40,873 nucleotides of DNA from an uncultured Saprospiraceae bacterium (GTDB lineage Bacteria > Bacteroidota > Bacteroidia > Chitinophagales > Saprospiraceae): the NCBI GenBank assembly GCA_937921555.1, contig CAKZUV010000008.1, positions 1-40,873 on the forward strand. The letters run 5' to 3'. Under the pieces are notes generated by a model. That model was given only the letters and a program-made list of their open reading frames with translations. It searched no databases and had not been told where the DNA came from. Positions 1 to 40,873 of the stretch are shown one piece after another. How positions within the stretch are numbered: position 1 is the first letter of the stretch; every line of letters begins with the position of its first letter. Position numbers and translations under genes: made by a program.

Positions 1-1
1 C

Positions 2-118
2 CGGCTGGTAGGACTGGACAACGTCGGTATCATCGCTGAAATCTGGCAGCACGTTGATCCGGATAATCCTTCGGATGAAGACGATATCGTCCGGGTACAG
101 GATGATTTTGGTCGTTAA
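2..118 (+). CDS. C-terminal end of an unknown protein (5' truncated)
   Basis: An open frame enters from the left edge and stops at TAA 116-118, giving 38 residues that end in an acidic tail (PSDEDD...VQDDFGR). Only the tail is visible, so neither the family nor the start can be judged. No terminator hairpin follows directly; the next element is an interspersed repeat beginning 13 bases later. The frame could be a chance open frame, but its position and stop are consistent with the end of a plus-strand gene. Confidence 0.4.
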   Translation, partial: RLVGLDNVGIIAEIWQHVDPDNPSDEDDIVRVQDDFGR

Positions 119-131
119 GCAGCAACATTTT

Positions 132-300
132 AATGAAGCTCTCCGAGGCAAGCCGTCGGAGTATCGCTCAAACCTAAACACAGTTAATCGGTAGGTTAGT
201 TAATTAGTCCCGCTAACCTGCCTTTGCTGGAGTCCCTGCAGCAGGCACGGCAGGCAGGCGTGTTCATCTGAGGCAAAGCCTCGGAGAATTCTCATTGATT
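132..300. repeat. Interspersed hairpin repeat, copy 1
   Basis: This begins AATGAAGCTCTCCGAGGC and ends GCCTCGGAGAATTC. It matches 8812-8940 along most of its length and 10138-10206 at its left end. Two hairpins frame it: CTCCGAGGC-AA-GCCGTCGGAG at the left and GAGGC-AAA-GCCTC at the right. Copy 1 also carries an extra GC-rich segment (about 221-262) with CAGGCA-type repeats that copy 2 lacks. It fills most of the 317-base gap between the first gene and the GH3 gene; nothing else is visible in 301-434. Confidence 0.75.
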
Positions 301-434
301 AAAAAATGACCTTTTTTTGCACATTGTGCACTGAATCAGCTTCTTTATAAATCCTAATTATTTAAAATTGTTCAATCGTGAACTTTAATACTATTTAACC
401 ATTAAACCATTAAGGAGTGTTAAAAGGCAATTTT

Positions 435-2963
435 CTATTTTCCATCACATCCCGGTTTGGCATCAATATCGGACTCCAGGCGAACATTGCTCAAGCCGAT
501 ATCTGTTCCCGCTGCGGCGGTAATCATCAAGGCTGTACTTATTTGGGTCATATCTACGCCAAGATTCGCAAAACAACTGAGACTGATTCGGTATTCCTGC
601 CAGTCATTGGCAGTCAGATTAATATCAAGGGTTTGATCGCAGGGCGAATCCTGATCGCATCCCATTCCAATTTTTACAACGGATTTTTCGCTATTAAATA
701 GTTTTGCGGAAAAAGTTAATTCCATGGCACCATTGGTCTCCCGTGACATATCCGTGGGATTAGCCGTACTGATTCGTACCTGATCGTAATCGTCCAATGT
801 CCATTTTATTCGTAAAGCATCCTCCTGCGCTTCGTGATCCACCTTACTAACAATCAAACCACCGACAGATGTAGGATAGCTACCAATTTGCTTGTTTAAA
901 TCTCCTGTTTTCAACCATAATCCCCAAGGAGGAGTAGGTGTTCCCCGACCGAAAAAATTACCATTAGAAGCTACCGCAGAATTCTCCAGGCCGGATGCCT
1001 CGGAAAGTTGAGCGACCTCACTGGTTGTTTTATAATCAAGACCATATCCTAATTCGAATAATACATTTTCTTTTTTTCCATTTTCATCTCTGGTGACCAG
1101 CGCGCTATTGGGCCACGAATACGACAATCGCCCCGTGAAATCATAAGATGGATCCCGCTGAAATAGCAAATCAGAAATACCTCCTCCTTCACTACCTGGC
1201 AACCAAACCGCAACAAATGCGTCGGAATTGTTTATTTCAGGATTTGTCCAGAGTGGACGTCCCGAGAGAAAAACGGATACAACCGGAATATTCTTATTTT
1301 TAAATTTCTTGAGTTGATCTACATCAAAATCGTTGGGTTCAAAATCCAGATTTTCCCGGTCTCCCTGAAATTCCGCGTATGGATCTTCGCCGTACACGGC
1401 TATAACGACATCGACTGTTTCACTGGAGGTGCCATCGGCTGAAAAGATCACTTTACCACCAGCCTCCGCTACTGCCTCTTTGATTCCTGCGAAGATAGAT
1501 TCACCGTTGGGAAATTCATCATTTGTATGTCCTTTTCCCTGCCATGAAAGCGTCCAGCCGCCACTGGCCTTGGAAATACTCCGGGCGCCTTCTCCGACTA
1601 CCATAATGGTTTTACTTGCATCCAGCGGCAAGATACCATCTTTATTTTTTAGCAATACCATTGATTCGCGGACGGCCTGCCGGGCGATTGCCCTGTTTTC
1701 GGGTAGTCCCAGCAGACGGGCATCTCCGGCATTTTTACGACTACTTGGAGGCCCTTTTGTAAAAATTCCGGAAGCAATTTTCACCCGCAGAATCCGGCGT
1801 ACCGCATCATCCAGTCTGGACATTGGAATAGTTCCTTCTTTGACGTGCCGGAGGGTACTCTCCCATAAACCTTTCCAACTATCAGGCGCCATGTACATAT
1901 CCAGGCCAGCATTCAAGGACTGCGGACAATCCGTATTTGTGCAGCCAGCTACCTGACCATGACCATTCCAGTCGCCTACCACAAATCCATTAAAACCCAA
2001 CTGCCCTTTTAATACATCGGTGAGGATTTCTTTATCTCCATGTAATTTACGTCCTTTCCAACTTGAGAAGGAAGCCATCACAGTTTGTACACCCGCAGGG
2101 ATGGCACTATAATATCCGGCGGCGTGCACCTCGCGTAATTCTTTTTCACTGATTTTGGCATCGCCCTGATCAATTCCGTTTTCCGTCGCACCATCTGCCA
2201 GGAAGTGTTTGGCACTGGAAATCACCTTTCCTTCCGCCATAAAATCATCCGTTCCTCTCTTACCTTGCAAACCATAAACGACCCGGTCGCCATAAGATTG
2301 AACGATGGTAGGATCTTCTGAAAATCCTTCGTAGCTTCTTCCCCAGCGCACATCCAGCGGCACGGCCAGTGTAGGAGCAAAAGTCCAGTCGTGGCCAGAA
2401 ACCGTTAATTCGTGGGCCGTCACTCCAGCAATCTTTTCAATCAGATCAGGATTTCGCATGGCACCTAATCCGATGTTGTGTGGTAAAACGATGGCACCAC
2501 TCAGATTTGCGTGACCATGAACGGCATCTATGCCCCAAATATACGGAATGGCAATTTCCACCCCTTCCGGATCTATAGAAGCGTTATAAAACTTATCTGC
2601 CATTTCCAGCCATTGACTGGTCTCCGCGTAGGGTTTTGGTCCGGGGGCGGTGTTTCCGCCACTTAGGATAGATCCCAGTCGATATTTCTTCAGTTCTTCC
2701 GGGGTGATGGATTCGCTGTCTGCCTGAATTACTTGTCCCACTTTTTGTTCCAGGGTAAGTTTTGGAAGGATTTCATCTATTTGTTTTTCAATCGCAGGAT
2801 CAAGCGGCAGCGGACTGATTTTTTTCCAGTCTTCCGGATGTACCGCTTTGTCCGTTGTACCGGATTTCTCCGACCCGGCACCATCAGGTACCTGATTACA
2901 ACCAATAAGTATGAGGATTAAAAAAAGAAATAAGGATTTGAAAAGTAATGATGGCTTTTTCAT
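435..2963 (-). CDS. Glycoside hydrolase family 3 beta-glucosidase/exo-glucanase lipoprotein
   Basis: The frame predicts 842 residues with a lipoprotein signal (hydrophobic stretch 8-20, lipobox Cys22), so the enzyme should be anchored in the cell envelope. The GH3 N-terminal barrel spans about 55-410: KHFLADG, then GFVVGDW with the expected nucleophile Asp331. The second alpha/beta domain follows at about 425-640 (VLLKNKDGILPL, then GEDPYAE, likely carrying the acid/base Glu). The last 160 residues look like the galactose-binding-like C-terminal domain of ExoP-type GH3 exo-1,3/1,4-beta-glucanases. The longest frame starts 39 bases upstream at a GTG. I chose ATG 2961-2963 because the signal peptide then begins with MKKPSLL. 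Exact linkage specificity cannot be read; GH3 membership is clear. Confidence 0.93.
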   Translation of the reverse strand: MKKPSLLFKSLFLFLILILIGCNQVPDGAGSEKSGTTDKAVHPEDWKKISPLPLDPAIEKQIDEILPKLTLEQKVGQVIQADSESITPEELKKYRLGSILSGGNTAPGPKPYAETSQWLEMADKFYNASIDPEGVEIAIPYIWGIDAVHGHANLSGAIVLPHNIGLGAMRNPDLIEKIAGVTAHELTVSGHDWTFAPTLAVPLDVRWGRSYEGFSEDPTIVQSYGDRVVYGLQGKRGTDDFMAEGKVISSAKHFLADGATENGIDQGDAKISEKELREVHAAGYYSAIPAGVQTVMASFSSWKGRKLHGDKEILTDVLKGQLGFNGFVVGDWNGHGQVAGCTNTDCPQSLNAGLDMYMAPDSWKGLWESTLRHVKEGTIPMSRLDDAVRRILRVKIASGIFTKGPPSSRKNAGDARLLGLPENRAIARQAVRESMVLLKNKDGILPLDASKTIMVVGEGARSISKASGGWTLSWQGKGHTNDEFPNGESIFAGIKEAVAEAGGKVIFSADGTSSETVDVVIAVYGEDPYAEFQGDRENLDFEPNDFDVDQLKKFKNKNIPVVSVFLSGRPLWTNPEINNSDAFVAVWLPGSEGGGISDLLFQRDPSYDFTGRLSYSWPNSALVTRDENGKKENVLFELGYGLDYKTTSEVAQLSEASGLENSAVASNGNFFGRGTPTPPWGLWLKTGDLNKQIGSYPTSVGGLIVSKVDHEAQEDALRIKWTLDDYDQVRISTANPTDMSRETNGAMELTFSAKLFNSEKSVVKIGMGCDQDSPCDQTLDINLTANDWQEYRISLSCFANLGVDMTQISTALMITAAAGTDIGLSNVRLESDIDAKPGCDGK

Positions 2964-3014
2964 AGAAGATGTAAGAAAGTTAGAAATTGAGCAGATTTTC
3001 ACAGATTAATAAAT

Positions 3015-3022
3015 CAAAAGTA
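3015..3022 (-). promoter_or_regulatory. Candidate -7 element of the GH3 gene
   Basis: On the minus strand this reads TACTTTTG, matching the Bacteroidota -7 consensus TAnnTTTG. It lies about 50 bases ahead of the chosen ATG. A TTTTG at 3038-3042 is a poorly spaced -33 candidate (15 bases). Confidence 0.35.
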
Positions 3023-3097
3023 TGTTTGTAAACAAAACAAAATTCTGAAAAGATCATTTCCAGAATAAAAGCCAAATTACAATATTTCTACGAATTT

Positions 3098-4690
3098 TCA
3101 TCCATAAACCGCCAACATTCCCTTCAAATCCTCCAGCGTGTTCGCTTCCTCAATCGGCTTGTCTTTCCGCCAGCGGAGTATCCGGGGAAAGCGTAAAGCG
3201 ACGCCTGATTTGTGGCGGGAAGATTTGTTGATTCCCTCAAAAGCAATTTCAAAAACATGGGTGGGCTTGACACTGCGGACAGGACCGAAACGCTCCAGGG
3301 TATTTTTACGGACCCAGGAAGTAATCTGCCTGAATTCTGCGTCGGTTAATCCCGAATAGGCTTTGGTAAAGGGTACCAGTTTTTCCTCATCCCAAACTGC
3401 AAAAGTATAGTCGGTGTATAAATTTGCGCGCCGGCCACTCCCCTGCTGTGCGTAGATCATCACCGCGTCGATTGTCAATGGTTCTACCTTCCATTTCCAC
3501 CAATCGCCTTTCTTTCTTCCAATTTGGTAGGGAGAATTTTTACGCTTCAACATAAAGCCCTCGCTGAGATGAAGCCGGGAATTTTCACGTTCAGCGGCGG
3601 CTGCTTCCCAGGTATCGAACTCCAGGGTTTCAGAAAGTATGATAATATTATTGGTTGGTAATCCGGTGATTAATTCTACCAGTATCTGTCTTCGTTCGTC
3701 CATTGATTTTTGGCGAATATCTTCTCCTTCAAATTCTAAAATATCATAAACCATGAGAGAAACGGGTGCTGATTCCAGAATCTTTTTAGTGACATTTTTA
3801 CGTCCGATCCTGGTTTGCAGAATATTAAAACTCAAAGGTTTTCCATTGGCAAAAGGGAGAATTTCTCCGTCCAGTACCGTTCCGTCCGGCAGCAAATCAG
3901 CCAGCGGGTGGTATTCCGGAAATTTATCGGTTACCAGTTCCTCTCCCCGCGACCAGACGAATAACGATCCATCCCGGACAATTACCTGTCCACGAATGCC
4001 ATCCCATTTTCGCTCAATCTGCCATTCACCGGGTTCCCCCAAATTTTCGGGGGAACCGTCCACCGCGTAAGCCAGATAAAAAGGATATGGTTTTGAAATA
4101 TCATCCAGCGGATTTTCAGCCAAAATCAAATCCGCGTAACTCGTATTGTCGGGTGTCCAGTTTCCCATCAGACGATGCGCAATCGCACTTTCCTCCTGCC
4201 CCGAATATTGTGACAAGGCCCGCATCATCAATTTCTGAGAAACACCAACACGGAACCCTCCGGTAATTAACTTGTTATATAAAAATCGTTCGTCGCGGGT
4301 TAGTCCGCTCCAGGCGTTCAGCACGCGTTCTTTTTTCTCCTCGTCCGTCAGATCCTTCAGCGATTTTATTTCCTCAATCCAGTAAGCCAGCGAATGATCC
4401 AATTCCTTAACTGGCGGCGGCAGCACCAGCGCAATCGTCTCCGCCAGATCTCCGACAACCCGGTAACTGTCTTCGAATAACCACAACGGAACACCCGCTA
4501 TTTCTGCGGCCCATTCCCGTAGCAAAGAAGTTTTAACCGTTCTTTTCGGACGCCGGTGAGATAATAATCCCATGGCCCAGAGACGGTCTACATCGTCTAC
4601 TTTTTCAAAATATTCCACCAACGCGGCTACCTTGACTAAAGTCTTGGTGGTTTGATCGAGTCGGGTAAACAGATTTGCAAAATTTTTCAT
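3098..4690 (-). CDS. ATP-dependent DNA ligase (LigB-like, exonuclease-associated type)
   Basis: This 530-residue protein seals DNA nicks through an adenylated lysine. The N-terminal DNA-binding domain covers about 1-200. The adenylation domain holds motif I ERKWDGIRG with nucleophile Lys228, motif III (SLMVYDILEFEGEDIR) near 311-326, motif IV EGFMLKRK and motif V WWKWKVEP. The C-terminal OB domain carries the RYPRILRWR-like motif VI (here RFPRILRWRKDKP). ATG 4688-4690 lies 11 bases after the stop of the exonuclease gene, so the two are almost certainly co-transcribed. In many bacteria this ligase sits in a four-gene set with a DEXH (Lhr-like) helicase and a phosphoesterase (PdeM-like); those two are absent from this window. 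Likely role: DNA repair. Confidence 0.95.
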   Translation of the reverse strand: MKNFANLFTRLDQTTKTLVKVAALVEYFEKVDDVDRLWAMGLLSHRRPKRTVKTSLLREWAAEIAGVPLWLFEDSYRVVGDLAETIALVLPPPVKELDHSLAYWIEEIKSLKDLTDEEKKERVLNAWSGLTRDERFLYNKLITGGFRVGVSQKLMMRALSQYSGQEESAIAHRLMGNWTPDNTSYADLILAENPLDDISKPYPFYLAYAVDGSPENLGEPGEWQIERKWDGIRGQVIVRDGSLFVWSRGEELVTDKFPEYHPLADLLPDGTVLDGEILPFANGKPLSFNILQTRIGRKNVTKKILESAPVSLMVYDILEFEGEDIRQKSMDERRQILVELITGLPTNNIIILSETLEFDTWEAAAAERENSRLHLSEGFMLKRKNSPYQIGRKKGDWWKWKVEPLTIDAVMIYAQQGSGRRANLYTDYTFAVWDEEKLVPFTKAYSGLTDAEFRQITSWVRKNTLERFGPVRSVKPTHVFEIAFEGINKSSRHKSGVALRFPRILRWRKDKPIEEANTLEDLKGMLAVYG

Positions 4691-4701
4691 GGATATTTTC
4701 T

Positions 4702-5751
4702 TTATTCACTACCACCAGCAGCGGCATCTACTTTATTTTCCTCCGCGCTTTCGTTTACTTCTGCTAATTCACCTTCATATTCTGTATTTTCAATACTGGC
4801 CTGAATTCCTTTTTCGTTTAAATATTTTGAAAAAATGCTGGAATAACCGTGGGTGACGATAACCCGCGTCGCTTCCGTCATGGCGATAGCTTTGTTCAAA
4901 TCTTTCCAATCGACGTGATCCGATAGCGGAAATCCCCGATCAGCTGCTTTCCGGCGACGGGGACCACGCAGGGTCATCCAACCGCTGGCGACACCAATGG
5001 AGACGGGTTTAAACTTTTTCATCCAGGCGGAATTGAGGGCGGAAGGTGGAGCCAGAATTAGATTTCCGGGGAATAATTTTTTATCTGTCTCTTTCGTAAT
5101 GCGGATAGTCCCAGGTAAAGACACGCCCTGATTTCGGATCACCTGATTGATATTTTCAACTGCTCCGTGTGTGTAAATATTTCCAATAGAAGTATCGAGT
5201 CCACGTAAAATTCGCTGTGCTTTTCCGAGCGAATACCCGGTGATAAAAGTAGTCTTTCCATCCGCCGCATTTTGTCGCCACCAGGCGTTGATAGATGCAA
5301 AAATTTCCTCTTGTGGTTTCCAGTCGTAAACGGGCAGACCAAAGGTACTTTCTGTAATAAAAGTATGGCAGCGGATAGGCTCGAAAGGTTTTGCCAAACC
5401 ATCATCTTCCAGTTTATAATCACCGGAAGCCACCCAGATTTCGCCTTTATGCTCGACGCGAATCTGGGCCGACCCCAAAATATGACCAGCGGGATGAAAA
5501 CTGAATTTCACGCCATTGATGGTGCGGACTTCCCCGAATTTGATCGTTTCCATTTTTATATTCCCCAACCGGTATTTAATGACCGGGGCGGCAATATCAG
5601 TGGCCAGGTAGGCTTTATTTCCCCAGCGCGAATGATCGGCGTGACCATGCGTAATCAGAGCACGCGGCACTGGTTTCCACGGATCAATATAGACATCCGC
5701 CGCCTGGCAGTAGATTCCCTTTGGGGTAAATTTCAGAAGATCTGGTTTCAT
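4702..5751 (-). CDS. Ligase-associated metallo-beta-lactamase DNA exonuclease
   Basis: This 349-residue protein has the metallo-beta-lactamase/beta-CASP-like metal site HGHADH at residues 35-40, then HPAGHILGSAQ, SGDY and a late VTHGYSS. That arrangement matches the SNM1/artemis-like exonucleases encoded beside bacterial ATP-dependent ligases. It should process DNA ends for the downstream ligase. The C-terminal ~20 residues are a loose acidic tail. The ATG at 5749-5751 is the only reasonable start, giving MKPDLLKFTPKGIYC, the usual beginning of the family. It is the first gene of a two-gene unit. Confidence 0.93.
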   Translation of the reverse strand: MKPDLLKFTPKGIYCQAADVYIDPWKPVPRALITHGHADHSRWGNKAYLATDIAAPVIKYRLGNIKMETIKFGEVRTINGVKFSFHPAGHILGSAQIRVEHKGEIWVASGDYKLEDDGLAKPFEPIRCHTFITESTFGLPVYDWKPQEEIFASINAWWRQNAADGKTTFITGYSLGKAQRILRGLDTSIGNIYTHGAVENINQVIRNQGVSLPGTIRITKETDKKLFPGNLILAPPSALNSAWMKKFKPVSIGVASGWMTLRGPRRRKAADRGFPLSDHVDWKDLNKAIAMTEATRVIVTHGYSSIFSKYLNEKGIQASIENTEYEGELAEVNESAEENKVDAAAGGSE

Positions 5752-5880
5752 AATGATGAAACAGCAGCAACCCGTATTTGTTTGACTTGCTGCCTTTTGT
5801 CATTCGAACGATCAGGGTTTTTACAGGTTCAGTTCATTTTATCGGGCTGAACATTTACAAAAGCCCAACCGTTACCACTC

Positions 5881-5888
5881 TAATTTTG
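5881..5888 (+). promoter_or_regulatory. Candidate -7 element of the AI-2E permease gene
   Basis: TAATTTTG fits TAnnTTTG and lies 63 bases ahead of the ATG at 5952. No clear -33 TTTG was found, so support is moderate. Confidence 0.4.
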
Positions 5889-5951
5889 CTTATAGCAGAT
5901 ATACAGATATTTTATTCTATCCACGAGTTCATTTCTTTAAGATAAAACAGG

Positions 5952-7004
5952 ATGCAAAAACAAGAAGCTTTCAGACTACCCCTAAAAATATTGTTATTGG
6001 TTATTGTAACTTGTATCGTGCTATACTATGGCCGTGCCTTTCTGATTCCTCTGACTTACGGAGCCATGTTTGCCTTTTTAGTCCGTCCCGTTTATTCAAA
6101 ATTAATTTCCTGGAAAGTTAATCGCTATTTCTCGGCCATCAGCAGCGTCTCAATGATTGTCCTCATATTTGTAATGTTGTTGAGTGTTTTCGGATGGCAA
6201 ATCCAACAACTATATCAACAATCAGATCAGATTAAAAAAGAACTGGTTCAGAAGCAAAAATCTTTTCAAAAAGGTGTGAAGTCCTGGTTCGGAATTTCTA
6301 TGAACGAGCAGGATGAGTATATCGAACAGGGTATTTCTGATGTCGGAAGGAAGATTACAACTTCCGTCGGCAGTTTGTTTAATATACTTGGCAATTTTTT
6401 CCTTTCGCTAATTTACGCCATTTTATTATTGAGTGAAAAAGAGCGAATTAAAATATTTTTTCTGAAACTTTTTGACAATCACACCAAGGCAAAAGGAGCG
6501 ATCAATCAAACCGGAGACGTGATACAAAGCTATCTGATGGGAAAACTTAGTATCGTTTCTATTCTCGCAATAGTATACGCAGCAGGCTTTTCGATAGTCA
6601 ACATCCAGTATGGGATTCTGATCGGTGTTTTATCCGCTTTTCTGACTTTTATTCCATACGTGGGAAATATTATTGCAGCGGTAATCGTGGCTTTGCTTAC
6701 CATGGCAACCGGGGGAACTTATACCGATATATTTATCGTTTTTACGATTATGGGCGTCGCACAATTGCTCGAATCTTATGTATTTGAACCCTGGATTGTC
6801 GGCAGTAACGTAGCACTTAATCCGCTCTTTTCAATTATCGGGGTGATTGGGATGACCTTACTCTGGGGAGCCGCCGGTTCCATCATTGCACTTCCACTCT
6901 GCGGAATCCTAAAGGTAATTTTTGACCGGGTACAACCTTATAAATCCCTGGGCTTCCTGATGGAAGCCGAGCCAGTCGAGCCGGGTGAACAAAATTATAT
7001 CTAA
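5952..7004 (+). CDS. AI-2E family transporter (PerM/YdiK-like permease)
   Basis: This is a 350-residue integral membrane protein. Two hydrophobic helices at about 12-40 and 58-85 precede a charged, helical extramembrane segment (about 85-135, with QQSDQIKKELVQKQKSFQKG). Further membrane helices lie at about 140-165, 200-265 and 270-335. The pattern, and the late stretch GVLSAFLTFIPYVGNIIAAV with a PWIVGSNVALNPLFSIIG-type segment, is typical of the AI-2E transporter family (PF01594). Members export small molecules or ions; the substrate of most is unknown and the family name should not be taken as proof of autoinducer transport. It stands alone, divergent from the exonuclease-ligase unit. Confidence 0.9.
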   Translation: MQKQEAFRLPLKILLLVIVTCIVLYYGRAFLIPLTYGAMFAFLVRPVYSKLISWKVNRYFSAISSVSMIVLIFVMLLSVFGWQIQQLYQQSDQIKKELVQKQKSFQKGVKSWFGISMNEQDEYIEQGISDVGRKITTSVGSLFNILGNFFLSLIYAILLLSEKERIKIFFLKLFDNHTKAKGAINQTGDVIQSYLMGKLSIVSILAIVYAAGFSIVNIQYGILIGVLSAFLTFIPYVGNIIAAVIVALLTMATGGTYTDIFIVFTIMGVAQLLESYVFEPWIVGSNVALNPLFSIIGVIGMTLLWGAAGSIIALPLCGILKVIFDRVQPYKSLGFLMEAEPVEPGEQNYI

Positions 7005-7192
7005 AACTTTCTACTTCCAGAAAGGTGCTATTAATGTATGGCAAAAAAACATATACTAGTATTTTCTCTTTCGATTCTCCTGCTACTTTTCACCATCTTA
7101 AGTAGATTTCAAAAATAATTTAACAATCTATATGCAATGGCAGACAATCATTGCAAAAATTTAATTTATAAACTTTTTTAAAAATTTAAATT

Positions 7193-7549
7193 ATGGAATT
7201 CAACCAATACGATCATATGGTAGAAGCGACCAACGATCTTACCAAAAAAGGATACAAAGCATCTTTTAAGTTTACCGACGAAGGTGAAATGCAATGTTTG
7301 ACAAATAAAAAAACATACACGCCACAGGAAATGAAAATTATCGAGTCCCACAGATTTGAGGGCATGACCAATCCGGCGGATATGTCTATTGTATTTGCCG
7401 TAGAATGTGAAGATGGTACCAAGGGAATGATCGTTTCGGGATATGGAACTTACGCAAATGCAGGTTTTGAAAAATTTATGACAGATGTGGAAAGAGACCC
7501 CGAGTGCGTGGAATCTCCTTATCAAAATCCTGATTCAAAAGTTGCTTAG
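7193..7549 (+). CDS. Small conserved Bacteroidota protein, function unknown
   Basis: This is 118 residues, soluble, with no signal peptide. The sequence has a compact alpha-beta look. A central RFEGMTNPADMSIVFAVEC and the later GTKGMIVSGYGTYA resemble a family of ~100-residue Bacteroidota proteins that are often labelled 'phosphoribosylpyrophosphate synthetase'. The protein is far too short for that enzyme and lacks its PRPP loop, so I treat such a label as misleading. It begins at ATG 7193 after an A/T-rich leader and ends 32 bases before the next gene, suggesting co-transcription with the AsmA-like protein. Confidence 0.75.
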   Translation: MEFNQYDHMVEATNDLTKKGYKASFKFTDEGEMQCLTNKKTYTPQEMKIIESHRFEGMTNPADMSIVFAVECEDGTKGMIVSGYGTYANAGFEKFMTDVERDPECVESPYQNPDSKVA

Positions 7550-7581
7550 TGACATAAACTAAATAACAAAAATTCAAATTT

Positions 7582-8799
7582 ATGACTAACGACACTACCA
7601 GCAGAAAATTCTATCAAAAGAAAAGATTTATCATTCCTGCTATTTTAATTTTAGGGCTTATCGTTTTTCGTATTTATTTACCTACTTTAGTTAAAAACTA
7701 CGTCAATGATGTACTGGCGAATGATATTCCGGATTACTTCGGACACGTCGAAGATATCGACATTGCAATCATCCGGGGTGCTTATGTACTCAATGGTTTT
7801 TACCTGAATAAAGTGGATGCCACGACGCAGGTGCCTTTTTTGAACTTCCCGAAAATTGATATTTCAGTAGAATGGGGATCTTTGTTCAAAGGAAAAATTG
7901 TAAGTGAAGTCTACATGTACAATCCGGAAGTTATTTATGTATTAGAAGATATGAGTACGTCCGACGAATCGACCGAAGAAGACTGGACGCAGGCCCTGAA
8001 AGATATTGTTCCTTTGAGTATCAATCATTTTGAAGTCGTCAATGGTAAAATGGCATTTGTGCAGGTTAATGCCGATCCAACGATTGATCTGCAACTGAAC
8101 GGTTTAAACTTTACAGCGGATAATCTTAGAAACGTGGAAGCAGAAAAACATACGCTTCCCTCTCCGGTTTTTGCAGAAGCTACTTCCATTGGAAATGGTA
8201 AATTATCTGTAAATGGAAATGTAAACTTGTTAAAAGAAATTCCGGATATGGACCTTTCTGTAAAATTAGAAAATATAGAAGTAGAGGCACTGAACGATTT
8301 TGCCGACCATTACGGAAAGCTGGACTTTGAAGATGGTGATCTGGGAATGTTTACAGAAATTGCAATTGCCGATGGATTTTTAAAAGGATATTTTAAAGTT
8401 CTCCTGGAGGATGCTAAATTTATTGGGAAGGAAGACAATTTTTTAGAAAAAGTCTGGGAAGGATTCGTTTCTTTCTTTGAATATGTTCTATCCAACAAGG
8501 ACACTGATACCCTCGCTCTAAAAGCTCCGGTAGAAGGTGACCTGAACAACGTAGAAACCAGTATCTGGCCAATTATTGGTAGTATTTTCAAGAATGCTTT
8601 TGTATCTGCTGTAAAAGGAGAAGTCGACGATGAAATTGAATATCAGGATGCAATCGTCGAAAAAAATGAGGAAGAAGAGAAGAAGCTAAAATGGTGGCAG
8701 TTTAAAAAGAAAAAGGAGCGTAAAGAGAGAAAGGAACAGGAGCAACAGGAAGATGAACTGGCAAACAATGACGAAGACGACAACAGCAACAGCGAATAA
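7582..8799 (+). CDS. DUF748/AsmA-like inner-membrane-anchored periplasmic protein
   Basis: The frame gives 405 residues. One N-terminal membrane helix (about 14-32, preceded by KKR) anchors a long beta-rich region with the LxDIDIAIIRGAYVLNGFYLNKV and FPKIDISVEWGSLFKGKIVSEV phrases seen in DUF748/AsmA-like proteins. The phrase GKLSVNGNVNLLKEIPDMDLSVKLENIE is also typical. These are bridge-like proteins thought to act in lipid transport or outer-membrane upkeep. The last ~50 residues are an extreme charged tail (runs of E and K, then DDED/NS), likely disordered. Family assignment rests on pattern; it is probably the second gene of a unit with the 118-residue protein. Confidence 0.7.
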   Translation: MTNDTTSRKFYQKKRFIIPAILILGLIVFRIYLPTLVKNYVNDVLANDIPDYFGHVEDIDIAIIRGAYVLNGFYLNKVDATTQVPFLNFPKIDISVEWGSLFKGKIVSEVYMYNPEVIYVLEDMSTSDESTEEDWTQALKDIVPLSINHFEVVNGKMAFVQVNADPTIDLQLNGLNFTADNLRNVEAEKHTLPSPVFAEATSIGNGKLSVNGNVNLLKEIPDMDLSVKLENIEVEALNDFADHYGKLDFEDGDLGMFTEIAIADGFLKGYFKVLLEDAKFIGKEDNFLEKVWEGFVSFFEYVLSNKDTDTLALKAPVEGDLNNVETSIWPIIGSIFKNAFVSAVKGEVDDEIEYQDAIVEKNEEEEKKLKWWQFKKKKERKERKEQEQQEDELANNDEDDNSNSE

Positions 8800-8811
8800 A
8801 AGGAAAGACTA

Positions 8812-8940
8812 AATGAAGCTCCCCGAGGCAAGCCGTCGGGGTATCGCTCAAAGCTAAACACCGTTAATCGGTAAATGAGTTAATCAGTGTCCCGCTAACG
8901 TATTTATCCGAGGCAGAGCCTCGGAGAATTCTTTTTGATC
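8812..8940. repeat. Interspersed hairpin repeat, copy 2
   Basis: This begins AATGAAGCTCCCCGAGGC and ends GCCTCGGAGAATTC. The left hairpin pairs CCCCGAGGC with GCCGTCGGGG, and the right hairpin is CCGAGGC-AGA-GCCTCGG. Relative to copy 1 the left stem has changed a T:A pair to C:G on both sides. It sits between the convergent AsmA-like and MscS genes; 8941-9104 holds nothing else I recognise. Confidence 0.8.
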
Positions 8941-9104
8941 AACAGGAAATATATAACAAGGGAATACGCTGTTGAAAGTGTTTTAGTAAACAGAATTGTT
9001 ATCCGCTTAAAAGAGCCTTTTTCTAGTAAAGTAAATCACCTCTTGTAGCGATACCGTTAGTCTAACTTGAGGATTATCAATTACTACTTTGAAAATTTGC
9101 TATA

Positions 9105-10115
9105 TCAACCTTTTTCCGTCTCCGCAATTTCTTTTTCTGCTTTCCACTTTGGCTTTGGATTATCTTCTTTTTTCTTATTACCAGGCCAGCCCTCGCGTTG
9201 CTTTTCACGATCTCCGTCCGTATCTTCCGTCTGATCGTGGAAGAGGTGTACCTGTGTTTCGTAAGGCATATCGATTTTGGCGGCATCCAGTGATTTCTTG
9301 ATGGCCGGAATGACTCTGGTCATAGTTTTAACAACCGTAGAGCGATCACTTTTCGTCCACCACCGGACCCGTAAAGTTACCCAGCTCGCGGCCAGATCCC
9401 ACGGCAAAACATCAATTCCTTTTTCTTCTTCTACACCTTCTATTCCTTTCAGTGCTTCCTTGAGTACCTCGATGGCTTCGTCCATATCATCTCCGTAACC
9501 GACCCCGATATCGTATTGCGACCGGATGGTTTCGTAAGCTGTATTTACTTTGACAGCATTGGTATAAATTTGATTATTGGGGATTACGATTCGTTTTCCG
9601 TCGTACGTCTTAATGATGGTTGCCCGGGTTTCAATTTTTTCTACGGTTCCTTCAAAATCACTGACCACAATCTGATCATCAATCTCAAATGGTTGGCGGA
9701 TCAGGATCAGCAGTCCCGCCAGCCAGTTCTGTAAAATATCTTTAAACGCGAATCCAATCGCTACCGAAGAAACACCCAGGCCAGCCACTAAATCACCTGG
9801 TTTTACACTTGGTAAAATAGTCGTAATGCCTAACATGATTCCTGCGGCAATCGTTGTATATCTGACGAGTCCACCTAGCATACTTCCCAGGTTTTCCCGG
9901 TCTCTTTTTTTGGAGGCTTTGTAGATTAGACTTCTGAATAACTTTCCTAAAATATAAAATATAACAACGATAATGATGGCAACTACCATATTGGGTAGTA
10001 GCTTTACAAATCCGTCTACCCAGGAATCGATTTTTTCCATGAGCATCCCCGGATTAATATCGATTTGGTTCGGCGTATCGGTGGCCTGTTCGTTTTGGTT
10101 TTGTTGAAAAAACAT
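9105..10115 (-). CDS. MscS-family small-conductance mechanosensitive channel
   Basis: This 336-residue protein releases solutes under hypo-osmotic shock. After an N-terminal linker, membrane helices lie at about 25-55 and 70-100. The pore/beta domain signature follows: GLGVSSVAIGFAFKDILQNWLAGLLIL, then RQPFEIDDQIVVSDFEGTVEKIETRAT and IPNNQIYTN. A C-terminal alpha/beta domain and a basic, likely disordered tail (about 300-336) end it. A longer frame starts at 10187, but its first 24 residues are encoded by an interspersed repeat. ATG 10113-10115 (MFFQQNQNEQ) is the sensible start. Confidence 0.93.
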   Translation of the reverse strand: MFFQQNQNEQATDTPNQIDINPGMLMEKIDSWVDGFVKLLPNMVVAIIIVVIFYILGKLFRSLIYKASKKRDRENLGSMLGGLVRYTTIAAGIMLGITTILPSVKPGDLVAGLGVSSVAIGFAFKDILQNWLAGLLILIRQPFEIDDQIVVSDFEGTVEKIETRATIIKTYDGKRIVIPNNQIYTNAVKVNTAYETIRSQYDIGVGYGDDMDEAIEVLKEALKGIEGVEEEKGIDVLPWDLAASWVTLRVRWWTKSDRSTVVKTMTRVIPAIKKSLDAAKIDMPYETQVHLFHDQTEDTDGDREKQREGWPGNKKKEDNPKPKWKAEKEIAETEKG

Positions 10116-10137
10116 AAATAAAAATTGGTGAAGTGAA

Positions 10138-10206
10138 AATGAAGCTCTCCGAGGAAAGTCGTCAGGATATCGCTCAAAGCTAAACAAAGCTCATCAGTAA
10201 ATTATC
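10138..10206. repeat. Interspersed hairpin repeat, copy 3 (partial)
   Basis: AATGAAGCTCTCCGAGG...TATCGCTCAAAGCTAAACA matches the left half of copies 1 and 2, but the hairpin is decayed (GAAAGTCGTCAGGA) and the right-hand hairpin is missing. It lies in the leader of the MscS gene. Confidence 0.65.
10175..10182 (-). promoter_or_regulatory. Candidate -7 element of the MscS gene, inside the repeat
   Basis: The minus strand reads TAGCTTTG, fitting TAnnTTTG, 60 bases ahead of the MscS ATG. The equivalent site is TAGGTTTG in copy 1 and TAGCTTTG in copy 2 of the same repeat. No well-spaced -33 element is visible. Confidence 0.3.
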
Positions 10207-10249
10207 GCCAAAACGAAACAGGTCTGGTATTTGTTCAGCAAGATCAACA

Positions 10250-11353
10250 TCAGCGTAGAGACATATCCCTTCCAATCTGTTCGAGATAATCGGCCGCCGC
10301 TTCCATCGCCCGCGCTACCGAGCCCGCTTTTTCTACCACCGTATAAACCCGCTGTAATCCAATTCTGTCTGTTTCCTCCACGGATAATTCGGAGCCACCA
10401 ACTACTGCTACCAGTGGTTTTCTATATTTTCTACAAAGTGCAGCTACCCCACCCACTACTTTTCCATCCAGTGATGTCTGGTCGAGCTGTCCTTCGCCCG
10501 TAATCACCAAATCCGCTTTCATCACCGTCGCTGTCAGGTTCGTTTGTTTTTTTATAAACTCAAATCCATTCGTAATTTTTGCATCAAACAATCCGGCCAG
10601 ACCGGCAGCAATTCCTCCGGCAGCACCACCACCATTTAGTTTTGAAACGGAACGCCCGGTATACCTTTCTATCAATTCCGCCACGTGTCGTAAACCCCGG
10701 TCGAGCAGATCAACTTCGCGTTCATTCGCCCCTTTCTGAGGGCCAAAAACGTAAGCAGCCCCGTGCGCCCCATACAGTGGATTAGAAACGTCGGATAAAA
10801 TTTCCATAGTATTAATTCCAATTGCTTTGCTAATATCCAGACTGGCAATTTCCAGCAAATTACCACCGGCAGGAATAATAGTTTTTTTATTTTTATCATA
10901 AAAACGCACACCCAGTTCACAGGCAATTCCCAGCCCTGCGTCCGTGGTACAGCTTCCTCCGAGGCCCAGGACCAGATCACGCGCACCTCTGTCCGCAGCA
11001 ACACGCATCATGCGTCCGGTACCGAGCGTAGTGGTGCGGAGCGGATCGCGTTCTTCTTTTTTTAACAAAGAAATACCGGACGCAGTGGCCAGTTCAAAAT
11101 AAGCGGTCGTTCCACGCATCAAAAAGGGAGCAGTCCGGGGGCGACCGAGCGGATCAATCGTTGCCAGATTCTCAAAAGGAATATCCAGCGTTTGACTCAG
11201 GACGGAGAGGGTACCATCGCCGCCATCTGCCAGCGGATGGATGATCGTCGTAATTTCAGTGCCACGGTTATTGAGTCCCCTGGCCAGTGCAGTATTCACC
11301 CCGATACTGTTCAGAGACCCTTTAAATTTATCACAGGCAAGAAGTATTCTCAT
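10250..11353 (-). CDS. glxK: Glycerate kinase (GK1 family)
   Basis: This 367-residue cytosolic enzyme phosphorylates D-glycerate (usually to 2-phosphoglycerate). The family signature is plain: ACDKFKGSLNS at residues 6-16, HPLADGGDGTL near 40, GLGGSCTTDAGLG near 130, the NGGGAAGGIAAGLAGLF stretch and VITGEGQLDQTSLDGKV near 280. ATG 11351-11353 lies 12 bases after the stop of the symporter gene. It is the last gene of the unit hydrolase - symporter - kinase. Its presence explains the fate of the glycerate released by the first gene product. Confidence 0.95.
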   Translation of the reverse strand: MRILLACDKFKGSLNSIGVNTALARGLNNRGTEITTIIHPLADGGDGTLSVLSQTLDIPFENLATIDPLGRPRTAPFLMRGTTAYFELATASGISLLKKEERDPLRTTTLGTGRMMRVAADRGARDLVLGLGGSCTTDAGLGIACELGVRFYDKNKKTIIPAGGNLLEIASLDISKAIGINTMEILSDVSNPLYGAHGAAYVFGPQKGANEREVDLLDRGLRHVAELIERYTGRSVSKLNGGGAAGGIAAGLAGLFDAKITNGFEFIKKQTNLTATVMKADLVITGEGQLDQTSLDGKVVGGVAALCRKYRKPLVAVVGGSELSVEETDRIGLQRVYTVVEKAGSVARAMEAAADYLEQIGRDMSLR

Positions 11354-11365
11354 GTAGCTATTTTT

Positions 11366-12934
11366 CTAAAATAAGGATGGAAAAAAATAACTGAACAATA
11401 TGATTCCGGCGGTAAACGCTAAAAGTGTTAACACTTTTCCACGGTCTGCATCAAACGTAAAGTTCTCAATGGTCATTCCATCTGCCGCTTTAGGCTTGGT
11501 CGTTAGCAAACTTACCACAACTGAGATAACGAGGGTAATCGCCGCACCGATGGCATTCCACCAAAACCAAAAAACCTCGGGACAGTATAACCATAGATAT
11601 ACATTTACTAAAACGCCGGCCAGCAAACCGGCATTCGCACCGATATGATTGGTTCGCCGAATACCAATGGCAGCAATAAAAGTGGCAAAGATAGGCCCGT
11701 AAAAAACAGACCCGATTTTGTTGATGGCTTCGATGACCGTAGCGGCAATATCTCCGGTATAAAATGCCAGAATAATGCAAACGATTCCCCAAAACAAGGC
11801 AGCGTATTTGGAATAGCGGACATATTTTTCGTCCGGAAGCTTCTTGTCGCGGTTAAAAAAATCTTCGACCGTAGCAGCACTCAAAGAATTGATGGTAGAA
11901 CTCAGAGAAGACATCGCCGCAGAAAAAATGGCCACCATTAAGATACCAATTATGCCGTGTGGCAGATATTCCCGGATAAAAATGGGAATCATCAAATCGG
12001 GTTTATCTACTGGAATCAGCTCGCGGAATTCGGGTAAAGTGGTAACCATGGTTCCGATAATCAATCCCATGATACAGTACACGAGTGTAATTGGAAATCG
12101 CATCAGTCCGTTGCAGAGCAATATTTTACGGACCGTTGAAAGGTCCTTGGCGGAAAACAGTCGCTGCACCTGACTCTGATCGGTACCGTAATAAGAAGCG
12201 TACAGAAAAAATCCGCCCAGTAGCATGGGCCAGAATCCAAACTCACCATCACCGGCAAAACCGTAAGCATCAAAATTAATAACGGTAAGCCGGTCTTCGT
12301 TCACGTTGATCAGAAAATTTTCCCAACCCCCCAGATAATAAATACCACTTCCCAGACAGATTAAAATTCCTAAAAACAGAATTCCCATTTGAATAACGTC
12401 ACCATAAACAACGGCTTTCATTCCTCCCTGATAGGAATAAATCAGCGTGACTACTCCGATAATGATGATCGTGGCCGACATCGGAATGTCCATCACACTG
12501 GTCAGAATCAGGGCCACCGTGTAGATCATTACACTGGTCGCAAAGCTGCGCGAAATCTGAAAAACCAGACTGAGCAGAATACGGGTAGAACTGCTATATC
12601 GTCGTTCCAGGTATTCGTAGACACTGACGATTCCCATTTTGAACATTGGAGGAATCAAAAACACCATCAAAAAAAGCATTGCCAGTGGTACCGCAAATTC
12701 GTAGGTAAGCCATTTCATCCCACCCCCCGCTTTGAGTCCTACGAATGCCGGAGCAGAAATAAAACTAATCGCAGACAATTGCGTAGCCGCCGTACTAATG
12801 GATAATGGAAACCAGTGAAAATCTTTTCCACCTAAAAAATAATCTTTGGCTGACCCCGAACTACTGAAATATTTTCCCAACCATAAAAAACCAAAAATGT
12901 AAATAATGATAACAATGATATCCAGATAGTTCAT
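11366..12934 (-). CDS. Sodium:solute symporter (SSS family)
   Basis: This is a 522-residue, highly hydrophobic protein with about 13-14 membrane helices. SSS-family marks include LSAISFISAPAFVGLKAGGG near 53-72, the helix MVFLIPPMFKMGIVSVYEYLERRY, GGMKAVVYGDVIQMG and ATVEDFFNR near 335. It should import a small polar solute with sodium. The ATG is 2 bases after the stop of the upstream hydrolase gene and the stop is 12 bases before the glycerate kinase gene. I infer a glycosylglycerate or glycerate as cargo; the sequence alone shows only the family. Confidence 0.93.
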   Translation of the reverse strand: MNYLDIIVIIIYIFGFLWLGKYFSSSGSAKDYFLGGKDFHWFPLSISTAATQLSAISFISAPAFVGLKAGGGMKWLTYEFAVPLAMLFLMVFLIPPMFKMGIVSVYEYLERRYSSSTRILLSLVFQISRSFATSVMIYTVALILTSVMDIPMSATIIIIGVVTLIYSYQGGMKAVVYGDVIQMGILFLGILICLGSGIYYLGGWENFLINVNEDRLTVINFDAYGFAGDGEFGFWPMLLGGFFLYASYYGTDQSQVQRLFSAKDLSTVRKILLCNGLMRFPITLVYCIMGLIIGTMVTTLPEFRELIPVDKPDLMIPIFIREYLPHGIIGILMVAIFSAAMSSLSSTINSLSAATVEDFFNRDKKLPDEKYVRYSKYAALFWGIVCIILAFYTGDIAATVIEAINKIGSVFYGPIFATFIAAIGIRRTNHIGANAGLLAGVLVNVYLWLYCPEVFWFWWNAIGAAITLVISVVVSLLTTKPKAADGMTIENFTFDADRGKVLTLLAFTAGIILFSYFFPSLF

Positions 12935-12936
12935 AG

Positions 12937-14244
12937 TCAGGCATTTAAAAAGTCGATGATGGAAGAAGCAGTCCAGGAAAAATTATTTCCTCCGTAGCCT
13001 TTTTCAAGATTAGAAGTTTTGGATTTTTCGGCTTCAAAATATTCGTAAAATCCGAGTTTTTCTACTAATTCAATTAAGTCCCCTCGTACGATTTCGGCCA
13101 ATTCTGAATAACCATAATTACGTAGTCCGTGGTGAATCATCCAGTTCATCTGTGGCCAGATCGGACCACGCCAGTAACGTTTAGAATCAAAGAGCGGACT
13201 GTCTACGTCAAAGCTGGGACAAAGATAAAAACCACGTTCATGGATTCCCCGCAGATAGTTTGCGATGTGTGCCGCCTGTGCTTTGGTCGCCACACCCGCA
13301 AAAAGCGGAACAATGCCACCTATCTCCCGGTGAAGAATTTGCCGCTGATTGCGCTGATCGTAGGTCGTAAAAAACTGTAAATCTTCGTTCCAGAATTTTT
13401 TAGAGAAATTAGCTTTGCTTTTCGCCTGCCAATCAGCCAGATTTCCGGCGTCCAGATGGAGTTTTCCGGCAATATTCAGTAAAGCTTTGTTGGAACGAAT
13501 CAGAATCGCATTCATCATACAATCCTGAATAAGAAACGGGCTTTCTTCCGCAATTCCAGGACCATCGTACTGGTGTTTTTTTCCAAGTTCTAAAAGGTAA
13601 ACATACCGGTCGTAGTGGTCTTGCGTCGGACGTTCGGAAGCATCCGAAATAGCGGTATCTTTCCGGGTATAAGGTGGAATATCAGCCGTCTCAAGATCAA
13701 TCCCATTTAGGGGTTGATCCCAAAGTGGAGAATTATCTCGTCCGGATTCCCAGGGATGAAAAATGAAGAAAATTCCTTCTTGTTCTACGTCTCGGTAGGT
13801 ATAGAGAAATTCGTGATATTTTAAAACTTTTGGAAAAATCTCTTTTACAAAATCTACTACTTCTTCGTTTTGCTTTCCATAAAGTGTAAGCAAAGATTCC
13901 AGGACAAATCCAAAAACCGGAGGCTGGGTGATTCCGGAAGATTTGGGATGTTGCGGTGCCCCGGAATTGACTTTAGTATTCCAGAAATCATAATTAGGAA
14001 AATAGGTTTTCTCATTTTCACTATGAAAAATAATATGTGGCAACAAGCCATTTTCCCACTGTCCGGAAAACATAGACCGGATCTCAGTTATCGCTTTTTC
14101 TAAATCATGATGCGCCAAACCTAATGCGACGAAGCCAGAATCCCAATGCCATTGAAAGGGGTAAAGTTTACTGGTAGGAATCGTAAATCCACCTTTCCAG
14201 TTTTGATCTAATATTTTTCTTGCCCGCGAAGTTAAATCCATCAA
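12937..14244 (-). CDS. GH63-like mannosyl-/glucosylglycerate hydrolase (MGH1-like)
   Basis: The frame gives 435 residues, no signal peptide, so cytosolic. The (alpha/alpha)6-barrel family marks are FQWHWDSGFVALGL at 30-43, HPWESGRDNSP at 163-173 with likely general acid Asp170, RYWRGPIWPQMNWMIHHGL near 350 and GYGGNNFSWTAS at 416-427. Length and motifs match the Thermus mannosylglycerate hydrolase and mycobacterial glucosylglycerate hydrolase group. The general base should be a Glu in 400-414, but I cannot pick which one. First gene of a three-gene unit ending in glycerate kinase, which fits release of glycerate. Trehalase-like or other GH63/GH37 activities remain possible. Confidence 0.82.
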   Translation of the reverse strand: MMDLTSRARKILDQNWKGGFTIPTSKLYPFQWHWDSGFVALGLAHHDLEKAITEIRSMFSGQWENGLLPHIIFHSENEKTYFPNYDFWNTKVNSGAPQHPKSSGITQPPVFGFVLESLLTLYGKQNEEVVDFVKEIFPKVLKYHEFLYTYRDVEQEGIFFIFHPWESGRDNSPLWDQPLNGIDLETADIPPYTRKDTAISDASERPTQDHYDRYVYLLELGKKHQYDGPGIAEESPFLIQDCMMNAILIRSNKALLNIAGKLHLDAGNLADWQAKSKANFSKKFWNEDLQFFTTYDQRNQRQILHREIGGIVPLFAGVATKAQAAHIANYLRGIHERGFYLCPSFDVDSPLFDSKRYWRGPIWPQMNWMIHHGLRNYGYSELAEIVRGDLIELVEKLGFYEYFEAEKSKTSNLEKGYGGNNFSWTASSIIDFLNA

Positions 14245-14366
14245 GCTAAGGTATAAAAAGAAGGGAAAACTTAATAGCTTTTTTTAAAATCTTTAAAAAT
14301 GGGAACTCAAGCAAATATTTTTTAGTTATACGCTCGACAACAAAAAATATAAAACTAAAAATTATC

Positions 14367-15119
14367 ATGGCTAATAAACTTCATGAGATCCTGGCAGTAG
14401 AACAGGATCGTAAAAACCGCGCTAATATTATCATTGGCGAAACCAAAAAGCGTTTTACAAAACATGCAACCGACTTTGAGGGGTTGGTGAAAAAGTATAT
14501 TCCGACCGAAGAAAACGCCGAGGAAATTCCGGATGAGACCAAGGAAATTTCGCTTACCGTAAAGGAAGCTTTAGATCAGGCACTCGTCCCGGTGGCAGTA
14601 GCCATCAACGCGACTTTAAGTAAAGAAGAAACCAATGCATCTGGTAAGGCGAAGGCGGAACTAATCGTTGGTAAAAAGAACTTTGGTGAATTTGCCGCTA
14701 CTACCCTTTTGGCTTTAGAATCTAATCTGGGTAAATTACTGGATCTGTACCGGGCCATTCCAACTTTGGATGCTGCGCGTAAATATCAGTTTGACAAAAA
14801 GATCAACCGATACCGTTCTGATGAGGAAATTAAATTCCGAACCATCAAACGTCCCAAGGTAATCGTAAAATACGAAGCGACCGATAAGCACCCGGCACAG
14901 ACAGAGTTACTGAATCTGGATTTCCAGGTGGGTAAGTATTTAACTACTTATTTTTCTGGTAAAATCACGCAGACTCAAAAATCTACTTTGGTAGAAAAAT
15001 TAGAACAGTTTATCGAAGCCGTCAAGGTTGCCCGTGCCAAGGCTAACAACGTAGATGTTAGCAATGTAAAATTGGCAGATGCTATTTTTGACTATTTACA
15101 CAAGGATGTGTTTGTTTAA
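14367..15119 (+). CDS. Unrecognised 250-residue protein upstream of a tRNA-mimic RNA
   Basis: I do not recognise the family with confidence. It is soluble, lysine-rich, has no signal or membrane segment, and is mostly helical. An N-terminal helical part (HEILAVEQDRKNRANIIIGETKKRF) is followed by an acidic loop (EENAEEIPDETKE) and a helical core. A basic stretch comes next (about 150-180: KKINRYRSDEEIKFRTIKRPKVIVKYEAT), then a C-terminal helix pair ending in KDVFV. It starts at ATG 14367 after an A/T-rich leader, divergent from the hydrolase operon. Codon use looks like that of the neighbours. No ORF intervenes before the Y-RNA-like and tRNA genes downstream, so a functional link with these RNAs is an inference from position. 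It is not Ro60: too short, with no vWA/MIDAS signature. Confidence 0.8.
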   Translation: MANKLHEILAVEQDRKNRANIIIGETKKRFTKHATDFEGLVKKYIPTEENAEEIPDETKEISLTVKEALDQALVPVAVAINATLSKEETNASGKAKAELIVGKKNFGEFAATTLLALESNLGKLLDLYRAIPTLDAARKYQFDKKINRYRSDEEIKFRTIKRPKVIVKYEATDKHPAQTELLNLDFQVGKYLTTYFSGKITQTQKSTLVEKLEQFIEAVKVARAKANNVDVSNVKLADAIFDYLHKDVFV

Positions 15120-15148
15120 AAATGTTTCCGGCAAACGTAAAATAACCG

Positions 15149-15234
15149 CGATTGAAGATAATGCGACCACGCTGTGGTCGTCTCTCAATCGTGGGGGCGC
15201 CGGTGGTTAACATAATGAGACCGCTCTGCGGTCT
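15149..15234. repeat. Two related palindromic hairpins
   Basis: Hairpin one joins CGATTGA (15149-15155) with TCAATCG (15185-15191) and, inside it, CGACCAC with GTGGTCG around loop GCT. Hairpin two is AGACCGC-TCT-GCGGTCT at 15218-15234. Both follow ATAATG(C/A)GACC, so they look like two degenerate copies of one REP-like palindrome. They may stop transcription of the preceding gene, but neither has a good T-run. 15235-15388 shows nothing beyond a possible promoter. Confidence 0.55.
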
Positions 15235-15373
15235 TTCGTCGTAAGAAAAAATATTACAGATTTTTTTAAATATAAAAAATATTGGAGATAGCTTTAATCT
15301 GAGTTTTAGTTTAACAAGCTCCCTGACACCTTCACTGACAGGCGGGCCCAATTAGATTCAGCGTTTCGCTCCA

Positions 15374-15381
15374 TAGTTTTA
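15374..15381 (+). promoter_or_regulatory. Near-consensus -7 element ahead of the Y-RNA-like gene
   Basis: TAGTTTTA differs from TAnnTTTG at the last base and lies 8-15 bases ahead of the first paired base of the RNA, about where a start site would be needed. Weak support. Confidence 0.25.
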
Positions 15382-15388
15382 GTTTTAA

Positions 15389-15553
15389 TTGGTTTAAAAA
15401 TACAACGTTTGTTATTTTACAAGGCTATTGGTCAGCGGTTCGAATCCGCTCTTTCCTGCTACGCGGTCAGGCGTTTACTCAATACAGGAAAGTAGCTCAG
15501 GGGTAGAGCAAGGCTATGATGTAAAATAGAATAATAAGCGGTTTTTAAACCAA
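15389..15553 (+). ncRNA. Bacterial Y RNA (YrlA)-like RNA with a circularly permuted tRNA mimic
   Basis: The two ends form a long stem: TTGGTTTAAAAA (15389-15400) with TTTTTAAACCAA (15542-15553), CGTTTGTTATT (15406-15416) with AATAATAAGCG (15530-15540), and TTACA (15417-15421) with TGTAA (15520-15524). Inside lies a tRNA in permuted order. The T arm AGCGG-TTCGAAT-CCGCT (15434-15450) comes first, then the 3' acceptor strand CTTTCCTG, a 26-base closing loop with an ACGC/GCGT hairpin, the 5' acceptor strand CAGGAAAG (15485-15492), TA, and the D arm GCTC-AGGGGTA-GAGC (15495-15509). The long stem occupies the anticodon-arm position. This is the published architecture of YrlA RNAs, which bind Ro60 by the stem and mimic tRNA at the closed end. 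No Ro60 gene is in the window. A permuted tRNA gene is the main alternative. Confidence 0.75.
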
Positions 15554-15554
15554 C

Positions 15555-15572
15555 GTGCCGATGACCCGGCAC
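15555..15572 (+). other. Hairpin between the Y-RNA-like RNA and the tRNA
   Basis: GTGCCG-ATGACC-CGGCAC forms a 6-bp GC-rich stem. It starts one base after the long stem and ends one base before the tRNA acceptor stem. It could be a processing spacer; it lacks a T-run, so it is not a terminator. Confidence 0.5.
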
Positions 15573-15573
15573 C

Positions 15574-15646
15574 GATGTTATAGTTCAATTGGAAGAATGT
15601 CGCATTCATAACGCGAAGGTTGATGGTTCGATCCCATCTAACATCA
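15574..15646 (+). tRNA. Divergent tRNA with CAU anticodon
   Basis: A full cloverleaf folds. Acceptor GATGTTA pairs with TAACATC (7/7) and the discriminator is A. The D arm is GTTC-AATTGGAA-GAAT, the anticodon stem TCGCA/CGCGA with an A:C mismatch at 31:39, and the anticodon loop TTCATAA gives CAU at 15607-15609. The variable loop is AGGTT and the T arm GATGG-TTCGATC-CCATC. CCA is not encoded. CAU could mean Met, initiator or the lysidine-modified Ile tRNA; the initiator is unlikely, as there are no three G:C pairs in the anticodon stem and position 1:72 is paired. The weak D stem and the mismatch suggest a non-standard or accessory tRNA. Confidence 0.75.
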
Positions 15647-15648
15647 AA

Positions 15649-15685
15649 GGGTGATTACAAGGCTAGCGTAATCACCCATTTTTAT
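15649..15685 (+). terminator. Rho-independent terminator of the RNA locus
   Basis: GGGTGATTAC (15649-15658) pairs perfectly with GTAATCACCC (15668-15677) around AAGGCTAGC and is followed by ATTTTTATT. It begins three bases after the tRNA, so it closes the Y-RNA-like/tRNA transcript. Confidence 0.85.
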
Positions 15686-15734
15686 TATGCGTATTTTCGC
15701 AACCTTACCATGTATTGGTTGTAGTATTATACCT

Positions 15735-16580
15735 ATGTTTTCAAAAGGAATCCTTTATATTTTAATTGCGACCCTGTCCTTTGCCGTGATGAATGTCACC
15801 GCCAAAGACATCAGCAATCTGCCCGCTTTGCAAGTCGTCTTTTTCAGAGCCTTCGGGAGTTTTGTTTTTATCTTTCCGTATATGTTGTACAAACGGATTT
15901 CCATCATTGGACACCAGCCTAAATTCTTGTTGCTCCGGGGTATTGTAGGGGTTATTTCACTGGTAACTTTTTTTCTGGCGATTCAGCGAATCCCGCTGGG
16001 TTCTGCCATTTCGATTCGGTACTTGGGGCCAATTTTTGGTGCCGGACTTGCCGCTTATTTTCTAAAAGAAAAAATTAGCAAAGGCCAATGGATCAGTTTT
16101 GCCATAGCTTTTTCGGGCGTGATCATTCTGAAAGGATTTGATCTGCGGATTGATTTTATCAGCCTTGGACTGGCGATAACTTCCGCCGTTTTTGTCGGGA
16201 TGGTATTTGTGCTGATCCGTTTTCTTGGTGCCAGAGAACACTATCTGACCATCATTAATTATTTTATGGTCATTTGTATGCTGGTCGGTATTTGTTCTTT
16301 TCCGTGGTGGCAAATGCCGGTTGGCCGGGAATGGTTTTCTGTGATCAGTATCGGCATTTTTGGTTTGATCGGACAGGTATTTATGACCCGTGCTTTTCAG
16401 CTCGAAGAGACCAGTGTACTGGCTCCATTCAAGTACATGGAATTGATCTATGCCCTGATCCTGGGTTATTTTATTTTTGATGAGTCGTACCAACCGCTTG
16501 CCTTTGCGGGGATCATTCTGATTCTGGCAGGAATGCTATTAAATGTAGTTTTAAAAAATAAAAAATCCGATAATACTTGA
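15735..16580 (+). CDS. EamA/DMT-family transporter
   Basis: This is 281 residues with ten predicted membrane helices in two similar halves, the usual EamA drug/metabolite transporter layout. The first half contains LSFAVMNVTAKDISNLPALQVVFFRAFGSFV and the second AITSAVFVGMVFVLIRFLG. A late AFQLEETSVLAPFKYMELIYALILGYFIFDE is characteristic. The longer frame from 15687 overlaps the downstream side of the terminator and adds 16 residues of non-membrane sequence. ATG 15735 (MFSKGILYILI) gives a standard beginning. Substrate unknown; members export amino acids or small metabolites. Its stop codon lies in the loop of the following terminator. Confidence 0.9.
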   Translation: MFSKGILYILIATLSFAVMNVTAKDISNLPALQVVFFRAFGSFVFIFPYMLYKRISIIGHQPKFLLLRGIVGVISLVTFFLAIQRIPLGSAISIRYLGPIFGAGLAAYFLKEKISKGQWISFAIAFSGVIILKGFDLRIDFISLGLAITSAVFVGMVFVLIRFLGAREHYLTIINYFMVICMLVGICSFPWWQMPVGREWFSVISIGIFGLIGQVFMTRAFQLEETSVLAPFKYMELIYALILGYFIFDESYQPLAFAGIILILAGMLLNVVLKNKKSDNT

Positions 16581-16594
16581 GCATTATCGGATTT
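16563..16594. terminator. Bidirectional terminator between convergent genes
   Basis: AAATCCGATAAT (16563-16574) pairs perfectly with ATTATCGGATTT (16583-16594), an 12-bp stem with an 8-base loop that contains the EamA stop. A/T-rich flanks on both sides suit termination of both the EamA gene and the small minus-strand gene. Confidence 0.8.
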
Positions 16595-16603
16595 AGCGTT
16601 TAT

Positions 16604-16825
<222 letters not shown>

Positions 16826-16920
16826 CTAAGTACAAGGCATTTGGTTCTGTCGCACGAAGAAGGTTGATTGTCTATTAATTCTATAAAATTATGTGACAAA
16901 TTTTCGTGCCTTGTACTTAG
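16826..16920. repeat. 95-bp inverted-repeat element
   Basis: CTAAGTACAAGGCA (16826-16839) is the exact reverse complement of TGCCTTGTACTTAG (16907-16920). The right arm extends inwards as TTTTCG and the left arm resumes at CACGAA after a 15-base insertion, so the original arms were about 18 bp. There is no gene inside. It lies in the gap between the small membrane protein and the MFS gene. Confidence 0.6.
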
Positions 16921-17020
16921 TTGTTTGACATTACTAAAAAGTATTTGAAGGACAAAAGTTCAGACCAGACAAGGTTTTTTTACGGTTTCTTCACAATCAT
17001 TTTACGCAATCATTCCGGCA

Positions 17021-18196
17021 TTACTGCAAACGCTGCCTGAATCCCACCATCGCTCCCAGTCCCAATATCACGTACATCCAGGTTGGTGGTACAACTCCGG
17101 TCATCCAGGTGAGTAATTGAATACTGATAATTGTGATAGAAAATCCAATACAATTTACCAGCGTAAGTGCGGTACCTTTAATTTCCGGAGGTGCGTTATT
17201 GGCGACCAGTGTTGAAAATAGAGGAGAATCCGCGATGACGACCATTCCCCAAAAAAATAAAAACAATATAAATACAGGAAAAGAAAATTGAAAAAATAAA
17301 GGAGATAAGAAACAACAGATTCCGGATGCGAGTAGTGACAGACGGGCGATTTTTGCGGCACCGAATTTTAAGGATAATTGTCCGCTTATTATACAAGCCA
17401 GACCACCAGCGGCAATGACCCAGAAAGACCACCAGGAGATGTCCGGATTGGTAGCAGGATGAATGCTTGGATGCGTTGCGAGCATCACGGGAACAAACGC
17501 CCAGAATGCGTACAATTCCCACATGTGACCAAAATAACCGAAGGCAGCCGCCCGGAATCCAGGATACCGGAACACCTCAAAAACAGCTTTACCATTCAGG
17601 CGCTGACCAGGTTTACGATAAGGTCCATCCGGAATAAAAAGCCACATGATCAATCCACCAAAAGCAGCCAGACCAGAGGTCGTAACGATTACCGCAGGCC
17701 ACGACACACTTGCACTGGTGATCACTTTCAGTAAGTGGGGAAAGGCCGTTCCAATCACCAAAGCGCCTACCAGAAAGCCCAAGGACCGACCCAGTTTTTC
17801 CGCAAAATAGTCCGCCGATATTTTCATTCCAACCGGATAGATACCCGCCAGAAAAAACCCGGTAATAAATCTTAAAATCACCAGACTTCCAAAGGTATTT
17901 CCAGACCAGGTAATTCCCAGATTTGCCAACGCACCGACGAGGGAACAAAACAAAAAAACCAGAGAAGGAGAAAATCGGTCGGCGAGAGAAAACCAGGCAA
18001 ACAACAAAGTTCCTGCAATAAATCCAAATTGCACGGCTGAAGTCAATCCACCCAGCGCTTTCGAGGATAATTGAAAATCAATAATCAGATTATTCATCAC
18101 CCCATTACTGGCAAACCAAAGCGAAGTACAGCAAAATTGGGCCACCACAATTACCGGAAGCACATAACCCGGAACGGTAATTTTTTTGGAAGTCAT
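17021..18196 (-). CDS. Major facilitator superfamily transporter
   Basis: This is 391 residues with twelve predicted membrane helices. MFS marks include the loop between helices 2 and 3 (LADRFSPSLVF), the helix 4-5 region (RFITGFFLAGIYPVGMKISADYF) and GRSLGFLVGALVIGTAFPHLL. The second half contains SLKFGAAKIARL and ALTLVNCIGFSITIISIQLL. The longest frame begins with a TTG twelve codons upstream; ATG 18194-18196 (MTSKKITVPGYVLP) is the better start. It resembles cyanate/nitrate-type or sugar-phosphate-like MFS permeases only loosely, so I leave the substrate open. The following vanadium-haloperoxidase-like gene is on the same strand but 68 bases away. Confidence 0.9.
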   Translation of the reverse strand: MTSKKITVPGYVLPVIVVAQFCCTSLWFASNGVMNNLIIDFQLSSKALGGLTSAVQFGFIAGTLLFAWFSLADRFSPSLVFLFCSLVGALANLGITWSGNTFGSLVILRFITGFFLAGIYPVGMKISADYFAEKLGRSLGFLVGALVIGTAFPHLLKVITSASVSWPAVIVTTSGLAAFGGLIMWLFIPDGPYRKPGQRLNGKAVFEVFRYPGFRAAAFGYFGHMWELYAFWAFVPVMLATHPSIHPATNPDISWWSFWVIAAGGLACIISGQLSLKFGAAKIARLSLLASGICCFLSPLFFQFSFPVFILFLFFWGMVVIADSPLFSTLVANNAPPEIKGTALTLVNCIGFSITIISIQLLTWMTGVVPPTWMYVILGLGAMVGFRQRLQ

Positions 18197-18264
18197 AACA
18201 AATCTGGATAGAGGAACCTCACCGGAGCACAACCGCCGGAGTAACGTTCAATGTTGAGTACTGT

Positions 18265-19611
18265 TTATTTTTTTGTTTCCAAATTTGCCATGACAAACTC
18301 ACCTACTTTTTTCCCCTGATCTACCCCGTATTCGATGGCGGGTCGGTAATGAATTCCACCGTATAACCGGCTAATCGCCGCTTCTTCCGAAGCTGCCAGA
18401 AACGAATCAAAGGTGCGCGGTGGCAAACCAAATTCCACTTCCGTACTATCCACAAACGAAAATTCTGATCCCAATTTGTCGGTCAATACAACGGCTGCGG
18501 CAGTTGAGATAACAGAATGCCCACTGGTATGTTCCGGAAAGGGAGGTGTTTGCAGTAGTGGTAACCAGGACTCATCGAAGGAACCGTTGATAACCGTTTC
18601 AGGACGAGTAAGATTACTGTTATACTTTTCATCCCAGCAACTAATAAACCCATCAAAGAGCGCAATGGCCACCATGGTATAAACCTCGGTAGAAGCCATG
18701 ATGTCCAGGTTGGATTGCCGGGTAGCCGTGCGGGTAATACCCATCCAGTGACCACCGGGCGTAATTTTCTTGGTCGCGTACATCACGTGTCCCACCGTAT
18801 GACTCACGTAGGGATTACAATCCCAGAAACTGGCAATTTCAATTTCTTCTTCGCTCGCATTTTTCACTACCTCGTACACTTCCATCAATTCCTGATAAAA
18901 CTTACTCCCCTTTTTCATATCAAATTTGGTCGGGGGCAGGGGTTGAAACTGACGGGCCGAATCCAGCACCATCGTCCTGATCTTATTCCAGTGTGGTTCG
19001 ATACCATCCATGTAAGCAGGAGGGGTTGGCGTCCAGCGTCCCGGTTCGTCTTCCACCGAATACCGGGGATAAGTTCGGGTCTGTTTATAAAGATCTCCGT
19101 CACTCCAGGCCATGATATGGGCACTCACCGCATCTCCATAAGCAACAGACCGGTCAAAAATATCTTTGGGCACATTCATCGCGGCGAACTTGTCATTTAT
19201 TTCCTTCCGGAAATCTTCCATTTTCTGTTCTGAAAAAATGAAATTCTGTGCCGTTTTTAAAAAGGCATGAATGGCCGCTACTTCAAAATTATAAGGTTGG
19301 TCCTTCGCTGGTTCGGGTGCTGGATTCAATTCCTGTAATTGTCCGGCCAGGGTTTTATATTCCGGGTATCCATGACGCAGGGTTTCATAGGCAGCTACCA
19401 GCGGGTAGACATAATTCCGGCTTGCGACGGGAGGAGAAAAAATATCATGGACAATAATATCCGTTAATTTTTTAACCGATTGATCCAGCAATATCGGGTT
19501 ACGGGTCGCTTCGACGTCGTACCCCTTTTCGGCTGTGTCCCCAGACGGATTTTTACATCCCGTTCCGATTAATACCATGATTAAAAAAATAAATCCACTC
19601 AGACGAATCAT
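18265..19611 (-). CDS. Vanadium-dependent haloperoxidase/PAP2-like lipoprotein
   Basis: This is 448 residues with a lipoprotein signal (lipobox Cys19), so envelope-anchored. It has the acid phosphatase/vanadium haloperoxidase fold motifs near the C terminus: K-x6-RP (KYNSNLTRP), then EHTSGHS in place of PSGH, then SR-x5-H (SRLYGGIH). In classical haloperoxidases the last motif continues with an Asp four residues after His; here that position is Ala (HYRPAIE). Many Bacteroidota carry such lipoproteins of unknown activity, either halide oxidation or phosphate ester hydrolysis. Single gene with its own -7 element. Confidence 0.88.
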   Translation of the reverse strand: MIRLSGFIFLIMVLIGTGCKNPSGDTAEKGYDVEATRNPILLDQSVKKLTDIIVHDIFSPPVASRNYVYPLVAAYETLRHGYPEYKTLAGQLQELNPAPEPAKDQPYNFEVAAIHAFLKTAQNFIFSEQKMEDFRKEINDKFAAMNVPKDIFDRSVAYGDAVSAHIMAWSDGDLYKQTRTYPRYSVEDEPGRWTPTPPAYMDGIEPHWNKIRTMVLDSARQFQPLPPTKFDMKKGSKFYQELMEVYEVVKNASEEEIEIASFWDCNPYVSHTVGHVMYATKKITPGGHWMGITRTATRQSNLDIMASTEVYTMVAIALFDGFISCWDEKYNSNLTRPETVINGSFDESWLPLLQTPPFPEHTSGHSVISTAAAVVLTDKLGSEFSFVDSTEVEFGLPPRTFDSFLAASEEAAISRLYGGIHYRPAIEYGVDQGKKVGEFVMANLETKK

Positions 19612-19629
19612 AATGCTAATTTTTTTTCA

Positions 19630-19637
19630 CAAAGTTA
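19630..19637 (-). promoter_or_regulatory. -7 element of the haloperoxidase-like gene
   Basis: The minus strand reads TAACTTTG, an exact TAnnTTTG match, 19 bases ahead of the ATG, implying a very short leader. No clear -33 was found. Confidence 0.5.
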
Positions 19638-19684
19638 CGAAACTATTCTATGCTTAATGCTTGAATTTTAGCTTATCACACGCT

Positions 19685-21685
19685 CTATTCTCTGATTTTT
19701 ACGGTTAATTTACGCCAGTTAGCGGGAATTTTCACCGCTCCTCTTTCAAGTCCCTGATTTGTAATATCCAATCCACCAAAACCAAATAAGACCGCCTGCA
19801 ACATCCCGCCCGCACCGGTGGCAAAGTAGGGATTGGTTCCTCCGGCTGTTTCAGAAATAACGCCAAAGGGTGGCACCTGATTAGGCCGGAAACCCTTGAT
19901 AAAAAGATCATAGGCTTTTTCAGTATCTCCCAGCCGGTGGTGAATAATCGATAGCACCGAATATCCCATAGCGGGACCATTGGGAGAAATTTTACCTTCG
20001 TAGTACGCCAGATTTTTTCGCATCGGTGCTTCGTCGGTAATGAGTTTTAACGGAAAAGTCAGCAAATTCACGTCCGCCTGTTTGATGGGTTCTCCCTCGT
20101 AAGTGGCGTGCTCGCGCACCGTACCGTCCGCCATTTTCAGGATGGGAATCCGGTCGGCTGTTTTATTCCATACGGGATTTGGAGTCACCCCTAATACGTT
20201 GGCGGCCTCGGTCGCATATTGTAAAGACAGTATTGCAACTGCGTTAGTAAACGCATTGTCATCTACATTTTCAGCCCATTCGTCGGCGGCTACTACGTTG
20301 TTAATGTGAAGTTTTCCATCCGCGCCTTCTTCTACCCTTGAGGTCCAGAAATCCGCAATTTCCCGCAACATCGGATAGCCCCGGGTCGTCAGCCATTCGC
20401 GGTCTCCGGTCACCTGATAGTACTTCCAGACCGCCCAGCCGATACATCCGGAAATGTGTTGTTCAAATGGTCCGGTCAACGCCCAGACCGGCGTATCCTC
20501 CGAACCGTCGCCAGCAGATTCCCAGGGAAACATCGCGCCGTCGTATCCGTGCGCAAAAGCGTTTTGCCGGGCGGCGTCCAGTCTCTCAAAACGGTATTCC
20601 AGCAGTGACCGGGCAATCTCAGGTTGTAAAGCCAGCAACGGTGGATACATCCATAACTCGGTATCCCAAAAAACGTGTCCATTGTACCCCAGCCCGGACA
20701 ATCCCATCGGACTGAGACTGTACGCTGTTCCCTTACGGGCAAAAGAATACAGGTGATAAATGGCAGCTCTCACATCCCGCTGTACGGATACATCGCCCTC
20801 AATCTCCACGTCACTTTCCCAGAGTTTTTCCCAGGCGGCGTAGTGTCTGCTCAGCAAACGATCCCGGCCTTCGAGGGCGGCGAAGATGGTCAGTCGCTCC
20901 GCTTCGTTGTGCGGGTCTTCGTAGTGTTCCGTACTACAAGCAGAGGCAACGACCGAAAAACGATACCTTTCACCCGCTTTTAGTTTTTTATGAAACTTGG
21001 TAAGGTGCCGGTTATAGTCCCAGTCTTCGTGGATCAGATCTGGTTCTGCTCCGTGTTTTTCCGAAAAAATAAAACTGTTGGAAACGGCCAGTTTGTGTTT
21101 TCCGGACGGGCTGTTTCCGACGGAGGTCATCAGGGGAATTTTTACATGCGGACGGTCAATTTCGGCGTAGTAATTTTTAACTTCCGTCAAATGATTGGGG
21201 GCTTCGATGACACTCATGGGCGTAATCATCAGATCCTCGCGGGCCGTAATTTCTACGGTAATCAGCGCGGTATAGGGCAAGTGCCGGAGTGCCATGATTT
21301 CGTGCCGGACGGTCGCCTTGTTGACAGCGGTGAACGTGGTAAGCAGCACCGCTTTTTTCATGTCAAGAGTTTGGGCATAATCGCTGATATTGGAGGGGCC
21401 GATCCGTTGCCCGTCCACGTCGAGGTCCATGTTAACGTGATTGAAGGTTTTTAAAATATTAGATACCCTGCCCCGCTGATAAAAATCATAGACGCCATTG
21501 AGGACCACATCGGCTACTTTGAGTGGTTCGGGGGAAGATACGATACCCACCATTCCGTTGGCAACAGTTACTCCATAATATTCGTTTGGATCGATATCCT
21601 GAGCGGTAATCATCCACCCGTCGTCCGATTGAGCAGACAACATCTGACATCCGGCTAATAAAATAATTAATAATGTCTTGTACAT
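19685..21685 (-). CDS. Secreted GH65 family enzyme, probable alpha-glucoside (kojibiose-type) hydrolase
   Basis: This is 666 residues with a signal peptide (cleavage probably after about 18, LSAQS). The N-terminal beta-sandwich covers about 20-270 and the (alpha/alpha)6 barrel starts near 300. Barrel motifs include NGHVFWDTELWMYPPLL at 335-351 and AADEWAENVDDNAFTN at 466-481, with general acid Glu469 by homology. Phosphorylases of this family have a His-Ser-rich phosphate loop late in the barrel. Here the segment reads VISETAGGTNPYF at 609-621, with Glu612 well placed as a general base. Spacing resembles the Flavobacterium johnsoniae GH65 kojibiose hydrolase (acid and base near 472 and 616, from memory). 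I therefore infer hydrolysis, not phosphorolysis. Confidence 0.88.
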   Translation of the reverse strand: MYKTLLIILLAGCQMLSAQSDDGWMITAQDIDPNEYYGVTVANGMVGIVSSPEPLKVADVVLNGVYDFYQRGRVSNILKTFNHVNMDLDVDGQRIGPSNISDYAQTLDMKKAVLLTTFTAVNKATVRHEIMALRHLPYTALITVEITAREDLMITPMSVIEAPNHLTEVKNYYAEIDRPHVKIPLMTSVGNSPSGKHKLAVSNSFIFSEKHGAEPDLIHEDWDYNRHLTKFHKKLKAGERYRFSVVASACSTEHYEDPHNEAERLTIFAALEGRDRLLSRHYAAWEKLWESDVEIEGDVSVQRDVRAAIYHLYSFARKGTAYSLSPMGLSGLGYNGHVFWDTELWMYPPLLALQPEIARSLLEYRFERLDAARQNAFAHGYDGAMFPWESAGDGSEDTPVWALTGPFEQHISGCIGWAVWKYYQVTGDREWLTTRGYPMLREIADFWTSRVEEGADGKLHINNVVAADEWAENVDDNAFTNAVAILSLQYATEAANVLGVTPNPVWNKTADRIPILKMADGTVREHATYEGEPIKQADVNLLTFPLKLITDEAPMRKNLAYYEGKISPNGPAMGYSVLSIIHHRLGDTEKAYDLFIKGFRPNQVPPFGVISETAGGTNPYFATGAGGMLQAVLFGFGGLDITNQGLERGAVKIPANWRKLTVKIRE

Positions 21686-21762
21686 AACTTTTTATTTTTA
21701 ATATTGAATTTTTTCAACATAAAATTTAGTAAAATCACAAAATAATGATTAATTTAAAAATC

Positions 21763-21844
21763 TTAGGAATGGCAAATAAATAATTGCAGAGTGAGGCAAA
21801 AAGAGGAAGTATAGAATCGTATTTTATTTATTTAACATTCCTTA
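21763..21844. repeat. TTAGGAATG-ended intergenic element, copy A
   Basis: An 82-bp element runs from TTAGGAATG to CATTCCTTA (terminal inverted repeats of 9 bp with one mismatch). The centre AGAGGAAG and the right part TCGTATTTTATTTA align with a second copy at 27748-27820. It sits between the divergent GH65 and retropepsin genes. Confidence 0.7.
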
Positions 21845-21872
21845 GCACCTGCCTTCTCAAAAAAATATTTTC

Positions 21873-23105
21873 ATGGGTAATTTGTTAAAATATCTGCTGT
21901 TATTTTTCCTCATTTTTTCAGTGACTGATCTGCCAGCACAGGATATTTTTAGCTTTACGGGTAACCGAAAAAAGATTGAAATTCCATTTCAGTATAAGAA
22001 TAATTTTATTCTCGTTAAAATTAAACTTAACAATTTTATTCCGCTCACTTTTATTTTTGATACCGGCGCCGAATACACCATTCTGGCAAAGAAAAGCTTT
22101 ACTGATTTATTAGGAGTGAATTATGACCGGGAATTTAAACTGATTGGTGCGGATTTAAAAACAACGATTGTAGCACACCTGGCCAAGAATATTGATATTT
22201 CTTTGCCCGGCGTAAAAGCGCGCAGCCAGAATATATTGGTGCTTGATAAAAATTATTTTAATTTTGAAGAGTACGCCGGTGTGCCCGTAGACGGAATTAT
22301 CGGGTCAGATATTTTCAGACATTTTATTGTTAAAATTGATTACCGAAGTAAAAAAATCACCCTGATTGATCCGGGGCGCAGTAAAAAACCAAGAGGCTAC
22401 GAAAGTTACCCAATCAATGTAAAAGCGGGAAAACCTTATTTAACCAACAAGATACAATTGCGTGATTCGGTAGATATCTCCGCTGACTTTTTAATTGATA
22501 CAGGAGCCGGATTATCCCTGCTTTTGTATACGAATACGCATCCCGACTTTATGCTTCCCACGACTACGGTCACCGGAAATATCGGGATGGGGCTGGGAGG
22601 ATTTATGAAAGGATATCTCGGAAGAATAAAAAAATTACATCTGGATCCGTTTGCTTTTTCGGACATCATCACCAATTTTCAGGAATTTCCGACGGCTACT
22701 CCTGACGCTGCATTTGTGATACAAAGGGACGGGATTATAGGTAATGGAGTCCTTAGCCGGTTTACCGTCATGATTGATTATAACCGCTCGCTCCTGTACC
22801 TGAAACCGAGGAAAAAGTACAACCGTAATTTTTCGTACGACCGCAGTGGTATTGTGACCATCGCCAGCGGACAAAGATTGAATACCTATGAAATCAGAGA
22901 GATCATTCCTAATTCTCCCGCTGACAAAGCCGGACTATTACCCGGAGACCAACTGGTAAAAATCAGCGGTTTGCCACGATTATTTATGGACTTGCCTTCG
23001 ATCAATAAAAAGCTCAGAGGTAAAGTCGGTAAGAAAATTAAGGTGGTGGTCAGAAGAAACGGCGTACGTAAAGTTTTTCACTTCCAGCTTAAAGATCTTA
23101 TCTGA
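21873..23105 (+). CDS. Secreted retropepsin-like aspartic protease with PDZ domain
   Basis: This is 410 residues with a signal peptide (1 to about 22, LPAQD). Two retropepsin half-sites are present: FIFDTGAEYTIL with Asp63 and FLIDTGAGLSLL with Asp209. Each is followed by a hydrophobic-Gly partner (GIIGSDIF and GIIGNGVL), so one chain can form the active site. A PDZ domain lies at about 330-405 (NSPADKAGLLPGDQLVKISG). This arrangement is common in Bacteroidota periplasmic proteases of unknown target. It converges with the next gene, with a single base between the two stop codons. Confidence 0.88.
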   Translation: MGNLLKYLLLFFLIFSVTDLPAQDIFSFTGNRKKIEIPFQYKNNFILVKIKLNNFIPLTFIFDTGAEYTILAKKSFTDLLGVNYDREFKLIGADLKTTIVAHLAKNIDISLPGVKARSQNILVLDKNYFNFEEYAGVPVDGIIGSDIFRHFIVKIDYRSKKITLIDPGRSKKPRGYESYPINVKAGKPYLTNKIQLRDSVDISADFLIDTGAGLSLLLYTNTHPDFMLPTTTVTGNIGMGLGGFMKGYLGRIKKLHLDPFAFSDIITNFQEFPTATPDAAFVIQRDGIIGNGVLSRFTVMIDYNRSLLYLKPRKKYNRNFSYDRSGIVTIASGQRLNTYEIREIIPNSPADKAGLLPGDQLVKISGLPRLFMDLPSINKKLRGKVGKKIKVVVRRNGVRKVFHFQLKDLI

Positions 23106-23106
23106 A

Positions 23107-24615
23107 TCAGAGCCTTGCCAGTAACATGTTCCACAATTTCTCGTACGGAATTACTTCCAGTTCCAGGATAAATCCCCGGTACCGGAAAGGTCTTTCAATC
23201 AAACGATCATAGTATTTATCGGTATTGGTCAGATAATTTTTATTATAATCTGCTTTAGGTAGTTGCTGTAATAAGCGAATGAATTGGTTGACCCGATAAT
23301 ATTCGTCTTTTTTCAACTGCCGGTTTGCGTAGGATTTAAGCCGGTCGATTCTTTCCGAAACTGCATTATAACTTTTCTTTTCCAATAAAAACAATACTTG
23401 CGCCATAATTACCAGCACCGTAAATATCCGCTGATCTTTACTGTATAAAATGGGATCGTTAAGAAAGCGCTGTAACCGAAAGGCCTTGGTTCGCTGCGCC
23501 AGCATCACCGGATTTTTTTCGCCCATACTATCAATCAGATAGTTGAGATAATAATTATAGATTTTCCATTTTTCTTTGGTCAACTGGTTTAGTTTCTTAA
23601 ACTGATTATTGCCCGTTGCATCGTTATAGATGGCAATCGCATTCAAAAAATTATCCGTATGCAACGCCAGCAGCAGGTAATATTCCATAAAATCAAACCA
23701 GGTATCACTTCCCACCGGAAAGGAGGCCAGACATTTTTCCGCATTGCTTTTTCCGTTTTTCCAGTCTCTCAGATGCAGATAAGCCGACATCTTTTTTAAT
23801 TGAAATGTAGCTAATTTTTCATTTTGGTAAAAACGAGGATTCTCTTCTATATATCTCTCTGCTTTCGTACACACCTCCAGCATATTCTTGTAATCGTGTA
23901 ACATCTCGTAGCGGTAGGCCCAGACCAGGTACATATTATAGAGCACAAGAGGACTGTCATAAATTTCTGAAAGGCCAACCAGTGCTTCACAATACGTATC
24001 AATCCGTTCTTTGAGTTCTTCCGTTTTAGCGTGTGGACGGTGGTAATTCATGTAAACCCGCTGATAGAGTTCTTCGGAACGGATTTCTGCGTCCAGTACA
24101 TTCTGAAATTGTTTGCTATGTTGATCGTAGATTTCATAGTCTTTGATATTGTCCGAATCTGCGGCATATTTTCTTAAAATACGGGCACAATTGACGATTA
24201 CGTCCGCAAATTTAAATTTCAGGGCAGTGGTAAATATCTGTCGTGCCAGTGCCGCAGCGGTGTGTGGTGCGTTGTTACTCAGGAGAATTTTAACGAGAGT
24301 CCAGTCCTTGTTACAGGAAAAGTAAGCCCGGTCGTAGCCCGAAGCAGAAGGTAAATTTACATCCAGAAAGAACAGCGTATTAAGTAATCGCTTCCGGAAA
24401 CGGGATTTAAGCTGCCGGTATTTATCATCCGTAGGACTACAACCGTAGAGGTAGGTAGCCGCGTCCCGGTCATTTTTAAATTTACCAAGCATCAAAGCCT
24501 CATAAAATTCGTTGAATTTGCTTCCTTTATGTTTTAAAGAGTGGTCGTCAAAAATTTCGATCTTTTTGACTTTCTTTTTAGTAACAATTTTAGAAATTTC
24601 GATTAAGTTCTTCAT
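23107..24615 (-). CDS. Large all-helical protein of unknown function, divergent partner of the CHAT gene
   Basis: This is 502 residues with no signal peptide and no catalytic motif I can name. The N-terminal 60 residues are basic with a KKKVKKIEIF run. The rest is a chain of amphipathic helices with TPR-like spacing and many aromatic residues (for example YNMYLVWAYRYEMLHDYKNMLEVCTKAERYI). The frame can start further up at a TTG; ATG 24613-24615 (MKNLIEISK) is preferred. It is divergent from the CHAT-TPR gene, with 190 bases between the two starts, so the pair may share control and function. A scaffold or adaptor role is a guess. Confidence 0.8.
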   Translation of the reverse strand: MKNLIEISKIVTKKKVKKIEIFDDHSLKHKGSKFNEFYEALMLGKFKNDRDAATYLYGCSPTDDKYRQLKSRFRKRLLNTLFFLDVNLPSASGYDRAYFSCNKDWTLVKILLSNNAPHTAAALARQIFTTALKFKFADVIVNCARILRKYAADSDNIKDYEIYDQHSKQFQNVLDAEIRSEELYQRVYMNYHRPHAKTEELKERIDTYCEALVGLSEIYDSPLVLYNMYLVWAYRYEMLHDYKNMLEVCTKAERYIEENPRFYQNEKLATFQLKKMSAYLHLRDWKNGKSNAEKCLASFPVGSDTWFDFMEYYLLLALHTDNFLNAIAIYNDATGNNQFKKLNQLTKEKWKIYNYYLNYLIDSMGEKNPVMLAQRTKAFRLQRFLNDPILYSKDQRIFTVLVIMAQVLFLLEKKSYNAVSERIDRLKSYANRQLKKDEYYRVNQFIRLLQQLPKADYNKNYLTNTDKYYDRLIERPFRYRGFILELEVIPYEKLWNMLLARL

Positions 24616-24675
24616 ATAGAGTTGTTCTTGTAAAACACTGTCACAAATTAACAAAATTCATAACGTTTTACCCTG

Positions 24676-24683
24676 TATTTTTG
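24676..24683 (+). promoter_or_regulatory. Candidate -7 element of the CHAT gene
   Basis: TATTTTTG matches TAnnTTTG on the plus strand. It would give a leader of about 115 bases before the ATG at 24806. No distinct -33 element was identified. Confidence 0.35.
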
Positions 24684-24805
24684 TTACTTTTTTCCTTTAC
24701 TTTAAAAAAAATCGTGTCACCAAATTGGGTTCATACGCTAAAACTTCGTTAAGGATTATGTTTTGTGTCTAAGTATCACTACATTAGATGTACATACACT
24801 TAAAC

Positions 24806-27697
24806 ATGAGAAAAATAAATTACTTTTCGGTCCTTTTGATCGGGTTGATGTCCCTGTGCGACAGCCAGCTATCGGGACAACCACGTGATACGGTCATTGA
24901 GCACTATATGCTCAAACTCAGCACGATGGATTCATCTGCATTTTACGGAGAAAAACTTTTTGAATACACCAAAAACAAACCAGCGTTTTTAGCCAGTCAT
25001 CTTTATAGTTGTACGGTGTTATTCGATCGGTCCATCGAAAAATTTGATTCACCAAGAAATAAATTTTTGATTCAAAAAATTTATGAAATTATCACCTCTG
25101 ACCAGGATATAGATCTCAGCGAAAAAATGGATGGGTTCCGGATTCTGGGCGATTATTACTTTGAGTCGTACGACGTGGATCAGGCCATGAAATTTTACAA
25201 TCGGGCACTCGAAATTGCGGATACGCCCTGCGCGGATATAAAGGAATCTTACTTATGCATTCTGTACATTAATTTGGCAAACATCTATATTGACCTGAAT
25301 GAATTCAACAAGGCCAGGATGCTGATCGAAAAAACGATTGAACTGGATCTGAATTTCGAATTTATTGACGATGATAATCTGGGAATAGATTATTCGTTTC
25401 TCGCCAGAACTTATCGCCCCGATGACCCGGAAAAATCATTGCTTTATTTTCTAAAGGCAAAAAGTCATTTTAATGCAATAGCAGCAAGAGGCGATGATTA
25501 CTGGAATCCTGAATCGGTCATTGATTTATACCTTTTACTGGCCGATAATTATCTGGCACTGGATAATCCCGAGCAAGGCTTACTGGAAATTGATACTGCC
25601 CTCATGATTGCCGATCCAAAAATAAAAGAGGTTTCACTTCACTACATAAATGCCATTAAAACCAAAGCCAACATTTTTCAACAAACGGGTGCTTACCAAA
25701 AGGCGCTCAATGAGTATCGGACTGTAAATCTGTTTTTAGAAAAAAATGGCGCCAATCCGATTTATCGTCCTGACATTCTGATAAAAATGGCCCGTTGCTA
25801 CCTGGGCATGAATCAACCTGCCAAAGCGGAACAACAACTGGAAACGGCCTTTACCCTCATCGACCAAAGCGGAGCGCCCCACCAGTCAAGACTGGATAAA
25901 ACCGCTTTTCCCCATGATCTGTTTCACCTCTACTACGAGCAGGCAAAAGTACTCACGGCCACATACAAATCTACTCAGGAAGTAGACCTTTTGTATCAGG
26001 CACAAAAGGCTTACCGCGAGGCATTGACCATTTTCGAAATATTAAAAAACCGGGTTAGCGAACGAAACTCCAGACAGGTACTCATGAAAAATAATGCGGT
26101 ATTCTTTGAATCGGCCATTGACCTGAATTTTCAAATCTGGGAACAGACGGCTGATTCTGCCGCATTGTACACGATATTATTTTTATCAGAAAAAAGTAAA
26201 AATAATTCACTCTACGAAAGTCTTAATAAATCCAATTCTTCCATCACCAGTACCTTACCGGACAGCGTGGGCCAGCAAATCAAAGCGCTGGATTTATTAA
26301 TCGCTCAAACCGAGAAAAAATTATTCCAGGCGCAGTTGAGTAATGATCCTCTGCTCATCAGCGCTGCCCGCGATCAGCTGATCCGGCAGCGGGAAAGCCA
26401 TAAGGTACTGATGCAAAACATCGAAGAAAAATACCCGTATTTTTATCAGTTAAAATATCATACTGTTGTTCCTGAACTGAAGACCTTACAAGAGGCATTA
26501 CATTCCGAAGAAGGAATTCTTTCCTATTATGTTGGGGTCGATTACCTATATACGATATTGATTGACAAATGGGATTTTACCGTCGAACGGATACCAATGG
26601 ATTTTTCTCTTTCTGATAAATTGGCTACGTTCAATCATAGTATTATCACTTCAAGGGGCACCTCGGCAGCGGCAAAAGAAGCACTGAGCGATTATCAGCA
26701 GACCGGTTTTTTCCTCTACCAAAAATTGATCGCTCCCTTCATCAGAAAACTTCCGGCCCGGATAACAATTATTCCCGATAATCTTTTAGAAAATTTATCT
26801 TTTGATGCCTTGTTAACTGCGTTGCCAAATTCCGACGATGCTTATCAGGATTATCCGTTTTTACTAAACAAATACACGATTTCCTATCAGTACGCGGTGG
26901 ATGCCTTCACCCGTCCTTCCGGTGAAAAAGAATTCCAGCATCACTTCCTCGCGTTCGCGCCCACTTTTTCGAAAGATAAAGAATTTTCGGTCCTCAAGCT
27001 ACGGGATTTTGGTGAACTCTATCACAATACAAAGGAAGTTGATAACATTAAAAATATTTTAGAATACGGTTCGGTACTAAAAGGAAAACAGGCAACGGAA
27101 GACAATTTTATGAAACTTGCGCCTGATTACCAGATCATTCATCTGGCGACGCATGGTAAGGTAAATACAGAACACCCAAACTATTCTTATCTTGCTTTTC
27201 AGGAGATCGAAGATTCGCTGGAAAATGAATTATTATACATCAAGGATATTTATGGATTACAACTGCAAGCAGAGCTCGTTGTACTCAGTGCCTGTGAAAC
27301 AGCGAACGGAAAATTGGCCCAGGGAGATGGAATTGTCAATCTCGCACGCGGCTTTACGTACTCAGGCGCCCGTGCAGTCGTCCCTACCCTATGGAAAATC
27401 AGTGATGCTGCCACGGCCGATCTGATGGGAAATTTTTATCAGGAACTTAAAAATGGTGAGCCCAAAAATATGGCGATGGCCAAAGCCAAACATCATTTTC
27501 TGGAAAATACTGCTCCACAATTTGCGCATCCCTTTTACTGGGCAGCGTTTGTAATGATTGGTGATCCTTCTCCGATTCTACTTCCTCAAACGGCGCCAAT
27601 AATTTCGTATACCAACGCGCTGTGGTCGGGAACAGGTATCCTCCTCCTCTTACTTTTGGCCGGAACAATCAAATTCGCATGGAAGCGATGGAGGTAA
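24806..27697 (+). CDS. Membrane-anchored TPR-CHAT protein (caspase-like peptidase domain)
   Basis: This is 963 residues. An N-terminal signal peptide (MRKINYFSVLLIGLMSLC) leads into TPR repeats (about 100-400), a coiled, charged linker (about 440-560) and a C-terminal CHAT domain (about 620-930). The caspase-like dyad is visible as HLATHG with His783 and LSACETANG with Cys830, followed by GDGIVNLARGF and VVPTLWKISD. A final membrane helix (about 935-957) has a KFAWKRWR tail, so the protease domain is expected outside the cytosol, tethered to a membrane. A start 18 bases earlier (24788) is possible. CHAT-TPR proteins include separase-like and defence proteases, but the exported, membrane-bound form has no known target. 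Confidence 0.93.
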   Translation: MRKINYFSVLLIGLMSLCDSQLSGQPRDTVIEHYMLKLSTMDSSAFYGEKLFEYTKNKPAFLASHLYSCTVLFDRSIEKFDSPRNKFLIQKIYEIITSDQDIDLSEKMDGFRILGDYYFESYDVDQAMKFYNRALEIADTPCADIKESYLCILYINLANIYIDLNEFNKARMLIEKTIELDLNFEFIDDDNLGIDYSFLARTYRPDDPEKSLLYFLKAKSHFNAIAARGDDYWNPESVIDLYLLLADNYLALDNPEQGLLEIDTALMIADPKIKEVSLHYINAIKTKANIFQQTGAYQKALNEYRTVNLFLEKNGANPIYRPDILIKMARCYLGMNQPAKAEQQLETAFTLIDQSGAPHQSRLDKTAFPHDLFHLYYEQAKVLTATYKSTQEVDLLYQAQKAYREALTIFEILKNRVSERNSRQVLMKNNAVFFESAIDLNFQIWEQTADSAALYTILFLSEKSKNNSLYESLNKSNSSITSTLPDSVGQQIKALDLLIAQTEKKLFQAQLSNDPLLISAARDQLIRQRESHKVLMQNIEEKYPYFYQLKYHTVVPELKTLQEALHSEEGILSYYVGVDYLYTILIDKWDFTVERIPMDFSLSDKLATFNHSIITSRGTSAAAKEALSDYQQTGFFLYQKLIAPFIRKLPARITIIPDNLLENLSFDALLTALPNSDDAYQDYPFLLNKYTISYQYAVDAFTRPSGEKEFQHHFLAFAPTFSKDKEFSVLKLRDFGELYHNTKEVDNIKNILEYGSVLKGKQATEDNFMKLAPDYQIIHLATHGKVNTEHPNYSYLAFQEIEDSLENELLYIKDIYGLQLQAELVVLSACETANGKLAQGDGIVNLARGFTYSGARAVVPTLWKISDAATADLMGNFYQELKNGEPKNMAMAKAKHHFLENTAPQFAHPFYWAAFVMIGDPSPILLPQTAPIISYTNALWSGTGILLLLLLAGTIKFAWKRWR

Positions 27698-27747
27698 TGG
27701 ATTAAATACCTGTTTACACACTATGAACTATATTTACGTTTTTGATT

Positions 27748-27820
27748 TTAGGAATGGTGATTAAAATTGTCTCAGAAAGAGGAAGCGCAGCGTCGTACTT
27801 TATTTAGTCAACATTCCTTA
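27748..27820. repeat. TTAGGAATG-ended intergenic element, copy B
   Basis: A 73-bp relative of 21763-21844. It has the same ends (TTAGGAATG and CATTCCTTA) and the same central AAGAGGAAG and right-hand TCGTA-TTTATTTA stretch, with an internal deletion and about a dozen substitutions. Its last two bases form the TA of the cmk -7 element. Confidence 0.7.
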
Positions 27821-27826
27821 TCTTTG
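27819..27826 (+). promoter_or_regulatory. -7 element of cmk
   Basis: TATCTTTG matches TAnnTTTG exactly and lies 18 bases ahead of the TTG start, implying a leader of about 10 bases. Confidence 0.55.
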
Positions 27827-27844
27827 CAGTAAATAAACATCGTC

Positions 27845-28522
27845 TTGAAGAAAATTATCGTCGCCATTGATGGCCATTCCTCGTGTGGTAAAAGTACGCT
27901 TGCTAACGACATTAGCCACGCCAGCAATTATTTATATATCAGCACCGGATCTATGTATCGGGCCGTAACGCTTTATTTCCTCCGTCATGATATTGATATT
28001 GAGGATACCAAAGCGGTCCGGAACGCACTCGATAATATACACACGGACCTCCGGGTCATCGACGGAGCAACGTTTACTTTTCTGAACGGAGAAAATGTAG
28101 AAACCGAAATCAGAGATATGCCCGTTTCAAATCTGGTCAGCCAGGTAAGTGCGATACCGGCAGTACGTACCGAAATGGTAGCGCAACAACGTATCATCGG
28201 AGAAAATAAAGGCGTCGTAATGGATGGAAGAGATATCGGTACGGTCGTTTTTCCGGAGGCGGAACTCAAAATATTCCTGACCTCTGATCCAAATATCCGC
28301 GCCATCCGCCGTTACCGGGAATTGCAACAAAAAGGCATCATCGCCGCCCTCCAGGACGTCGAAGCCAACCTCACTCAACGCGACCACCTCGACTCTACCC
28401 GCACCAATAGTCCGCTGGCTAAAGCAAGCGACGCGGTTTTAATCGATAATACCAATATCAGCCGGGAGGAACAACTGGCGATGGTTTTGGCGTTGATGGA
28501 CTGTCGGATGAAGGAGGGTTGA
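27845..28522 (+). CDS. cmk: Cytidylate kinase
   Basis: This is 225 residues, cytosolic; it phosphorylates CMP and dCMP with ATP. The P-loop GHSSCGKST is at 9-17, followed by YISTGSMYRAVTLYFL, then MPVSNLVSQVSAIPAVR and the RDIGTVVFPEAELKIFLTS core. RDHLDSTR near 180 is the usual late arginine-rich segment. The start is a TTG (27845): there is no in-frame ATG nearby and MKKIIVAIDGHSS is the family's normal beginning. It follows an intergenic element that supplies part of its promoter. Confidence 0.95.
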   Translation: MKKIIVAIDGHSSCGKSTLANDISHASNYLYISTGSMYRAVTLYFLRHDIDIEDTKAVRNALDNIHTDLRVIDGATFTFLNGENVETEIRDMPVSNLVSQVSAIPAVRTEMVAQQRIIGENKGVVMDGRDIGTVVFPEAELKIFLTSDPNIRAIRRYRELQQKGIIAALQDVEANLTQRDHLDSTRTNSPLAKASDAVLIDNTNISREEQLAMVLALMDCRMKEG

Positions 28523-28723
28523 GGCGCTTCGCTCGTTGAGGCCTTAGGCTTTCCTTCGGTTAGTAATGGTCGAATAATAAGTTCCGCATTTTGGCAAGGG
28601 AATTTTGGTTCAAGATGAGGCAAAAAACGTAGACGATGCCATAGCATCGGCGAGGCTTTTTAACGAAATATTGGATCAAAAGGGCCAGCCATAAATCGGG
28701 AAATTATTGTTTTACCATTACTT

Positions 28724-28807
28724 AGTATGATCTTTTGGTACCAAAAGGCCATACTTTTAATTACTTTGGTTATTTTATCGTAAATCTAGTACGGTTTTGG
28801 ACCAAAA
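28724..28807. other. Pair of TTTTGG-CCAAAA palindromes
   Basis: CTTTTGGTACCAAAAG (28732-28747) is a perfect 16-base palindrome. It is enlarged by outer arms AGTATG (28724) and CATACT (ending 28755) into a 32-base hairpin. A second site, TTTTGG-A-CCAAAA, sits at 28795-28807. The repeated half-site could be an operator pair for the gene at 29044 or a decayed element. Upstream, 28523-28723 holds only a small CGATGC-CATA-GCATCG hairpin (about 28633-28648). Confidence 0.45.
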
Positions 28808-28853
28808 ATTGGTTAAAATAATCAAATATCAGATGTATATATAAACATCTTTT

Positions 28854-28996
28854 GAGTAAGTGACAAATTTGGGGACTTGCTTGTTAGCCAGCTAGCGCGT
28901 TTCTAACGTGTTTTACGTTAGAAGAAAGCCAACTTGCCAATAGCAAACAGCTAACTAGCAAAAAAATATATAAACCCTCCAATTTGTCACGTACTC
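28854..28996. repeat. 143-bp nested inverted-repeat element upstream of the adhesin gene
   Basis: The outer arms GAGTAAGTGACAAATT (28854-28869) and AATTTGTCACGTACTC (28981-28996) pair at 15 of 16 positions. Inside, CTTGTTAGC pairs with GCTAACTAG (8/9), and TTCTAACGT (28901-28909) pairs perfectly with ACGTTAGAA (28915-28923) across a GTTTT loop. The element ends 47 bases before the adhesin ATG, so it would form a long folded leader if transcribed, or is a MITE-like insertion. No gene fits inside. Confidence 0.6.
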
Positions 28997-29043
28997 ACTG
29001 TTTTTTCAAATATAGCCACACTATTCCATCAGAAAAAAATCCT

Positions 29044-32000
29044 ATGAAGTTATTCAACACATTTATCATGCTGCTGGTCTGCTTTTTATCCGCAGCAAAT
29101 TTATCCGCGCAAGACTGCCCGGATTTCACTCAAAACAACCTTTTACGAACGACCGAAGACTGCCAGACAGGGATCGTGGAATGTCTGCCCATCGAGTTCG
29201 AATTTTCGGAGGAGTACGAATACACTTTGAACGGTATGCCTTACAACGGCAGTATTTCAGCCTGCGGTGGAACGATCGCTGGCTACGATGTGCTGGGAAT
29301 CGGTAACTATCCGGTGAACATAAATTCGTGGGAAGTAAATGGGAATTTTTATACTAATATCGTAGCTGATTCTCCCGGCGGACTTGCCGACACCTTGAGT
29401 GTACTCAGTGGGGTACAGTGGACCTTTGACGATATGAGTTTTAAAATAGAAACAACTGATGCACCCGATTCGCTGGGATGGTTGGTGCTTACGGAGACCA
29501 ATACCGGATTGACCGCAGAAATTTTGCCGGAATATAGTACGAGTGGTGCCAGTACGGCTTTTGAATTTCCTGTCGGGAATCACGAATTTGTTGTGTATAA
29601 TTTTATAGAAGATTGCGCCGATACTTTATTGATCGACGTGGTCTGTCAGCAGATCACCGATAGTTTGTTTTTTACTATAGAAATTGGAGAATCGGATAAC
29701 CTGGTTTTCGATCCGACCAATCTTGATCCGGTCGATTATTTTGTAAATGAATGTGCTGCGCAGAGCGGAACGTTCGTTGAATTTATCGTTGATGCGTCTA
29801 CGTATACGCTGGAGTACGCGGGTATTGAAGCCGGGACCGAACAAGCCTGTATTATTATGTGCGGCGTCAATGGAACTTGTGATACCACCTACGTTTTCGT
29901 AACCACCATTAATTCAGTTCCATGCGAAGATCCGGAAATCAGTACTATCAACGTGATCGATCAGACCTGTGAAGAACCTGGTTTTATTCAGATTACCATG
30001 CAGGATCCAAATCAGAATTATCAGTTTACCTGGGAAAATGGTATATCAAATACAGATCAGGCAATTGATTTGTTGGCAGGAATATACAATGTGACCATCA
30101 CCTACGCGGATACGACCCAGCAATCCTGTTTTACAACTCAAAGTATTAATGTCGGATTTTCAGATGTTTTGGATAATTATAATTACGACATTTCTCCCAG
30201 TTGTAATAACAACAATAACGGAACAGTTATCTTTGATAATCCTGATCTGACTTACACGTGGGAGGATGGATTTCAGGGGGCAGCCAGATTTGACCTTTGG
30301 CCGGGGCAATATACAATCACTGTTAGTAGCAATTACTGTGAAGAGGAGACGATCATTGTTATGCCCAACTCAGGTATAGATATTTTTGCATCCATTGCAA
30401 ATGTCTGTGATACATTGGGATCTATATATCTGGATGTAAGTGGTCTCTTTCCTCCTTATACTTACCAGTGGAGTGATGGTGCGACTACCAAAGACCGGCC
30501 TTCTATCGGCGTGGGAGTCTATTCGGTGACGGTCGTTAATTCAGAAGGATGTGCGATAGAAAATACCTACGAAATTGTCGATGACTGTCCTTCTACGGGA
30601 TGTACCCAGCCAGTAATTGCCAACGTAGAAGTAGTTCATCCATCCTGCGTTGAAACGGGTTCAATTGTTATACAATTAGTAGATAATTCTGTATCCTACG
30701 ATTTTGACTGGTCGCACAACGGTGCCAATAGTGGTGTACAAATTGACCTTTGGGCCGCAGACTTTGAGGTAGTCATCAGCAATACCAATCCGACGACTGG
30801 AGAAGTTTGTTCTATCACGGAAGCATTTACTTTAGTGTATAATGACTCCCTCGATTATAGCTTGTTGAGTCTTACGGCAGCCACCTGTGGACAACCGGGC
30901 GCAGCCGCCTTTTCTAATAATAATTTTATTTATAACTGGAGTGATGGCGGCCAGGGTCGGATTCGTGAAGATCTGCCGGCGGGCGACTATACGATTACTG
31001 TTTCTACACCGAATGCCAATTGCGAATCAATCACTTTCTTAACCATACCGGAAGAGGAATCGATTTTCCTGAATGCGAATGTTTCCAACGTTTGCGATAC
31101 CTTAGGGTCTGTTTATATGATGGTTTCTGGTAATTTCAGTCCCTTTACCTATCAGTGGAGTAATGGCACTTTCACCAGAGATCAACCCGAACTGAATACA
31201 GGAACCTATTCGGTTACCATTACCGACAGTCAGGGTTGTACCCTTTCAGAAAGTTTCCAGATTGTGGATGATTGTCCCGGTGGATGTGAAGTTCCAAACA
31301 TTGCAGCGGCGAATTTACAGGATCCGGATTGTGACAGTCAGGGATCTATTGAACTGGAAATAGATAATTTTAATTCAACGACCACTTTTGTCTGGTCGCA
31401 CGGCGGAGGTGACAGCAACATTCAGACTGAGCTGCCGGCGGGTACTTATGATGTCACTGTTTCCAACACGGACCCGGCTACCGGAGCAAGTTGTTTTGCG
31501 ACCGCTACTTTTACGTTGATTCAGCATGATTCGTTAGGATTTTTTCTGGTAAACAGTACACCCGCAGATTGCGGACCTACCGGAACTGCCGAATACTCTG
31601 ATCCGGCTCTGATTTATAATTGGAGCGACGGTGGCCAGGGACATATCCGGGCTGATCTGTTTCCAGGGATTTATAATATCACCGTTACCTCTCCAACCGG
31701 AAACTGTGAAGCGGTGGCATTTTTGAACATACCGGAGATTTCTACCATTGAATACAATCCGGTAGTTGCCAATGTTTGCGATACCTTAGGGTCCATTTAT
31801 TTATTCAATCCCAATGGAATTTATACTTATCAGTGGAGCAATGGTACAACTACACCCGACCAGCCCGCAGTAGATGTGGGTATTTACTCCGTGACGGTTA
31901 CAAACGATCAGGGTTGTACCGTTACCGAAACTTTTGAAATCGTAGATGATTGTTCCGGCAGCAACTGCGTTGAACCGATCATCGTAGCAACGGATTTACA

Positions 32001-34095
32001 AAATCCCGATTGTGACGGTCCGGGAGCCATCCTCCTGGAAGTTGGAAACTTCGAACCCACGATGTCTTATGTCTGGTCGCACGGCGGACCGGATAGTAAT
32101 ATTCAGACAGAATTAACCGCCGGTGATTATGAGGTGACCATTTCCAATATTGATCCGGCTACCGGAGAAACCTGCTTTACCACGGCTTCGTTTACTTTAT
32201 TTCAGGTTGATTCTCTGGACGTATTTTTGGAAGGTATTACCCCTGTTAACTGTGATGGCCTTGGAACGGTGCAGTACTCTGATCCGTCTCTGATTTATAA
32301 CTGGAGCGACGGTGGATTCGGATATATCCGGGAGGACCTGGAACCAGGAACTTATACCGTTACCATTACCAATTCTGATGAATCCTGTATCGAGTTGAGT
32401 ACGTTTACCATTGTGGCTGCCAATGCAATTGATGCATCTGCCATTGTTTCCAACGTTTGTGATACACTTGGTTCTATTTACCTGTCGGTTAGTGGAGGTA
32501 CCTTTCCTTATAGCTACGACTGGGATGATTTGCCGGGATCCGATGATCCGGAAGACAGAGTCTCAATTGGTGTCGGGTCTTACATGGTTACGATCACGGA
32601 TGTCACGGGATGTCAGCTGATGCTCAATTTTACGGTGGTCGATGATTGTCCTCCTGCGGGTGACCTGATCTTTACTTTCGTCCCGGCGGATGAAAATATT
32701 CTTTGTGGAGAAACGGCCTCTATTATTAATCCGGAGGCCGAGTCGGACTGTCCCGGAGATATCAATTATACCTTTACAGAAACCTCCACACCCAATTGCG
32801 GAAACACAAATATTATTATCCGGGAATGGATCGCTACCGATGATTGTGGGAATACCGCTATCGCTACGCAAGTCATCACCGAAGAAGATTTGGATGCTCC
32901 ATTATTGACAACGGTAGGAGATATTACCGTAGATTTATTAAATGGAGACAGTTTACCTAATCCATTTAATCTGGCAACAGCTGAAGATGATTGCAGTGGA
33001 CTGCTGGACCTTAGTTTTACCAAGGAAGAAAATATTACCGATGAAGGTTATGAAGTTGTTTACAACTGGACGGCCATCGACGAATGCGGAAATCTGAGTA
33101 CTGAATTTCATACCGTAGATATTACGGGCGGAATGATCTGGCCCGGAGATACGGATTCAAATAAGGTAGTCAACAATTTTGACGTCTTTAATATTGGATT
33201 TGCCTACGGCGAAACGGGCCCGACCCGGATGAATCCAACGTTGGATTTCTTACCACAATATGCGGCTCCCTGGAATGACAACGGACTGGACGATGTCAAC
33301 TTCCGGCACGCCGATACGGATGGTAATGGAGTGGTGGACGAACAGGATATCCTTGCGGTTAATTTAAATTATGACCTTACCCACAACCTGCAGGAAGCAG
33401 GGGATACCAGAGAGAGCTTTGAAGTTGATTTTATTTATGAAACAGTAACCGCCGACAATTGGGTACACGTAGCAGTAGTGTTAGGAAGTGCCACCGAACC
33501 GATCAACGATTTTTACGGAGCCGGATTTATCATTGAGTACGATCAGAATATGGTGGTGCCGAATACCGCGCATGTAGATTTCAGTGAAAGCTGGACGGGT
33601 ACCTTCTTTGATGATTTTATTGCTTTGCAAAAAGACTTTTACGACGAAGGTCGACTGGATGTCGGACTGGTACGAATTGATCAGCAGGGTGTTGACGGAT
33701 CAGGAAAGATCGGATCTTTCCGGTTTCAGTTGCCACCGGACGTTGAATTTACGCCGTTTACACTGACCGCCCGCGCGGGAGAAGGTATCCGTGCGGATAA
33801 GTCCCGTTACGAACTGGAAACAGTCGAGGTAGTCGTTACCAACGTTAAAGAATTTTTACCATTGTCCGCCATTCAGGTATATCCGAACCCGGTAAAAACG
33901 GAACTGCTCCTGAATATTCCCACGGAGTTTGAAGTAACCGAAATTCAACTTTTTGGTACCAACGGCCAAATGGTAGAACAGTACACGAATAATGCAAGAA
34001 CGCTGGAAGTCAGTAGCTTACCCACCGGCTTATACTACCTGCGTATATTGACCACCGAAGGAACGTGGACCGATAAGGTGAGTATTGTCAGGTAG
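29044..34095 (+). CDS. Giant SprB-type repeat protein with T9SS sorting domain
   Basis: This is 1,683 residues. The signal peptide is MKLFNTFIMLLVCFLSAANLSAQ. An N-terminal unique region (about 25-290) is followed by four ~227-residue repeats (about 294-1202), each with SprB-like units: PYTYQWSNG...VGxYSVTVTNxxGCT...EIVDDC. Next come two HYR/Ig-like domains (CGETASI... and DECGNLS, about 1205-1370). Two calcium-loop dockerin-like segments follow (DTDSNKVVNNFDVFNIGFAYG and DTDGNGVVDEQDILAVNLNYD), then a cohesin-like beta domain (about 1470-1600). The end is a type A T9SS C-terminal domain (YPNPVKTELLLNI... to KVSIVR). It should be secreted by the type IX system and attached to the surface, as an adhesin or gliding-related protein. 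The longer frame starts at TTG 28984 inside the inverted-repeat element, so ATG 29044 is preferred. Confidence 0.93.
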   Translation: MKLFNTFIMLLVCFLSAANLSAQDCPDFTQNNLLRTTEDCQTGIVECLPIEFEFSEEYEYTLNGMPYNGSISACGGTIAGYDVLGIGNYPVNINSWEVNGNFYTNIVADSPGGLADTLSVLSGVQWTFDDMSFKIETTDAPDSLGWLVLTETNTGLTAEILPEYSTSGASTAFEFPVGNHEFVVYNFIEDCADTLLIDVVCQQITDSLFFTIEIGESDNLVFDPTNLDPVDYFVNECAAQSGTFVEFIVDASTYTLEYAGIEAGTEQACIIMCGVNGTCDTTYVFVTTINSVPCEDPEISTINVIDQTCEEPGFIQITMQDPNQNYQFTWENGISNTDQAIDLLAGIYNVTITYADTTQQSCFTTQSINVGFSDVLDNYNYDISPSCNNNNNGTVIFDNPDLTYTWEDGFQGAARFDLWPGQYTITVSSNYCEEETIIVMPNSGIDIFASIANVCDTLGSIYLDVSGLFPPYTYQWSDGATTKDRPSIGVGVYSVTVVNSEGCAIENTYEIVDDCPSTGCTQPVIANVEVVHPSCVETGSIVIQLVDNSVSYDFDWSHNGANSGVQIDLWAADFEVVISNTNPTTGEVCSITEAFTLVYNDSLDYSLLSLTAATCGQPGAAAFSNNNFIYNWSDGGQGRIREDLPAGDYTITVSTPNANCESITFLTIPEEESIFLNANVSNVCDTLGSVYMMVSGNFSPFTYQWSNGTFTRDQPELNTGTYSVTITDSQGCTLSESFQIVDDCPGGCEVPNIAAANLQDPDCDSQGSIELEIDNFNSTTTFVWSHGGGDSNIQTELPAGTYDVTVSNTDPATGASCFATATFTLIQHDSLGFFLVNSTPADCGPTGTAEYSDPALIYNWSDGGQGHIRADLFPGIYNITVTSPTGNCEAVAFLNIPEISTIEYNPVVANVCDTLGSIYLFNPNGIYTYQWSNGTTTPDQPAVDVGIYSVTVTNDQGCTVTETFEIVDDCSGSNCVEPIIVATDLQNPDCDGPGAILLEVGNFEPTMSYVWSHGGPDSNIQTELTAGDYEVTISNIDPATGETCFTTASFTLFQVDSLDVFLEGITPVNCDGLGTVQYSDPSLIYNWSDGGFGYIREDLEPGTYTVTITNSDESCIELSTFTIVAANAIDASAIVSNVCDTLGSIYLSVSGGTFPYSYDWDDLPGSDDPEDRVSIGVGSYMVTITDVTGCQLMLNFTVVDDCPPAGDLIFTFVPADENILCGETASIINPEAESDCPGDINYTFTETSTPNCGNTNIIIREWIATDDCGNTAIATQVITEEDLDAPLLTTVGDITVDLLNGDSLPNPFNLATAEDDCSGLLDLSFTKEENITDEGYEVVYNWTAIDECGNLSTEFHTVDITGGMIWPGDTDSNKVVNNFDVFNIGFAYGETGPTRMNPTLDFLPQYAAPWNDNGLDDVNFRHADTDGNGVVDEQDILAVNLNYDLTHNLQEAGDTRESFEVDFIYETVTADNWVHVAVVLGSATEPINDFYGAGFIIEYDQNMVVPNTAHVDFSESWTGTFFDDFIALQKDFYDEGRLDVGLVRIDQQGVDGSGKIGSFRFQLPPDVEFTPFTLTARAGEGIRADKSRYELETVEVVVTNVKEFLPLSAIQVYPNPVKTELLLNIPTEFEVTEIQLFGTNGQMVEQYTNNARTLEVSSLPTGLYYLRILTTEGTWTDKVSIVR
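29923..32649 (+). repeat. Four in-frame ~680-bp coding repeats in the adhesin
   Basis: Units start at 29923, 30601, 31285 and 31966 and are 678, 684, 681 and 684 bases long (226-228 codons). Each opens near a Cys-x2-P and closes with VDDC. Units 3 and 4 are closest (VWSHGG, DSNIQTEL and LIYNWSDGG recur) and unit 1 is the most divergent. The length is held to within two codons, so the unit is a multi-domain block, not a slippage product. Confidence 0.85.
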
Positions 34096-34201
34096 GTTTT
34101 TGTTGAATCGTTGAACTGTTGAATCGTTGAATGATGTGATTATTAGTTTATTACTAAACGATTAAACATTATTCACCTCCCTACGGAAAACAAATAAGAT
34201 G

Positions 34202-34233
34202 AAGCCCAAAAACCTGAAAGCGTTTTTGGGCTT
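34202..34233 (+). terminator. Terminator of the adhesin gene
   Basis: AAGCCCAAAAAC (34202-34213) pairs perfectly with GTTTTTGGGCTT (34222-34233) around an 8-base loop, followed by TGTTGTT. The preceding 34105-34130 holds short GTTGAATC direct repeats. Confidence 0.8.
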
Positions 34234-34279
34234 TGTTGTTGGAGGCCGTTATTTGATTAACCGGATAAAATTATTTACC

Positions 34280-34372
34280 CATGGCCTGAATTATGCTTAT
34301 GAATGGCTGGCGGCACAGGGCCGGAAGGAAGCGGCTGCGGTGGTTGGGGGGAATTGCTTTAGACGACTATAA
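34280..34372 (+). pseudogene. Possible remnant of a protein C-terminus (amidohydrolase-like)
   Basis: A GC-richer patch reads HGLNYAYEWLAAQGRKEAAA then VVGGNCFRRL and a stop at 34370-34372. The ending resembles the helix-turn C-termini of amidohydrolases (GGNAxRL). The frame has no start codon and runs back into the terminator loop, so if real it is a gene relic. Short length makes chance a strong alternative. Nothing else is visible between 34234 and 34429. Confidence 0.2.
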
Positions 34373-34429
34373 AATTAAAATGTCATCCACTTGTCCGGAT
34401 AGTGTAGCGTTATAATTATTGAAATAATG

Positions 34430-35197
34430 TTATCCTCTGAATTTTTCATTCAGATGGTATTTCAGAAATGTTTCGTCTGGTAAAAATTTGCTGGGAAGAA
34501 TAATTTCTTTATCGTGATATTTTTTAAAATAATGATCAATTTTAGCATCCTTGGAAGTAAGTAATTCCTGAGCAATTTTTATTTTAAAATTTGTATCAAT
34601 CGAGATAAGTCCTGTCTCAAAAGCTTTGTCGTGTAGAGAATTGATGGCAATTCCATTTCTTGGATTCAGCCTGTTTTTTTTGTCTAAAGACCATGGCATA
34701 ATGTGTCCGGCAATTAATAACTCTTTTATTTTTAACCCAGTTATACAACATGTTTCGTTGTAGGAGGCGAGAATCATTGTTCTGAACAGATGCTGGTTTT
34801 TTCTTTGTTTTACAAACGCGCTGTATTCTACACCTTCCTTATCGGAAACTACTTCGGTAAGGCTGTTTTCTTCCACTTTTTTGTTCTCAAGATTAATTCT
34901 CAACGCCTCACTTTCAGATAATGCGTTCTCCCAATTTCCGTAAAATCTATTCCATATAATTTGATCTAATTTACTGGCATTACTTGCTCCTTTTATTCCT
35001 CTATTCTTTAAACTAGGATCCAAACTGGCAAAGTTGACTAGCTTGTAAGCAACAGAACCAGGCGTGCGGTTGATCAACTCTCCAAGCTTTATGACCTCCG
35101 GATTTTTATGGTGTAATCGCCCAAAGGCTGTTTTGTAATAGAGATTTAATGCAAGTATTAATTCTTCCTCTGTCCATAAACGCTGTCCTTTTTTCAT
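34430..35197 (-). CDS. HNH endonuclease
   Basis: This is 255 residues. The N-terminal part (TEEELILALNLYYKTAFGRLHHKNPEV then LINRTPGSVAYKLVNFASLD) is a helical, Myb/SANT-like DNA-binding segment seen ahead of HNH domains in restriction-like proteins. The nuclease core has CCITG, AGHIMPWS with His165, RNGIAINSLHDKAF with Asn181 and His189, then GLISID, an HNH_2-type fold. The frame could start at a GTG 30 bases upstream, overlapping the preceding gene; ATG 35195-35197 is preferred. Likely a stand-alone DNA nuclease, perhaps in restriction or defence; no methylase gene is nearby. It follows the small zinc-ribbon gene by 10 bases. Confidence 0.88.
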   Translation of the reverse strand: MKKGQRLWTEEELILALNLYYKTAFGRLHHKNPEVIKLGELINRTPGSVAYKLVNFASLDPSLKNRGIKGASNASKLDQIIWNRFYGNWENALSESEALRINLENKKVEENSLTEVVSDKEGVEYSAFVKQRKNQHLFRTMILASYNETCCITGLKIKELLIAGHIMPWSLDKKNRLNPRNGIAINSLHDKAFETGLISIDTNFKIKIAQELLTSKDAKIDHYFKKYHDKEIILPSKFLPDETFLKYHLNEKFRG

Positions 35198-35207
35198 AGC
35201 ATAAAAT

Positions 35208-35396
35208 TTAGAGAAGTTCCGTATCACCTACTAAAACAAATTCCATTTTGCATTCCAGACTATTACAAATATGAACTTGGGTAGAATCTCTGGTATGCGA
35301 TAAATCTAATAAGATTTCGGTTCTCGAACCGCAGATTGGGCATCCGGGTATTTCATCAGACATTAAGAATAAATTGAAAAAATCTATTTTTTCCAT
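35208..35396 (-). CDS. Mini protein with CPxCG zinc ribbon
   Basis: This is 62 residues from ATG 35394-35396 (MEKIDFFNLFLMSDEIPG). A zinc-ribbon pair is visible, CPICG then HICNSLEC, with five residues between the last two cysteines, ending in MEFVLVGDTELL. A start four codons upstream would be TTG. Small proteins with this ribbon can bind nucleic acid or act as adaptors. The 10-base gap to the HNH gene suggests translational coupling. The order is ribbon protein first, nuclease second. Its shortness leaves some doubt that it is translated. Confidence 0.55.
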   Translation of the reverse strand: MEKIDFFNLFLMSDEIPGCPICGSRTEILLDLSHTRDSTQVHICNSLECKMEFVLVGDTELL

Positions 35397-35543
35397 AGGT
35401 AGTGACAATATTGATACTGATTCCTGAAACCAGTTTATTTAGTCTCACGAGTTTTTTATTATTACAATCACGACCAAAATAACCATTTCCTGATAAAGGA
35501 TTTATCAATGAGATTACACAAACCAAAAAAATTACAAATCCTC

Positions 35544-35574
35544 TTGCATACTAACCATAACCCAGTTATATTTG
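35544..35574 (+). promoter_or_regulatory. trp operon promoter
   Basis: TATATTTG at 35567-35574 is an exact TAnnTTTG -7 element, and TTG at 35544-35546 is a -33 element with 20 bases between them, the spacing expected for Bacteroidota. A start site near 35580 follows, so the leader peptide begins about 18 bases into the RNA. The stretch 35397-35543 shows no other feature. Confidence 0.65.
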
Positions 35575-35597
35575 CCCTAATGAAAAAAGTAATTACA

Positions 35598-35639
35598 ATG
35601 CAGGCATGGTGGCATTTTACAGAACACAGGTTCGAGTAA
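35598..35639 (+). CDS. trpL: trp leader peptide with tandem Trp codons
   Basis: ATG 35598 opens the peptide MQAWWHFTEHRFE, stop TAA 35637-35639, with two adjacent TGG codons at residues 4 and 5. An in-frame ATG at 35580 would extend it by MKKVIT, but that lies at the expected transcription start, so the shorter form is preferred. It is followed by a perfect terminator hairpin and then trpE. Tryptophan shortage would stall ribosomes at the WW pair and favour read-through. A minus-strand frame over the same bases is a shadow. Confidence 0.75.
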   Translation: MQAWWHFTEHRFE

Positions 35640-35676
35640 ACGCTACATCTTGTTGGTAATTCATCCAAATTTAATC

Positions 35677-35712
35677 AAAACAGGCTTGTCGTTCACTCGA
35701 CAAGCCTGTTTT
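35677..35712 (+). terminator. Attenuator hairpin ahead of trpE
   Basis: AAAACAGGCTTGTCG (35677-35691) pairs perfectly with CGACAAGCCTGTTTT (35698-35712) around TTCACT, followed by a TGTGTTTTAG tail. It stands 42 bases before the trpE ATG and 37 bases after the leader stop. A competing pairing TCTTGTT (35648-35654) with AACAGG (35679-35684) could act as the antiterminator; this is a short match and needs folding to confirm. Confidence 0.8.
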
Positions 35713-35754
35713 GTGTTTTAGAAAATGAAAAATCCCTCGAAATAAAAAATACCT

Positions 35755-37158
35755 ATGATAAAAATAAATACTATTCATCGAACCATCCTCAGCGACCTGA
35801 TGACCCCCGTCAGTCTCTACCTCAAACTGCGGGATCACTACCAGCAACCCGTCCTGCTGGAAAGTAACAATTTCCGGTCGCGGGAAGAATGCTCTTCGTT
35901 TATCGGGCTGGATGCGTTGGCCGATTTTAAAGTTGAAAAAGGAGAAGCACTGATTCGGTATCCCAACGCTGCGGTCATCCGGGAATCCTTAGATGGCCAC
36001 CACGCCCTGGCCGATGCCTTGAAGCGATTTATTGATCATTTTGACTGTCAGTCTTCCACCGGATACGAAGGATTTAATGGGGTTTTTGGTCATACGAATT
36101 TCGATGCCGTTCAGTATTTTGACACCCTTGATTTTGATCCCGAAAAGTACAAAATGGATATCCCGCTGGTCCGCTATTCCTTTTACCGTTTTGTGATTAG
36201 TATCAACCATTTTAACGACGAATTAACCATCATTGAAAATATTCCCGACGGGGAAAATTCCCAAATAGAAGCGCTGCTAAAGCGGATTAAAAATCAGGCC
36301 GTCGCCGGAACCTATCCCTTTAAAACCATTGGCAAGGAAGGCAGCAATCTGACCGACGAAGCATTTAAAAAACTGATCACTGCCGGAAAGCACCATTGCC
36401 AGATTGGAGATGTTTTTCAGATCGTTTTCTCCCGGCAATTCATTCAGCGATTTTCCGGTGATGAATTTAATGTCTACCGGGTACTGCGTTCCATCAATCC
36501 GTCGCCGTATCTTTTTTATTTCGATTACGGAGACTATAAAATATTCGGATCTTCCCCCGAATCCCAGATGGTTATTCAGGGACAAACTGCCCGCGTTAAT
36601 CCCATTGCCGGAACCTACCGGCGCTCGGGGGATCAACTGACCGACGAAACGGGTGCCCGGGACCTGGCCGCCGATCCGAAGGAAAACGCAGAACACATCA
36701 TGCTTGTTGATCTGGCCCGGAACGATCTCAGTCGCCACTGTACGGATGTCACCGTCAAGCAACTGAAGGAAATCGTATTTTTCAGCCATGTAATTCACCT
36801 TGTTTCCACCGTAGAAGGACAACTATCCGCCGATGCCAATCCAATCCGGATTTTCGGAGATACCTTTCCCGCCGGAACTTTATCGGGCGCTCCCAAGTAT
36901 AAAGCATTACAACTGATCAATCAGTATGAGAACCAAAACCGTAGTTTTTATGGTGGTGCCATCGGATTGATTGATTTTAACGGGAATATGAATCAGGCGA
37001 TTCTGATTCGTTCTTTTATGAGTAAAGACAATGTCCTGTACAGCCAGGCCGGCGCCGGCGTCGTGGTGGACAGTCAGGAAGAAAAAGAGTTGCAGGAAGT
37101 TAATAATAAATTAGGTGCACTTAAAAAAGCATTGTTAGAAGCAGAGAAAATTGCTTGA
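35755..37158 (+). CDS. trpE: Anthranilate synthase component I
   Basis: This 467-residue protein converts chorismate to anthranilate with TrpG-supplied ammonia. The N-terminal tryptophan-binding motif LLES is at 34-37, so feedback inhibition by Trp is likely. The chorismate-binding core carries FQIVFSRQF, FGSSPE, NPIAGTYRRS, ELAADPKE-like DLAADPKENAEHIMLVDLARND, and GTLSGAPKYKAL near 380. The C-terminal FYGGAIGLI and QAGAGVVVDSQEEKE complete the family pattern. It starts the structural genes of the trp operon behind an attenuator. Confidence 0.97.
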   Translation: MIKINTIHRTILSDLMTPVSLYLKLRDHYQQPVLLESNNFRSREECSSFIGLDALADFKVEKGEALIRYPNAAVIRESLDGHHALADALKRFIDHFDCQSSTGYEGFNGVFGHTNFDAVQYFDTLDFDPEKYKMDIPLVRYSFYRFVISINHFNDELTIIENIPDGENSQIEALLKRIKNQAVAGTYPFKTIGKEGSNLTDEAFKKLITAGKHHCQIGDVFQIVFSRQFIQRFSGDEFNVYRVLRSINPSPYLFYFDYGDYKIFGSSPESQMVIQGQTARVNPIAGTYRRSGDQLTDETGARDLAADPKENAEHIMLVDLARNDLSRHCTDVTVKQLKEIVFFSHVIHLVSTVEGQLSADANPIRIFGDTFPAGTLSGAPKYKALQLINQYENQNRSFYGGAIGLIDFNGNMNQAILIRSFMSKDNVLYSQAGAGVVVDSQEEKELQEVNNKLGALKKALLEAEKIA

Positions 37159-37172
37159 TTATTACAACATAT

Positions 37173-37247
37173 CTACTGGACATTTTTGCCATTTTCTACC
37201 TCCCAGCTTCCTTAAGGAGTATCTCAAATCCCGCAAATGTCCAGTAG
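37173..37247. repeat. Inverted-repeat element between trpE and trpG
   Basis: CTACTGGACATTT (37173-37185) is exactly inverted as AAATGTCCAGTAG (37235-37247). The match continues imperfectly outward (TTACAACATA at the left versus TATGCTGTTACAA at the right), suggesting a ~100-bp mobile-type element. It lies inside the operon in the 170-base gap, so it would be transcribed as a hairpin of about 50 bases loop length. Confidence 0.6.
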
Positions 37248-37328
37248 TATGCTGTTACAAATAAAATTTATAATAAAGGGAAGTTAACCAGCCAACTGGC
37301 CGATTCGCTAACCCGCAAAAAAAGATAA

Positions 37329-37955
37329 ATGAAAATCTTAGTACTTGATAATTACGATTCCTTTACGTACAATTTGGTTCACTATATTCTGGAAATTGCG
37401 GATGCCAGCGTTTCCGTTTTTAGAAATGACGCCATCAGTCTCGAAGCCGTAGCCGAATATGATGTAATCATTCTGTCTCCTGGTCCTGGGTTGCCCGCTG
37501 ATGCGGGTATTATGCCTGCGCTAATTAAACAGTATGCTGGAAAAAAATCAATTTTAGGTGTTTGTCTTGGGCATCAGGCCATCGGTGAAGCCTTTGGTGG
37601 TGACTTGCACAATCTGACCAGCGTTTATCACGGTCTGGAAACTCCCGTGGATATTGCCGTGCCGGACAGTGTGTTATTCGCCGATATTCCTAGTCCGTTT
37701 ATGGCGGGCCGGTACCATTCGTGGGTGGTACAGCCGGAGGAACTTCCCGAAGAATTGATGGTCACCGCAACTGCTGAAGACGGGAGTATCATGGCGATGC
37801 GGCACCGTGAATTTTCAATTTATGGTGTACAATTTCATCCCGAATCGGTCATGACTCCTTACGGGAAAAAGATGCTGGCTAATTTTTTAAAAGCTGCCGG
37901 TGTTGCTCTGAAATTTGAACCGGAAGCAGTTATCATAAAAACAGGAACTAATTAA
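37329..37955 (+). CDS. trpG: Anthranilate synthase component II (glutamine amidotransferase)
   Basis: This 208-residue protein releases ammonia from glutamine for TrpE. The class I amidotransferase triad is visible: GVCLGHQAIGEAFGG with the nucleophile Cys near residue 79, and QFHPESVMTPYG with His and Glu near 171-173. It starts NYDSFTYNLVHYI as in the family. A stop 6 bases before trpD suggests coupling. The last ~15 residues (FEPEAVIIKTGTN) extend slightly beyond the usual end. Confidence 0.96.
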   Translation: MKILVLDNYDSFTYNLVHYILEIADASVSVFRNDAISLEAVAEYDVIILSPGPGLPADAGIMPALIKQYAGKKSILGVCLGHQAIGEAFGGDLHNLTSVYHGLETPVDIAVPDSVLFADIPSPFMAGRYHSWVVQPEELPEELMVTATAEDGSIMAMRHREFSIYGVQFHPESVMTPYGKKMLANFLKAAGVALKFEPEAVIIKTGTN

Positions 37956-37961
37956 TTCATC

Positions 37962-38945
37962 ATGAAGCAAATTCTAAATAAATTACTGGATCACGAAAAA
38001 TTATCCCGTTCCGAAGCCAGCGATATTTTAAAAGAAATCGCAGAAGAAAAATACAATGAGGTAAGCATCGCTTCCTTTTTGACCGTCTTCCGAATGCGTC
38101 CGATTACACAAGACGAACTGGCCGGGTTTCGGGATGCACTTTTAGAACTTTGCGTAAAAGTTGATTTGGGAACAACCGATACCATTGATATTGTCGGGAC
38201 CGGCGGGGATGGAAAAAATACATTTAATGTGTCCACGTTGTCAGCCATCGTAGTGGCGGGTGCCGGATACAAAGTCACCAAGCACGGTAATTACGGCGTA
38301 TCTTCCGCCTGCGGTTCTTCGGATGTTTTAAAATATCTGGGATACGAATTTACGAATGATGCGGGTGTACTGCGAAAGCAACTGACCGAAAGTAATCTGT
38401 GTTTTTTACACGCTCCATTTTTTCATCCTGCGATGAAAACGGTCGCACCGGTACGGCGGCAGTTAGGCATCAAAACCTTTTTTAACATGCTTGGTCCTTT
38501 GGTCAATCCCATTCAGCCAAGTCATAATTTATTGGGTGTTTATAATCAGGAGTTGTCCCGTTTGTATCAGTATATTTTACAAAATGAAACTAGAAATTTT
38601 TCGGTCGTTTACGCCCTCGACGGATATGACGAAATATCCCTGACGGGCCCGGCGAGTATCCGGACCCGCGATACTGAAAAAATATATATTCCGGAAAATT
38701 TTGGACTAAACACCCTGAAGCCAGCGGAATTATTTGGCGGAGATACCGTCCCCGAAGCCGCTAAAATTTTTACCAATGTCCTTGAGAATAAAGGAACGGC
38801 CGCACAAAGAGACGTCGTGTTGGCGAACGCCGGAATGGCCATTCAGTCTTTCGAACCCGACTGGGATTTACCCGATTGTGTAGCCAAAGCCCGCGAATCT
38901 TTAACGAGTGGAAATGCGTATAATATTTTGAAATCAATAACTTGA
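37962..38945 (+). CDS. trpD: Anthranilate phosphoribosyltransferase
   Basis: This 327-residue protein transfers phosphoribose from PRPP to anthranilate. Family motifs are GTGGDGKNTFNVSTLSAIV near 82-100, KHGNYGVSSACGSSDVLKYLG near 108-128, HPAMKTVAPVRRQLGIKTFFNMLGPLVNP near 154-182 and YDEISLTGP near 223. Length is near the family's usual 330-345. It is followed, before trpC, by a 490-base non-coding region with a tandem repeat array. Confidence 0.96.
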   Translation: MKQILNKLLDHEKLSRSEASDILKEIAEEKYNEVSIASFLTVFRMRPITQDELAGFRDALLELCVKVDLGTTDTIDIVGTGGDGKNTFNVSTLSAIVVAGAGYKVTKHGNYGVSSACGSSDVLKYLGYEFTNDAGVLRKQLTESNLCFLHAPFFHPAMKTVAPVRRQLGIKTFFNMLGPLVNPIQPSHNLLGVYNQELSRLYQYILQNETRNFSVVYALDGYDEISLTGPASIRTRDTEKIYIPENFGLNTLKPAELFGGDTVPEAAKIFTNVLENKGTAAQRDVVLANAGMAIQSFEPDWDLPDCVAKARESLTSGNAYNILKSIT

Positions 38946-38950
38946 TGATT

Positions 38951-39395
38951 GCGGGAGCAGAGACTAGCGAAAAGTCGCAAAATTTGACCCCGGCCCCGAG
39001 GGGAGATTTTACGATTTTTCACCTAACGGTTAATGGGGAAGTGCAGCGATAAAAGGAAAAAGATTGCGGGAGTAGAGACCGGTAAAAAACCGGAAAATTT
39101 GACCCCGGCCCCAAGGGGAGATTTTACGGTTTTTCACCTTGTGGTTAACGGGAAAGTGCAGCGATAAAAGGAATAAGGTTGCGGGAGTAGAGACCGGTAA
39201 AAAACCGGAAAATTTGACTCCGGCCCCGAGGGGAGATTTTACAATTTTTCACCTTGTGGTTAAAGGGGAAGTGCAGCGATAAAAGGAAAAAGATTGCGGG
39301 AGTAGAGGCCGGCGAAAAATCGCAAAATTTGACCCCGGCCCCAAGGGGAGATTTTACGATTTTTCACCTTGTGGTTAACGGGAAAGTGCAGCGAT
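38951..39395. repeat. Four-copy 115-bp tandem repeat between trpD and trpC
   Basis: Units start with GCGGGAG at 38951, 39066, 39181 and 39296, exactly 115 bases apart; the fourth ends near 39395. Each holds a long hairpin: in copy 1 GAAAAGTCGCAAAAT (38969-38983) pairs with ATTTTACGATTTTTC (39006-39020) at 14 of 15 positions around CCCC/GGGG. A small ACC-TTGT-GGT hairpin follows. The rest of the 39396-39435 gap has ATTAAACG direct repeats. No ORF is conserved across units. Not a CRISPR: there are no unique spacers. Confidence 0.9.
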
Positions 39396-39435
39396 TAAAC
39401 GATTAAACAAAATAAACGATTAAACATCCAAAAAG

Positions 39436-40233
39436 ATGAACATCCTCGAAAAAATAGTTCAACACAAGAGAAAGGAAGTAGCGGAACGGAAGTCGCTGTA
39501 TCCAGTTTCTTTGTTAGAAAAAACCATTTACTTTAAAACGCCCGTGGTCTCTTTAAAAAAATATTTGACCCGGCCGGATAAGTTGGGAGTCATTGCGGAA
39601 TTTAAAAGGAAATCTCCCTCCAAGCCGTCGATTAATTTGTACGCTGAAGTTGAAAAAGTGTCCATTGAATATATGCAGGCCGGTGCCTCGGCGTTGTCCA
39701 TTCTGACGGATACCGATTTTTTTGGAGGAAGTCTGGCCGATCTGACCGAAGCCCGGAAATATAACTTTTGTCCCATCCTCCGTAAGGATTTTATTATTGA
39801 CGAATATCAGTTACTGGAAGCAAAAAGTGCCGGTGCGGATGCTGTTTTATTGATCGCAGAATGTCTGGAAGAAGAACAGGTAAAAAATCTTGCCGCCACT
39901 GCCCACGATCTGGGACTCGAAGTGCTTATGGAAATACACGATGCGAACGGATTAGAAAAACTTAATGCGCATATTGACGTTCTAGGAGTAAACAACCGGG
40001 ATTTACGGGTTTTTAAAACCGATATTCAGAATTCGGTCAAAATAGCGTCACAGATTCCCGCCGGACAAATTAAAATCTCAGAAAGCGGCATCCGAACCGC
40101 CGAAGATATTGTTACCTTATTAGCTGCGGGATTTGACGGGTTTCTGATCGGAGAACAATTTATGAAAAACGCGGACCCCGGAAAAGCGTGCAGCGAATTA
40201 ATTCACCAGGTTTCTCAACTCCAAAATTCTTAA
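39436..40233 (+). CDS. trpC: Indole-3-glycerol phosphate synthase
   Basis: This 265-residue TIM-barrel enzyme closes the indole ring. Motifs are ILEKIVQHKRKEVAERK at the start, VIAEFKRKSPSK near 51-62 (catalytic Glu and Lys), ALSILTDTDFFGG near 84-96, ILRKDFIIDEYQLLEAKSAGADAVLLI near 114-140, VNNRDLRVFKTD near 187-198 and SESGIRT near 215. It lies 2 bases upstream of trpF; the tandem repeats separate it from trpD. Confidence 0.96.
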   Translation: MNILEKIVQHKRKEVAERKSLYPVSLLEKTIYFKTPVVSLKKYLTRPDKLGVIAEFKRKSPSKPSINLYAEVEKVSIEYMQAGASALSILTDTDFFGGSLADLTEARKYNFCPILRKDFIIDEYQLLEAKSAGADAVLLIAECLEEEQVKNLAATAHDLGLEVLMEIHDANGLEKLNAHIDVLGVNNRDLRVFKTDIQNSVKIASQIPAGQIKISESGIRTAEDIVTLLAAGFDGFLIGEQFMKNADPGKACSELIHQVSQLQNS

Positions 40234-40235
40234 TT

Positions 40236-40873
40236 ATGGAAATTAAAGTATGTGGTCTGAAAATCCCCGCCAACGTAGAATCGGTACTTCAATTAGGAGT
40301 GCATTACGTCGGATTTATTTTTTACGAAGACTCTCCCCGCGACATGGATTTACCTCCCGAAGCGTTTACCGGTTTCGATAAATTACATTCTAAAACGGTA
40401 AAAAAAGTAGGTGTATTTGTAAATGCCAAAATTGAGTTTGTTCTTGAAAAAGTGAAAGCGTACCAACTCGATTACGTGCAGTTACACGGTGATGAAAACG
40501 TTTTTTATTGTTCTAAATTAAAGGGTAAAGGAATTAAAATCATCAAGGCCTTTTCGGTGGACGAAGATTTTATTTTTACGCAAACTGAAGCGTTTCAGTA
40601 TTATTGTGATTATTTTTTATTTGATACCAAAGGAAAAAATCGGGGTGGCAACGGCGTTGTTTTTGAATGGCGAATCCTGGAACGGTACAAAGGGAAAACG
40701 CCTTTTTTTCTCAGTGGTGGGATCAAACCGGAACACGCTGCAAAAATAAAAAGATTAAAACATCCGATGCTGAAAGCAGTCGATTTGAATAGTGGTTTTG
40801 AAATCGAACCCGGATTTAAAAACGTAGTACTTATCAGTGATTTTATCAATGATCTGAATACAGAACGGGTAGG
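40236..40873 (+). CDS. trpF: Phosphoribosylanthranilate isomerase (3' truncated by the window)
   Basis: An open frame from ATG 40236 runs off the right edge with 212 complete codons and no stop. It begins MEIKVCGLK with the catalytic Cys6, continues with HYVGFIFYEDSPRDM, VGVFVN, YVQLHGDE near 85, and DYFLFDTKGKNRGGNG with the catalytic Asp. It then has FFLSGGIKPEHA and AVDLNSGFEIEPGFKN, the phosphate-binding end of the barrel. Nearly the whole protein is present. trpB and trpA probably follow. Confidence 0.95.
   Translation, partial: MEIKVCGLKIPANVESVLQLGVHYVGFIFYEDSPRDMDLPPEAFTGFDKLHSKTVKKVGVFVNAKIEFVLEKVKAYQLDYVQLHGDENVFYCSKLKGKGIKIIKAFSVDEDFIFTQTEAFQYYCDYFLFDTKGKNRGGNGVVFEWRILERYKGKTPFFLSGGIKPEHAAKIKRLKHPMLKAVDLNSGFEIEPGFKNVVLISDFINDLNTERV

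What the first reader, a model, noticed from the sequence alone, without database searches (positions are those of the whole stretch)
14367..15685. Y-RNA-like tRNA mimic, unknown protein and divergent tRNA form one compact locus
An RNA at 15389-15553 has a long terminal stem and, at its closed end, a tRNA body in permuted order (T arm, acceptor 3' strand, closing loop, acceptor 5' strand, D arm). This is the layout of YrlA bacterial Y RNAs, known to bind the Ro60 ring protein and to mimic tRNA. Here there is no Ro60 gene. Instead a lysine-rich 250-residue protein lies directly upstream and a CAU tRNA and terminator directly downstream. The protein may be an unrecognised Y-RNA or tRNA-like partner.
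Basis: partly seen in the sequence, partly recalled or inferred. Interest (0 to 1): 0.88.

Follow-up and report, generated by a model that had tools for sequence, protein, structure and literature searches.

The report
Unknown protein with tRNA-mimic RNA partner
A bacterial protein of unknown function (DUF7873) turns out to sit, in many bacteria and phages, directly upstream of one long non-coding RNA that carries one or two inside-out tRNA copies plus a six-base repeat array, so the two very probably form a widespread RNA-protein particle that has no family of its own in the databases searched.

Summary
Window 15389-15553 folds as a permuted tRNA on a long stem. The protein at 14367-15119 is DUF7873 (PF25283).

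"No Ro60 gene" holds for the locus but not for the genome, which has one on another contig. The RNA also scores far below Rfam's YrlA cut-off, and tandem ordinary tRNAs score as high.

The proposed link between protein and RNA is strongly supported. In 148 DUF7873 loci from Bacteroidota, Actinomycetota, Spirochaetes, Chloroflexi and phages, a permuted tRNA lies within 600 nt 3' of the gene, same strand, in 138 (controls 0-7). An RNA motif searched without the protein returned 11 loci. Ten have DUF7873 upstream; the eleventh starts at a contig edge.

About half of sampled genomes of a Streptomyces order carry the protein, independently of Ro60.

Best reading: a new RNP class in which DUF7873 binds the arrays and the tRNA mimics recruit a tRNA-binding partner. 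Linkage and structure are shown; binding, processing and function are inferred.

The parts
14367..15119 (+). DUF7873 protein (250 aa), probable RNA-binding partner
   Evidence: Pfam PF25283 E 2.7e-73; confident AlphaFold2 model, pLDDT 94.7, no significant match among solved or viral structures; 138/148 homologues have a permuted-tRNA RNA directly 3'
15283..15287 (+). 5' strand (UGGAG) of the helix that closes the array domain; pairs with CUCCA 15369-15373
   Evidence: Window minimum-energy fold; compensatory examples in other loci, mean helix 5.5 vs 5.17 +/- 0.12 with shuffled partners
15291..15314 (+). Array 1: four in-phase hexamers with YUNA cores (UUUA 15293, CUGA 15299, UUUA 15305, UUAA 15311)
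   Evidence: YTNA spacing of 6 nt in 83 non-redundant loci: 206 observed, 32 +/- 6 expected, z about 30
15315..15351 (+). Segment with a hairpin in the place where many relatives have the first permuted tRNA (module A)
   Evidence: Comparison of locus layouts; window fold; inference
15352..15388 (+). Array 2 with conserved core CGCUCCA (15367-15373)
   Evidence: Motif score at least 22/26 in 35 of 89 non-redundant loci, 0 of 445 shuffles; pattern scan of viral contigs returns only DUF7873-type loci
15389..15553 (+). Permuted tRNA-like module with its long basal stem
   Evidence: Fold z -4.3; covariance model R1 match 15420-15523, 54 bits, but this sequence is one of the 53 in the model
15434..15450 (+). 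T arm
15451..15457 (+). Acceptor 3' strand
   Evidence: Covariation across 53 sequences
15458..15485 (+). Loop joining the acceptor strands; carries NCCA in about a third of relatives, not here
15486..15492 (+). Acceptor 5' strand
15495..15509 (+). D arm
15574..15646 (+). Normal-order tRNA, anticodon CAU, inside the RNA locus; such a tRNA follows in 7 of 9 Bacteroidota relatives
   Evidence: ARAGORN and Rfam tRNA 64 bits
15649..15677 (+). 3' terminal hairpin with conserved loop AAGGCUAGC
   Evidence: Loop motif in 51 of 61 hairpins, 9.9 +/- 2.9 expected; T-run follows

Best explanation
The locus encodes a two-component ribonucleoprotein: DUF7873 and a roughly 400-nt non-coding RNA lying immediately 3' of it. 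The RNA is a scaffold. Its two repeat arrays (hexamers RNYUNA, and the GCUCC motif), closed by a short helix, are bound by several DUF7873 subunits, one per hexamer or so. One or two permuted tRNA modules stand out from this platform. The modules act as tRNA mimics that dock a tRNA-binding cell factor, such as an exonuclease (PNPase), a tRNA-modifying or repair enzyme, or a tRNA-targeting nuclease. In logic this is like Ro60-YrlA tethering PNPase, but with a different protein and a different RNA platform. Where the loop encodes NCCA, RNase P and 3' processing could nick the module in the loop, as in two-piece tmRNA. Shown here: linkage, RNA architecture, covariation, arrays, independence from Ro60. 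Inferred: binding of DUF7873 to the arrays, oligomerisation, processing, docking partner. The confidence below is for the RNP with array binding and tRNA-mimic display; the particular docking partner is far less certain.
For: Linkage: 138/148 DUF7873 loci have a strict permuted tRNA within 600 nt 3' on the same strand; controls are antisense 1/148, upstream 4/149, +600 to 1200 7/144, +1200 to 1800 2/141, inside the gene 0/152. Reverse test: the array-2 pattern scanned over all viral contigs gives 11 loci, 10 with DUF7873 directly upstream, the other at a contig edge. Covariation on 53 sequences: 88.9% paired vs 59.6% shuffled, score 0.775 vs 0.220, with a sharp drop on sliding. The anticodon-stem-equivalent flanks, not used in detection, pair at least 5 bp in 65% of units vs 13% with shuffled partners, with tRNA spacing (1 nt after the D stem, 3-6 nt before the T stem). 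Arrays: 6-nt periodicity z about 30. Array 1 does not pair with the linker after the first module beyond chance (6.80 vs 6.55 +/- 0.19), consistent with binding by protein. Second motif and the 3' hairpin loop are conserved across phyla. The invariant TDKHPAQ motif (residues 172-178) sits at the tip of a long beta hairpin in both confident models, a natural RNA contact. Precedent: the YrlA tRNA-like domain binds PNPase while its stem binds Rsr (PMC8394870).
Against: No expression, binding or processing data. A few DUF7873 loci have no adjacent RNA (L033, L035, L051, L148/L149). Foldseek finds no significant relative, so RNA binding is not inferred from fold. Nothing identifies the docking partner. 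The T, acceptor and D pairings were part of the detection rule, so their covariation is partly selected; the flanking stem is not.
Confidence: 0.6

Rival explanations
1. tRNA decoy or counter-defence element: the modules lack an anticodon loop but keep the elbow and acceptor, so the RNP titrates or shields against tRNA-cleaving nucleases or other tRNA-targeting toxins; phages carry it inside their tRNA arrays for that reason.
For: DUF7873 is in 65 phage records, and in the two phages read in most detail it sits inside large tRNA arrays; 46 of 80 viral loci hold a tRNA gene nearby. For YrlA a role as competitive inhibitor of an anticodon nuclease has been proposed (PMC7790460).
Against: Also single-copy on many bacterial chromosomes (92 of 198 genomes of one order); no match in a defence-protein library; does not explain the phased arrays.
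Confidence: 0.15
2. tmRNA-like translation factor: the modules are processed at the loop, receive CCA, are charged with an amino acid and enter the ribosome with DUF7873 in the role of SmpB.
For: NCCA directly after the acceptor strand in 68 of 195 units and in 51 of 102 viral units; C at position 74 in 107 of 122 units of two-unit loci, discriminator A in module A (52/61) and U in module B (45/61) (many close Streptomyces, so not independent).
Against: Acceptor stems vary freely, so no shared charging identity is evident; most bacterial units lack encoded CCA; no tag-like reading frame was sought or shown.
Confidence: 0.1
3. Cis-acting element: the structure is the 3' UTR of the DUF7873 mRNA that recruits RNase P and lets DUF7873 regulate its own message; the RNA has no function in trans.
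For: Nearly always 3' of the gene on the same strand, median 125-205 nt from the stop.
Against: Two modules, phased arrays, a distal motif and a terminal hairpin conserved over several phyla exceed what a processing signal needs.
Confidence: 0.1
4. Ordinary YrlA Y RNA serving the Ro60 protein encoded elsewhere in the genome.
For: RF02553 E 5.9e-6; Ro60 present in this genome and over-represented among DUF7873 genomes of the window's relatives (5 of 10 vs 12 of 189, Fisher p 0.0005).
Against: 20 of 38 DUF7873 genomes and 47 of 50 viral records (some fragments) show no TROVE gene; in the order of a Streptomyces genome the two genes are near independent, 58 both, 34 and 52 alone, p 0.06. Ro60 loci in the same genomes have their own YrlA with a short acceptor and no hexamer array.
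Confidence: 0.05
5. Artefact: head-to-tail ordinary tRNAs or decayed tRNA arrays that mimic a permuted tRNA.
For: Tandem tRNA-Asn genes do mimic a unit.
Against: ARAGORN finds no such tRNA pair at the window locus; arrays and motifs instead of anticodon arms; anticodon-stem flanks covary; control regions hit in at most 7 of 144.
Confidence: 0.02

Closest known systems
YrlA bacterial Y RNA with Ro60/Rsr (Rfam RF02553, RYPER)
   Same: Permuted tRNA module (T arm, acceptor, loop, acceptor, D arm) on a long stem, gene beside its protein partner
   Different: Partner is DUF7873, unrelated to TROVE; RNA about 400 nt with hexamer arrays, GCUCC motif, (A/C)GGNUA hairpin, often two modules; 7-bp acceptor and often encoded CCA; below the Rfam cut-off; occurs without Ro60
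Permuted (two-piece) tmRNA with SmpB
   Same: Acceptor strands in reversed order around a loop that can carry CCA; tRNA elbow without anticodon arm
   Different: No tag reading frame shown, SmpB not involved, several modules, repeat arrays
Proteins that bind phased RNA repeats (TRAP; Cas7 backbone with about 6-nt pitch)
   Same: Regular repeat of short motifs suited to an oligomeric protein; weak, non-significant Cas7 hits in Foldseek
   Different: No significant fold match (best E 0.02, TM about 0.14); oligomerisation not shown
Circularly permuted tRNA genes of algae and archaea
   Same: 3' half precedes 5' half
   Different: No complete anticodon arm; the anticodon stem continues into a scaffold, so no working tRNA can be made by simple circularisation

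Membership tests
YrlA (RF02553) | Score over the curated gathering cut-off (69 bits) | tested here: not met
   35.1 bits in the window; none of 38 DUF7873 genomes has a hit over the cut-off
YrlA (RF02553) | Permuted tRNA-like module with D, T and acceptor arms | tested here: met
   Fold and covariation
YrlA (RF02553) | Association with a Ro60/Rsr gene | tested here: not met
   No TROVE at the locus; 20/38 genomes and 47/50 viral records without TROVE; near independent in one order
YrlA (RF02553) | Basal stem that binds Ro60 | not testable with these tools
   Needs binding assays
DUF7873 (PF25283) | Pfam match over the gathering score | tested here: met
   247 bits vs 27
tmRNA (RF00023) | Rfam match over the cut-off | tested here: not met
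   14.1 bits vs 47 in the window
tmRNA (RF00023) | Tag reading frame and alanine charging | not tested
   -
Cas7-type RNA filament protein | Significant structural similarity to Cas7 | tested here: not met
   Best E 0.019, TM 0.1-0.14, two models
DUF7873-associated tRNA-mimic RNP (proposed here) | DUF7873 gene, array 1, array 2 core, permuted tRNA, (A/C)GGNUA hairpin in order | tested here: met
   Window parts list

The most novel reading that the evidence does not exclude
DUF7873 polymerises along the six-base arrays as a ring or short filament, one subunit per hexamer with its conserved KHPAQ hairpin gripping each YUNA core. This makes a third class of tRNA-mimic particle beside tmRNA-SmpB and Y RNA-Ro60, which displays two tRNA mimics of fixed geometry and is processed in the loops to free CCA ends.
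Probability: 0.3. Interest if true: 0.95.

Novelty: categorically new. Interest (0 to 1): 0.87.

Why it matters
A protein family of unknown function that is common in Streptomyces relatives (92 of 198 sampled genomes of one order) and present in many phages gains an RNA partner, and Rfam gains a candidate family of about 400 nt that it does not hold. It shows that the permuted tRNA module of Y RNAs also occurs with an unrelated protein, which makes the open question of what that module docks onto testable in laboratory Streptomyces. The term 'categorically new' refers to the protein-RNA system; the tRNA module layout itself is known from YrlA, and the function is not known.

Tried and rejected
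YrlA membership (score below cut-off; the model also hits tandem tRNAs). Ro60 dependence (near independent in the order sampled). Base pairing between array 1 and the linker after the first module (no excess). Defence-system, PHROG and NCBIfam membership of the protein (none). Structural relatives in PDB and BFVD (none significant); the Cas7 hits are noted only as a lead. Neighbouring genes in five Actinomycetota loci gave no consistent partner, and the ORF picks in GC-rich DNA may be wrong frames. Literature: no paper in the held open library mentions DUF7873 or joins permuted tRNA with Y RNA. Subscription papers and preprints are not held, among them the 2014 YrlA survey (Chen et al.), so prior notice of some of these RNAs as YrlA cannot be excluded.

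Full report
WHAT IS THERE. The window carries, on the plus strand, a 250-residue ORF (14367-15119), then about 160 nt, then an RNA-like region from 15283 to 15677. The stretch 15380-15560 folds without constraints into a long stem that ends in a permuted tRNA: T arm 15434-15450, acceptor 3' strand 15451-15457, loop 15458-15485, acceptor 5' strand 15486-15492, D arm 15495-15509. Its energy is 4.3 standard deviations below shuffles and no shuffle reaches it. A tRNA with anticodon CAU follows at 15574-15646, then a strong hairpin and T-run. The protein is DUF7873, PF25283, E 2.7e-73, a family of unknown function with no match in PHROGs, NCBIfam or PADLOC.

ONE CORRECTION AND ONE CAUTION. The genome does hold a TROVE/Ro60 gene, on contig C355, with two ordinary tRNAs just upstream and no permuted unit found nearby. 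The Rfam YrlA model matches the window RNA at 35 bits, E 5.9e-6 in a 601-base search, far below the cut-off of 69. In Streptomyces the same model gives 38-41 bits to plain head-to-tail tRNA-Asn genes. A sub-threshold YrlA score is therefore evidence of tRNA arms, not of YrlA.

THE PROTEIN AND THE RNA TRAVEL TOGETHER. A strict permuted-tRNA rule finds a unit within 600 nt 3' of the stop, on the same strand, in 138 of 148 testable loci. Controls are 1/148 antisense, 4/149 upstream, 7/144 and 2/141 further downstream, 0/152 inside the gene. By group: 70/77 viral, 7/9 Bacteroidota, 61/62 Actinomycetota and others. Of the ten misses, L130, L125, L126 and L141 have a unit by covariance model, in L141 and for the stronger hit in L125/L126 beyond 600 nt; L033, L035, L051, L148 and L149 have none close by, and L123 looks decayed. 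The reverse test was a scan of all viral contigs with the array-2 motif alone: 11 loci, ten with DUF7873 directly upstream, the eleventh beginning at a contig edge with the RNA complete.

THE RNA HAS A COMMON ARCHITECTURE. (a) Array 1: usually four in-phase hexamers RNYUNA. In 83 non-redundant loci with tRNA units masked, YTNA motifs 6 nt apart occur 206 times against 32 +/- 6 in dinucleotide shuffles; runs of four or more occur in 23 loci against 0.1 expected. (b) Module A: a permuted tRNA, or a hairpin as in the window. (c) Array 2: YUNAGRYUMUYGCUCCA-RNYUNAGCA, scoring at least 22/26 in 35 of 89 loci and 0 of 445 shuffles; the motif was read from these loci before scoring, so the shuffles test its strength, not its discovery. 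Its GCUCC core can pair with a GGAGC just 5' of array 1, with compensatory examples (UGGACA:UGUCCA, CAAGCAA:UUGCUUG); the statistical excess is modest, z about 2.9. (d) Module B: a permuted tRNA. (e) UUAAACG in 19 of 76 loci against 0.9 expected. (f) An optional ordinary tRNA: 7 of 9 Bacteroidota and 30 of 80 viral loci have one within 700 nt. (g) A GC-rich 3' hairpin with loop (A/C)GGNUA: 51 of 61 against 9.9 +/- 2.9. In many loci no T-run follows it, so it is not only a terminator. In the window (a) is 15291-15314, (c) 15352-15388, (d) 15389-15553, (f) 15574-15646, (g) 15649-15677.

THE PERMUTED PAIRINGS ARE REAL. On an alignment of 53 divergent units made without structure, 88.9% of cells pair (shuffled 59.6%), the covariation score is 0.775 (shuffled 0.220), and sliding the partners by one base drops it to 0.20. 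Because T, acceptor and D pairings were part of the search rule, the cleanest test is the stem that takes the place of the anticodon stem, which was not used: at least 5 bp in 65% of 149 units against 13% with partners exchanged between loci, with the spacing of real tRNA, one base after the D stem and 3-6 before the T stem. So the modules keep tRNA geometry up to position 43, and the anticodon arm is replaced by the scaffold.

RELATION TO Ro60. Ro60 is found in 18 of 38 DUF7873 genomes and 3 of 50 DUF7873 viral records (fragments included). Among 198 genomes of one Streptomyces order, 92 have DUF7873, 110 TROVE, 58 both, p 0.06. In the window's relatives there is a positive association, 5 of 10 against 12 of 189, not corrected for kinship. 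Where both occur they are separate loci: Ro60 has its own YrlA units with a short acceptor and tight loop (L194, L195), and a Rhizobium phage has permuted units upstream of TROVE and another behind DUF7873, about 4 kb apart.

HOW IT MOST LIKELY WORKS. Shown: a conserved pair of gene and structured RNA, phased arrays, tRNA mimics. Inferred: that DUF7873 binds the arrays. The reasons are that the repeats are regular, show no excess pairing with the linker after module A, and that the invariant TDKHPAQ motif lies at the tip of a long beta hairpin in two confident models. Foldseek gives no significant match; its non-significant list is rich in Cas7 backbone subunits, which grip RNA about every six bases (known background), but TM-scores near 0.1 make this a lead only. 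By analogy with YrlA, whose tRNA-like domain binds PNPase while its stem binds Rsr (PMC8394870), I think the modules dock a tRNA-binding enzyme. Encoded NCCA in 68 of 195 units suggests that some modules are opened at the loop by tRNA processing enzymes. Decoy, tmRNA-like and cis-acting readings remain open and are scored separately.

NOVELTY. No Rfam family other than tRNA and tmRNA is reached at the curated cut-off in 18 representative loci, the protein has no described function, and no held paper names it. The module layout is known from YrlA; the protein partner, the arrays, the tandem modules and the terminal hairpin are not part of any system I could find. I therefore rate the system as a new kind, with the reservation that its function is unknown and that subscription literature was not searchable.

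Noticed in passing
L204, L205, L211 around 1477-1629: Head-to-tail tRNA-Asn genes in Streptomyces score 38-41 bits with the Rfam YrlA model and mimic a permuted tRNA; a trap for YrlA annotation.
   Followed up: yes
G000:C355:13181-13921 (locus L013 10047-11507): Ro60/TROVE gene of the window's own genome, preceded by two ordinary tRNAs.
   Followed up: partly
L023 12751-15232 and 8001-9037: Rhizobium phage RHph_TM21B carries units matching the permuted-tRNA model upstream of a TROVE gene and another behind DUF7873, in one tRNA cluster.
   Followed up: partly
L110, L116, L120, L163, 3' of the last permuted unit: Anticodon-like hairpins with the loop CUUGAAA stand near where other loci have an ordinary tRNA.
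   Followed up: no
two-unit loci: Discriminator base differs by module: A in 52/61 first modules, U in 45/61 second modules; C at position 74 in 107/122. Many close Streptomyces, so not independent.
   Followed up: partly
L177 5502-5892: A phage contig with DUF7873 also encodes a tmRNA (114 bits).
   Followed up: no
L033, L035, L051, L148, L149: DUF7873 genes with no permuted tRNA within 600 nt downstream.
   Followed up: partly
Deinobacterium chartae (control genome): The only control genome with DUF7873 is also the only one with TROVE.
   Followed up: no
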